Shown in pieces: positions 1 through 64,000 of a stretch of DNA of 64,000 bases. The stretch's first letter is position 1. Each line of letters opens with the position of its first letter. The notes below the pieces were generated by a model. That model was not told where the DNA came from, ran no database searches, and was given only the letters and a program-made list of their open reading frames with translations. The translations under genes and the position numbers were made by a program. The DNA is taken from positions 25,854,001-25,918,000 of the forward strand of contig OX485806.1 of NCBI GenBank assembly GCA_950295325.1. The letters run 5' to 3'. This stretch comes from Polytrichum commune. Lineage: Eukaryota; Streptophyta; Polytrichopsida; Polytrichales; Polytrichaceae.

Positions 1-1299
1 GGACATATATTTTAAAAAAATCAGCACATTCACTTTCATGCATGGTCATTCCTCTTGGTCTACATTCGGTTTACACCTAGTGAGGAGCCCAAAGGCTTTG
101 TAAGTTGGATTTTCAAGAAATCAAACCATGAAAGTTGGACCATCAAGCAAGACCATGGAAGAATGCCATCTTTCATGGTCTGACTTCATGGTCCATGGTG
201 TAAACCGGCCCTCAACTACCTTATAGCATGAAGTCTTTTGGAGGTTACAAACCCTTGGTGTAAACCCAAGTTTTCATTGGACATTCCGCTAGGCCTACCT
301 TCAAGAGTTATCCTGAAAAATACCCCTACAATCTCTGCCAACATTATCCATACTTGCCATGTGAAATTCCATGTGGATTCTTCATCCGCTGAAAATATTA
401 TGAGATGTAGTTCAAAATTGCCCTCATGCTAGTTGACCCCGTGGTTGCTCGTCCATCGGCTTGGGCAGCCAACAATTGGCCAAATAAGGTTTGAACCAAC
501 CTAGGAAATTGCTATAACACCTCGGACATCAAGTTAACTACTCAAGCAAATGCTTAAGGGCTTGGGCACGTGTTTAAGGCCTAGAGTCGGTGCTAATTTA
601 ATGGCACATGCGACCCAACAAATTTAGGAAAATGGAATATTCTGCATGTTCTGTCAATGTAAGACGTATGCTTGTAATCAAAAGCTTTAGTTAAGTTACG
701 TGAGAAGAAAGACTCTCAAATAACAAATTACATGAGTGTGGAAATGGCGATAAACTAGTGTGGGGCAAACTACTAGTTGTACTATTAACAATGTAGTGTT
801 CCGGTACAAAATGGAATGTTTATTTGGTAATTTGCAAAACAATGAAAGTTATTAAAGTTTATGGGCACACTCCTTAATATGAAGTTGGCAGACGGGAGAA
901 GGCCCCAAATTATGTGAAGAATGGCAATTGTAACGATTGGTGTTAACGAACAAGAGCTTGCCATGCTTGCCACTTCACTATGCTTGGGTTCCTTCTTACA
1001 AATAGGGGCAAATTTGATTCTTAGGATGATATTTTTTTTGAAGACTTTAAACTACTTGGGGAGGTGGATAGGGGTTAGGGCCTGCAATCCAGAAACCTTT
1101 TAGAAAAAAAAAATCTTTTTTAATCTCAACCAAAATTTGTTGCTTATTTTGTCCGGTCTCATAAAAAATTGCTCTTGCATTACCAAAGGTTATTTGTCCA
1201 CAAAACCCATATTGAGTACACTTCACCTTCAAGGTCAAAAATCCAATATATATGTACACTTCCACTTAATAAATAAGCAGTTGGTTGGAATTTTATGTC
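1..1299. other. intergenic DNA with a faint MITE relic
   Basis: No coding region is recognised. Positions about 66-440 carry a decayed stretch resembling the interior of the MITE family seen at 8278 and 24338 (an AGGCCTACCTnCAAGAG block followed by a CCATGTGnnnTCCATGT block). The short ORFs here have no recognisable domain. The rest is AT-rich sequence in which I see no feature. Confidence 0.3.
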
Positions 1300-1620
1300 T
1301 GAAGTGAAATAAAAAATAAAACATGTACTTAATTTGGAAGTAAAATAAATACAAAGTCCTCAATAGCATCAAGGTTATAATTCTTGTAACTTACCATTTT
1401 AAAGGGTCTTTGTCATTTTCAAATGAAACTTCCATTGTCGTTCTATTTATAGCATGTATATTTAATACTAGTTTAGTTACGCCTTCTACTTTCTCAAGTA
1501 TTCATACACATTCAAACTAATTGAGCGTAATTGAATGTAATTAAGCACGTTAAACCTGAGCCTAAATAAGCGTAATTAAATCCAAAATTATGCTTACCAA
1601 CTAGTTAAGTAACTTCAGTC
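1300..1620. repeat. half copy of a long-TIR foldback repeat
   Basis: This stretch matches one arm of the foldback element at 28943-29423: the CAAGGTTATAA block, the AAAGGGTCTTT block and the GTATTCATA / TTGAGCGTAATTGA blocks appear in the same order. Only one arm is recognisable here and the other arm is too diverged or missing. No protein is encoded. Confidence 0.5.
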
Positions 1621-3982
1621 GCCACTTATCTCTCCAACAATTTTAGGAGCATTGGCCGCCATGGAGTCCTGACTTGAATTAATTATGATTTAGTTCATAT
1701 ACGGGAATTGATGTGCTTAATTACACTTGTTTAGGCTTCATTATGCTTGATTAGGTTTAATGCGCTTACTTGTATTATGTTGAGGTTGCCTCCTAAGTTC
1801 ACTTGGCCATTACCTCTCAAATTCTCCTTAAAATTTACCAATCATAATGAAAGGCATGTCCTTCATTATTTAGCAAGATTCCTTTGTTGTAATTCTTCCT
1901 ATAGTGATGTAAAATCTTAGCTCATTCACACATGTGAAGGGATAGATGATATGGCCCACTCAAAGGCCTCACATAATCCTTTTGTCACTTTGAATCCCTT
2001 TCCAATCGATGGCCTTATGCTAAGTTGGTTTGTTTTTCCCACTTAATGTAAGTACGCCTTCTTGGTGGTGTCTTGAGATCTAAGGCTACTTGGATTTCAA
2101 ATTCGGTAAGTGATTTCCACCCTAGTTTATTGGTATTGATTTCTTTGTAGATCCCTTTACATTGGATTTTTAAAGGGTAACCTTGAATTATTCCTTGAGT
2201 CTTCATGGTTTGAATTGCAAGTCTTTCTATTGCATCTTCCTTTTATACGGCTCCAAGTCTTTCTATTATAGCATCTTTGGTGAAATTCTCTAAGTTGCGA
2301 GGCCAAATGTCTTGGTAAATCTCTAAGTCTTGAAACTAAAATCCATCTAGTAAAACTCTAAATATTTTGATCTTTAAGGGTTTCTTAGTCTTGATTAGTC
2401 TTTAGAAATGTGCTCTCGATAGTTTTTGTGATGCTAATGTGAGATGTTTGATGTCCAATGAGGTGCCTTAGGTGCTCAATGTGGTTCCTTTATAGAGTCT
2501 TTAAAATTCATGAATTATTGGATTTGACCATTTTGGGCCATGACCTTTCCGAAATAAGCAATATTTAAATTTGAATGGATTTCATCCAGCAATTGATAGT
2601 TGGATAGTCATCTAGAGTGGAAAGCCAAGGCAATTGCCATTAAGGATCAGTTATAGTTTGTAACCGACTCCTTCCCTTCCTCGGCACCATGAGGAGGCAA
2701 GGGAAGTCATGAGAAGGTTATTTTCTTAATGTAGAATCCGACACAGTCTCAATACAGAAGCAATTGTCTTTCTTGAAGGTTCAATAGTTAATGATTGAGT
2801 GTGAATACTCAACATCATGCAATTTTCAAGCAAGATGCTTGTAGATATAGGATTAGTTTTGAAGAGCCGAGTGATTTGGACTCTAATTTGTCTTGAAAGT
2901 ATTGAGAATAAAAACATGTTCAATGCAATTATCATGAACTGGAACTTTGATGGTTGTTGTTATATGAATCAAAGAGAGTGAGAAGTTATACCTGGATGTA
3001 ATTGAATATTGGTTGTGAGAATCTATTTGACCCAATCATTTGTCAAAGTGTGAGTGAAGTTGCTCAAAGATTATGAGAGTTGAAGCCTAGTGTGAGAAAG
3101 TGCATACATGCCACATGCCAAGTAGAAGAAAGTTTGAAGATGAGAAGGATGAATGATGTTAGTTGAGACATAATGTCTATGAATATAATGACCGGGATAA
3201 TTAATATAGAATAACTAATTATAGAACAACTTAAAAACTTTACTTGATAAATTATTACACCAATTGTAAAAAGACACAACATTGCGTAATTCCAAATAAT
3301 AAGTGACACTCAATATCAAATTTAGTGTAGCTTCATGTTTGTGACCAAAGTATGTGGCACTATTGGAATTTTGCTACTTTATGGCCTCGTCTTAGATTCA
3401 CATTTGGGGTAAAAAAATGTGTTGTTGCTTGCTTCACATCAACGAATGTCTGAAATGCCTAAAGGTCATTTGTAGAATCAATCAAGTAAGGTATGTACTA
3501 AGGTAGAAATACCATAAACCGTGAAAATAAGATGATTCGCATCAAAGATATGGTCTTAAAAATCATGAGATAATTTTCCAAGATAGAAGAGAAGGATTCA
3601 TGGAGGATGCAAGTGGTTTCATATTTGTATTCCTTTTAGGAAAAAAATTACAATTCTTCAAAGTGGAAAGTTGTCAAAACCCCTACTCGTTCACTAGACT
3701 CTCCTTAAACCGAACACAATAATGCTTATTTCCACACAAAACATCACCTAAACCGGTTAATTTATGAGTACATTAACCTATGATTAATGATAGTCAAACA
3801 TGACTTTAATTTGGCTAAATTGGTTGTACACGCATTTCAAGCTACTAGCCTCGCAATTATCGGTTTTAGAAATAACACTTCACTATTTTGACGGAAGTCT
3901 ACTGCACGGGTAGAGGGTAATTCATGGTTTAAGGTATTTCTACCTTTATAATTTACTGGAATTCATCTAGTGTATCAAGTTA
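1621..3982. other. intergenic, nothing recognised
   Basis: AT-rich DNA with only short, unsupported open frames. I see no domain, RNA gene or clear repeat in it. Confidence 0.4.
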
Positions 3983-4496
3983 TGCCCCCTTCCCACTTGA
4001 CTTTACCAAATAACCAAAGTATTTCTTAAAAACCGGGTAAAACTCCCTTGGTTATAGCGGAGGCATCCGGCTATCCCAATGCACCTACAAGAACTTGCTC
4101 TGGAGATTTTCAAATAGGTTTTAGTTAAGTAGCTTTCACACATGTTCATTGTTTTATCTACCAAGCAAGGGATGTTGAGTAGTTTTTTGTCCCATCCCCA
4201 AATGTCTTTCTACTCGTCTATCTTACCATCAGTTTTTGTTAATGAAGCTCCTCGTGCCCTCATAGCTAAAACAAAAAAGCAACCAATCACAAGGGCAGAA
4301 GGCAACACTTTTAAAGCTCCTACATTCGTGCCTCATGTCTAGGTACCGATGGGAGGGTCAATCGGTGTTGGAGGCTTAAAACCTCCACTTTTAAGCCATG
4401 CCACATCATTTGCCAACTAGGCTCAGCACTAGATATTGTCGATGGTGTGAAGGCCGGGTTGTTAAAACCAACTTTTAGTCTTTGCTAGAGGGGGCA
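3983..4496. mobile_element. PIF/Harbinger-type MITE, copy 1
   Basis: A 514-bp non-autonomous element. It starts TGCCCCCTTCCCACTTGACT and ends in the related inverted sequence ..AGAGGGGGCA, flanked on both sides by TTA (3980-3982 and 4497-4499). A 3-bp TTA target duplication is the usual product of PIF/Harbinger integration. A second copy of the same family lies in the opposite orientation at 14984-15510 and is similar over its whole length, which independently fixes the borders. The 66-codon open frame inside it is not conserved in copy 2 and is not a gene. Confidence 0.75.
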
Positions 4497-4574
4497 TTAG
4501 GATTTGGGCAAACCAACCCATACACTCGTTCTCTGTTGGATGCCTAAACCCTTGCCTCCAAGGAACCACTGTAA

Positions 4575-5502
4575 GGGCAAGCCCAATGACCCTGCACCTG
4601 CATCCGCATATGCGTTTTTTCATCTGCGATGCGGATGCAGATGCAAGATACTGGCCCAGTCACCATGTTATTTGCTAAAATTGGATGTAAAATAATACAA
4701 GAAGTGCAGAACTCCCTGCATTTCGTCAAGATATGCAGGGAGCCTGCTATCAGCTAAGGACAAACAACTTCATGGCAGTTTTTAACTAAAGACAACTCAA
4801 TATGGTAGGGTCCTAGTGAATGATGAGGTTTAGGGTAAACCATGAGATAATTATAGTTACGCGCAAAATTAGGGATGAGTTTGAGAAATAACCGGTTGAG
4901 GTTTAGGGTAAACCAGGAGATAATTCTAGTTACGTGCAAATTACGGATGAGTTTGAGAAATAACCGGTTGAGGTTTAGGGTAAACCAGGAGATAATTATA
5001 TTCACGTGCACATTACGGATAAGCTTGAGAAATAACCGGTTGAGGTTTAGGGTAAACCAGGAGATAATTATATTCATGTGCACATTACGGATGAGCTTGA
5101 GAAATAACCGGTTGAACCGGTTGAGGTTTAGGGTAAACCAGGAGATAATTATATTCATGTGCAAATTACGGATGAGCTTGAGAAATGACCGGTTGAGGTT
5201 TAGGGTAACCCAAGAAATAATTATAGTTACGCATGAAGCATGGATGAGCTTGAAAATAACCAGTTATAGTTTATGGTAAACCAAGAAAAAAATACTAGTT
5301 ACGCATGAAGTGCATATGAGTTTGAGAACTAACCGGTTGAAGTTCATGACTTCAGAAAACTACAAATCATTTTAGAGGAAATTCTAATGAAAGCAATGCA
5401 GAATGAGTGGCAGTTTTGTCTGGGTTTGCATCTGCATTCTGGATGGAGGCCACTTTTCATTCCCGGATGCAGATGCAGATCCAGGAACGATGGGGCTTGC
5501 TC
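4575..5502. mobile_element. TAA-flanked TIR element carrying a satellite array
   Basis: The left end GGGCAAGCCCAATGACCC and the reverse complement of the right end GAGCAAGCCCCATCGTTCC are related, and both continue into CTGCATCCG/CTGCATCTGCATCCG repeats, giving imperfect terminal inverted repeats of at least 50 bp. TAA is found directly outside both ends (4572-4574 and 5503-5505), as in PIF/Harbinger MITEs. The centre is filled by the 72-bp tandem array described separately. No transposase is encoded, so mobility would have been in trans. Confidence 0.6.
4819..5345. repeat. 72-bp tandem satellite array
   Basis: About seven head-to-tail copies of a 72-bp unit. The ACCGGTTGAG landmark recurs at 4891, 4963, 5035, 5107 (followed by a 9-bp partial duplication at 5116), 5188, about 5259 and 5332. 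The inner units are nearly identical and the outer ones more diverged, as expected from unequal exchange. The unit contains GGTTTAGGGTAAACC, a telomere-like core. Because 72 is a multiple of three, open frames of over 130 codons appear on both strands; these are artefacts of the period, not genes. Confidence 0.9.
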
Positions 5503-6077
5503 TAAGGGTTGGTTCGCCCCAGCCGGGGCATTAGCATAGTCCAGAGAATACTGCACAGTAGAATTGACCGAAGGTAAAAATTTTAAGTCCACCTATTCGA
5601 TCAATTTCGCCAGTGGCAAGTTCGGTGAGAGAGGCCCTCGAAATGCGATGAGCCATAATGAACGCATCGGCTGCTAGTGTATTATTAGAACCATGTCCAC
5701 TTTCTTATCTATAAAGAATTATGGCCAGGGGCTGCGTACCAGTTACAGTTCCCACTAGAAGAGCTTTTAGATGGAGACTTTCAATGGGGCAAAGTCCACG
5801 TCGGCACGTCAAATTCCATTAAGCCACTCTAAGTAAAGAACTTACTGTAGTATTACTAGAGGGAAAATAATTGTGAAGTAGTGCAATTTGCCAGGATCCT
5901 ATGGTGGCCAAGAATTGGTGGTGGGAGTCATGTAGTTTGGACGTGTAAACATTGGATGCCTTTACGCTCGGAGCCGATTTATGATCAATAACTTTTTTTG
6001 ACTCAGGAATTAGCATTGCGGACCTGGAATTGCTAGATTATCATACTGCATGTTTGATTTAGTGTGGGTTGACATAG
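5503..6077. other. intergenic, nothing recognised
   Basis: No coding or repeat feature is recognised between the satellite-bearing element and the next TIR element. Confidence 0.4.
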
Positions 6078-6533
6078 TACACCCTAAACTCCGTAATATC
6101 AACCTCCATAATGTCACTCACTCTCTAATATCATGAAACCTTAGGGAATGGATGTTTGTGGTTCAAATCTCGCTCCTTCTTGTCACAGTTCTCTCCCTTA
6201 TATCACGAATTTTGTCTTAATGCAAACCACCAAAGAAGTCAACCCACACCCTCGCATTGTGTCACGTGTCAATATGTGGAGTGTCTCCTTCTCCTTCTTA
6301 TTCTTATGCCACTTAGCTTGTTAAATGTTGGTGCATGCATATGCCACGTTGCCCGGGAAGGCCAAGTGGAGTGGATCACACCGCACCATTAAAGTATTGC
6401 ACTTTGTGTTATTCCATAGTGTCACATGCTACACTAATTCTTTAGTATCACGCATCCATGTTAACACTACAAAACTATGTAATATTGTGTGCACTTTGGT
6501 TGCCACAAGTGTGATGTACGGAGTTTAGAGTAT
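6078..6533. mobile_element. TIR element (MITE), CTAAACTCCGTA family, full copy
   Basis: The left end contains CACCCTAAACTCCGTAATATC and the right end the inverse, CGGAGTTTAGAGTA, with TA next to each end. This would fit a Tc1/mariner (Stowaway-like) MITE of about 456 bp. Partial copies occur at 7193-7365 (left part) and at 10107-10330 (right part, inverted), which support the family. A box-B-like GGTTCAAATCTC lies inside, but the element has inverted termini and no A-rich tail, so a SINE is less likely. Confidence 0.55.
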
Positions 6534-6719
6534 ATGGCATCACCGACTCGTGGCAATAACACATTATGCTTAGTAATTATTGTGGGTCATGGTATTTGGT
6601 TAATTACACCTTTTCTCACCAAAGTGTACTATAGTGGGCCACTTCATTTCTTGTGAAAGTATATTAGCATGGGTCAATAAACTAAGGTAGATATGTCTTA
6701 CACAGGGCTTGGGGAGAAC

Positions 6720-6921
6720 CAGCAGTTAGTAACAGATGAACTGGTTGAGTTTGAGAAATAACATGTTGAAGTTTGAGATTTCAAGAAAATTACCGATCAT
6801 TTTAGAGGAACCTATAGAATATACATCAAATGAATAAAGCAAAACCGAAAGATGTCAACATGTAACCGGTTGGAATTAGAATCATTGGGATCTTGATCGA
6901 CTGTACCCAAAAACTTCCCAG
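6720..6921 (+). repeat. dispersed ~190-bp repeat, copy 1
   Basis: This segment (from AACAGATGAACTGGTTGAG to GTACCCAAAAACTTC) is closely matched at 57718-57910 in the same orientation. Its central part (GAAGTTnnnGACTTCAGnAnAACTAC and CATTTTAGAGGAA) is also found at 5335-5390, at the edge of the 72-bp array. It contains a single array-like unit, so it may represent the unamplified state of the family that gave rise to the satellite. Confidence 0.65.
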
Positions 6922-8277
6922 ACACTGGTCTTACATGGTTACATAACATTATCCAGTTGAGCATGGAGAGTGGGTGGGGCTGAGAATAAGTCAAATGCTC
7001 TTCAGGGATCATACCATGGTTATTCTCTTATCATCACTACTATATGAGATTTGGCCTAGTAAATTCGGGTGAAGCACTGTCATTAAATATTATTAGAATG
7101 GAATGGCTAATAGCAATTGAATAATATAATGTATTTCTCTCTATACGCCCATTTGTTGTAGTATATGAAATCGTGCTTGCAGCTATTTGCCTCATACACC
7201 CTAACCTCCGTAATGTCGATTCCTCTCTTATATCCCAAAACCTTGGGGAATGGATGTGCTTAGTTTATATCTCCCTCTTGTCGTCACGTTCCCCTCCCAT
7301 ATATCACAAATTTTGACATTAAAATAATCCACCAAAGATTTAAACCACATCCAACGGTTGTGAAGAAAAATAAAAGAAAATAAAAGAAAAAGTAATGATT
7401 GTATTAATGTACCGGCATGATTGTGAGCCCATCAGCCTAATGTTGATCACAGTTGCCCATGATGCATGTTGAGGTGTTATGCCTCTTGTGAGGTGGGCTC
7501 ATTTGGTGTACAAATTATTCCGATTCATTAAGGTGAGGGGGGGACATGTGCTTGTTTGTTTTTCAAGTCTTTTTTTTTGTTGAGAATAAGGTATTTGATG
7601 GCGTTCTAATGAGTGTTTTTCATGAGGGTTTTGATGGTTGTTTTTGGGAGTTTAAGTTGGTAATTCTATTAATGAAGTGTTCATGTATGGCACCTCTTAT
7701 GCCAAATGTGATGGTAATGAGGGGGTTGGTTTTCCAACCATTGTTTTGTATGGTGTTGATTAGAGGGTCGTATTTAGTGTGTTTGCTTGTGAGGGCTTGG
7801 TCCATGTATAGGAAGTGAATATATAGCAGAACCCCCTTTATGGGTGCCACAAATCCTAACTCATCATAGAATTATCAAATATGAGAAACATACATGTGTT
7901 TAATGCATGTATTCATCCAAACACATATTTGAGTACACATTTCCCATAATAATCATTAAATTGCATTAGAATCAAGAATGTCTATGAAGTCAATGCCACT
8001 TCATTCTGATTTTTCCTTGGGTCTATTTTTTCATTTTTGCACAACAATAGTAACCACCATCCATGTGTTGTATATATGCAAGATAATTATTCTGAATTGA
8101 AGCAAGAACAACTTTGTAGGATTACGAGTACTTGCTTGTTCACTTGTGACACTTGAATCCAATCTCATTGGTTCGAGAGGCAATCAACCAAGCATTGAGA
8201 TGGTAGTGTTTTAATACCGAAGTGGTGGCAGACTTTACTTTGAGCTCCCTCAACATTGATACAAAGAAAGCATCTTA
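6922..8277. other. intergenic with a partial MITE
   Basis: Positions 7193-7365 are a left-end fragment of the family at 6078-6533 (ACACCCTAACCTCCGTAATG, then CCTTGGGGAATGGATG and TATATCACAAATTTTG). Nothing else is recognised. The 90-codon open frame at 7546-7818 is T/G-rich and has no domain I know. Confidence 0.4.
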
Positions 8278-8779
8278 GGGTTACTTCACACACGAGCCAC
8301 GAAGCGGTGACCATGAAATTGTGAGAGTCCAAAAGAAAGTGTCCAAAGGCCATCCAAGGACATCTCCAAAAATCATGTAGTGTGGTCACATGCCCTCAAG
8401 TGTAGTGTGAAGCCATGTGTGACCGGGCCCTCAACCAAATGCTCTTTCGTTGATTTTTTATTCATGCAGGGTCTTCACACATGATAAAATAGAATAAACC
8501 AACGGTTGTGAGCTTTCGGAGTGCCATGGTCTCCCAGTTTTGTGTTAGGCCTACCTCCAAGAGGCGGTTTTTGAAAATAATCCAAGTGACCATGAAACAT
8601 GATCCATTTGATGCCATGTAGGAATCCATGTAGACTTTACATCCATCTTGCATTCACATACTCTGTTGGTCCCTCAAGCGTAGTGTGAAGTGAACTTGGA
8701 CCGGATCCACCTTTTCCACCAATGAGAGTGCTTGAAGTGTAATGGTCACGGGCTCTCAGTCTTGTGTGTGAAGTGGCCC
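8278..8779. mobile_element. PIF/Harbinger-type MITE, GGGCCACTTCACACAC family, copy 1
   Basis: A 502-bp element bounded by TTA at 8275-8277 and 8780-8782. The right terminus is GTGTGTGAAGTGGCCC and the left terminus is its diverged inverse, GGGTTACTTCACACACGAG. The internal sequence is shared along its length with the inverted copy at 24338-24836. There is no protein; the short open frames are incidental. Confidence 0.7.
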
Positions 8780-8859
8780 TTAATGTTGTGAAGTATCTTA
8801 CTAGCCCGGTGTCGGGTAGAGAGGGTTCCGCCTTGGGAAAGCGCTGGGCTTCTGGCTGC

Positions 8860-9240
8860 AACTAGATTTTATCAGACCCGTCGAATCTTCTGATCTTCAA
8901 TCGAATCTTCCGGTCTTCTAGTCTTCAATTTCTTCTAATCTTCAACCTCTTTCCCGTCGACCTATCCTGTTGTGGCTCTATATAAATAAAGGGTAAGGGT
9001 AGTGTGATAAGAAACCACGGCTTCGGACGGGTAAAACGGGACGTCAGAACACGAGCTGACGTCCGAAAGATTGGCTCCTAAACTTTCAAACCCACGGTGA
9101 CCAGCAATCGCGCCTCACCAGTGGGAACGACAGAAAACAACCTTGTGGGTGATTAATCCCACTTCGTTGTCACAAACAACCTTGTGGGTGATTAATTCCA
9201 CTTCGTTGTCACACAGGAAACAAATTACGATGCAGAAATG
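8860..9240 (+). promoter_or_regulatory. possible Pol II promoter / LTR-like segment
   Basis: CTCTATATAAATAAAGG at 8977-8993 is a strong TATA-box match. It is preceded by a pyrimidine-rich stretch with repeated TCTTC(A/T)AT words and followed about 60 bp downstream by an inverted pair GGGACGTCAG / CTGACGTCCG (around 9041-9067) containing ACGT bZIP-type cores. No clear downstream gene follows, so this may be a relic LTR or an orphan promoter. I found no LTR partner, primer-binding site or TG..CA borders. Confidence 0.3.
9135..9212 (+). repeat. 39-bp tandem duplication
   Basis: Two adjacent 39-bp copies (9135-9173 and 9174-9212) beginning AAACAACCTTGTGGGTGATT differ at one base, so the duplication is recent relative to the surroundings. 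Confidence 0.9.
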
Positions 9241-9689
9241 AAATGCAACTAGCCTCCAAAACCGGCTTGGAATCACACACACAAGAAAAAGACAACGTGC
9301 CACAAACAACCACACATTCGAGTCTTGAAGCCTTCAATTCTTTAATCTGTCCGTCTTCTATGGTCGGTCGAAGTCTCAGCTCTTCTTTTAAGAACCAACA
9401 GACTTCCCTCCACTCAAACAAGCACAAATCTTGATTGCTAACTTCCAAAACAACAAGTGAGATCTCTCATGAATCACAAATCCCTCGTATTTTATTTCAT
9501 ATTTTTCTCAAAAACAACTCACACCGTGAGCTTCGAATCCACTTCTCTCTCTCTCCACAACTTCTCTCCCTCAATAATCACATAACATCTTTCCTTCACC
9601 ACCTCTCCCTATCCATGCGAGAGACAAAGTTCTCTCTTATCCTCATCACATGGCTTCTAATCACCCATTGGTCCAAAGTAACTCAAGAT

Positions 9690-9885
9690 AACTAAAAGAC
9701 AAAAATAAACTATGAGTAAATAAAAAGGTAATCTATTTCTATCATTTGGTAAAGGTAACTAAAAGTAACTATGAGTAAACATAAAGGTAAGCAACTTCTA
9801 TCCACTTCTATCCTTAGGTAATGATAACTAAAATAAACTATGAGTAAATACAAAAAGTAATCTACTTCTATTCTTTATTATTTTT
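9690..9885 (+). repeat. degenerate ~60-bp direct repeats
   Basis: AACTATGAGTAAA recurs at about 9710, 9768 and 9836. Each copy is followed by AAAGGTAA/AAAAGTAATC and CTTCTATnC blocks, giving three degenerate tandem units of roughly 58-68 bp. No coding function is seen. Confidence 0.65.
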
Positions 9886-12479
9886 CTCCAAGACCAAGAT
9901 TCACAATGCAATATTAAATACGTACACATCTATATAGTGTACGTATTTACATCACGACACCGGGCATATGCTTTCTTGCCTCATTGCACCCATTGCAAAG
10001 TCCTATGCGATCCGGACACCATCCACCAAATATAGCGATGTTGACGGTTGGCCGTTTGGAAATTTGTAACGGTGATTGCGTGACTCCAATGTGATTGATG
10101 TATACACTTGAACTACACTCTAACCTCCTTATTATCACGCATGGGCAACCAAAGTGCACGTGATATTAAGCAGGTTTGCAATATTAACATGGAAGTGTGA
10201 GAATAGAGAATTAGTGTAGCATGTGACATTATGAAATAACACAAAGTCAACATTGCAATAATGATAATGATGAAGAAAAGAAAGAAGAAGGAACGTCAAA
10301 GTGTTTACCTTGACATGCGATGTCCGTTCACTGCCTCCCTCTTATGTCCGTGTGAGCATGATCGTAGGTGTGGCTTAGTGCATGTTTTCACGGGTGGACC
10401 GTGTGGTCAGTGTTAGAGCGATGTTTTCTATGCTAGTTTTGGGTTTTAGTGTTAGTAAGTGTGTTTAGTCAAGTGGGACCAAGGCTTGTCCTTTTCCAAA
10501 TTCCTTTTGTTTAGGATCATGCGTGTTAGGTAATTTCTAGCAATTTGGGAGAAGGATTTCATTAGGTTATGGATTTTGGAGTTGGGGATTTGTAGGTCTT
10601 GGAGGAGTTTAACAGTTGTTTTATGCATAATACCCCTTATTCTTGCCGTGATTATAATGGACGGTAGTACTATCCACCCTAGTTGGGATAGAAGTGGGTG
10701 GAGAATGGCGTGTTTATCAAGTTTTTGATTGGTGGCTTTTGCGGGGAATCTATTTGCAATAAGTGAATTCTAATATTTGTACTTCGAGGTTTGGGTTGGT
10801 TGTGAAAGGTGGTTTATATGTAGGTGGGGCTCCTAAAATGTATAATATGGTCTAAGTCAAGTTGGGCATTTACATCTTGGTAGATAGTATGTGCATGAGA
10901 TTAGCCCTGAGGGTATGGTGTTGTCAGGTGTGGGTTCGCTAGTGTGTGTATTGCTTCATTGTGTCAGATTGTCCTTAAATGGTTCAACATGATAGTAGGT
11001 GGAGACATGTGTCATTTTGGTGGGATGTGCATAGGTTACATGTTGGGAATATGTCTTGTTTGAGGGTGTGTGTGTGTGTGTGTGTGTGTGTTTTTGTTCT
11101 TCTTCTTTTTGTTTTTCAGTAGTTTTCCAAGTATCTTCCATATTTAAATTCGAGGGTTTGTGTTACTTGCGCAGTGGCCATACAGGGGACATCCCCATGG
11201 GTAGATCACTCTAAGGCATTTTTGTGCACCACGTGCGGCTGGGGGTTTTTTTTGGGGGGGGGGGTTATTTACCTTCAAGGACTAAATTAAAGCCTCCCTA
11301 TAATTACTTAAATTTAAAAAATGACCCATTTGTTTGCACCCTTCCATTACTTGTATTGTCCAAGTCACTGCAATTTTTTGTACTCTATATTCCTTTTAAG
11401 TAATAAAAGCTAATCTACTTCCTAACGTAATTGACGAGTGTTGAGGGAAAGCATGGAAACAAAGAAGGGTGCAAACAGTAATACCATTGCAAAGAAAGTT
11501 ATGAAGAAAACACATAGGAGACCATAGCAAAGTAATACCATTGCAAACATTGTTATGATGAAAACACATAGGAGATACCAACACAAATACCATAGCGGTC
11601 ATTGCAATGCAAGTGACCAAAAACACAGAGCATAGTAAAGAGGGTTTAGAATTTACAATTTAGGGTGGAGTCCACAATGTTACAGTGCGTACAAAATAAC
11701 CCCAAGTACACCACAAATAGGGTAAGGGTGGAAACAAATGAAAAGTGTCCGTGTGTTCACAAACACAACATGCGGTTTACAAAATGTTGACCCAAACTCA
11801 CCAAAAAACGGGAATAACAGCAGCGGTTTAAGAGTCATGTAATTTTGGAGTTGCCTGTGCATGTGAGTTTAGGGTTTAGAGGAAGACAAAATACAAGCAG
11901 TTTACACAAAAAAAGAAGCAGAACTCATGATCTAAGAGCAGGAGTTACCCAGACTCCCACGTTGTGAACCCATTTACATACCATACTAAACATACCTTCT
12001 AGGATCCTTATCTTCAGCCCCTATATTAATTTTACAAAGAAATAATGGCCCATGTTTCATGCCCATCTAACTTACTTTTAATGGGATTGTCTACATTTAA
12101 TGGCCCCTTCATTATTTGGAATTCCTTTATAATTTTTATTTCAAATGATTTTAATCCTCTCTATATTATGCTGCACGTTGTTTTTTAAATGCACTAAGTG
12201 ATCTACCTGTGGACATCCCATAATAGATTTGACCATTTTTATGTGTATTTTTGTGTTGGATAGCCATTTGTGGATATAGGGTATTGTATTTTTTTGCATA
12301 GGAGACGAGTGCGCTTACATATTCTTTTTCTATGTAGTTTTTGAGATTGTGGACTGAGCCGTCATGTTGTGTGGATGTCAAGGGGTTTCTACAATGTCAA
12401 GTTGTTTTGCTCCTTGTTTGGCCATAATGATAATGATGACAACGTGATGTGTGTGAGTGCATGTTTGAGACTTTCACCT
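9886..12479. other. intergenic with a partial MITE and a GT microsatellite
   Basis: Positions 10107-10330 are an inverted fragment of the family at 6078-6533. A (GT)n run of about 25 bp lies at 11066-11091, and G/T homopolymers lie at about 11226-11265. No gene is recognised; the open frames of 60-76 codons have no domain. Confidence 0.4.
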
Positions 12480-14110
12480 TCGCGTAATGTCATCTTCTGC
12501 TTAAAGATTGGAATATATTCTCTAGTCACTCAATCAATCTATTTAAAGCAAATAAGTTATATGCACTTAATAACTTCATGAACCTCCATAAAACTTTCCT
12601 TACACTAAATGAACCCCTTTTGAGCTCAAATGTATATTTGCATCTCAATCTACTCAAATGAGGCCCTTTTGCTCTAAAATGTGTCATTGCACCTCTATCT
12701 ACTAGAACCAAACCCCATTCTTTTCAAATGTGACTTTAGACCCTTAATCCACTCAAGTCGGATCCTCTTGAACTCAAGTGAGCCCTTTTTGAACTCAAAT
12801 GTGTCCTTGCACCTCGATTTATTTGAATGAGGCCCTTTTGCTCCAAAATATGCCCTTGGATATCAATCCACTCAAATGAGGTTTTTTTGCTTTAAAACAC
12901 TAAGTTGCATCTCAATTCATTCAAATGAGGCCTTTTTCTCTCTAAAATATACTTATGTATGTCAATCCACTCAAATGAGGCTCTTTGATTTTAAATATGC
13001 TTTGGGACCCTCAATCCACTCAACTTAGATGTTTTGCAATGAAATGAACCCTTTTGCTCTCAAATATGCCTTTGCATCCTCAATCCACTCAATCCACTCA
13101 ACTCATATCATCTTATACTCAAATGAATATTTTGTTCTTAAATGTGCCTTTAGACTCTCAATCCAATCAAATGAGCCTTCTTGCTCTCAATGTGTGTTTG
13201 CACCTTCAATACATTCAAATAAACTCCTTTGCTCCTGAATGTGCCTATGTACCTTCAAACCACTTAATTATCCATTTAAAACTCAAATAAACCCTCTTGT
13301 TCTCAAATGTATAAGGTAGGGGTGGCTATTTCCGTCCAAATTTCAGATGTGCCTAGTTGGGATGCTGAAATTATTTTTTTTATAAATTTTGAGCTCTCCG
13401 CAAAGCTGGTGCAAGAGCAACTATGAAAAAAATCAAAAATTTCCGGCATGTTTATGATTTCCTACAAATTTTTAAAGGAAACCTTGTAGAGTGACCAACA
13501 CTCGCACATAGGGTAGCTAATGAAATGATGGCAGCGTTGTGAACGGCAAAAGCACCTTGATAGGTGCTTTTGTAAACCCAGGTAAAAGCACCTAAAAAGG
13601 TGCTTCCGACATAGGGGTCGACTTTAGGACCCGCACGGAAATTGCCACCCCTACCTTATATTCACCTTCAAACCATTCAAATCATGCCTTCTTCAAGTCA
13701 AATGTGCCTTTGTACCTTCCAACAATCAATTCATGTCCTCTTTAATTCAAATGTGTCGTCGCTCTATCCATTTAAATTAGGTTCTCTTTATCTCAAATGA
13801 CCTTAAAACCCACATATATGTATAATTGCATTCAACCAACTAAAATCAAATCATCTTCAACTCAAATGACCTCAATACCCTCAAATGTACACAATTGCAC
13901 TGAACAACCTCAAATCATGTCCTCTTCAACTCAAATGACCTTTAGGACACTCAAATTTGCATAATTACACTCAAACAACTCAAATAAACACTTAATTACA
14001 TCAAATATGTATTCAATAAGTAGAAATACTCAATCAACACTTACAATTTCCAAATGTGCACTTTTATACCTCCAATTTTCAAACCACGAAACACCAACCG
14101 ATGCTCCAAA
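12480..14110. repeat. field of degenerate ~47-bp repeats
   Basis: Over about 1.6 kb the words CTCAAATG(A/T), CCTTTTGCTCT, TGTGCCTTTGCACC and TCAATCCACTCAA recur in the same order every 45-50 bp, heavily diverged. In the last part the pattern shifts to CTCAAATGACCT/CAAATGTnCACAATTGCAC. It looks like an old tandem array. A MITE (13312-13658) has landed inside it. Open frames at 13029-13290 are chance frames through the repeats. Confidence 0.7.
13312..13658. mobile_element. TA-flanked MITE inside the repeat field
   Basis: The left end TAAGGTAGGGGTGGCTATTT and the inverse right end (..AAATTGCCACCCCTACCTTA) form terminal inverted repeats of about 25 bp with one or two mismatches. TA lies outside each end (13310-13311 and 13659-13660), consistent with a Tc1/mariner-type non-autonomous element of 347 bp. 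The interior has nested AAGCACCT/AGGTGCTT inverted words near 13550-13610. Its insertion splits the older ~47-bp repeat field, which gives the relative age. Confidence 0.65.
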
Positions 14111-14983
14111 CATGTACCAATGCATCTCCAACACAAAGATCCCCAAAAGCCTCTCCAAACACTAAAATCATTCAAGATCCATTCCCTAGCCAACTAGCAA
14201 TGAAATCTTTAACTCTAAAACTTGAGTGACTGGGCCTGTGACCTATTGAAGCACAATAAAATTGGAGATTAGATTGCACAAGCAAAAATATATACACAAA
14301 GGTATATGAACAATGTTTGGAGTGAGATGGTCACCTCCACTTCTTGTCTTGCTCTTTATTGTACTTTTTCTCCTTGATGTACCCAGTGCACATGGGATAT
14401 CTCAACTCCAACATCCCACAAACCAAATGGGTTTATCTAAACCTGTTTCATTCGTATACCTCTAACAATCACAATCCTATAACTACAAGCAACTTAATGT
14501 TCTAAACGAAACATAATCCATTCTTCTAACTTCACACTGCCAACGATACAATAGTGGTTGGACTTGACACGTGGGTCCAACTCCCAGACTACACCCATTG
14601 CGAGGGCTTGTATTTGATAACATGTGAACATGCTCTTAGTTCACATATGTTTCCATCTTTGCGTGGATTGGGATTTAGGCTCCACTTGGACGGCGATTCA
14701 TTTGGTGCGAGGACAAGCAACTTCATAATTTCAGTTCACATGCTTGCAAAGTCTGTATGCAGAAGTTATAATTTTCAATCATTCATACCCATTGCCCTCT
14801 TAGGCGTCTGAGGAAAATTTTCCTAGAGCTTCTTCTCCAGAAACTTGGGCACCATTGCAGTGGCTTTTGGAAGTGTTGATGAAAGATGTTTTGGGAGTTC
14901 AATTGGTCCTATAGTATCACACTTTAGCTATTGGTTTTGTAGCTGGAAGCTGTACCAAACTTGGTAACTTGTTAGGGTTATAA
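14111..14983. other. intergenic, nothing recognised
   Basis: No feature beyond short open frames. The 85-codon frame at 14554-14811 has no recognisable domain. Confidence 0.35.
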
Positions 14984-15510
14984 TGCCCCCTCCCCACCTG
15001 ACTTTAGCTAAGCCTAAAAGTTGGTTCTAACAACCCCGCCTTCACACCATCATTTACGTTATCTAGTGCCGAGTCTAGCTGGCAAATGATGTGGCATGGT
15101 TTAAGAGTGGAGGTTTTAAGCCTCAAGCACCGATTGACCCTCCCATCGGCACCTAGACATGGGGCAAGAATGTAGGACCTGTAAAAGTGTTGCCTCCCGC
15201 CCTTGTGATTGGTTGCTTTTAGTCTTAGCTATGAGGGCACAAGGAGCTTCATTAACAAAAACCGATGGTAAGATAAATGAATAGTAAGGCATTTGGGGAT
15301 GTGACAAAAACTATCCAACATTCATTGCTTGGTAGATAAAACAATGAACATGTGTGAAAGCTACTTAACTAAAACCTACTTGAAAATCTCGGGAGCAAGT
15401 TCTTGTAGGTGCATTGGGATAGCCGGATGCCTCCGCTGTAACCAAGGGAGCTTTACCCGGGTTTTAAGAAAAACTTTGGTTATTTGGTAAAGTCAGGTGG
15501 GGAGGGGGTA
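14984..15510. mobile_element. PIF/Harbinger-type MITE, copy 2 (inverted)
   Basis: A 527-bp element whose ends are TGCCCCCTCCCCACCTGACT and the inverse of TACCCCCTCCCCACCTGACT, an almost perfect terminal inverted repeat. TAA lies on the left and TTA on the right, so the target duplication is imperfect or mutated. It is the reverse-orientation copy of the element at 3983-4496. Confidence 0.75.
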
Positions 15511-16989
15511 TTATTGTTTGACATAGTTTTTCCACATAGTCTTATATTGTGGCCTTAGAATAGCAAGACATACATAGTCAGGCACAACTTCTAATTTCAT
15601 AAGCTCTTTTGAATTTGATAAGGAAAACATGACTCTGTCCTTGCACCCTCTCCCTGGCAGTGTTTCGTGATTCATTTTCCCTTAGAATCAGTACCATTGA
15701 CAAGGAGGGTTCGGAGTGTCCCCTTCAAGGAAAAGGGGATCATGTTTCCTCCTTACAACAACAAACTCTAATGCATAAGAGGAATTTGTGCTAGACAAAT
15801 AAATTTTCATTTTTCCATGTCCCTTGAGGGCAAAGTTGCACTTGAATAAAGCAACTCACATCTTGGAGATGTTAGGTTTGTAGTTTTGGAATAATTCTTC
15901 ACAACAAACCCAATGTTTCCTTTGACATGCTTTTTAACAAAGCAGAACAAATGCTATTTTTTCTTGATTCACATTTATTTGTTCATTGTGATTAATACTT
16001 CACTTGTTCATGCCACTATATAGTGATCCAATTGAGTATAATATTGCGAAGATATTGGTCATTTGGAAGCAATTATATAGAGATTATGTGAAGGAGACTA
16101 TTAGATTTGGCACATGGGGGTGCTATGCCCTCAGAAAGTGTTGTCCTAGTTGTAAGTTATTGCCATGGTTCTATATGTAGTTGCCAGCCAAGCTGTATGG
16201 GTGCATGCGGCAACATGTACCACCTTGGCTACAACCAACGCCTTGGCTGCCACCTTGGGTGATCTAAGGTGAACTAGGAGGGGGTTGTTGGTTACCGAGT
16301 GCGGTAGTAAACATAGAGTACTTTATTGCATTGCACATACATCAATTGTAACGAAGTTGAAGACAACTCTACAAACAAATGCACTTCGTTATTATTTTCT
16401 CAGCTTTGAGGTTTAAGGTGCTTTGTGGATGCACGAACATAACTTTTTTGATAGGTGAGAATTTGCAGGTGGTAAGTGTGCTTGATTTGTTACATCATTA
16501 GTTAAGATGGGTGACCAACAATATTTTTGGTTTACAATTAGGATCGAGGGGAAATATCCATCGTAATTCAAGCCCACCTAGGATTAGTAGAACCACACTT
16601 CCGGTTGTTTCTTTTCCAAAACCTCTGCCGGTTGCAACCCCCACTAGCATTCCAAACACTAGATGGAAGAAGAGAGTTGCCACTACAACATTGGGTGTGC
16701 CAGTGGGTGGCCGGTGGTTAGATGCAGCTGTGGCAAAACATTTTGGAATTTTACAAGGAGTGGTGGTGATGCAACTAAGGTTCATAAGCCAAAAAAATTT
16801 GTACACATATTCGTAGGGTGCATGTGTGACAAATGCCTAACAAGCTGAGGAGGTTGGAGAGTCACATAGAAGACAAGTTTGAAAAAAATGAACTTTGAGT
16901 GTTGCAGACATAAATCATTACTTGAGGACCAAACCGGCAATTATGGGCATGGTTTGATAAAATGCACCACATTATAGGTTGTTGGCAAA
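15511..16989. other. intergenic, nothing recognised
   Basis: Overlapping open frames of about 100 codons occur on both strands at 16498-16816. Neither shows a domain and both cannot be real, so I do not call a gene. Confidence 0.35.
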
Positions 16990-19000
16990 CACTACAAGGA
17001 AAACAAGAAAAAATGACTGGGGTTTCTGACTAAAATCGGTAGTAAAGTGCATTGATGACTAGCACCATTTTTAGTCCTCAACCTGGTCATGTCGGACCAG
17101 TCGCTCCAGACAAAATGACTACGGTCATATCGAACAGTTTTTGTTTTCTATGGCACGTTTCCCATAGGGTTTGGGAACCTCGTTTTGGGACGTCCCTCAA
17201 CCCTTCGTTGTTATTACTATATTTAGTCATATGTATGTGAGTAAATATCGCAATGTATAGTCATGTCCTCTGATTTGAAGTAGTCATCTCTACTTCACTG
17301 GAATTAGTTATGATATGTATTTCCATTACTACATGATTTTCCCTGCTAAAGTCCATTTGTCCGGTGCATTCATTCAACAACTGCTTTTAGTCATATTGTG
17401 ACTAATAATTGTCATCAGATACACGATCTCTTACCAAACAGAGTCACACTTGGCGGAATTCATTTTGAAGGGCTAGTCAATATTTTCGGTGTATAGTAGT
17501 CAGCGTTTCGGTTTTAGTGACCAAATGTAGTAATTTTATTTGACTGTAACTAGTACCATGTTTAAAACTGGTAATTTTTACATTCATGACGATTGCACTT
17601 ATATAACAAACAAAATGACTAGGCTTTGTCATTATTATCAAACATTCAACGCCATCATATTGGCACACATAGTCATTTTATCGATACGACTAGGACCTAC
17701 ATATGACTAAGTATAGTCAAGATATTCAAATAATGCACTGCAAGAGAGGAATACGTATGATCAATTTCAACCACTACAAGTAGTCACACATGACTATGAA
17801 TAGAGTCATTTCCAAATGTCATCGCATTTTTCATTCATAGAACTTGCATTGTTCTTCTTCACAAATGTACTAGGTATAGTCATCAATCTCGGAAATTTTA
17901 CTACAAACTGTCAGTAAACAATGAGCTACATGATATGATCTCATGTGACTACTTTATTTGAACTACTTGCATCAAAGCACGTACGTATATATATGTATTT
18001 CTTGCACTCAGCTACGCCTGTATAGTTGGATGGCGTAAAAACTCGGTGGGCTACATTATAAAACTTCCCACTGTTTCTCCGATCTTCCGTAACGGTGGAT
18101 CATCCATTTCTACACTCTTGAAGATGACATATTCATCGTCCTCGTTCTTCTGCACTTCTAAGGACACACAATCTTCGTATATTATGGCATCGTGCAATAT
18201 CCCCCTTCCACATTCTTCACCTTCCCATGCGCAACCATTTTTCCCTCCTCTCCTACCCCATAACCCATCAGTTCCACAAGATCATCTGCCGAGAGAGTGG
18301 GAGGTTTTGACTGTTCTTCGGCTGTTGCAACCACCTGCACTTGCAAAAATGTCATACATCAAAAATTCTAGGATGCACCACGCAAGCAAACATTTAAATT
18401 TCAAATAGCATTGCTATGTATTACTCCGAGGTTAAGAAATCTACTGCCTTCGTGTCGCCGCTTTCTTATCTCCGACGCCCGCCACTTGCCTCGGTTTCTT
18501 TCCCCTTGCAGCATTCCCCTCCAGCACTTTGTGTAATGCAGCCTTCATCCTCGGCCTCTTCTGCTCATTACGGATGCCTTGCCTCTTAGTGACTTCCTCT
18601 GATCACCTGCAGCAATTTGGAGTTTCTCCACCTCCGTGATGCGGGCTCTCTTCTTCCGGACTTCTTGACGCTCCTCCGGTTCAGAGGCTGACTTGCCTTC
18701 TTTTCTCTCGTCCTTTGATTTGCTTGGTGCATCATTTTTTTTCTCCTCGGGTTGGTCTTCGGTCTTCTCTTCATTATGCCAACATTTCCATTCGCCCATT
18801 ATTATTTTTGGAGCCCAACTACAATTACAATGCCAAAATTTTCATTTGGTCCATAAATTGCGCGATATTACTCTATAATGACTAATGTTAGTCATCTAGT
18901 AGTCAATTATGACTATTACTAGTCACAAAAATGTCTAATATGACTATTACTAGTCATACAATTATGTAATATGACTAATACTAGTCATATAATTCTAAGA
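16990..19000 (+). mobile_element. CACTA-type element, left end with subterminal motif field (truncated)
   Basis: CACTACAAGGAAAACAAG at 16990 is a good match to a plant CACTA (En/Spm) terminus. It is followed by a dense field, about 17000-17980 and again 18870-18995, of the short word TAGTCAT or its inverse ATGACTA, more than twenty times in both orientations. Families of En/Spm elements carry such subterminal arrays as transposase-binding sites. No matching right terminus (..TTGTAGTG followed by the same 3 bp) was found, so the element appears truncated near 19000. The stretch between the two motif clusters holds a lysine/arginine/glutamate-rich minus-strand frame (18545-18799) that I cannot identify. 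Confidence 0.55.
18422..18799 (-). pseudogene. unrecognised basic, K/R/E-rich coding fragment
   Basis: An 84-codon minus-strand frame rich in Lys, Glu and Arg, starting GEWKCWHNEEKTEDQPEEKK, ends at a stop near 18545. A second, also strongly basic frame continues to about 18422 (ending ..KKAATRRQ), suggesting one protein broken by a frameshift or split by an intron. It sits between the two TAGTCAT motif clusters, so it may be internal coding sequence of the CACTA-like element. The composition suggests a nucleic-acid-binding or nuclear tail, but no named domain is recognised. Confidence 0.25.
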
Positions 19001-19019
19001 AGTTTGCTAATAAGGTTCA

Positions 19020-19830
19020 GTGAGGCTAAACAGCTGAGCCATCGCTTTGTGAAGGGTTTTGTTCACGAGATGTGCGATATGGAAGGTTTAGGCTCAGTGA
19101 GCCTGAACCCTAGTATCGACGTGCACATCTCGAGGATTAAGATCTACTAGGAGTTGTGTCACGAGATTTTGTCTATCCTGCAGCGTCAACTGTTGGACGA
19201 TACGCCTAACACCGTACGGACGATGAGGACCAAAGAGAGTCCACTTAGGGCCTTGATTATGAGATGGGATAGTATGAGCATGACAGATCGTAGTAGTCGA
19301 CTCGGTGGTATTAAGGTTGAGCTCAATGTGGAAACTGAGAGGTCAGGGATGGACAATACCTTTGTAGCTCGTTGGATCTGTTTAGGTTTGGGGGTATTGA
19401 TGTTGCATTAGGGGGTGGGTTTGTAACGCGCATCATCCCCATCGAGCAGTTTATGAATTCTTGCCATCTCGAGATATCCAGTTTTGCGGTAGTGTTGCAC
19501 GGGACAGACGAGTGCGTCCCGAGCATTCGATTTCAGAGCGCATTGACTTTCGCGCGACAGAGTATACGGTAGAGCGGAAAATTTATGAGGCAGCAGCTTC
19601 AAGCGGCACGAACGTGGCGGGATGCAGAGCGATAGCAAGTTATGGCGATGGCGGACTCGGAGTTCAAGTACGACGGATGAGAGATGGACGCCGAAGACGA
19701 GCGGTTACTAATACAAGACTTCTTGGATCATGCCGATTGGAATCTGCATAATACTGTGAGGGATAGGATCAATCCAGGGTTGATATTGATGAGGGCTTTC
19801 GGTCGTAGGTATCTACCCAAAAATATTCAT
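19020..19830 (+). pseudogene. decayed coding block of unknown family
   Basis: The base composition changes to a more GC-rich, codon-like pattern. A plus-strand reading can be followed with coherent protein-like text interrupted by a TAG near 19148, a frameshift near 19380-19410 and further TAG/TGA stops near 19569, 19631 and 19677. Recognisable stretches include HRFVKGFVHEMCDMEGLG, then RWDSMSMTDRSSRLGG, GGGFVTRIIPIEQFMNSC and RLLIQDFLDHADWNLHN. Several of the stops could be C-to-T changes of CAG, CAA or CGA. I do not recognise the family. Its position after a truncated CACTA end suggests a transposon gene or a captured fragment. Confidence 0.35.
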
Positions 19831-22689
19831 TGACTAATACGGTTTACTTGGTGAAAGCAATTGCGGATTTTGTTGCAAGATTTGCATATGGTATAAGTGT
19901 ACAAGACTGTAGTGGCTAAAGAAATGTTGGATGCAATGATTGACGCCAACGAAAAAATTTACAAAATCTTCCAATGGCGTTATGTTGCAAGTTGCGGTGT
20001 TGAAGATTGCCTTGTAGAAAATGATTGTTGTGATGTTGGCCACATTTAGCCAATAAATCGGGTCCTTCGTAAGTGTTTTATTTATTTTTTCTATTTTTTA
20101 GATTTTTTTGGGATAGTGGTCCCAGATTAAACTTATCCCTATGAATGGATCAATGTTTTTGGCAATCTTTAATTTAATAATTTTGTGGCGTTATTTTTTT
20201 TGTGTTTCTTAGTTTAGTGGTAATCAACAATAACACTATACTAAATCTCCAATATAAAATTTTGGCCATGTCACATTTCACCTTCAAATATTTAGGTTAG
20301 GCTTCAAATTCATGGCATCCCCATACCTTTCATTTTTATTTCTTTATATGATAAAATATTCTAAGTGAACTTACATTTTTTTTAAAATTAAAAAAAATTA
20401 TATTTTATGTTTCTTTTATCTTGGTTTGGAAATCTTTATTGCACATTACACACTTCAACACATTATGATTTAGAAATTTCAATTATTTATTATGGACACA
20501 TGGTGCTCTGAGCTGAATAATTTCTACATGTATTAGTTTTTTGTTTAACATTGCCTAAGGTTTGTATCACTCCTTTACATTTTAATGTGTTTAATATTTA
20601 ATTGGAAACCACCAAATATGTTCAAAATTGAAGTCCTCCTCCACATTGCATGTTGTCCTATTTTCCACACTCATGTGCGTTCAATCAAAGTTTGGATCGT
20701 CCTTAGCCACGTATTTGAACATCTTTATTATCTCCATCTTCATTTTCACATGTTGATTCAACTGTAAATTTACATCTTGTGATGTGTGCTCTCATACCTA
20801 AGAGCATTCATTTGTTTCCTTAAAAAAAAAAACCATTCCTTTTGTGACTAATTATTAACGTAAGAACTATCATTTCATAACTATCTTAATTATCTTTGTA
20901 CCTATTGTTTATTAAGTGGGCCCTTGGAATACAACAATTGGCTGCTCGGAAAGTTGAGTATCTTGCTCAACCTTTTTTACCTCCGAATATTATATTCTAA
21001 GGGCCTACTAAACAAAAAATAGACACTAAATAATGTTTTGACTTCAAAACTTCCACAAATTTATAGTTTTGGTGAGGACCATTCTTTCTTTGTACCATTA
21101 CCGTGCATATATCTTTAGGTCATTTTTGGAATGCTTGTCAAGGAGTGAGTGCTCATATGTGACAAAGTTATGCTCCCCTAAAATCTAATGTCAAAGTTTA
21201 TTGTCATTTGGATTTCGGGAAGAAATTGCGCATCTAATATTTATTATTATCTTAAAACACTAAATATGAGTATGTTACCGTCTTGTGAATTTATAGGGTT
21301 CAATTTAATTTTGGCTGCATGGTCGGGGAGGGACTAAATTATGAAATGGTTGGAGTTTTCCTATACTTTAGAAATGGGGATGTTATGCGGTTTTTTTCTT
21401 CTTAATGATCAGACCACTATGTTTGTTAAGTTGTGGTTTTTCTATGAGGATCAAAGACCAAACATGATAAAGAAGCATGCTTAAACAAAATAGGACTACG
21501 CCTTCAAATATTGCTTACCACTCTACACCGCATAGTGAGCACTATGTTTCCAATCAAGACATCAACAAACATGCATTTTAAATTATTATAATCACAACAT
21601 TGTAGGTCCAATTTGCAATTTAGTTTGTTTTGTATGTGTCACTGTAGACTTGCTAATGCAATACAAGTTTTGTTGTGTAAATCCATTCGGTAGAGGTTGG
21701 AGAACGTGGAATATTAACCAAATAACACTCACATACCTAAGGTATCCATATTGTGAATCCCTAAGTTATGCATGTCCAAATTTTCAAGTTGTTGAAGGGT
21801 TCGTATTTGTAAATTATAAACCTTCACAAATTCTAGTGCATGTAATCTCCAAGTTCCACATTAAGGTACGCTATGAAGATATAATGTATGTTTGTTGGAT
21901 GATGAGCACCAACGCTTTGTTTGTTAATTTTTGGAATGTAGGTTATTCCATCTTACGCCAAGTGATTATGTTATATCTTGATACATTCATCATTAAAGCA
22001 ATCCATATTTCAAGTTTGTAAATATACCATTTTTATCAACTTTAAAATAATAATCCAATGACCATCTTCAACAACCATGTTGTGCCCTAGACTGCAAATA
22101 ACCCTCTTCATGAAGAGTTTTAAATGTTTCTTAATTTGTTTGATTTTCTTGGGTTAGGTATTACATACGATTGCCACGAAACTAGTTACATAAAAGTTAT
22201 AGAACACCGAAGTCCCATTCATTGGTCATAGGATCTCCTAATTTTATTTGCCAATGATAGTGGACTAGTTCATAACATTAAAGCACATTGTCCATACAAT
22301 CAAGAACATATATCAATATCAATGTTATGGGGATTGATGCCCAATTTTTTTTCAAAATGAAAAAGGTGCCCAGAAGGTAACCCAACATTGATCTTCAAAA
22401 TATTTCCAATAGTAATACTCACATTCTTGAGAACATGCCATAATATACATGCAAATAGACATGTCATAATATACTAGGGTAGGAAAAATGAGTAGGAAAT
22501 CAAATTTATTATGGAGTCAAGCAATTAAATGTAGATACATATAAATATTCGTGTATAATTCAATTATAAACTAATAAAATAGTACTATTCCATGGACATG
22601 AAATATGCAAACAAAGCATTTTTTGAAGCCTCTCTTGCCAAACTTGCTTCACGCCCCTATCTATGTGCATGCCTATGTCTATTCAAATG
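19831..22689. other. AT-rich intergenic, nothing recognised
   Basis: Very AT-rich. The longest open frame (21650-22021, 123 codons) has no domain I recognise and could be chance. No TIR pair could be matched to the Harbinger remnant that follows. Confidence 0.35.
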
Positions 22690-23640
22690 AATGTGAGGAT
22701 CCACATTCATGTTAGGTCTGCCACCCATAGGTGTTTCACCCATTAGTTGACAAAATTTGTGCAAAACACAACATGCTAACACGATTTTGGGAAGTTTTTT
22801 CATTGAACATCTAGCTAATTTGAGAATGTATCATTGACCTTTGAGCAAACTAAAAGTGTTTTCAATAACAACACACCCACCATTCATTGCTTGTTAAATC
22901 TAGTCTTATATGGGTCACCATCAAGGGATTTAAAGGTTCTAGGTATATAATCTTTAAGAGGATGCCCAAAGTTTGCTAGCAAATAAAGACACACCTCATG
23001 GCCTTGGATTAGCACAATATGCTCTTTTAGGATTTCACACAACCATACATGATCATATATTGATGTACTTTGGAAGCACCCTCATCAGCCATCCCTTGGG
23101 CATATTGCAACACACGTTCCAAAATAATATGTTTGTGTCACATATTGCTTGGAGAACAACATAGTTGTTGAGCACAATAAAAATCAGTAGGAACAATTGT
23201 ATCACGGTTACTTGATTTTTCCGCCAAGGGTATGCTTGTGCCGTCAATAGAACCAGCTACATTGGGTACACCACAAGTAAATTGGAGACGGTCAATTATC
23301 TTTTGTAATATTTCTCCTCACGGTATAGAAATATACCTAGCAAACAATTTGTGCTTATCAAAGAGGATGTCAAATATATCGTCCTTATATTTTTGGACTG
23401 TAAAAACACCTACACAAAACATGTTTGTCATGAACTTGGCATAATATCCATGAGCCAACATGTAAACTACCAATCCTACAGTCTTATGTATAGGGAGGGC
23501 TCCCGCACAAACATTAAAGCTTCAGATGTGATCCATGACTTAGTTTCAAATTGTGTAGCTAAAAATTGGAATGGTGAAAATTCGTTCTATAGGCTTCTCT
23601 ATATTGTTGATCACAAAATTCAAGATCATTATGTTACACA
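22690..23640 (-). pseudogene. decayed HARBI1-like transposase (DDE_Tnp_4)
   Basis: On the minus strand the order of motifs of a HARBI1-type DDE nuclease can be followed across several frames: AGSIDGTSIPL (first Asp), LQAICDTNILFWNVC, then YLLANFGHPLKDYI, DPYKTRF, NGGCVVIENTFSLLKGQ (the Glu) and a C-terminal KIVLACCVLHKFCQLMG. The second catalytic Asp appears as Asn (AAC), and frameshifts plus TGA stops interrupt the gene. The lineage differs from both other Harbinger elements in this window. Nuclease function is certainly lost in this copy. Confidence 0.7.
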
Positions 23641-24337
23641 TCACCTTCAATAACGTCACGATGTGTGTATTGTTGAGGTTCCTTCCACCCGTTGCGCCCA
23701 AGATTGCGTGTCAAATGTGGGACCATAGCAAATATTATAAGTAAAAAGTGATTGAGCAAAGTTGAGATTTCAATGTGTTGGATCCCTATTTTGCACCTCT
23801 TTAAAGACAAACCATGTACGCGTGGTCGCATCAAACACATTAATATGAAAACAACTACAATATCATTGTTCTCCACTGTAGAATTACATGAGCGAATATT
23901 TACCCAAAAGAAGCTATTGAGATTAGTATAAGGTACCAAAATATAACAATATGTGATGTATGTTAAGTTAACCAAAAATAACTATAGGTCGTTATCATTG
24001 CTCCAAATTTGGTTTCACAAACATCCGTACATATTAAATTTAGGTTTGGACCTAAGAGCGTTTTAATGATTGTGCCAATGCGTATTGTATGTGACATTAA
24101 TAGCCAAAAAAACTGAATTTGGGTGTTGCCATGCTCACGACCTTGTTGCTAAAGCGGTGTTGGCCTCATGTGCTAGACCCTTATGGGTAAAACAAGTGGA
24201 TATGACCTGTAACAATATGTGCCCATGGCTAATTGTTGTTTCATGATTGTGACCAACCCTTTAAAAAGAAAAAGAAAAAGCATGGCATATTCCTCTGCAG
24301 TTCCAACAGCCTTTCACATGATCAAAGTCTCACCTCA

Positions 24338-24836
24338 GGGCCACTTCACACACAAGACCGCGAGCCCGTGACCATTACACTTCAAGCACTCTCATTGGTG
24401 GAAAAGGTGGAGCCGGTCCAAGTTTCGCTTCACACCACGCTTGAGGGACCAACGGAGTATGTGATTGCAAGATGGATGTAAAGTCTACATGGACTCCTAC
24501 ATGGCATCGAATGGATTATGTTGCGTGGTCACTTGGACTATATTCAAAAACCACCTCTTGGAGGTAGGCCTAACACAAAACCAGGAGACCATGGCACTCC
24601 GAACGTTCACAACCGTTGATTTATTCTATTTTACCATGTGTGAGGACCCACATGAATAGAAATTCATTGAAATATCATTTGGTTGAGGGCCCGGTCACAT
24701 ATGACTCCACACTACACTTGAGGGTCCATGACCACACTACATGATTTTGCAAGTGTCTTGGTACGGCCTTTGAACACTTTCCTTGGGCTCTCACAATTTC
24801 ATGGTCACGGCTCTTGGCTCGTGTGTGAAGTGGCCC
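24338..24836. mobile_element. PIF/Harbinger-type MITE, GGGCCACTTCACACAC family, copy 2 (inverted)
   Basis: A 499-bp element with ends GGGCCACTTCACACACAAGA and the inverse GTGTGTGAAGTGGCCC. TTA lies on the right (24837-24839) and the near-match TCA on the left (24335-24337). It is the reverse-orientation relative of 8278-8779 and keeps better terminal repeats than that copy. Confidence 0.7.
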
Positions 24837-25319
24837 TTAATATAATCAAGCAACATATAAGTTAAGCTTAACTGCAATCCTAAGTTTATGCATGTTTTTG
24901 TACAGGATGTAACTTACGCAGATTCGGTATTCTAGAGTGACATGGTTTGTATTTCTCAATCTACTCTCCATCGATCTAAGCTAAACTTTAAGCTCAAGGC
25001 TTTTGAGACATAGTTTCCCTGAACAACCTAGTTATGAAAACAAAAACGTAGAAAGTGCAATTTTTAGTTATGGTCTTGACGATTGCAAATTGTTTTTGAG
25101 GTTGACAAGAAGGTATTGGCATCTCGCTTAAGCATTTTGCATGCCAAAATGATCCGTGATGTTTAGCTATGAAACCACATGGAGGGGGCCCAACAGCCAA
25201 GGCTTGTCGTTGTTGGAACCATCCAAGCATAGCAATGAAACATTTTAAGGACCCAAGTAAGCTAATCCTTCTTCATATTAAACAATAAACTCATGCAAGC
25301 TATCATACTCCACATAAGC
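24837..25319. other. intergenic, nothing recognised
   Basis: No supported feature; one 78-codon minus-strand open frame without a domain. Confidence 0.35.
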
Positions 25320-25736
25320 CATGGGGAGGTCACTCCATTGTCAAGTTAAACACCACGTATGAACAAAAAAAAATCTACCTTTTACATAAAGCATCACCAA
25401 AATGGGTCAAAATTTTATAATTTGTTTTCATGAGTAGATATACACAATATCTACTACATAGTAAAAAAAATTGGTAACCAAATTTGATGATTTAATTTTT
25501 TTTTAAATATAAAACATACCGTTTCTAACTAGAATGACGCAAAATTGAACTAAAACAATTACTACAAAAATGAAGATGACTAAAAATAAAAATATATATA
25601 CAAAAGAAACTATCAGTGGTTATGTATATGTAGAGAAATGTCATAAATTTTAAAATTATCTATGGCATGTAATATAGGGGTACCGAACTTTGTTCGCACG
25701 TGGTGTTCAGCTTGACAATGGAGTGACCTCCTCATG
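25320..25736. mobile_element. hAT-type MITE, copy A, with perfect 8-bp TSD
   Basis: The ends CATGGGGAGGTCACTCCATT and (reverse complement of the right end) CATGAGGAGGTCACTCCATT form a terminal inverted repeat that runs on for about 35 bp. ACATAAGC is present on both sides (25312-25319 and 25737-25744). A perfect 8-bp target duplication is diagnostic of hAT superfamily insertion. The AT-rich interior has no coding capacity. A second family member, inverted, is at 27981-28378. Confidence 0.85.
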
Positions 25737-25934
25737 ACATAAGCATAAACCCGTGTAAACTAGACTCAACCTTATTGTGTTTAGAATCAACTTATCATTC
25801 TTGCTGCAATGATTTGTGATTCTTCAAATAAGAGTGGTCCATAAAGAGTTGAACGATGTCATGAAGGCAAGAGATTATGAGCTATATATGGTATAAAGTA
25901 CACTTGCATACTTAATAGTTATGGATTAGGTAAT

Positions 25935-26478
25935 CAATGAGAGGAGAGTAGATGATGAGTTGCGAGACATTGAGTCATTCACCTACTTGTATTAGTTATT
26001 AGTGAAACCAATCATCTCAAGGATAAATTATGACAATTATGGATGATATCATGCCTCCATGGATGAAATACGATTGTGATGAGTTTTTGATAACTCTCAT
26101 GGTCTAGGGGATGAGCGATTGGTTTATGGATCACAGAGGCACCTAATTGAAAAACGTTGAACCATAAGCAACCCATTTCCACTTTGGCCAACCTCCAAAA
26201 GTAGGTCAATGAGAGGAGAGTGGATGATGAGTTGCGAGACATTGAGTCCTTCACCTACTCATATTAGTTATTAGTGAAACCAATCATCTCAAGGACAAAT
26301 TTTGACAATTATGGATGATATCATGCCTCCATGGATGAAATACAATCGTGACGAGTTTTTGATAACTCTCATGGCCTAGGGGATGAGCGATTGGTTCATG
26401 GATCACAGAACCACCTAATTGAAAAATGTTGAACTATAAGCAACCCATTTCCACTTTGGCCAACCTCCAAAAGTAGGT
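25935..26478 (+). repeat. 272-bp tandem duplication
   Basis: Two adjacent copies, 25935-26206 and 26207-26478, beginning CAATGAGAGGAGAGT and ending CCTCCAAAAGTAGGT, differ at a modest number of positions. It is a simple segmental tandem duplication with no coding capacity that I recognise. Confidence 0.9.
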
Positions 26479-27147
26479 CCACCATCATTAAAATTGCTTT
26501 GTGACCCGGTATCATTGTCCAATATGGTGGAATGATGCCTCTCCTTCACTGAACACATCCATTTAAACTATAGTAAGCTTTGTAGTTAGAAATGGACACC
26601 AAAAAGACATGTTATGTCACAATGAGTTTGAACTATATACTCAAAAAATTATCTATTATACTAGGTTGATGTAATTGTTCACACACCTAGGAGAGCTATG
26701 TGATTTGATGATCTTACTCTAACCTCATACAATTTCTACATCTCAACATTGATTCTGAACCTTGAAATGACAATTTGCATGAATCATATTTGTGGAGTTG
26801 TCTGTGGAGTTGGAAGTGTCCATATAGGGCCACGTGCACCTTCCTCACTTCAGTGCATCAACTGTTTGTTCAAAAACTCTTCATTCAAGGCACTGTACTT
26901 GATTGTGTAACAAAGGAAATGATCAGATATAGGTTCTAAGGAGTTAAGTTTCATGGGATCTTTACTGTGTTCAATGCTCTGGCATTGGCCTTGAAGCCTG
27001 GAAGGCTAAACTATTGAGAGAAAATCTCTGAACATGATTGTATCAATGCCCATGTTGCATTCACATGGCAACACTCCTCCCCAATTAAACTCTGAACTTG
27101 TGATTGAAATGGCACAGATTCTCATGCCTAATAGAGAGCATTATGGG
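26479..27147. other. intergenic, nothing recognised
   Basis: No feature supported. Confidence 0.35.

Positions 27148-27237
<90 letters not shown>
27148..27237 (+). repeat. compound microsatellite (TTG)n(GT)n(T)n
   Basis: About ten TTG units pass into about fifteen GT units and then a run of about 32 T. The T run is shared with the tail of the SINE fragment that follows, so the microsatellite may have grown from the SINE tail. Long open frames through it (for example 27034-27516) are artefacts. Confidence 0.9.
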
Positions 27238-27238
<1 letters not shown>

Positions 27239-27273
27239 AGACAGAAGGCCAAACCAGCCAACGCCAAAATGAG
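27206..27273 (-). mobile_element. SINE 3' tail fragment
   Basis: After the T run, GAGACAGAAGGCCAAACCAG and CCAACGCCAAAATG match the 3' end of the minus-strand SINE at 35579-35785 (GAGACAAAAGGCCGACAAGC and TAACGCCAAAA). Only the last 50 bp or so plus the A-rich tail are present, as expected from 5' truncation. Confidence 0.6.
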
Positions 27274-27980
27274 CATTATGGTTTGAGATCATCGACGGTA
27301 ATTAACACACATGAGATGTCATCAGATAGGAGAACGTCATTAGATGATGTCAAAAGGACACATAACAATACAAGATTGCCAAGTCAAACAAGTTTCTTCT
27401 TGCCACCAAAACTTATGTCAAATTGTGGGGTGATGTTTTATGTTTTTATAATATTACTCAATGGCAGTATCATGTTATGCGGGGCCATTGCATCCCGCCA
27501 TGGAGTTCAAGAATGAACTGTTTGCACTCTAGCATCTCTCCTTTCTTAGACTGAATGTGAGGCCTTGGCCTAGTGCTGTACATTGGTTGCATCCCGAATA
27601 TGGGACTTGTCATTGCCACTTGTGGTAGAATGAAGGCTAGAAGGAGACCAACCCCAAGTTTAAACATAGCCCTTGTCATGTCAAAGACCTAGTGGAAGGT
27701 TGAATTTAGGGTCTACATTAACGATGGTGCAAATCCACTACCCAAATCCTTCTACTTACCTATTTGTTGGTGACATGGGCAACACACTGTATGACTAGTG
27801 GGAAACTAGGCAAGGGAATTGGGATGAGTGATGGGCCTCACCCTGGCCCATTCCCTGCAAGTGAGCACACGTCATACTATGAGTAATGTTATGTTCACAA
27901 AGGTGGTAGGTAAATCACCGTTACCATCAATAACAATATGCATAGTTAAAAATTGATTAGTGCAAAGAATAACATGCATA

Positions 27981-28378
27981 CTCGGGGGCAATCACACCCC
28001 CTTACATTTCATAACCATGTGCGATAAAAGTTTGCTACCCTATATTATATGCCATAGATAATTTTAAAAAATATGATATTTTTTCTACACAAACATAACC
28101 ATCGATAATATATATTTTTGAAATTTTTAGTCACCTTTATTTATTTGAGTAAATTTTTTGGTTCAATTTTGCGTCATTCTAGTTAGAAACGGTATGTTTT
28201 ATAAAAAAAAATCATCAAATTTTGTTAGCTTGTTTACTATGTAATAAATACTGTGTATATCTACTCATGGAAAAAAATTGATAAACTTTTGACCCATTTT
28301 GGTGATCCTTTATGTAAAAAGTAGATTTTGTTTTATTACACGTGGTGTTCAACTTGACAATGGAGTGCACCCCCCGGG
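27981..28378. mobile_element. hAT-type MITE, copy B (inverted), with perfect 8-bp TSD
   Basis: A 398-bp element flanked by CATGCATA on both sides (27973-27980 and 28379-28386). Its right part (ACACGTGGTGTTCAACTTGA..GGAGTG) and interior (GCGTCATTCTAGTTAGAAAC, read against copy A in reverse complement) match copy A at 25320-25736. The left terminus is more diverged. It is an independent insertion of the same family, as shown by its different target duplication. Confidence 0.8.
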
Positions 28379-28942
28379 CATGCATACCATAACTCATGAG
28401 GGGAGACTTGTTCCGTGGGATCCTTTGACATGCTCAAAGCATTTTGGAACAATCACGTCAAAAACTGACATCTAAATAAATTCAGTTTGAATCTAAATTT
28501 CGGCCCGACTACTGCCATATGCTTGTATTATTAATAATTTAATACCTACTTAGCCATGCCATACTTAGCATTAGTAGGCCCTAGGTCATTGCCTAGGCTG
28601 GGTGAGTGTACAACTAGGTTGCTTTAAGGTGCTAGAGTGTACACCTAGGTGGGCCCAGTTGCATTTTCTCCAATGAAATGAAATTGATTTTAAAGTCCGG
28701 GAAGCTAAAAGACCAATGAGAACCAATGTTGCTAACCTCCCATGGTTGAGGCTAGAGCTCATGCCATATTTGGGCGGACCCTAGCTGGCCGAGCCATGAC
28801 CCCATATAGGGGGGAAGGGAGCATCAAGGCCGGGGCCCACGATCTGGCACCCATGGGCAGTCCCACCAAGGATTCAACCAAAAATTATTGTCCGCCCCGC
28901 CTGAAGTGAAACCATGTAATGAAATTGAAAGTAAAAAATATC
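28379..28942. other. intergenic, nothing recognised
   Basis: No gene or repeat recognised. Confidence 0.35.
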
Positions 28943-29423
28943 ACAAAATCCTCATTAGCATTGAGGTTATAATGTATGTGATTTACCATTTGAAAGGGTC
29001 TTTTGTAATTCTAAAATGAAACTTAAATTTGTATGCTAGTTTTAGATTTTTAGTTTATAATAGTTTAGTTTATGCCTTCTACTTTAAAAAGTATTCATAA
29101 ACATTTGAACTTATTGAGCGTGATTGAGTGTAATAAATAATAATTAAATCAAGTGATCATATTTTAGATATAATTAGGCTTAATTACCTTGGTAAGCGTA
29201 ACTTCTGATTTAATTGGGCTTGATGCACTTAATTACATTTATTCAGCTTAATGAGTTCAAATATGTATGAATACTTGTGAAAGTAAAAGGCATTAACTAA
29301 AATGTCATAAAATAAATAAACTAAAAATAGCACACAAATATAAGTTTCATTCTAGAATGACAAAAGACCTTTTCAAATGATAAGTCACATGCATTACAAC
29401 CTCAATGCTAATGAGGATTTTGT
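28943..29423. mobile_element. foldback element with long inverted arms
   Basis: The two halves are imperfect reverse complements of each other over at least 200 bp each. The left arm begins ACAAAATCCTCATTAGCATT and the right arm ends with its exact complement, with the axis near 29180. An RNA copy could form a long hairpin. A half copy is at 1300-1620. No coding region is present. Confidence 0.8.
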
Positions 29424-29904
29424 ATTAGTTATTATTCCAAATGCATTACATACTCTATTGACAATCATTTACATGCTTTCCATTTCACTTTGGTAAATGA
29501 AATCCCAGTCAATTGCTCATTTACTAGGGAAATGAACATATGTATTGAAATTTGAGAGGAGTCCTTTCAATTGTGATACTTAAGATGCATATGATAAAAA
29601 ACTTTCATAGCAAAATTAGATCCAAAACAATTACACAAGCATCCACGATGGATTAAAGCCCCCATTGAAGCTTCACGCCCTCTTCGTGGTGCAATATTAT
29701 TCACATGACATCAACTATTGACAATGATGGAAAGCACATGTACAATTAATACTACCTCACGGTACCGAGAATTGGAATATTTGGAAATGAAACTTGGTTC
29801 ATGGTGCATATTGCTTCTTTGAAGCAAAAAGTGAAGAATGCAATTTTTTTTCTAATTGACAATTAATGCCAAATTGATAGCAATGATGCCATATTGGAAG
29901 GAGG
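29424..29904. other. intergenic, nothing recognised
   Basis: No gene or repeat recognised. Confidence 0.35.
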
Positions 29905-29946
29905 GGACACGTAAGGTAGGTATACCCCAACCATTACCAAACGTAC

Positions 29947-29999
29947 TATGTACCACATGCATACATTTGGAAGCATCAAATGTATGCATGTGGTACATA
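29947..29999. repeat. perfect 23-bp hairpin
   Basis: TATGTACCACATGCATACAT and the following bases pair perfectly over 23 bp with the downstream arm around a 7-base loop (29970-29976). A second, shorter hairpin (12-bp arms, GCAACAGATGTA) lies nearby at about 30047-30079. The surrounding 29905-30125 has further imperfect symmetry (ACCATTACC against GGTGGTTTT-type words), so this is probably a small palindromic MITE. Confidence 0.75.
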
Positions 30000-30279
30000 A
30001 TGGTGGCGGTAATACCCAAAACCATCATTGAACCTAAAATCATCAGCAACAGATGTATCACATGCATACATCTGTTGCTTCCACATGTATGAATGTAGTA
30101 CATAGTGGTGGTTTTAGGTCGGTGATGGATTTGAGTACACATACTTACACTTCCCTTCTATTGAGGAGGGAGAAAAGTATCCAATCAAATTAGTTTAGTC
30201 TTACTTGCGGGCGCTAGTCTAAATATTCTATTTAGTGCCACCAATTCTATTTTGTGAGATGAAATTTTTTAGTTCAAAA

Positions 30280-30909
30280 CTCCCTCTCTTATACGACTAC
30301 GACACTCGCTAATGCGACATTTAGAATCACCGTTTTGTCATATTAAAGAGGTAGTTAATGCTAAAATTCCTTTCATCCACGTTAGTGTACATCTAAATGG
30401 GAACTACTTGGAAAGTTTACTTATCATTGGGAACTTAATGATAATTAGGGTTAGAGTGGCATCCTCCCTAGTATGTTGCCTTGTACACAGGTGATATAGT
30501 ATCACCAATATCTTGATACTAAACGTCATGCATCATTGTTGTCTAGTTTCTTATTACATAACTCTTCATATTTTGGTGTTAATGAAAATATTAATTTTCA
30601 AAAGTTAGTAGGGAATTTAAACAAGATGACAGTTGCTAACTTGGGTAGGCAACACTAGAGATCTTTGGTCTCCTATTTCAAGAGTTCTTGAGAATATTTG
30701 TATTTGTTTGGAGTTATAAGTTTCTATTTCATACCATCTTGTGAATTGCTTAAACTCGTTGTATATATTTTTAAGCTCGTATTACTTATGTTTTCGTACT
30801 CCATCAATAATACGACAACTTTACGCCATTTGTCATATTAACGAGAAGACGAAACCTTGATAATACAACTTCTTTTGTGATTCCCAAACGTGTCATACTA
30901 AAGAGGGAG
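30280..30909. mobile_element. TIR element with CTCCCTCT termini
   Basis: The left end CTCCCTCTCTTATACGAC and the inverse of the right end CTCCCTCTTTAGTATGAC match at about 15 of 18 positions over a 630-bp element. CTCCCTC termini are typical of Stowaway-type MITEs, but TA is not present on both flanks here, so the superfamily is uncertain. Internal repeats of the TAATACGAC word occur near 30810. No coding capacity. Confidence 0.45.
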
Positions 30910-33205
30910 AACAATACTTGTAAACTTATTCATAAGAAGTGTTATTAGAAAAAGTCACCACAGTGATATAAAATACCATAATATGACACTTAGTAGAGTG
31001 TGTACTGGGTTTGGCATTCCATCATCAGGTGTCTGTTTTGCTGCAATCCGGTCACTTGCAAAAGGGCCCTGTAACTCATAGCCTCTGTCTAATATCTACG
31101 GCTGGTGTAGATGGTCAAAGTGTACATCTACCAAAATCCTTGAAATTGGGACAGAGGTAAATTATGTGCTTAGGACCCATGTGTTTGCTTGAGTTCATGG
31201 CCAAGGGCCAGTAGCACCAGACCCACGATTTTCCTGAGATGCAGGCCTGCAATCCCATTTGCTGGAATTGATCCACTGTTTATGGTATTTAGAGTCACGT
31301 AAACTATTTGCAAAACTAGATCATGCACATGGAAGCTGATTGCTTTTCCTTAACATAATTCTAAATTTATTGAGTAAAAAGTACTTACATTATGATATTT
31401 AGCGTAGCACATTGGGATACTTGAAATGATAGTTTTTCGTTTTAGTATGCAAGGGGAAGACATCATTGAGCATGTTGATGGCTAGTGTTATTTGTGTGTA
31501 TTTTAGTCAACTTGAAGATTGTTTTGTAACATAGGCACAAACCTCCTAACATTATTGAACATACTCGTGCCAAGATATAAGTAACCGCACTTTGATGCAA
31601 AGTGTCATGAGGTGACACGAATGATGAAGTTGTCGATTAGTAATGTAAGCTAGCATACGCCTTAGAATAGGGTAAGGGACACTATTGCGCATGTGACACT
31701 AAATACCATAAATGGCTTAGTCCATACCAATATTGGTTCACTATACAAGTGAATGTATGGTATCAATATTCAACATCAATCGTATTGTCAAAGAACCTAC
31801 TTGTGGGTATCAAAATATTGACTCCAGTCAAAAATTCATGTTTAGTGAGTATGTCAAGGTGATAGAATCTTTGTATATGCAAGAATAAATTATTTAAATC
31901 AATACATTTCTAACTCAAAGGTGGTTTTACCTAGGTATGAAATCTCTTGCATGGTGAATAGACCTAAATAGTGTCAATACAAAATTATCATAAATATCCA
32001 ATGTACCATGTTGATATCAAGAATGTGGAAATCCTCACTGTAGATACTTGAATGGTATCAAGAAAGGATGATCATACTAGTCTAACACTTGTCCATGTGG
32101 TGATGAAATAATTTCCTACATTGATGCATAGGCGACATCCAATTTGCTAAGTTGTGCCTGCCAATTACCTTAGGCATGAGAAACATTTGGCCAAGGGCCA
32201 AGAATAAACATGTTGTGATTCTCAAATCATGTTTCAGACGACTCTTAGTGCCACAACAGATCCCCATGGAGCATGACATTTTTTTTAATTTTCAAAATGG
32301 GCAAGGGAATGTTCGGCTTAGTAATGTTACAAAGCATGCGGGACGGCACATGGTTACATAATATGTGGCGGACTATCCCAATTGCTAGAGATAACATATT
32401 GTGTCACTTTTACTCTTACAATATAATAGTTAAAACTGAGTCACACTTTGTGTTAAAGTGCCCCCTTCATAACTTCAGTAGAGAGAGGAATGCTTCCCTA
32501 TTTCTAAACATGTAAATGCTAAGATGGAGTTGGAATTGCCCACAATAGCACCACATACCATACATTGAGCCAAGGCTAGATGTCTTGGGCTTTGAGTTTG
32601 GCCCTTGCCATTCTTATAGGAAAGGTGAAAGCCTAGTCATCTGGGGCCATTCACGGTTGGGGTACTACTTTTGGGTGTCTAACGGTTTAAGGACTTTTTT
32701 TTTGATAACTTCACATACTTGGTATAATTGGATTTGTATTGTGGAGCATATTCTGGATCATACCTACATTTCATCCTCCATATTGAGTACAACGACAAAG
32801 TTAATTTAGAAGTAATAGGGTCATCTATGATATCCATTTGATTCCTTACAGGACATTCAGGAGCGTTGTCTTACTTCCTGACCTTAGGATCAAGGAACGA
32901 AAAGGACAACAAGAATTAATCGAAATGATCCCAATTTTTTTCCTCACAATTATTGTTCAAGTGTGTACCAATAGAACCAAATATGTATTGAATAGCAATT
33001 GCCCAACTTTACATGTGGCACCAAACATGTCCAAATATACATATACTCAGGGCCACACATAAAAGGAACGTCTAGTATTAGAATTGGACAAAAAAATTTA
33101 TATGAATGGACACATGACACTTTTACCAAGGTACCAAGATACATAACAGGAAATAATTGACCACCAATGCACACCTAAATAGCAAAAAAATGCCAATGAT
33201 GTGGC
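30910..33205. other. intergenic with a dispersed repeat
   Basis: Positions about 31735-31880 (ACCAATATTGGT, GTATGGTATC, CAAAGAACCTAC, GTGGGTATCAAAA, ATGTCAAGGTGA) match 43995-44135 in the same order, so it is a dispersed repeat. Nothing else is recognised. Confidence 0.45.
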
Positions 33206-33226
33206 CTAGGGTTTAGGGTTTAGGGT
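33206..33226 (+). repeat. interstitial telomere-like repeat
   Basis: CTAGGGTTTAGGGTTTAGGG is about three copies of the plant-type TTTAGGG unit. It is too short to be a chromosome end. Confidence 0.8.
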
Positions 33227-35578
33227 GATTATTAAATAATAATAATAATATTTTTTGATAAAGCTTATGAACTATCTACTTATTTATGTAAAATTTATTG
33301 ATCAAATAATAATAAATCATGATAAAAACCAAGATCAAAGCGACAAAGTCCTTAAGTCCTTTGTCCCAAAAGTAGTGCCCCAACCGTGAATGGCCCCATC
33401 TATATTATAATACACAAGTATGTTTTTAAACTCATTTGGTTTCTAGACCTTAATTTAGAACACACTCATTATTCCATTTAGCACATGTCACATACAGTGG
33501 TATTAATTCCTAGAACATGCACTATTTTGCCAAATCTCAAAATTAATGAGGGTTGAATTTTTTTAATAAAAGATACTAAATTCATGAATACAAGCTCATT
33601 TACCATACATTTCAAGATAATTAGTGCCTTCCCTGAGGTGTTTATAGAGTGCATAATTTGCTTTGGTGAGTTTTGAAGAGGCTTCTTCTTCTTCTTCTTC
33701 TTCTTTAGAGCACTCACTCATGAGGCATCTCCTAACACTAAGAAACTAATGAAACAATTAACACTAAGAAACTGTTGTATTGAAAGTTTCCAACACTTTG
33801 AGCTCCCATAACCCTAGATCTTCTGGTGGCACTAATTTCACAGTGTAAAGAATTTTAGAACCACCTTCACTAACGTCCCACACACAGTATTACCCCACCC
33901 TCAATAAATGGGATAATTAGTGTAGTGAGGTGCAATTCATAACATTTTAAAGATGTTATTTGTTTTTGTATTCTAATAATGTTTAGTGATAGTGCATCAC
34001 CTGAATTTCACTCGTTTTTTTAGGTTGAATCTACTTTATGAGAAGCATCCGTAAGGGTGTAATTCTAACACCTTACATGACACATTCCCGGCCCCACCCA
34101 ACATGATCAGTCAACTGAATAAATGCCATGTTGATGAATTACAAACCTAGTTAAAGCCTTTCATCGGTCAAATTCTGAGAATAATCAGCAAGTCTGATTC
34201 TACAATTTGTCTGGAATTTGTCCTTTCTTTTCATGACATGAATGATGAAACTTAATCCACTCCGTGCATAATTAATGTCAAGCTTCTGCGGTCACTTCCG
34301 CCGTGCTACATATACAGTTTGCAGTTGTGCTTTGTGGAATAATCGTAGGGCACAAAACACAATAATATTCTCACATCTTTATATAATAGTATCTAGTCTC
34401 CACCGAAATTCAAAAGCACTGTGTATATAGTGAAGATTGGGAACAAGACTTGAGCCTCTGATTGCTCATTTTCTTTGACTTCAGCTAAAATTGGATCAAC
34501 TGCAGGTTAATCTTGAGCCTTGCCGCCAAATGTCTTTCCATAAATAATCCAGCGGCCCAGGATTTGCAGGCTTTCATCAGGTGATTCTTTGCTTTCTCAA
34601 AATTCCAATGTCAGGGACGTCACTTTAGAAACAGTTTCCAATCTTCCATAGGGCTCACTTCACCAGTTCTTAATAGGCGAGGTAGACCTAGTGTCTTTCT
34701 ATATTAGCCACAAACAACTTCTGTCTAGATCACCGCTGTGGAATTAACCGTCCAACTGATTCAATCCAGTGTCTAGGGAGATTTTCTGGGCATAATTGGT
34801 GAAGATGCTAGTGTTTTCAAGTCTTGAGCATTACCTTGAAAACATTGCCTGGAACATTGAACGTCTTTTTCGGGTTTTCTTTATGAATTTGAGGTATATT
34901 TCATATATTCTTCTAAAATGATTGGTAAGTTTTATGAAGTTTTGAATTTCAACCGGTTATTACTCAAACTTTGATCGCACCAACATTTCCATCCAGTTCG
35001 AGCCGTGACAGTGTTGGGGATTATCTTGAGAAATAGATGGTGGTCCACCACCTTTCACACTATTACAACCATAGATGCGGACGGATGGTGCCAGAAGTGG
35101 CCGGTGTGATCAGCCCCTCAATCAACTCATATGTAACTAGCAGTGGGTTCTTCATGTTCATTGTTTCAATCTTGAAGGGTATTGTACAATTAATTTGGAA
35201 TTTGATTCTATGAAATGGGTCATTGGAAGTCCAAGTAGAGGGGTACACTTTATATTGATGACACAATCTAGAATATGATTTGCATGTAGTGGTATAGTTT
35301 GGAATTAGCATATAAAAGCAATATGTTTACAACTTTGGGGTAAAACGCATGTTGTGTTTTTTCAGCGTTTTGTAACCTACGCAGTCACTTGCCTTGGATG
35401 TAGCATGGATTTAGCTACACAACACCGCTACCCAACTGGCTACATGCAGCTGAAGTGGCCCATTTTGGGCCATGTGCCAAACCCTTCAAACCTCACCTCC
35501 AAAAAGTGTTGCCATGTAGGCATCCATGTCATAGTTGGGACTTAACACTTGAAAAACCGTGTGAAGTGGTAAGTTTTA
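33227..35578. other. intergenic, nothing recognised
   Basis: It contains a short (TTC)n run at about 33680-33702. No domain, RNA gene or clear repeat is recognised in the remainder. Confidence 0.35.
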
Positions 35579-35785
35579 TTTATTTTATTTAATTATTTTA
35601 TTTTTTTGTTTGAGACAAAAGGCCGACAAGCTAACGCCAAAACACAGGAGGCAATTGACCACCTGACAAGTTTTCCGTCAAGTAGAGAGGAGATTTCACA
35701 GCCGGGATTCAAACCGCCAACCTCTTCCTTGAGATTTGGATATCTCTCCAACATCATCCGGTAGTTTAGGATCATCTCGGACCTA
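35579..35785 (-). mobile_element. tRNA-derived SINE with perfect 10-bp TSD
   Basis: Read on the minus strand, this 207-bp unit contains a box-B-like GGTTTGAATCC about 42 bp after a degenerate box-A-like region (TAAACTACCGG). It then continues with a unique body and ends in GTCTCAAACAAAAAAATAAAA, an A-rich tail. GTAAGTTTTA is found on both sides (35569-35578 and 35786-35795), a target duplication of the length and randomness expected for LINE-mediated retroposition. Its 3' tail is shared with the fragment at 27206-27273. A SINE has no protein and is transcribed by Pol III from the internal boxes. Confidence 0.8.
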
Positions 35786-35795
35786 GTAAGTTTTA

Positions 35796-36362
35796 AACTT
35801 TCATGCTCTCAAAGGGCTGAGATTGCACGGATTGACCTCAAGTGACCTGGGACTTGGGGACCCCTGCAACCGGTCCTTACCTTGAGAAGGAACAACTTGC
35901 CAAAGGTTTAGAAACATTCGGCAAAGGTGTGGAAGCATTCGGCCTTACTCAACCAGGCTCAACAGAATAACAGTAAGATTCCCCTCACCGGAACACCGTA
36001 ACATGAGCAGCGGAGAAGCAAACAAACCAACCGAAAGCAAGTTCAATCAAAGTTTAGGCTCACTTGAATTTTAGCTCCGCGCTCTTAGAATTCTCACAAA
36101 CCAGCAGGAAATCACGCCAAATTGCCGGAGTCAGCCGCTCCAGCCGCCTCTGTCATGGTGGGGGGTGGGGGGACAAACCATCAAAGCAATCGTGAGATGA
36201 ATCCTGGGGGCTATACGGAGCGCTTACTATATAATCCCTCATATTCTCACATATTCTCAACATTGTCGATTGCAGAGTCAAAACAAGGACATTTGTACCC
36301 TGGTTCCTCTGCAATGTGGTGAACTGGAAGTTCTTAGTACTACTACTGCTACCATTGTCATG
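35796..36362. other. region upstream of the pectate lyase
   Basis: CTATATAAT at about 36228 is a possible TATA box for the plus-strand gene, roughly 600 bp before its start codon. No transcript data are available to confirm it. Otherwise I see no feature. Confidence 0.25.
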
Positions 36363-36760
36363 TGAGTACTGAAATCATCCAGTGTGCTTGGTGATTTCAT
36401 CCTCATTTGAAGGTGTAGAGACTTGATCACTGTATGTCGCCAGAGAATTAATTGACGCTGCCAGACTAGTGGATGCGATAGGTTTCAGATTCAGCCTTTT
36501 TGTATTGTCGATGATATAGTCGTGTCAACTACTCAAACCATCTATTGTTGGTGGTTACATCCTAATTTGAGCCTAGAAACTTGACTCCACTGTGTGTGTG
36601 ATTGAGATCTTCAGATTCTACCTTTTAATACCACTGATATAATTGCGTCCAGTACTGAAAGCATCGAGTGTTGGTGATCATTGCATCCTAATTTGAAGTT
36701 GTAGATTCTAGAAACTGGACCACTGTGTGTGTTGAGATTTGCTGACACTATACTAGGCGT
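36363..36760 (+). repeat. three degenerate direct repeats in the 5' flank or leader
   Basis: Three diverged units start at about 36363, 36527 and 36650. Each has (G/C)TACT(G/C)AAA, CATC(C/G)AGTGT or a variant, TTGGTG, GCATCCTAATTTGAAG-like, AGAAACTTGA-like and CACTGTGTGTG blocks. They end just before the pectate lyase start codon and so fall in its promoter or 5' untranslated region. Confidence 0.7.
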
Positions 36761-36832
36761 TTGGTGGTTGTAGCAACATCTTGGTTGTGGGGGGGTCTCA
36801 GAAACGTCTAGGTGGCTACTAGACAAGCGACA

Positions 36833-39736
36833 ATGGATCGTTTCGTGTTCCATTTGATTTTTCTGGTGACAATGGCCTCTCAGTGGGCCACTTTGCATTG
36901 CCGTTCTGGACAGTGGGACAACTATAACCAGTATGATCAGACTTACTCTGACAATGCTGGTGTCACATTTAGCCAGTTGCCCACTGAGTCTTCTGAGTTT
37001 CCCAGTTTCTCAGAGAGCAAAGCTGAGACACCCTATGATTACTACACAGCCAATGGAGATCAGAGGTCCTCTCAAGCTTGGGATGATTCATCTACATCTT
37101 TTAGTGCCCAGAGCAGAACTGATGGTTTTAATCCAGAGAGCACATTCGCGGAACAGAAGCCTTACAACTCTGCTGACAATCAGTTTAGCTTTCAAGCTAA
37201 TGTGGACGATGATGAGGTTTACTTCGACACATCAGCTGCTAAAACCATCTACAAGGCTCCAGACGCAGAGTGAGTAAATTCACTAGAATTATTAGAGTGT
37301 TGTCTTCATATTGTTCAATCATAGCCAAATTTGGTGAACTTACAGATTTGTCACAGGTTTGGCTGATGTTGTTGAAGGCAGGAATTGTGACGAAATTATG
37401 GATGCTCATGATCAGTTGTTGATGACGACTTGCGTCCCTTATGTGTTCCAAATCATGATGTAAAAACTGTGGTACAGAGTTGCAAATATAGGCACGGTTG
37501 TGGTTTTGTGACAGAAAAGCAACATTTTTTTTAATGTGAGTTCCATGACATATATATTTGTAACAGAGACTTCGATTTTCTTTGCAACATACCCGTTGGG
37601 AGTACACTTGAAATCCAACACCCAAAAAGTCTAAAACCATTCCTACCGTGTTGAAAGCACATTATTTGTGTGGCCTAACCCTTGTAGACTTTGACCATGT
37701 TGTGAATGCAGCAAGTTGAGTCTTGCGGCAAGTTTGAACCACACTGCACGAACTTCAGGCGACATGTTGGCCTCGTTGGCGACGGCGATGGGAGGGTGCG
37801 GCACAGGCAACCCCATCGACGATTGTTGGCGCTGCGATCCGAACTGGCGGAGCCACCGGCAGGCGCTGGCGAACTGCGCGATCGGGTTCGGTAGAAACGC
37901 CATCGGTGGGAAGAATGGCCAGATCTACGTGGTGACTAGCAACGGCGACAGCGCGCAGAACCCAGCCTTCGGAACGCTGCGCTACGGCGTCACGCGCACA
38001 GAGCCGCTCTGGATCATCTTCGCCCATAGCATGACGATCCAGCTGGATGCGGAGCTGGTCATGACGAGCTTCAAGACCATCGACGGCCGGGGCGCCACTG
38101 TCCATATTGTGGGCGGCTCCCAAGTCACCGTCAAGCAAATTTCCCATGTCATAATTTTTGGCATCCACATACACGACATCCGGCCGTCGGGGCCGTCCAC
38201 CATTCTAGTCGGGCCGTCGCAGTTGGCAAACCATGGGACGAGCGATGGGGATGCCATTCACATTTGGGGGTCAACCAATGTGTGGGTGGATCACTGTTAC
38301 TTGGCAAATGCGGCGGATGGCTTGATCGATTGCACCCGCGGCTCCTCGCTTATCACCATCTCCAACAACTACTTCACAAATCATGACAAGGTACCCATAT
38401 ATCTAAATCTCTCTATATATATACATACATACATACAGCTATATTTGTTTAGTTCGTGATACCCTGGTTAAATCCTGCGTTTGTACCCTATGAGCAAAGA
38501 GGCTCTTCATTAATTCATGCTTGCTCCATTAAAGTCGGTGTTTATAATATCTATGTATTTCTGTCCTTGTTTGTCAAGTGCTTCATGAGTGGGAGATTGT
38601 CTGATGATTTTTATGAGTCGTTTCATGAGTCGTTTCATGAGTCGTTTCATGAGTCGGTTTTTAAAGAATTGATTTTTCACGAGCTAATCCAATCCTCCGG
38701 ATGTGCAGGTGATGTTGTTCGGTTCTCATCCCACCGATTACTACGACAGGAATCTGCGTATCACAGTCGCATACAACAAGTTTGGACCCGGCCTCATCCA
38801 GAGAATGCCAAGGTAGCATTCATCTTCTACCCATATAATTATCCTAACTTCTTAGCTCATGCAAAAGTGTCACTAATAATACTATCTTGTAGTAGTATTC
38901 ACAGGAAAACTGCGCCATTAATCGGTCAAAGTTTATGTTGTGTACTACGTAACCTATTTTAAAATGTGATTCAAGGATTTTTTCGGTCGATGAGAAAATG
39001 TGCATAGATATTGCAAAAAACTCCACAAGGACAATGCAAATTCTATTCCAAATTTAAACCTTCAAAAACTGCTCATAATGGGCGCTACAGAGGGCTTTGT
39101 TTAGAACAGATTTAGCAAGCAATATGAGATTTTGTCTACCGAGTGCTGTGTGATAGATTGAAGATTCGCAATGTCTTTGCTCGAGAGGACAACACGGTTG
39201 TTGTAGGTGGACCTATTTTGAGGAACACAAAAATCCTCAAAACTGATACATAAACTTCACAAATATGTTCATGTACAGCTTCTATGTGGCAAAAGTATAG
39301 TAGAGAGATTTAGTCAGACGACGAGCAGATACAGACAACTCACCGACCGAAAAAATCCGTCTTGCAAAATTTGTCTTTCAGGGTGAGATTCGGAGCCGTG
39401 CAAGTGGTGAACAATGACTACACAGCGGGGTGGGGCAAATATGCGATCGGGGGCAGCGAAGACCCCACGATTCTCAGCCAAGGCAACTACTTCAACCCCG
39501 CGGGAGGCGTGAAGGAGGTGACCAAACGCATTAATGATGGCGGACCAACCTATGGAGGCTGGCAGACGTGGAACTGGGGGTCCACTGGTGACGTGTTCCT
39601 TGGTGGAGCCTACTTCACTGGATCCGGAGCCAAAGCGAGCTCGGCCGGTGTCTACTCTGAGGCCTTCTCAATCTCCCCCCGCCCTGGCAGTTTGGTCCCA
39701 GCTCTCACTGCGAGTGCCGGTCCCCTTTCTTCGTAA
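36833..39736 (+). CDS. pectate lyase, PL1 family, four exons
   Basis: The inferred coding exons are 36833-37269, 37712-38390, 38709-38812 and 39382-39736 (524 codons). All introns are GT-AG and all phases join. The product would cleave de-esterified pectin in the cell wall by beta-elimination. Residues 1 to about 22 look like a signal peptide. About 25-145 are a Ser/Asp/Tyr/Gln-rich low-complexity region. The parallel beta-helix lyase domain follows, starting near NPIDDCWRCDPNW. Visible motifs are TIDGRG (258-263), WVDHC with Ca-binding Asp 339, ADGLID with Asp 348 and 352, HDK (Lys 372) and QRMPRVR with the two catalytic-site Arg (404 and 409). ATG 36833 was chosen over the in-frame GTG at 36812 because it starts directly at the signal peptide. 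The sequence is divergent from typical plant enzymes (VRFGAVQVVNNDY where CRHGYFHVVNNDY is usual) but no key residue is lost. Confidence 0.9.
38612..38658 (+). repeat. 12-bp minisatellite in pectate lyase intron 2
   Basis: Four tandem units of TCATGAGTCGTT, the first and last slightly altered, lie in intron 2 about 50 bp before the acceptor. They overlap no exon. Confidence 0.9.
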
Positions 39737-40320
39737 ACTTGCACTAACAGACGTGTCAAGGTTCGGTGTTGGTTGGAGATTCGAAACCCAAGAACTTGCA
39801 GTATGTACACGAATTAACTTGCAGAGACTGCGCCAGAGTTATAGCAGCCCGAAAGGTTGATCCTTTAACTTCAGAGAAATCCTGTTCTAAACCCATAAGA
39901 CTCGCTTTTGTTTTTCGTTTCTAAATTAGCCTTTGTGTAGGTCCGAGTTTCGGTGTTGGCTGTAGATTCGGCACCGAACTTGAACAAGAATCAACCTGCA
40001 GAAGCTGCGCCAAGCTTATGGCAGCCCGAATGGTTTATCCTCAAACTTCAGAGAAATTAGTTTGTACTACACCCTTGAACAGTGTCGAAAGTCGCAAGTA
40101 CCCCTAGTAGTATGCTTTCTTTTTAGATCAGCACTCATTGCGAGTGTGAGTGTGTGTCCCCTTTCTTTGTAACCCTCAAACACCCACAAATGTACCAAGC
40201 TTTGGTATTGGCTGGGAATCAACCTGCTGAGGCTGCGTTCGACTATAGCAGCCCGAAAAGGTTGACACTTGAACTTTAGAGTCTATAAACCTAAGATACT
40301 TGCTTTGGTTTTAGCCTTAA
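39700..40320 (+). repeat. degenerate repeats of the pectate lyase 3' end
   Basis: Three diverged units of about 200-230 bp follow one another. The first includes the end of the coding region and its stop codon. The third begins again with CACTCATTGCGAGTGTGAGT..CCCCTTTCTTTGTAACC, a relative of the coding 3' end. All three carry GGTnTTGGnTGG, GAATCAACCTGC-like, GCTGCGCC-like and AGCAGCCCGAAnGGTT blocks. They look like old tandem duplications of the gene's terminal region. Confidence 0.75.
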
Positions 40321-40736
40321 AAATCTTGAGGGATATAAAGCCTATCTTGATTCTCCTTGGAGAATTAGTTGATCGCTTTTCTTAAATGTGCAACCGCTAC
40401 GAGTCTGAGGCGCCCCAGGCTGCCCGATCGCAGATGAGTTCGTAGAACAGTGTAATAGTTCAGCTGTGCAACCTCGAGCTGATGAGCGGCTTTACAAGCC
40501 TTCAAATCAGCTTAGATGAGTTGATGGTAGTTCAGAATGTTTATCGACCTCACACCGACCGAGGTGTAGAAGAGTTGGTACTTATTACTAAAGCACTCGC
40601 CTCATTACTGGCCCTGGAAACTGTGCCGTAATTGAAGGTGGGTCAGGAATCAGGATGTCATTGCGACAGAGCATGACAATGTATGTTATTCTGGTAATCA
40701 AATATGTTATCTCAAAAATTGGATTGTCCTTGTGAT
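40321..40736. other. intergenic, nothing recognised
   Basis: Moderately GC-rich DNA downstream of the pectate lyase repeats, with no gene recognised. Confidence 0.3.
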
Positions 40737-40771
40737 CACTACACTACACTACACTACACTACACTACACTA
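40737..40771 (+). repeat. (CACTA)7 pentanucleotide microsatellite
   Basis: Seven perfect tandem CACTA units. They stand a few bases outside a TIR element whose right end reads CACTAAATCCCGGGGTGAC in reverse complement, so the run may have arisen by slippage at or next to a CACTA-like end. Confidence 0.9.
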
Positions 40772-40779
40772 AAAAGGAT

Positions 40780-42076
40780 ACTTAGTGCCCGGGGTGGCAA
40801 CTAGTGCAAAATTATTTGTAACGGATAATCCATCCATATTATCCTTGGATATTCATACCAAAGAACAATTTTATAGAACTTAGAATGGAGTGATGTAATG
40901 CACATTGAGACCGTCCATAATACATAATAATTTTTTGATTTGAACATGTCTATGTATTATAATACATTAATAATTTGAAAATAATGTGGACTTTCTCTTG
41001 GACAGGGGGGCTCGTCCATAATTTGGTCTCCATCAGACCTAATTATAATATATATAAATAATCTACAAAAATTTGAAGATAATGTAGATTATTTTGACTT
41101 GTAAACCCTAGCCCTAACTCTCTACCCGACTTCTCTCGGTGGCCCATTCTGCCACTTCTCTTCTGAAACTCTTCAACCCGTTTGTGCACACAACATTACG
41201 AGCCTCACCTTTGTGTTTAGGGTGTAGGGGTCCAGGGTTGCTTGTTGTGCTCCTCTTCTCCAATCTTGTGCAGAGTTTTTAGCCAGGCTGCATACTCTGA
41301 TGCGGAAACCTTGAAGAGTAGACCTGAAACGATCGAGAGAGATTAGTGATCATCAAGTGCCGTGATTAATCCGATTGTCAGTGCTTATAAGAGTGCATAA
41401 CAGTGTTGCATCGCCTTCCATGCTCGCTCGCAAGGTTAAAAATTAATTAGGTGCAAGAGGGCCAGTCGGTTTCTGAGCCCGGGCTTCGCAGGAATTAAGC
41501 ATAGCGCAGGAAGAGAGTACCTATATTGCATTGCTTGTTGTCCTCCTGTATCCAATCTTGTGTAGATATTTTTGCCAGGCTCAATTATATGATGCGAAAG
41601 ACTTGAATCGGGCTGAAGTGCTTGCATCCTGAATGCACGGTAAGGTGCAGAAAGGCCGGTTGATTTCTCATCGCGAATTCTTGATGAAATTAAGCACAAC
41701 GCAGATCAGAGTATATAGTGTTTGCTTTCTGTCTTCCTCTGCTTGTTCTTGCGTAGGTGTTTAGCCTGGCTAAATTGCATACCCCCTTTTTCGGATCGAT
41801 CCACACATGGTTCATGCTTGATCTCAACTCATGTTCACATTTCCCTGTATAAGAAATCGTCTTCTACAGCACTGAAGCAACAAGATTTCATCCAGAAGTG
41901 GTCGGATTGCCAAGAGAATTATATGTATTATGTAAATTATTGAAATAATGAATCCAGATTATTTGAAACATAATCTAGATTATATCTAGATTATGTGTAT
42001 ATAATCTATGCCTTTGTGAAACTTTTGGATGAGCCCTTGTAGTTGTTTGTTTGAGTTGTCACCCCGGGATTTAGTG
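40780..42076. mobile_element. TIR element with CCCGGGGTG ends and internal repeats
   Basis: ACTTAGTGCCCGGGGTGGCA at the left and, in reverse complement, CACTAAATCCCGGGGTGACA at the right form terminal inverted repeats. A second inner pair (AGGGGGGCTCGTCCATAAT and its relative near 42022-42040) strengthens the symmetry. The interior has three diverged direct repeats starting at about 41248, 41537 and 41727 (CCAATCTTGTG / TTTAGCCAGGCT / GATGCGGAAA blocks). No protein domain is recognised. The ends resemble CACTA termini only in the first bases, so the class is uncertain. Confidence 0.45.
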
Positions 42077-43338
42077 TTTGATACACTAAATACGAATGCA
42101 TACATTAAATGTCAATAAACCTATGAATGTAATTAACATTAAATGTAAACTTAACGACTAAACATCAACTATGGTAATATGTGGAAGTTACATGATTCAA
42201 TTTAGTGTTAGTAAAGATGTGAAAAAAATAATAATGAGAAAAGGAGAATTCCAGGATATCTTCTAGCATTCCAACCTTCCAATATTTCAGCATCCCATTG
42301 AAATCCATGTTTCACAGGAAGGGAGGTGGCAGTAGGGAAGGTAGCAACACATTTATGTCTAACACTAATTGTCAAGGAATTGAAAAGTATTGTTGATCAG
42401 GGTAGGGTGGTAACAACATTAATAACAATCAAACACTAAATATTCTTTCTATTGTAGTACAAAGCATGGCTCTTTCGAATACTTGGCTTCAACACGGATT
42501 ATTTTGTGTCAAAATCCATGCTCATTTTGGACTGCCATTAAGCCATTTTGTCATTTGGGCCACCACTAAATTTGTGCTATGAATTTTGTAAATTATATCT
42601 CATTCTTGTGGGTCATGATGCTTGTAAAAAACATGGCTCTTTTGAACATGAAAAATGAGTCATTTCAACACAAATAAAGCCATTTGCACAATTGTCTAAA
42701 ACTTGGTCCATAATTTCCAGTTGGTCCAAAAAACGTTATTCGGGTCGTGTGCTAAGGGTCATGCCCCTTTGACACAAACCTCCTCCTATTGTTGGCCTTG
42801 TCAAATTTCTTGGGTCCACCTTAGATGTTATGACAAATTAAGCATGATGGCCCTTAACACAGGCAATGAGAGTGTAGCAGCTCCATAACTTGCAACCCCA
42901 AAACTCTTTGACCTCTAGCGCTTGTCTTCACCGAACCAGGTATGTCTAAACCCATTTCATGTTTTAATTCCTTCCCATTTTGTTGCCTTGCATCTCAAGC
43001 TATTGAGGTAGATAATGAAATGGCAGTGCCCAAAGTGCTTGCCTTCAAAGTGAGCATATTCCTACAAATTTCAACGCACACTGAGGCTAGTAAGCTCTAA
43101 ATGGAGACGATGGGTGGCTGATTTAAACAACTAGGTCTCATCAATTGGAGCTAAGTATGAGCATGAGGCAGACATGGCCATTGTAGATGATATGTACAGA
43201 GAGTCAAAGCAAATGAGATTCAGTGAAGACCCAACATATGATGCACCAATAATTATGGATTGATAAAAAGATTCTTATGGGTTTTCTAACACTTCAATGG
43301 TGGAAATTGAATTGAAGTGACAAATTGTACAATCCACC
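42077..43338. other. intergenic, nothing firm recognised
   Basis: The last few hundred bases may be the start of the CACTA transposase gene that follows, but no conserved motif is seen before 43339. Confidence 0.3.
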
Positions 43339-45076
43339 ATGGCACATTCTCTGCCTCTGAATAATGTAGTGCGTAAACGTGCTCAGGATCTGAAGCTTTG
43401 GGAGCGGGATGAGATCAAGGCAGAGAGGGCACAATTAAAGAGAATTAAGTGTCCTTGTAGACTATGCATGTTCGCACGACCAATGCTTAGGAGCACAGTG
43501 GCAAAACATCTTGCATATGGGAGGTATCCACATGAAAGAGGCTAGACCGAGGCAAGTCATACCATCCATTTTTTTAAATCACATCTATATTGAATGTTTC
43601 TTTGCAATTTCAAATGACTGGTTGGAAATAAATTTGCGTAAGTGTTGATGAGTGAATACAAGTGTTAGTGTTTGTTGTAGGGTAATGAACGTGATTCTTC
43701 AGACGATGAATGGGATGAGCACACAGCTAATAGCTCCAGGATTCAAAACATGACATTAGAAGACAATTTGCCACCCATTATGGATGCAAGCATCAATCCG
43801 GAGGAATACATTGAGGGAGTGTTCAATGTTGCTGAAATCATGCACTGGGCTGAGACTGAATTACTGGAGCGAGCACATAATGACGACAATAACCACCCTC
43901 AAGCTGTGGGATTGCAATAGAGTGGGTCAATGTTATTTGCCGAATCGAGCGTCCAAGTAAATCAACTCCAGGATTCACATGATTTAGATGGAGGTAATTA
44001 CCAATATTGGTCTGGTATATAGGTGAATGCATGGTATCGATAATCAACATCAATAATGATATCAAAGAACCTACCCGTGGGTATCAAAATTGTAATACCA
44101 ATCAAATATTGATATTCGATGGATATGTCAAGGTGAGATGATCTTAGCATACCTTACCTTTTAGGTATTCATCAATTGTTACGTGATGGTTTACTTGGTG
44201 TAATGAGGTTGACCATTGATTTACACTTCAGTCGACCCAATGTGTGTAGGCATTTTGGAAGTTGAAAGCAACGTGGAGGATTTGGGTAATGATAGGAATG
44301 TGGACGAACTGGATTACGAGTTGAATAACGAAGATATGGAAAGCGAGGACGATGACATCTTCTTAGACACTGTGAATGGAGATAATGCGAGTGTTGACGA
44401 AACTGCCTGTGGAGTTGATGTGGAGGGACCTGATTTAATTAGGGCCCCATTTTGGACCCATACATGAAGCATCACAAATCCCTCTGTTCGCAGGGTCGCG
44501 GCTTTCAGTGGTGCACACTGTTATAATTGTGTTCAACATCTTTCGCACGCATGGAGCTTCGAATGCGTTAATAACCGAGCTACCGTATGTAATGGCTTAT
44601 AGTATAGTACTATCGCAGGTTAACTCACTACCTGAAACTGCCGGGCAAGCTACTACAATGTTAGAAAAATAAGATTTGGGATACAAACTAATTCATGCAC
44701 CTATTGATGGATGCGCATTGTTTAGGGGGGAGCATGAGAATGCCAGATCATGGCCTGTATGTACGAAATCTAGTTTCAAGACAGTTGGAAAGTCTATGGT
44801 GCCAATGACAGTGGTTATACATTTTCCTTTAATTCCACGTCTTAGATGGAGGTTTGCAACCACTGACCTTGCTAGATTAATGGCATGGCAGAATGAGAAC
44901 CGGTCAAGTGACTCGAAGATGAGGGGGCCAGCGGATAGTCCACAATTTGAACACATTGGGCAAAATTGCGGTGATTTTGCATCTGACCCTCGTAACATTC
45001 ACCTAGGACTATGTGCAGATGGTGTTAACCCTTATTGCCATATTCAGTTTGGCGGATACTTTTATGTGCAATAATT
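43339..45076 (+). pseudogene. CACTA (En/Spm) TNP2-type transposase remnant
   Basis: A plus-strand reading split over several frames. First is a 68-codon piece with a C-P-C-x2-C cluster and KHLAYGRYPHERG, like the N-terminal part of plant CACTA transposases. Then come acidic segments, and from about 44476 a long match to the TNP2 domain (GSRLSVVHTVIIVFNIFRTH, KLIHAPIDGCALFRGEHENA, FPLIPRLRWRFATT, FASDPRNIHLGLCADGVNPY). One TAA (about 44669) interrupts the domain, and the text ends soon after DGVNP, so most of the catalytic part is deleted. In an intact element this protein cuts and pastes the transposon by binding its ends. Confidence 0.8.
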
Positions 45077-45546
45077 TTATGTTACAATGGCAGGGCAAAT
45101 TCTCGTATTGAGGTTAAACCCTAGTCACTTCTAATGACAAAAATTGATATATCATCCTTGGGGTAGCAACTTCTGGCAATCCACTGTCAGTGGTAGGTAA
45201 ATCGGTGGATAAATTACACACCTACAGAAGTGAAAGTAGGCAAAGCCTAAAGCCATCGTTGGTAGGGCTATAAGAAAATAATAACCTTGGATGGACCCAC
45301 AAGTGCCCGCCTAACAAGGGATGGCGATGTTGTCAGATGGCACCTAGAAAAAGCAAACCCGAGACCATGCTCCACATTAGTTTTTAATTTTAAAACTACT
45401 TCGATATTGACCAATAATGAGGTGCCTCCTATGACACGATGGCTCACATTATTTAAAAGAGCTAGTCATTTGGACCGTGGTCCATTGACACATATGACAA
45501 TTGTGTTCATTGCAAGTGCCTAAAAGAACCACCTTTTGTACTAGTG
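45077..45546 (+). mobile_element. right terminal region of the CACTA element
   Basis: The sequence ends ..CCTTTTGTACTAGTG at 45546. Its reverse complement CACTAGTACAAAAGG is the standard form of a plant CACTA terminus. It lies about 470 bp downstream of the TNP2 remnant in the orientation expected for the 3' end. No left terminus of the same type was found upstream, so the element is incomplete. Confidence 0.6.
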
Positions 45547-47890
45547 TGATGACATTGTATGAGCTTCAAGGGATTGAAGTTGATGCTCGATGCCACAAGG
45601 ATTATTGGCTTCAAATGTCAAAAAATTCAGTCGTGTCAATACATATGTCATCAACTCAGCATGGCACACATTGTCAGTAGTTGAGAAATTGTAAATATAA
45701 AAAGTGATGTGGAGTAAGATAGACTTGCTTGATTCCAACACGACAATCACCCATACATCTAGTTAGGTGTGGATTTAAGAGTGGATAGTAAAAGGACATT
45801 TGTTTAGAAAAGATTGGACTATGTGCTCAAAATATGCTAACCATTTTGAGTTCAATAATCAACATGAGTAAGGGACCTATATGACCACTTGATAATGGAT
45901 AAGATATTCAAATTATGAGACAAATGGCTACATGAAGGATTTGAATTTGCTAATCATCTCACTAAATCGTGTGTTCATATCCTTTGAGAAGGGGACAACA
46001 AGAAAAGTATCCAAATAGCACACATCTATCTTAAATGAACCAAGGTATGTATATTTTGGGGAAAACCTCACAAATCTTGTGAGTGCAAGCACTTGAATGA
46101 GTTACTTACATAGTGTCAATGATATAGTTTAAATGATGCATTGCAACATGTACTAGATATTGTATCCGCGGAACCCTGGTATGATTGTAACAACGACACA
46201 TGTACAAGATCAGACAATACAGACACTAAATCATCTTTTCATTGCATCCTCTTAATTCAAACAAGCCAAGTACAACATTGTCCCTTTTTGACAATAAGTA
46301 TGATTCAGATCATTATTCCCTAAATTCTCCTTAGTCACAATTAAAAACTTTCTCGTAATCATGTGGAGAGAAGTTCGGTCCATACTCATGTAAGTTAGCC
46401 TCCATACTCCATGGATCCGCGGCCATGGCTCCCAGTATTCCAATATTATAAAAATCACATGAGGATAAAAACCACTGTTCAGAAATATGTTTTTTCTTCC
46501 TCGATTCTTGAGGACAGAAAATTAAACCCAATCAAACATTTCAAATGCAAGTGCCCAACATTCTATGTTGAGTTAGTGAACATTGCTATATACCCTAAAG
46601 GATTTTATTTGTTTTAAATGCTAAATCAGGTAATGACTCGTTTGACAAATGAACTCCACTCACATTTCATCATCTTCATTGGATCTTGCAACTATAAAAT
46701 ATAGAGACAACATGACAAAGTTGCAGCACTATATTTGGTAGACATCGATTCAATGTTGTGGTTTGAAGCAATGTGAATTTCGCGGTTCTTTACTAAGTAG
46801 TAAGAAGGATGGCACAATCTCTACAACACTCATCCCATCATCTCGCCTCTATGGTCATGCCCCCCCCCCACAACATACACACACACACACAAGTTTCAAA
46901 TTCTTCTATCGAGTCAAATATAAAATCTTAGGGAGGTCAATGTAAGAAATAAAAAAATAAACAAGATTGTAAATTAATTTAAGGTTTTCTCTAGTTTAAG
47001 ACGGGGACGTTGATTATGCACAATTGGGCACAACTCATGCTTTTCTCACTACCATGTGGCTTACAAATCTCTAATGTCTCCCAAAATATTTTTCTCTCTC
47101 ATCTACTTCACCTTTGTTCTTTCGAACAAAGAATTGTGTAAATACTTTTTTAAGTCCAAAGGAAGTGTTTCTAGATATTACTTTACCTATAGATGCACAG
47201 AACATTCAAACTCCATCATCTTCTTCAGTAATCAGGCTAAAAGACTCCCACAAACCTATTTAGACTTGCATGCTAGTTTTGAAATTCTGACACATGTTTA
47301 CCATTTGAGAGTCAAAAATCAAGTGAAGAAGTGACCTCAATTGAGCCACAAGGTGTCTCAACTAAGTACCCAATGCACACCTCTTAAAATCCAAGTGACC
47401 AATGTTTAATATTGAGTTATGTTGATATTCAAAGAGGCATAAACCCTCATACTACAACACGGTCCGCCGTGTTAAGTATTTGGATAACGGGCTCGCATTC
47501 ATGCCGGTACCTTGTACGGGCATTATTTTTTCTTTTCTTTTCTTATGTTGATAGATATCCTTCATGGCTGATATCTTTTCAGTGCTAACCCAACATCTAA
47601 CTAATGATTAATTCAACAATAATCCAAATCATAAATCAGATTGTTGGGTCTTGCAATTATAAAGTATAGAAAACTAAAGATTAAAATGGTGTAGTTCGAT
47701 AATATGATTGAATATAATTTGTGAATTCAGGGATGAGATATGAATTTCCAGGTTTGAGCTCTGTAAATGCCTTGTAATTTAGAAACATCTTGCACATCCT
47801 GATGTGGTGACTTATTAAGTCCAACTATTGAGGAATTATGGACACATTCTTGACATGCACATTGGCTTGAATTAGAGTGGGTGCACCTAA
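45547..47890. other. intergenic, nothing recognised
   Basis: Short C and CA runs occur at about 46860-46890. The 92-codon open frame at 47056-47334 and other small frames show no domain. Confidence 0.35.
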
Positions 47891-48037
47891 CATAATATTA
47901 TTCATATCCAAAACAGTGTTCTGTGGGACTGACAGTATTTCGTAGAATATTCTCCACATTCATATCAAATGTGGAGAATATTCCGTGAAATATTGTCAGT
48001 CCCACATAACATTGTTATGAATATGAATAATGTTATG
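47891..48037. repeat. 147-bp near-perfect palindrome with 70-bp arms
   Basis: Arms 47891-47960 and 47968-48037 pair with few mismatches around a short CATATCA loop. The innermost 20 bp (ATTCTCCACATT/AATGTGGAGAAT) and the GTGGGACTGACAG/TTGTCAGTCCCAC block are intact. The shape suits a small MITE or a long miRNA-like precursor; no conserved miRNA is recognised. Confidence 0.8.
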
Positions 48038-48488
48038 AATTGGGACGACGACCTATAATGATTTCTAAACTCACAGGGACGATTACATGCAATTCTGATA
48101 TATATGTACAACTCTGAAAGGCACCATAGATTCACTTCAAGAACTCAAAATATACCTCATATATAGATTTGAATTCTGGCAAGCTCGATGTTACATGACC
48201 ACATGCTAGCAAACTCAAGTTGCTTCCAAACTTGATGATGGATGCAAATTATCTGAGTCAGGGACACCTAATAAAGTTTAATTCGACCACGGATACCAGA
48301 ATTGCCTTTGCAAATATGTTTTTTTTTGGTTCATTCAATGTAGGGAAGATTAGTATGTGTCTGTGCCGTCCCAACCCTTTCTACACATGCATGTGACAGA
48401 TCATTTTAATGTGATTCTCCTACCTTCCCATAGGAGTGAGGAACCATAAAGAATGTCATTACCACCATCACCACGTTTTCATTATATA
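48038..48488. other. short intergenic stretch
   Basis: No gene recognised. It ends with the ATA target site (48486-48488) of the Harbinger element. Confidence 0.4.
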
Positions 48489-48601
48489 GGGGGGGGCCGC
48501 ACAGGGGGTTGGGTTGAAAAAAATGAGGGGTTTGGGTTGGAATTGAGTTTAACCGGTGGCCGCACAAGGAGAAAAATTTCAACCTAAAGAAAAATTAGGG
48601 C

Positions 48602-48665
48602 AAGTGGTCCCCCCCCAATCCTAAAGTTTCTCCAAGTGGTCCCCCCCAATCCTAAAGTTTCTCCA
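48602..48665 (+). repeat. 31-bp tandem duplication in the Harbinger subterminal region
   Basis: CAAGTGGTCCCCCCC followed by AATCCTAAAGTTTCTC occurs twice in tandem, with the C run differing by one base, just inside the left end of the element. Confidence 0.85.
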
Positions 48666-49149
48666 CCGTGGTCCCCACATCCGGTTGAAATTTTAACACT
48701 AGTTTGCTCAAATAAGCTCAACGGTGGAATTAGTACCGTTGAGCTTATTTGGCCAACTTGGGTTGAAATCTCAATCCACATTCAAGGATGTGAATCAAAC
48801 ATGAATACATTCATCCTCCCTATTTTGAGGTGTTTAAGGGGTTAAGGTTTCTTGGTAGACTTCACAAGTTTACACCTTTTGAGTTTAACCCCTAAAGGCC
48901 CAAGGGGTTTGGGAAAACCCTTGTGTTATAAATTATGCATTTCATGACAGTTATGAAATTTTGCTCAGATTAGTATGAAGACCTTAATGCCTAAATTAGA
49001 TCAATGCGGTCAAATTTCTTAAAATAAACATCATTTATTTTATAGTAAATTAAAGAGACTACAAATTTGAAAATCAATAGAAAATACACTTTATTATAAA
49101 ATCATTTCTTGTACAATCATTTGGCCTTTCACTATTTGATTTATGTATT

Positions 49150-50740
49150 TTAGGCTCTGCCTGAAAATTTGATGTAGTCCATGATGCTCTCTCTATTCAA
49201 TCGAGCACTATACATATGCGTTTCCATGGTCTCCACTACTTCTCCACCTAAGAGGACGCCTTCACTTTTAAGATCATCTGGAATGCCTAAATATGCTTTA
49301 ATTTCAATTAAAGTCTTATCTTTCCTCGCAATCAAAAAATTGTGAAGGATTGCACAACACTTACTTACGTCCACTAGAAAATCAACTTTCAATTTAGATT
49401 TGCAATTTAACTCTTGGAACCTTTCTTTTAAAATTCCAAACGCTCGTTCTACAACGACACGTGTTTTACTATGATGTGTATTGAACATCACATAATCAGT
49501 AGTAAGCCGCATACCCGGATTTGGCTTAAAAGGTATTATAAGCCATGTTGTTAAAGGATAAGCTTTATCTGCAATTATATAGGGATGTATGTTTACGTGC
49601 GGATTGAAAACATTGGGTGGGCAATTAAGTCCACTTAATTGTCCATTTATAGCCATATTGTAAAATTCAGTTTGCCGAAAGTGAGAAGAATCATGATTTC
49701 GTCCTGGAAGTCCAACATGAAGATAAGTGAAGCAACAATTTGCATCCACTACAGCTTGCATGATAATACTATAATGTCCTTTTCTGTTTTTATAATCTTC
49801 TCGACGTGATTTATGAGGAGGTCCTTGAATTGATATATGTGTTCCATCCAAAGCTCCAACACAATTAGGCAATCCTTGCAAAGCCTCAAATTCCTTAGCA
49901 GTTTCTTGAAGTGTTTGTAAATTTGGCCAATCCACCATGTATGATAGATTATGGTTCACAGCTTCAACGAACTCCCTCAAAATTGAATGAACAGTTGATC
50001 GACCTATTCCAAATATGTGGGATACCAACTTCACTCTTGCTCCACTCATTAATTTAAACAATGCGCATGCAACCCTCTTCTCCACACTAATTGGCAATCT
50101 CCAGTTTGTATTTTGTTTCTGCAAACTTCTTCTAAGCATATTGCACAAATTTGTGAAGGTTTTTTTTTTTACAATGAAGCAAATCAAAAAATAAATCAGG
50201 AGGATAGTCGTTCATCAAGAAATTGGTGAACCATATCATACATCTTGGCTTAACATACCAACGATTTGCCCGCTCAAGCAATGGCTTCTTCATAAGAAAA
50301 AGTTGTTGCAAATATTCCATGACTATATGGTTGAAGGTGTCTTCTTGGTCACAGTCGATGTAAAAATTGTCCATTAGTAAGTTTTCATCATTATAATGAT
50401 GAAGAAATAGTTCACGTGATGAAGTTTGTTCTATAATTTGTGGTAAAACTTCATTCATTTGAAGCAAAAATGTAGAACACGAAGCGCTTATTAATGTCAG
50501 AGGTATCTTCATTTCTTTTTTTTGTTGAGGAGACATATTCAATATAGGTACTGGAACATGGTACGGCTTATCCAAAGGGTTGAACTCTGTTGTTTGAACT
50601 GTACGTGAAACACTTGGTGTTTCATCTTCAATTTCCATGTCATCTACCATACGATGAACTCCATGTCTTTCGAACTCTTCATTGTAAATTTGTATTGGAG
50701 TTGGTTCATATTCTTTTGGTGGACTATTTGCATTCCTCAA
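49150..50740 (-). CDS. Harbinger DDE transposase (HARBI1-like), one frameshift
   Basis: This nuclease would excise and insert the element together with the Myb-like partner. The N-terminal part (50740-50171) includes RANRWYVKPRCMIWFTNFL and YPPDLFFDLLHC. The frame then slips in an 11-A run (50160-50170). The rest, read in the 345-codon frame ending at 49150, has LQKQNTNWRLPISVEKRVAC, a helix-turn-helix-like VSHIFGIGRSTVHSILREF and the DDE nuclease. Catalytic residues in that frame are Asp 114 (GALDGTH), Asp 207 (IADKAYP) and Glu 248 (VVVERAFGILKERF). Removing one A would join the two parts. The lesion may be a real mutation or a homopolymer sequencing error. The likely ATG is that of MVDDMEIEDE, but the frame is open upstream to a TGA at 50768-50770 that ends the protease gene, raising the possibility of a former fusion. 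Confidence 0.88.
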
Positions 50741-50767
50741 TGTGTCAATAGTATCAAGTATAATTCT

Positions 50768-52772
50768 TCACTTCATAACTATATCAGATGCTGAGAACCA
50801 ATGCCGTGAAAACTGCAACCAATAATGACTATGTTATGAAATATAAAATTACAAAAAACATTGTACCGTGTATACATTACAGATTAACTTGTACATGTTG
50901 CTATGCATTTTTATAAATTTTATGGAGAATGTAAAAAAGTTATATAGAGCGCTTACAAAATATGAATATCCATCATTTAAGCTGAATTTCAATGGAGCTG
51001 ATTGGAAAAAAAGTTCTGCAAAATGAAGTACATACAGTCCGCAATCATACCCATTTATTTGTTGAGGCACCTGGAAACATTATAATTAAGTAAGTTCATT
51101 GGTACCACATTGCAAAGTAGAAATACATTGTAATTTAAGGTTTTTCAAAGATTTCACAGTGTTTTAATCACAACGCACACTTACTTACCTCAACTGTAAT
51201 AAATGGTATACTAGTGATTGCATTCGCCAAACGATCACTTGGCAAGCAATTCATTTCTTCTATATAGTGTTGAATATACCTACAATAAAAAAAAACTTGT
51301 TGATTCCTTGGTACTTACAAATCAATGTTGAGCAAAAAAATGGTTAAGGGGTAATTTGTGGTAAGCAAAAACAAAAAGGGAAGATAACCCAAATCAATGG
51401 TCAATAAAAAAATACTTAAGGTAATCCAAATCTTTTTTAAAAAGTCAGATTCAAAGTTGCGTACCTTCGCATTGGACCTTCTATGCCTGATGTATGCATT
51501 GTTTGTAAAGAATTTAGATGTAAAATGCAAGGGACGCCACCTTCATTGTATTCTGCACATTTTTTAAAACAACATCTTATTTATATAGAATATTAATGGA
51601 ATATTAATGGAATATACTTTAGTTGTATGATATTACTTATGTACATCAAATTTTTAAAAAAATGATTATGTAACGTACGTGTTGGATTTGCAATGACACC
51701 AATATTACATATAATGATAAGGCTCCAATGCTCCCTGAAATAGAAACAATGACAAATTTAGTAAAAAGTGAAAACCTTAAAAACTTATAAATATAATTTA
51801 AAAACATGTATAAATAAGTTATTACAAATGGAAGAAACAATGAAATATTAAACTCTTTAATAAGAGTACCTTATTTTGTGATGGAATTGCAATTCTTTAA
51901 TTTGATACCAAAAACAAAAAGAAAGTTATAAAATGTACCTTTGATTAATTGGGATGAAAATATATTGTTTTTCTAACAAATTCACTGTACGAGTCCACCT
52001 ATGTAGCGATGAATACGACTCCACACTATTTGAGACTTGGACAATTTTTGGGAAAAAGAAGCATGAGAAAATATATATTTTCCTTTTTGTTGTTGAAGGC
52101 AACTTGCTTTGCATATACCTGCGATGTTTCATACGATTTTAGAAATTAATCAAGAAAACGGTAGAACCATGAGGCTCTGTCCTTTGCTAGGAAAGACTAC
52201 AATTATAGATGTCCACTTTGCTCATGCGAATCCATGGCTATTCACTATACCAAACCTTTCTTGGATTTTGTGCACCTTCTATTCAAATACGGGTCAAGGA
52301 TTGAAGTTACTCATTTATCACCCAAAAGTTTTAAAATAAATAATCAAGAACTGCCGAAATAACTATAGTTAACTAGATTTCTTTCAATGCATTTTGGGGA
52401 GCACTTGTGTATATATATATAAAAACTATAGTTAACATCCACATTACTTAAAGTGGACCAAAAATAACAAGAACAAGTAACGTCTAGGTGTGAACACAAA
52501 GTGGTTAGGAAATTTGCTCTTGAAACGAAGAAGTTGATGCATAGTCTCTTTCCTACAGACAGAGCCAATAATTAATTAAAAAAAAACAATATACTTGCAT
52601 GGAGCTAATGGAAGAAGATTAGTGGTACTTACTGCATATAAAAATCAATGATACAGTCATTGAGATATATTTCTGGTTGCAATCTATGAACATCATCTTG
52701 TTTAATTTCAATCTCAAAATTGGTATCTGGTGACTTATAAAATAGTAAAGTTGAATTTGATGTTGAAGCCAT
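50768..52772 (-). CDS. Ulp1/SENP-like cysteine protease (peptidase C48), seven exons
   Basis: Exons on the minus strand: 52772-52633, 52118-51939, 51734-51679, 51552-51465, 51279-51189, 51070-50957 and 50812-50768. All are bounded by GT-AG, all phases join, and they give 237 codons and a stop. The family removes SUMO-type modifiers from proteins. Conserved landmarks in order: HRLQPEIYLNDCIIDFYMQ, RWTRTVNLLEKQYIFIPIN, HWSLIIIC (catalytic His 109), PCILHLNSL (Asn 139 where the catalytic Asp is expected), VPQQINGYDCGLYVLHFAEL (Gln 189, Cys 195) and a final WF motif. The ATG at 52772 is in good context (ATGGC). The TGA at 50768-50770 truncates the last helix; the same frame continues RIILDTIDTL, as expected of the family's C-terminus, into the transposase frame. 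It lies wholly within the Harbinger element. The activity of an Asn variant is unknown. Confidence 0.85.
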
Positions 52773-53208
52773 AGTTGATCAGTGTATGTTATGAAGTCTA
52801 CTTCATAACAAGGGTGAATCTCTATGTCTATAAAATACATATACAAATTACAATTTTTAAAGGCCCTCTTTACCATATATAATGTATGTCTTTCTTTTGC
52901 TTTAAAGTAAAAGCTTTATGTGTGAAAAATAGGAAAGTCTTATAATTATAAGTGCATTTTGAGTTTCATAAAATATATATACATGATGGCATTACATTTT
53001 TAGAGAAGTGAATGATAACTATCAGACTTTACGTTTTATTTTATTTTATTTTAAAAAGAAAAAGATAACTATCATAAAGGTATAAATATATCCATAAACA
53101 TATTCAATGTATATGTTATTAAACCAATTTGAAAGTGTTATTTTGAGTTCTTAATTTTTTTTTATATTTGAAAACTCCAATTTTTCCATAACCTGTCAAT
53201 TAGTAAAC
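52773..53208. promoter_or_regulatory. bidirectional promoter of the Harbinger element
   Basis: This 436-bp AT-rich gap separates the divergent start codons of the protease and Myb-like genes. GGTATAAATATATCC at 53079-53093 is a TATA candidate for the plus strand, about 120 bp before that ATG. TGTATATATATTTTA (minus strand, about 52970-52984) is one for the protease, about 200 bp before its ATG. Both are sequence matches only. Confidence 0.45.
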
Positions 53209-54186
53209 ATGGATAAAGAACCAATAAGTCCTAAAGGTGAAGTACATGTGGATTTAGGGGGGGCCGAAGATACAGAAGAGCATGAGGTAAAAGGACCAAA
53301 ACAACTTGAAGAAAAAGGAAAAAGATTTGTATGGAATAAACAACAAACTATGGTGTTGATCCAATGCAAAATCCGTGAAGAGAAAGGAGAAAAGGTGGAA
53401 ACTGGAGATAGTAAATTCAGGAGTCGGAATGAAAAATGGGGTGAAATTATAAGTCACATGAAATCACTTCCAATGTTTATGGGAATTGATGTCACCGTAG
53501 ACAGACTAGTTAACAAATGGGACAATTTACAGAAGCAGTACAACAAGTTCAAAAGATATATGGATCACACATCAAGGGGTGGAGATCCGTGGCAATTAAA
53601 TCCGAAAGATTTGAAAAAAGTTGGCCTTCCTTCAGGTTTTACCAAAGATATGTATGATGAAATGAATGAATGGTACGGTAAATCAGGAAAGTTTCAAGAG
53701 AATGTTCATACGCTGGATACGTTGAAGAAGCCTGAACATGTTGATGTTGGAGAAATTTCAAGGCGTGAAAGAAATGAGGACAATGACAAGTCAAAATTAA
53801 AAGGGAAAATTGAGACTATAGATGTTGGAGAAGGTATTGAAAGGTCTAAATTGAAGCAAAAAGTTGAAACTACAAATATTGGAGAAGCTTCAAGTGGACG
53901 CAAAAAGAAGATTGATCCAGAAGTAGAAGAGACTTTGTATCTTTTAAAACAAAGAGATCAAACACTAAGTGAAAATCTTGAAGCTCAAGCAAGATTTCGA
54001 GACACAATGCTTGCAAATCAAAATGAGAGACACCAAAGTTTCATGGATTTGGAGAGAAGACGTTTGGACATTGAAGAGCAAAGGAACAATATAATGGCGA
54101 CACAAGTTCAAAGTCTTTTAGCTATAGCAAATAATTTGGCGACGTCTTTGGGTGTAATAGTAGATAGTTTGAAAGAAAAACCTTAA
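53209..54186 (+). CDS. Harbinger Myb/SANT-like DNA-binding protein
   Basis: A single intact 325-codon frame. Residues about 38-155 form a Myb/SANT (trihelix-like) domain: RFVWNKQQTMVLIQCK, KWGEIISHM and VDRLVNKWDNLQKQYNKFKR, followed by GDPWQLNPKDLKKVGLPSGF. Residues about 180-240 are Lys/Glu-rich with three related segments (VDVGEISRRERN, IDVGEGIERSKLKQK, TNIGEASSGRKKK). The C-terminal 85 residues are helical and probably coiled-coil (RRRLDIEEQRNN). In active PIF/Harbinger elements the Myb-like protein binds the termini and helps carry the transposase to the nucleus. It starts divergently from the protease-transposase unit and ends about 370 bp before the right terminus. No disabling change is seen. 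Confidence 0.9.
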   Translation: MDKEPISPKGEVHVDLGGAEDTEEHEVKGPKQLEEKGKRFVWNKQQTMVLIQCKIREEKGEKVETGDSKFRSRNEKWGEIISHMKSLPMFMGIDVTVDRLVNKWDNLQKQYNKFKRYMDHTSRGGDPWQLNPKDLKKVGLPSGFTKDMYDEMNEWYGKSGKFQENVHTLDTLKKPEHVDVGEISRRERNEDNDKSKLKGKIETIDVGEGIERSKLKQKVETTNIGEASSGRKKKIDPEVEETLYLLKQRDQTLSENLEAQARFRDTMLANQNERHQSFMDLERRRLDIEEQRNNIMATQVQSLLAIANNLATSLGVIVDSLKEKP

Positions 54187-54558
54187 ACAAATTAGAATTG
54201 GCAAAGGGATTGCAAGTATTGCACGACCAATTTATATTTACTTTCGATAGCATTTTTTTGCACAATATCATGTACTATATGCACACACTAATTTATATTT
54301 CCTTTGGATAGTTTGTTGCCAAGTGAATGAGGTCAATTCTTCATCCATTCTTTGTATACTCAACCAATGGCCCTATGCGGCTCATGGTTGAGTTTTTGTT
54401 TCAACCGGGTTCAAATCTCAATCCACATTCAATCCAAACTCAACCCAACTCAACCACAAGCATTTGGGGGGCCCACAAAAAGTTTGGTTGAACTTTCCTA
54501 AACTAGTTGGAAATTCAACCCAACCCAACCCAACCCAACCCCCTGTGCGGCCCCCCCC

Positions 54559-55369
54559 ATAGTAGATAAGGGTGTGTTGTCATATATAGGCATTGAGCAT
54601 AACTAACAGAACATTAATGTCACCTTGGATATACCACCTCCTCCAAGTAGGTAATAGTGTATTTTAGGGAGTCCATATATAGCTAAACTTTCATCTTTCC
54701 ACCTTCATTAGGGTGCATATTTATTTGAGAAGTTGAAATTGAACTGCAGTTCATCAATTAGAATCTAATAATATGGATGGCACAATTTTGCTTCAGTAGG
54801 GGTCGTACGTGCCAACTTAGTAACTCCCACCTTCTCAAATCCAGGCCAACCTACGAACCGCCTCCTCCAAGTTAAAACCTCCTCCTTCTAAAAACCGGTC
54901 ATCAAAATATTTTGAGACTAGCACTTGTAGGTTAGAGATTCTTTTGTGGGTGCATGAAGGTCTAGCTACCTATGTCCATGGCCCTCCGCATTCTAGCGGA
55001 CCGCTAAAATGTGATTGTATGGCAACTTGTGCTTAACTACATGTGAACACCTCTGACCCATTATTTTCTAGAATCTAGTGGGCGATGACCTACATGAAAA
55101 CTCACCCTAAATCACCCTAAGTAACCCACCCCCGGGATTACGATTTCTTCTTCTCCAAGCAAAGTCACATTTTTTGAAGCAATTTTCAATATTGACATCT
55201 TCAACACTTGTCAAATGCCATTTTGGCTTTCAAAAAAGTTTTTTTTTTCCCCCCCCCCCCCCCCCCCAGGCACTTCACAAAAATGTGCTCTGCAAAGTTT
55301 TCACCAGTCACAGTGAAGGCCTCTCCAAAACTTGTTTGACACAAAATACAATGGTTGGAATTTGCAAAT
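54559..55369. other. intergenic between mobile elements
   Basis: It contains a T-run plus C-run homopolymer block at about 55238-55268 that may be prone to sequence error. No gene recognised. Confidence 0.35.
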
Positions 55370-55640
55370 AGAAACATAGTTGGACGCCAATCTTGGCACT
55401 CTAGCAAACACTTCCAAATTCCAATAACTCTTGCAATTCTGACTCTGCAACTTCGACTCGGCACCGACTGCAACTTCCACTTGGCAAGCACAACTGTATG
55501 TGAACGTGGATTTTCCAAACATAATTGGGTGAAGAGTGAATGCATAAGTCGATTGAAACTTGAAACATCGGATGCATTGATGCAAGTGTCATTATGCAGT
55601 CTTGTGATGGAAAATATGATTGGGTGTCGTGCACCTCTCC
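55370..55640 (+). pseudogene. hAT-type C-terminal dimerisation domain fragment
   Basis: The plus-strand text STTVCERGFSKHNWVKSECI followed by SRLKLETSDALMQVSL matches the CERGFS..NxIKsxxRxxLxxxtLDALMxIS signature of hAT-family transposases and their domesticated zinc-finger relatives. Upstream coding sequence is not recognisable and downstream the frame runs into unrelated DNA, so this is a fragment. Minus-strand frames over the same bases are shadows. Confidence 0.6.
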
Positions 55641-55903
55641 ATGAAGAGTGCCCGCAACACCATGGGCACAAGGGGGACCCCGGAGTGATACCCAGGACTT
55701 GTGGCGCCATTGGTGAGATGGCCCAAGTACTCCTAGTGTGGGTGAGGGCTCCGAGCGTTGAGAACGCCTCTCACCCACATAGGCTAGGAGTCATGAGGGT
55801 AAGGCCATGATTTATGAGTAGCTTACGGCGGCAGGATTCTAGAATGCTAAGGAACACCTCAATCGGAGGTGTGAGCTAGGAGATATGGCAATTTGAGTGG
55901 GGC

Positions 55904-55919
55904 GCTGTCCCGGGACAGC
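55904..55919. repeat. 16-bp perfect palindrome
   Basis: GCTGTCCCGGGACAGC is a perfect palindrome and is followed closely by CCTGGGACAGC, a partial repeat. Its role is unknown. Confidence 0.8.
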
Positions 55920-56099
55920 ACCCTGGGACAGCAGTGACTTGGGAGTGGTGCCCGGGATTGCCTAGGTTTGAACAGCCATAACTTCCTCAATACTTGCCCA
56001 AATGGGGCAAGTGAGGGGTCTAACGGCATCTACGCAAAGAGTAGATGACGATAGAGTGGTCGCTTGATAGCATTAGAGCATCTCCACCCTGCCGCGTTA

Positions 56100-57717
56100 A
56101 AGGGACTTGGCAAGCCCTTTAACGCGGCCTTGGAGAAAAACCTGCCCCACCCCTCCCCAACACCGAGGCCTTGATTGCCAGGGCTCTTCAAAATTCCGGC
56201 TCCACTCACTATCCTCACGGGTGAGCGTTGCTCTTGCTGCGCCCACTTTCCGGGGCCTCATCCACTTGCGGTTCAGTGAATCGTGCCACTTTTGAGAATC
56301 AGGATCGGTTCTGTAGGGCGGAGATGACGGGACGTGGGCGCGGTCGCAGAGGAGATCCCGCAAGCGTCGGGCGCAGCCGGGGAGTGCGTGGACGAGGCCG
56401 CGGGACGGCAACTCAACGATCATCGGCAGGTGGTTGCGATGTCGGAGGTGCAGTGCGGGATCACGTATTTGGGTTATCTGCCACTTCACAGTCACCGTCA
56501 AATCCCTCGCCTGTGACCGGGAAAATGAAATGCGGCTGCGTCCATCTCCACGCACTCACGCAGCGCATCCACCAGGGGGGTTATGGTTTTGTTTCGCAGT
56601 GTCACCGTGAAATTCACCATCTCTTTTTGCGAACCCATGGCCTATTGTTGTTGAAGAATCTCCGCTGTCTGTCACGTGAACCCCAACCGAAACTGGCAGT
56701 GAAGAAGTGAATGTCTTCCTCTTGATAGAAATTCGAGCTTTCTTAACATCAAATGGTACAGGAAAGCTCTTGCTGCGTTCATGGTAGAGTTGTCCACCGA
56801 ACCCCGAACAGCGACCGTTAAGCCTTGTGAGATTCATGGCGCTCTACGCGACATTCACTTGGTATTCGTAACGGAAGAGGGTCAATTACTGTTCCAATTT
56901 TTCTTCTCTTGCAACTCTGCAGTGCATCTCCCCCGTTCCTTATCCTTCCGATGGTTCTGAGCCCAAAAAGTTATGCTAGGATGACAGCAAGCCACGAGGT
57001 TTAAACCCTTAACCCTAAACCTCAACTCAGATTGAACAAAATCTGCCCCACTCAGATTGTGTTTATATAACAAAATTACTGGATTCATCAATCTCAATGC
57101 CATCGCTATTTGGTTAAGTCCAGGATTCCACAAGTCCTCACTTTCATTTCCCAATCACCATCCCCGAGCTCTGGGTCGACCTTCCAAGAGAATTGCTGTT
57201 ATTTTCGAATTCAACAATGTCTGACATCAATCGCTCTTTGTGTTAACCGTACTCCGGAGTTTCTTTGGATTAATTTGACCCAGGTAACCGATAAATCACC
57301 CCCGTTTAGCTCCATCTCGCCGCAGCCCGAACAACTCTCGAAGCTTCATAGGTATGGAAATCCAGAAGTTAACCTCGACCTACCCAAGAAATTAGGACTT
57401 CGAGTTCGGAGACTACACAAACAGAAGACTATTCGTGACGAAGAATACCATATTGCGTCGAGTTGAGACCCTTCTCAAATAGCGGACGTGACACTCAATC
57501 CCATAATCGGTGTAGCTCTGGCCATGTAATGGCAGCGATTTGCATTACTCTATATATGGTCACACATTCATCGGATCTGTCAGAGCATGCGAAACATTTT
57601 CTTTTCTGCCATGTGCTGCAGGCAGGCGGCTTCAATGTGTTAATTATGGCAGCTTGAATTGTGTTGATTTGAATGTGTTACAAGTTACGGTTTCGCAACA
57701 TTGTCCGGGGAGAATTG
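56100..57717. other. GC-rich left part of the second Harbinger element
   Basis: Overlapping long frames occur on both strands, including an Arg/Gly-rich plus-strand stretch (RGRGRRGDPASVGRSRGVRG near 56320-56400). No domain is recognised. An inverted pair TTAAAGGGnCTTGGCAAGCCCTTTAA lies at 56097-56122 just inside the terminus. The base composition is unlike the AT-rich surroundings, so captured host DNA is possible but unproven. Confidence 0.3.
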
Positions 57718-57910
57718 ACAGCTAGTTACAGATGAACCTGTTGAATTTGGGAAGGTTGAAGTTCGAGACTTCAGGAGAACTACCGATCATTTTAGAGGAA
57801 TCTATAGAAGTTACTTCAAATGAATAGAGCAAACCCGGAAGATGTCAACATGTAACCGGTTGGATTTAGAATCACTAGGATCTTGACCGACTATGCCCAA
57901 AAACTTCACA
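57718..57910 (+). repeat. dispersed ~190-bp repeat, copy 2
   Basis: It closely matches 6720-6921 in the same orientation (CATTTTAGAGGAATCTATAG, GATGTCAACATGTAACCGGT, CTAGGATCTTGACCGACTA blocks). It is nested inside the second Harbinger element and so postdates or was carried by it. Confidence 0.65.
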
Positions 57911-58598
57911 GCACTCTTTCGCTACTTCAATCTCGGTTATTATATAGTAGGGCTCAGTCCAACACGGTATTCCATATTGTATGTGGTATCACGAACAGCA
58001 GAGATTCATTCAGATAGTTCAAATTACATCGAAGATGCCCAACAGGTATCTGGTTTCGGTTGTAAGAATCTGACTCTGCCGACTGTTACCACAGTAGCAA
58101 CTTCCAATTCCTGATCCTGGAGGAAAAACTCGGTACAATGGAATGCTTGAAACAGGAAACGAGCCAGACTGGCGTCAAGATCTTCCCTGCAGCTACATTA
58201 ATTTGAAGGTCACCCATTCATCTAATACTTCAATCAATCAATCAAACCTGGTGAGGACATGAGCACTGTGAATTATCAGAACCTCCAACATGACAGAACA
58301 TGGTGGAAGGCCAGATGGTAACACACCAGCGTATAAGTAATGATCAGTTGCATAATCTTGACAGGATGGAAGCATTGATGAGTTCCATTAATTTGCACCA
58401 CATCTTTATTATTCACATTTGCATTTGCGAGTATCAGGGGGCAGATTATCAAGAGATCATCATCCTTGTAGGCCAGGCCAGGGCTATGTAATGTTCTCTA
58501 CGTTTACATGATCAGTGCAAGCACGAAAATGGCCGTATATCTATGTGATATATCTTGTCCGTAGCTGATTTTGAACATTGAACTTCAGATGATAGACC

Positions 58599-59940
58599 TT
58601 GAAGGTGACTTATTTTGTAAGGAGGATTTTATTGTGGGCTTCGGTGGTGCGGGCTTTGGTGGTGGTGTGGCATCAAGACCATCAACAACTGGACGTGGTG
58701 TGGCACAAAGAATTTTGCAATAGGAGGCTAGGGGTTCGAGGCGCGCTCAATTGCCTCAGGCACAAGCCAATTTCGCACCTTGCAACGAGTTCGGGCAAGC
58801 ACCATTGGTGAGCTCCGAAGCATTTCTTTATAATGATTTTCAAGGTGTTGGTGGAATTAGGGGGGATCAGAGTTTAGGCCATAGAGGTGGTAGAACCGGG
58901 AGTCAAGGCCGGGGTCGTGGAGCAGCTGCTACAAAACCCACAAAAGGGAAGAATTTTGTGCCGCACGAGGAACGGCAGCTTGCTAGAAGCGTTTTAGCAA
59001 TTTCATAGGAGATCCAATTGTAGGCAATCAGCAGAAAAGCAGTGCATTCTGGGAGAGGATTTACGAACATTACAAAAGCTTTAATCCGGTAGTTCATCGG
59101 GGTGCGCGGTCTTTAGAGTCAAAGTGGGGCGTCATTAAGCACGATGCCCTCAAGTTCATGGGATGCTATCAACAAATTAAATGGTTGAATAAATCGGGAG
59201 TAGGTGAGGTCGATATCATTCGCATGGCCAAAGAGTACGTTGTACCGCACAAAGAGCACAAAAAATGGTGAGTTCACATACGAACATTGCTGGTCAATTG
59301 TTAAAGATTATCCGCGGTGGGCTGATGGTGTGACGACCACGAGGTAGTGAACTCCTTTGAAAAGGAAATCCGTGTCTTTAGAGCATGAGTCCCAAGTGGA
59401 CACCACTGAATTTGTGGGTGTTGTGGATTCTCCACTCAAGTCCAACATGTCATTGAGGGACCGATCCACAGGGACGAAGGCGGCGAAGGAGATACAACGA
59501 TCAAACAAGATTTTTAAAAATGCGGCGAACCGTCAAGCCATGGCCACAGAGGCAATCGCTGATGCCCAAATTCGTAAAATGAGTGTTCTCGAGGATCAAA
59601 ATATGATTATACTAATGCAAACCATCGACTCCTCGGTAACACTGACCGCCCATGAATATTTCCGCCTACATCAAGAGGAGGAATTGGAAAAACTTCGCAA
59701 GCGTCTCGCGGAGAAGGCAGAACGAGAAAGGCAAGAACGCGAAGACGGTGAAGCAAGGAAGAGGATGGAGGCTGCTAGAAAAGGAGAGGTTGCGGAGGCC
59801 GAAGCCGTGAAGACAGGGAAACGATTTGGCAAATGCAGAGTATGAGCGGCCACATTGACAGACGATAAGATTTCGATGCGGAGCTCGAGGAATTTGAGAG
59901 TGATCATGAGCAACATGAAGGTGATTTTGAAGATGCGCAT
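58599..59940 (+). pseudogene. Myb/SANT-like ORF2 of the second Harbinger element, broken
   Basis: The reading starts with a Gly-rich segment, then a TAG (about 58721), then RGGRTGSQGRGRGAAATKPT and NFVPHEERQLARSVLAIS. A frameshift at about 59010 leads into DPIVGNQQKSSAFWERIYEH and SLESKWGVIKHDALKFMGCY. A further frameshift near 59268 gives FTYEHCWSIVKDYPRWADG, then stops, then the intact 162-codon C-terminal part with RDRSTGTKAAKEIQRSNK and a long Glu/Arg/Lys coiled coil. This is the order of the plant PIF-element Myb/SANT (NAM-associated-like) protein that binds the ends for transposition. At least two frameshifts and three stops make this copy non-functional. Confidence 0.75.
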
Positions 59941-60520
59941 TTCACTTAATTGAATATTTGTAAATCATTATTTTGCGCATTTTGCACATGGATGGGAGCT
60001 GTTTTTGGCAGAGTTTTGTGAAGCTTAAACTTTGGGAATTGTTTTCCGCTTGGAATTTTTTTTTCAATTTTTTTTTGCGTTGGCTTAGGCAGGCTTTTGT
60101 TTACATATGAAAAAAAATTGGAAAAATTGGAAATTTGGATAAAATTAAATATTTTTATAATTCAAATTAATCAGGAATGAAGAGTTGGGATGCATTGGGA
60201 TAGTATGGCATTGGTTTCATATTTATTGGCTTATACATACATGTTTGTTTGTTGATAATCCGGAAGTTGTGGCCTCTCAAGCCCGTACTCTTTCGCGCCC
60301 AAGTTATGGAGATGAAATGCGGCACGATATTTCATACCGTAATGGTGTAGAGTATGATGGAATAGAGCATGTGTCTTTGAATGAGCCCACTTCATGGAAT
60401 GTTTATGGACAAGATAATTATAATATGCATAACTTGGAGGTAGAGGAAGAGGTGAACATCGGCTTGACACTAAACGGAAACCGATATTACCATTGATTAT
60501 GTAAGTATTTCAAATACATA

Positions 60521-61820
60521 TTATGTCATATGAGTGGCACCTTTTAGTACCCACAAATGTTCTATCAAGTCACTCCTTAATTCAAAATAAGTGTCGCAAT
60601 TCTCTACCTCTTTTGTACTTTCTATCAATTGTTCAAAAGACAGCCCATGGCGTAATGGTACCGCATCTTCTCTCAATTCCAAAATGATGTCTTCAAGTCC
60701 TTCTATGTCCGCTTCGTCTTCGATTATCATATTATGGATGATACAACACGCGAACATGATGTTTATAATGATCTCCATACTCCAAAACCGGGATGGATTT
60801 TGGAGAATCGCAAACCGCGCTTATAAAACACCGAAACATCGTTCAACATCTTTTCGCACGGCTTCTTGCCGCTCCGCAAAGTAAGCAATTTTCTCGTCTT
60901 GAGGTTCATGAATGCTTTGAATAAAGCATGCCCACTCTGGATAGATTCCATCAATGAGCAAATAATAACAATCGTAATTGCTTCCGTTCACTTGAAAACT
61001 CATATCACAAGCCTCAGAAGAGAGCATATTATGGATCAAGGGAGACCTGTCAAGCACATTTAAATCATTGTTAGAACCGGACAATAAAAAAAAAAACATG
61101 CCAAATATGCAGATCCCTATCTGCAACGGCCTCCTAAATGATAGACATATTGCCATCTTTGTCTCCAAAATCCCCCTGCTAAGCAATGGGACAATTCTTC
61201 CAAACATAGTGCATGCAATCGAGAGACGCGAACATGCCGGGGAACCCGCGATCATGATTAATAGCCAGTTGTTTCTCAAAGTCTTCCTGAGTTGGTTGCC
61301 TCAGATGATGATCTTCAAACTCCGCCCTAATTGCCAAACAAAATCTCTTCATACACTCCATAGCTGTGTTTTCACTTGTTCGGCAATATTCATCCGTGGC
61401 ATCTCCCGACAAACCATAACAAAGCATTCGTAGCACAGATGTGCACTTTTGGTGCGATGAAAGTCCTACATACCCACACGCATCTACTTTTTGGACAAAA
61501 TAATTGTCTCGTTGAGAAACCTTCTTCATGATCGTCAGAAAAAATGAACGTTGCATGCGATAGCGTCTATGGAACAAATTTGGCCCATACACCGGCTCGT
61601 CATAATAATAATCAGAGATCATGCGATAATGCATCTCAATCCTAAACCGCTCAATGTTAGGGGATTTTCCAGGCCGGGATCCACCACGAATTGATGGTAA
61701 TGCTTGTTTGGGATTCACAAACCCTAATTCCAATACAAAGTTTACTACGACATCATCCTCATCATCATCATCAAGGAGGCGTTGCCTGCCCGCCCTAAAC
61801 TGTGCGCGCCAAGCATCCAT
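60521..61820 (-). pseudogene. PIF/ALP1-like DDE transposase of the second Harbinger element, broken
   Basis: The minus-strand gene begins MDAWRAQFRAGRQRLLDDDD and reads through RRYRMQRSFFLTIMKKV, TSVLRMLCYGLSGDATDEYC and GFPGMFASLDCMHYVWKNCP (first Asp). Lesions follow: TAG for the expected Trp at 61179-61181, TAG at 61134-61136, one extra base in an 11-base homopolymer at 61086-61096, and TAA for the expected Gln at 60821-60823. Between and after them the text continues with SGSNNDLNVLDRSP, YYLLIDGIYPEWACF (second Asp), DVERCFGVL (Glu) and ARFAILQNPSRFW, ending at 60521. The catalytic triad is still readable, but the gene is dead as sequenced. Confidence 0.85.
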
Positions 61821-61959
61821 GGAAACCAAAACAAAAAACGTGATCAAGAGTAGTGGAGAGCAGTGGAAAACAATGAATCACTGCCCAAAACGTCCCAAAA
61901 TCACGTAGAGTGTTCCTTCACTAATCAGCACCGACACTAGTAACCCACTTTATTTCTAC

Positions 61960-62120
61960 AATCAACATGTCTCCGACGAAGCTACAGAAACAGACTCCCA
62001 CGTTATTCCTACAATCAACCCGTCTCCGACGAAGCTACAAAAACTACAGAAGCTACAGAAACAGACTCCCACTTTATTCCTACAATCAACCCGTCTCCGA
62101 CGAAGCTACAGAAACAGACT
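61960..62120 (+). repeat. ~53-bp tandem repeats near the right end of the second Harbinger
   Basis: Three units with ACAATCAAC(A/C)(T/C)GTCTCCGACG, GAAGCTACAGAAACAGACTC and ACTTTATTCCT blocks. The middle unit has an extra AAACTACAGAAGCTAC insertion. They lie upstream of the transposase start, possibly in its promoter. Confidence 0.8.
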
Positions 62121-62413
62121 CCGACCTCAAGTTATATAGCTGGAAGGTAATCACTGCCAGCAAGGTCCAAGCTGGGCCTTGGATCAGGGGCGGGAGGGAG
62201 AGGATCGAAAGTGGAAAGTGGACAGTTGGATTATTTTTGGCCAGTTTCGGACATGTCATTACAGAGAATATTCTTGACATTTTTTCTCTTGTGGAGCCAG
62301 TATGCAAGTAACGGTGGGGGAGTGCCCCCCTAAAAAAATTTAGTGCATGCTTGGAGCCCTTCAAAGCGCATTTCAAGAGCCTGCCTTTCTGCCCAAGGGA
62401 GGAGATGCTCTTA

Positions 62414-64000
62414 GACATCATATGTAGAAGTTATGGTGGTCTGAAGCTGCTGGGGGGTTCTAGCCCCAGCGGCTAAGGGAAAATGTCTACTTGGCCCCAA
62501 CCCTTGTAGAGAGACAAAAGGATACTTGACGGTGGGGTAGGGGCCCCGCCCAAAGTCCCAGAGGCTTCTATGGGTGAGGCGGCTTAGCCGACCGACCCCC
62601 CCGGAGCATACTTGGCAATTTGCTCCGGGTAGTTATAGTGTTGTTTTGGCAACACAATGATCAACTCAAGATTAAAGTGGACTTCCATGGATGGAAGTCC
62701 ACCTTAGCCATTGGCTACCTACTAAGGGGAGAGTCCCGAATGCATGTGTAGGAGGGTTTGGTGACCAAGCTATGAGCTTGAAGGTCCGTGGTATTGGGAG
62801 CTAACCATGCATGTGCATGGGATGTGCAGGTTAGCGCTCGTGGCACTTGCTAGGTTGGGAGGCACTCAAGCTAAGTTAAGGAAACCTAACAAGGGTTGCG
62901 ACATTGGACTAGAATTTTTGACACTTGGAATACGACCAAAAACCGGAGGGCTTTGCCTTTGGAGTTGGACGAAGTGCATTATGTAGGGAATCTAAATAAT
63001 CTAAGTGCATCATTTTAATGCATGTACTTCTTCAATATAGTGAGACATCATATCATTTTCATATTCAATACAAAATGGCCAATATTATGTTTTTTTTCAG
63101 TGAAGTGTTGCAAAAAAGTTTGAAAGTTTGAGTGAAGTGTGATTATTTCGAAGCCCTTCACATTGCAATGCATGTCCACACTTCAAACTTGAACACTAGT
63201 TTGAAGTACCAAATTAGGGAATCAAGCTCTGCAATTCTCTCAACCATGGGACAAATTAAATGATTCCAATACACAGAATAGGAGAAATGCAACACCGAAG
63301 CCCTACATCAGCATAGCAACGTGGAAAAGAAGAAGTCACCAGCACCAAATATGAGAATTGCAAGAAGCCTTCATCAAATTATTCAACAGAAAGTATTGAA
63401 CTCATGCATATTATTGGGTGCCTATATTAAGAGTAAAAAAATCATAGTTTGTATGTCCAATAAATTCTAAGAATATTATTTTTGATTGTGAATAATTTTG
63501 TAATATGCAATGACAATGACAATGACCTCTCCTAGGAAATATCCCATAACATATATCTTGAAACTCGTAGAAAAACATAAGTGCAAGTAAATAACATATG
63601 AGAGTACTTCATACATCACACGCATAACTCATCAAAGTAGATGTAAGGCTTGCCCTTTTGAGGTAAAAAATACCAGCTCATGCTCAACCACGCATGTCTC
63701 AAAACCTTAAATTAAGGTTGAGATTGTCATTTGTTTAGAACAAATGCATATATGCTCCTATGCCATGACCAGATTATCTCTTTAGCTGAGCAATGTTATG
63801 AGCCTTCATTTGACATTCAAAGCTTCAAAAATCAAAACATGCTTCAAGGGAAAAAAAATAAAAACACGTAAATAATAAAAAATGAACCCTCGAGAGAATA
63901 AAATACAAGTTCCATAGTTTCCTACTCTTCACATTGGCTACCATGCTGGATATCCAACCCAAAATCTCTTGCCCCATAGCAAGCACCTTAATCATTGGGC
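62414..64000. other. flanking DNA, nothing firm recognised
   Basis: A 26-bp inverted repeat GTGGACTTCCATGGATGGAA.. (62677-62702, 12-bp arms) and a CAATGA triplet near 63510 are the only patterns noted. No gene recognised. Confidence 0.35.

Follow-up and report, generated by a model that had tools for sequence, protein, structure and literature searches.

A ULP2/SENP6-7-like C48 domain as the probable N-terminal part of a PIF/Harbinger-type transposase in Polytrichum commune

ULP/SUMO-protease domains recur across unrelated transposons. ULP domains are reported from MULEs, from grapevine CACTA elements and from rice proteins alongside Tnp2 (PMC2528002), from the C-terminus of Ginger1 transposases, where the domain is of the Ulp1 type (PMC2836005), and from Cryptons (PMC3212892). 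A 2026 review of plant capture gives MULE cases (PMC13317346); the word Harbinger is absent from it and the single "PIF" is a transcription factor. A survey of the PHIS superfamily (PMC4482050) contains no mention of Ulp1, protease or peptidase. Among the matches listed in the open-access literature, no ULP-bearing PIF/Harbinger element was found, and we make no claim of priority for such an element. Here we describe a Harbinger-type family, by all appearances dead, in which a ULP2 domain seems to be fused to the transposase, ULP-carrying DNA transposons being already known in other superfamilies.

The window analyzed is a stretch of 64,000 nucleotides of Polytrichum commune, C4:25854001-25918000 in the 407.8-Mb assembly. 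It contains a PIF/Harbinger-type element of 6,070 bp (window 48489-54558), whose features are collected in Table 1. An earlier note, made from the letters of the window, had described a complete Ulp1/SENP-type protease gene lying between perfect terminal inverted repeats (TIRs) with an ATA target duplication, beside a DDE transposase and a Myb-like gene. The outline of this description was borne out: the TIRs are 28 bp long and perfect, ATA flanks both ends of the window copy, and a DDE transposase and a Myb-like gene were recovered within the same element from their Pfam matches (Table 1).

Table 1. Features of the element in window coordinates.
Feature	Position	Strand	Remarks
Left target-site duplication, ATA	48486..48488	.	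3-bp length backed by empty sites of the C2 copy
Left terminal inverted repeat, 28 bp	48489..48516	+	Starts with eight G
DDE transposase domain	49150..50158	-	Pfam DDE_Tnp_4, E 5.2e-34
Linker and N-terminal part of transposase	50159..50767	-	Frame continuous with C48 exon 7 in the other four copies
TGA codon	50768..50770	-	CGA (Arg) in the other four copies
C48 exon 7	50768..50812	-	Continues into transposase in other copies
C48 exon 6	50957..51070	-	Catalytic Gln and Cys (QQINGYDCG)
C48 exon 5	51189..51279	-	
C48 exon 4	51465..51552	-	Asn at expected triad Asp (ILHLNSL)
C48 exon 3	51679..51734	-	Catalytic His (REHWSL)
C48 exon 2	51939..52118	-	
C48 exon 1	52633..52772	-	With ATG
Myb/SANT-like ORF	53206..54186	+	Pfam Myb_DNA-bind_4, E 1.8e-7, above cut-off
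Right terminal inverted repeat, 28 bp	54531..54558	-	
Right target-site duplication, ATA	54559..54561	.	

DNA and protein searches of the genome identified four further copies, at C7:39.86 Mb, C2:53.89 Mb, C5:14.03 Mb and C1:8.55 Mb (hereafter the C7, C2, C5 and C1 copies), whose aligned stretches of at least 280 bases showed 95.6 to 99.3% identity with the element in the window. The family numbers at least five, the transposase search having scored the best 115 of 1,218 candidates; among these, the next transposases were ∼45% identical. The layout of protease, transposase and Myb gene, which the note had proposed to seek in other copies, was shared in its first two parts by all five copies, each carrying the C48 exons together with the DDE part, and in its third by four, the Myb region being lost from the C1 copy along with the Myb-side end and intact in the window and C2 copies. 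The C5 copy is without the right terminal repeat. The proposal that a Harbinger-type lineage captured a SUMO-protease-like gene is thus upheld in all five copies, among which neither an element without the protease nor a nested protease with borders of its own was seen. Two candidates were rejected on the same ground, namely that the C48-DDE unit is common to all five copies and that the alignments have no borders around C48: a nested insertion of C48, and a host gene near which a transposon had landed.

Linkage between the two domains was also counted by proximity, using 114 DDE places (115 rows, of which the one for the second piece of the C1 copy was dropped) together with 56 places for C48. 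Six DDE-C48 pairs lay no more than 15 kb apart: the five copies and one further pair 6.6 kb apart (C4:17.04 Mb). The C48 sequence of this sixth pair (L026) clusters in the tree with L025 and L029, both of which adjoin pogo-type transposases, and the pair was therefore not counted as part of the Harbinger family.

Target duplications were 3 bp in each of the three copies that retain both ends (ATA, AAT and ATA). This length is supported by empty sites of the C2 copy, whose joined flanks aligned without a gap across the junction to two other loci (L043, 70%; L044, 77%); the same search for the window copy gave weak matches of 71-73% that extended 7-8 bases beyond the junction. In PMC4482050 the PIF/Harbinger target duplication is given as TWA, from which all three duplications differ, and we accordingly name the element PIF/Harbinger-type, inside the wider PHIS superfamily. 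The G-runs at the element ends differ in length, and no alternative border yielding TWA was seen. The sister families L033 and L034, taken as controls for the target duplication, had no clear TIRs. A genome search with the TIR pattern (up to two mismatches) returned eight sites: seven were ends of copies already known and the eighth was a fragment of a right end on C3, so that no miniature family sharing the TIRs within that mismatch limit was at hand to supply more target duplications.

Several smaller observations were made at and around the element ends. A lone right end of 109 bp, 94% identical, was found at C3:35.289 Mb (L031 6219-6327), with the rest of the element unmatched in the 9.9 kb around it. 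Near the left end of the element is a 90-bp imperfect palindrome (window 48685-48774), 79% identical to its own reverse complement and also matched in the C7, C5 and C2 copies. Another imperfect palindrome, of 147 bp (window 47891-48037; 85% self reverse-complement identity over 148 aligned columns), lies to the left of the element and is possibly a miniature transposon.

The transposase can be assigned to the Harbinger type from its Pfam profiles. At E ≤0.1 its ORF matched DDE_Tnp_4, Plant_tran (E 1.7e-13), DDE_Tnp_1 and HTH_Tnp_4 (25.1 bits, just under the curated cut-off of 27), and none of the MULE, MuDR or Tnp2 models. The linker and N-terminal part of the transposase matched no Pfam family; within it, a one-base homopolymer length difference, which could be an assembly error, breaks the transposase frame in the window copy. 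The Myb/SANT ORF lies head-to-head (divergent) relative to the C48-transposase unit. This arrangement differs from that of the related families L033 (C5:42.45 Mb) and L034 (C2:55.06 Mb), in which the Myb gene is tail-to-tail with the transposase.

The seven minus-strand exons of the C48 feature (window 52772-50768) were rebuilt as they had been described, with all six introns GT-AG, consistent phases (2,2,1,2,0,0) and an open joined frame of 237 codons. Identity as a C48 peptidase was corroborated by the match of the 237-aa product to Pfam Peptidase_C48 (E 2.2e-28, profile positions 2-192 of 217) and by its best solved relatives among PDB chains, SENP7 (about 1e-24) and then SENP2 (about 3e-21), both far beyond chance. 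Because SENP7 is the best solved relative, the element protease is, judged from its sequence, ULP2/SENP6-7-like and not Ulp1 proper. The Ulp1-like class originally assigned was set aside on this match and on the introns shared with the host gene L021 (see below).

At what we take to be the positions of the C48 catalytic triad, His is kept in all five copies, Cys in four (exon 6 of the C2 copy is four bases short), and Asp is replaced by Asn in all five; Gln is present. The element thus departs from the full His-Asp-Cys triad plus Gln of Peptidase C48, and the earlier statement that all main motifs are encoded stands for the His, Gln and Cys of the window copy but not for the triad Asp. With Asn at the catalytic Asp in every copy, protease activity must be considered uncertain. 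Papain and other cysteine proteases carry Asn at the equivalent position, so some activity of the C48 domain would be possible, and this outcome and lowered cleavage with SUMO binding retained would be of equal standing. Elsewhere in the genome, Asn occupies the triad Asp site in L025, L026, L029 and L039, and Asp is found there in the host gene L021 and its paralogues L022, L023, L027, L035, L036 and L037.

The first intron of the C48 feature differs between copies. The window, C7 and C2 copies contain an insert of ∼415 bp (window 52152-52568) that the C5 and C1 copies lack; by eye it has GGCTCTGTC-like inverted ends, and in the C7 copy another ∼730 bp lie at this place. The insert is probably a nested small transposon.

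Our preferred interpretation, to which we give a probability of about two in three, is that the C48 feature belongs to a fused PIF/Harbinger-type transposase, of which it forms the N-terminal part, and that the domain was captured from a host ULP2/SPF-type gene. A PIF/Harbinger-type element would have taken up genomic DNA, introns included, that encodes the catalytic domain of such a SENP6/7-like host protease, and the captured domain would have become joined in frame upstream of the DDE transposase, with the divergent Myb/SANT gene completing the element. The product would be a single protein, whose ULP2 domain may have given the transpososome a means of binding SUMO or of deSUMOylation; there the domain could have removed SUMO from the Myb partner, the transposase, or chromatin and repair proteins at the element ends, or engaged SUMO on them. 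The Asp-to-Asn change suggests weakened cleavage or chiefly a SUMO-docking role, and the arrangement as a whole suggests that the element once had to handle host SUMO control. Instead of the fusion protein, the element may have made a ULP mRNA of its own, or translation may have begun internally, at a Met within the linker.

The host gene closest to the element C48 is L021 (C5:11.148 Mb). All six introns agree with it in phase; in the alignment five coincide to the column and the sixth, next to a gap, is displaced by one column. This match shows that the domain was captured as genomic DNA and not via mRNA. The two proteins are identical at 104 of 231 aligned residues (45%). Estimates of dN and dS were 0.50 and 2.0 (NG86) or 0.45 and 1.26 (LWL85), for a dN/dS of about 0.25 and 0.36, respectively; as the ratio spans both branches, and perhaps time before capture, it is not by itself proof of selection inside the element. 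In the C48 tree the element sits on a long branch with an unsettled branch order around it, so that L021 is the closest gene while the exact donor is not fixed; the joining of the element to L021 had support of 71/43 in a smaller tree (7 of 12 rows). From the SENP7 similarity we infer that the host ULP2/SPF-type genes correspond to class III of PMC6117577. At C4:0.70 Mb (L024 2927-3249, minus strand) the final two catalytic exons of L021 recur in nearly identical form, with weak matches to the other L021 exons in the 7 kb around; the locus is probably a partial duplicate of that gene.

The fused gene is broken in each of the five copies by one or more lesions (a stop, a frameshift or the loss of a splice site), and no intact fused ORF was found among them. 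Single-copy changes between copies numbered 17 nonsynonymous, 4 synonymous and 4 stop-related in C48, and 42, 18 and 5, respectively, in the DDE part, while the two C48 changes common to two copies were both nonsynonymous; all of these counts may be inflated by codons behind frameshifts. The pattern fits neutral decay of the copies after insertion, and, judged on five copies, the family looks extinct in the assembly. Neutral decay would also be the fate of a functionless passenger, that is, a fragment of a host ULP2 gene picked up by chance transduplication as in Pack-type elements, a process that likewise yields intron-containing captures and would be at ease with the changed catalytic Asp. 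We consider this reading unlikely, since the domain is complete and, in the state common to the copies, has its splice sites and an open frame, since it is joined in frame to the transposase, and since the 45% identity and a dN/dS of about 0.25-0.36 imply constraint, part of which perhaps acted in the host before capture.

The in-frame junction bears directly on how many genes the element contains. The protease had been described as a complete gene, additional to and independent of the other two, and the window copy alone would suggest as much. Its terminal TGA is, however, CGA in all four other copies, and in these (C7, C2, C5 and C1) C48 exon 7 reads straight on into the transposase ORF in the same frame. 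With the stop private to the window copy and the frame open in four of five copies, the "complete protease gene" is best read as the truncated N-terminus of a fusion, its resemblance to a separate gene being the product of a nonsense change; C48 and transposase are probably joined end to end as a fused transposase (C48-HTH-DDE). In seven of the eight host ULP2-class exon 7 sequences compared, a Lys-Arg pair is kept at the position of the stop codon and is followed by an Ile/Leu-rich stretch. The residues past the window stop fit this host pattern, ranking first of 84 windows in a 94-residue linker (shuffle p 0.003); with the Arg excluded p is 0.02, the signal being short. Read in its own minus-strand frame the linker is free of stops, and each of the other five frames has one to nine; the chance of an open linker of 41 codons is ∼5% by background stop frequency, the four copies not being mutually independent.

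A three-gene element, with a separate ULP gene closing at 50768 and, downstream of it, a transposase that has its own start, would draw on the TGA that closes the C48 ORF of the window copy and on the Met codons that follow in the transposase frame. Such an arrangement nevertheless appears distinctly improbable, as the stop is absent and the frame continuous in all four other copies and as the stop codon falls within the Lys-Arg pair that most of the host sequences keep.

Pogo-type transposases with C48 domains were also encountered in this genome. One of them (L049 6807-8825, minus strand) matched DDE_1 (1.4e-23) and HTH_Tnp_Tc5 (8.5e-5) and belongs to a family of three copies (L047, L048 and L049), each with a same-strand C48 alongside. 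Read by eye, a GT-AG intron splits the last motif of the L049 transposase and the frame continues into a C-terminal C48; a GT-AG intron similarly gives read-through into C48 in L032 (2313-5243, minus strand), a diverged relative whose transposase is 43% identical. The two L049-family copies read at the triad Asp (L025/L049 and L029/L048) have Asn. That the Harbinger C48 came from another transposon family, such as these pogo-type TPase-C48 elements, and not from a host gene seems very unlikely to us: such units are present in the same genome and a common origin of the pogo-type and Harbinger C48 was not rejected by a tree test (p-AU 0.32), yet the C48 of L049 is without introns 1 and 3, which the element and L021 share, an argument that holds against the family of L049 only, as L032 keeps intron 1 (by eye).

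If the C48 feature is indeed part of a captured and fused transposase, the fusion places a SUMO-protease domain on the transposase itself. The PIF/Harbinger superfamily reportedly has two known proteins and a yeast transposition assay, so the need of a transposase to handle SUMO would be directly testable. With its shared introns, the element would illustrate clearly how genomic DNA can be captured and its product then fused to another protein. More tentatively, and in our view improbably, the joining of ULP2 domains to transposases could be a repeated answer to a host SUMO barrier, reached within this single genome seemingly separately with an N-terminal C48 in Harbinger and a C-terminal one in pogo, the Asp-to-Asn change of the Harbinger family and of one pogo family then making the protease a SUMO-chain-docking module that steers or stabilizes the transpososome.

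With PIF/Harbinger elements of the PHIS superfamily, the element shares a DDE_Tnp_4 transposase, a Myb/SANT second ORF, TIRs and a 3-bp target duplication; it differs in the ULP2-type C48 N-terminal to the transposase and in duplications other than TWA. With the host ULP2/SPF-type SUMO proteases it shares the C48 domain, whose six introns have their counterparts in L021; here the element differs in having Asn for Asp, an exon 2 of 180 rather than 207 bases, and a transposase joined to the domain. CACTA-ULP elements of grapevine and rice also combine ULP with a transposase, in proteins with Tnp2 and ULP1 domains, but that transposase is of CACTA/Tnp2 type and thus of another superfamily (PMC2528002). 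Kaonashi (KI) and other ULP-bearing MULEs are likewise plant DNA transposons multiplying a captured ULP domain (PMC2528002, PMC13317346); theirs is a MudrA transposase, however, and in KI-MULEs ULP is reversed relative to mudrA. HarbingerS (mentioned in PMC12730594) is a Harbinger lineage with an acquired regulatory enzyme gene, which in that case encodes a SET methyltransferase and occurs in the oomycete Phytophthora. Finally, Ginger1 carries a Ulp1 domain inside its transposase, as the element described here appears to do with its ULP2-type domain, but Ginger1 is an animal element (the Ulp1 cases being from Hydra) with a Gypsy-integrase-like transposase and a C-terminal Ulp1 (PMC2836005).
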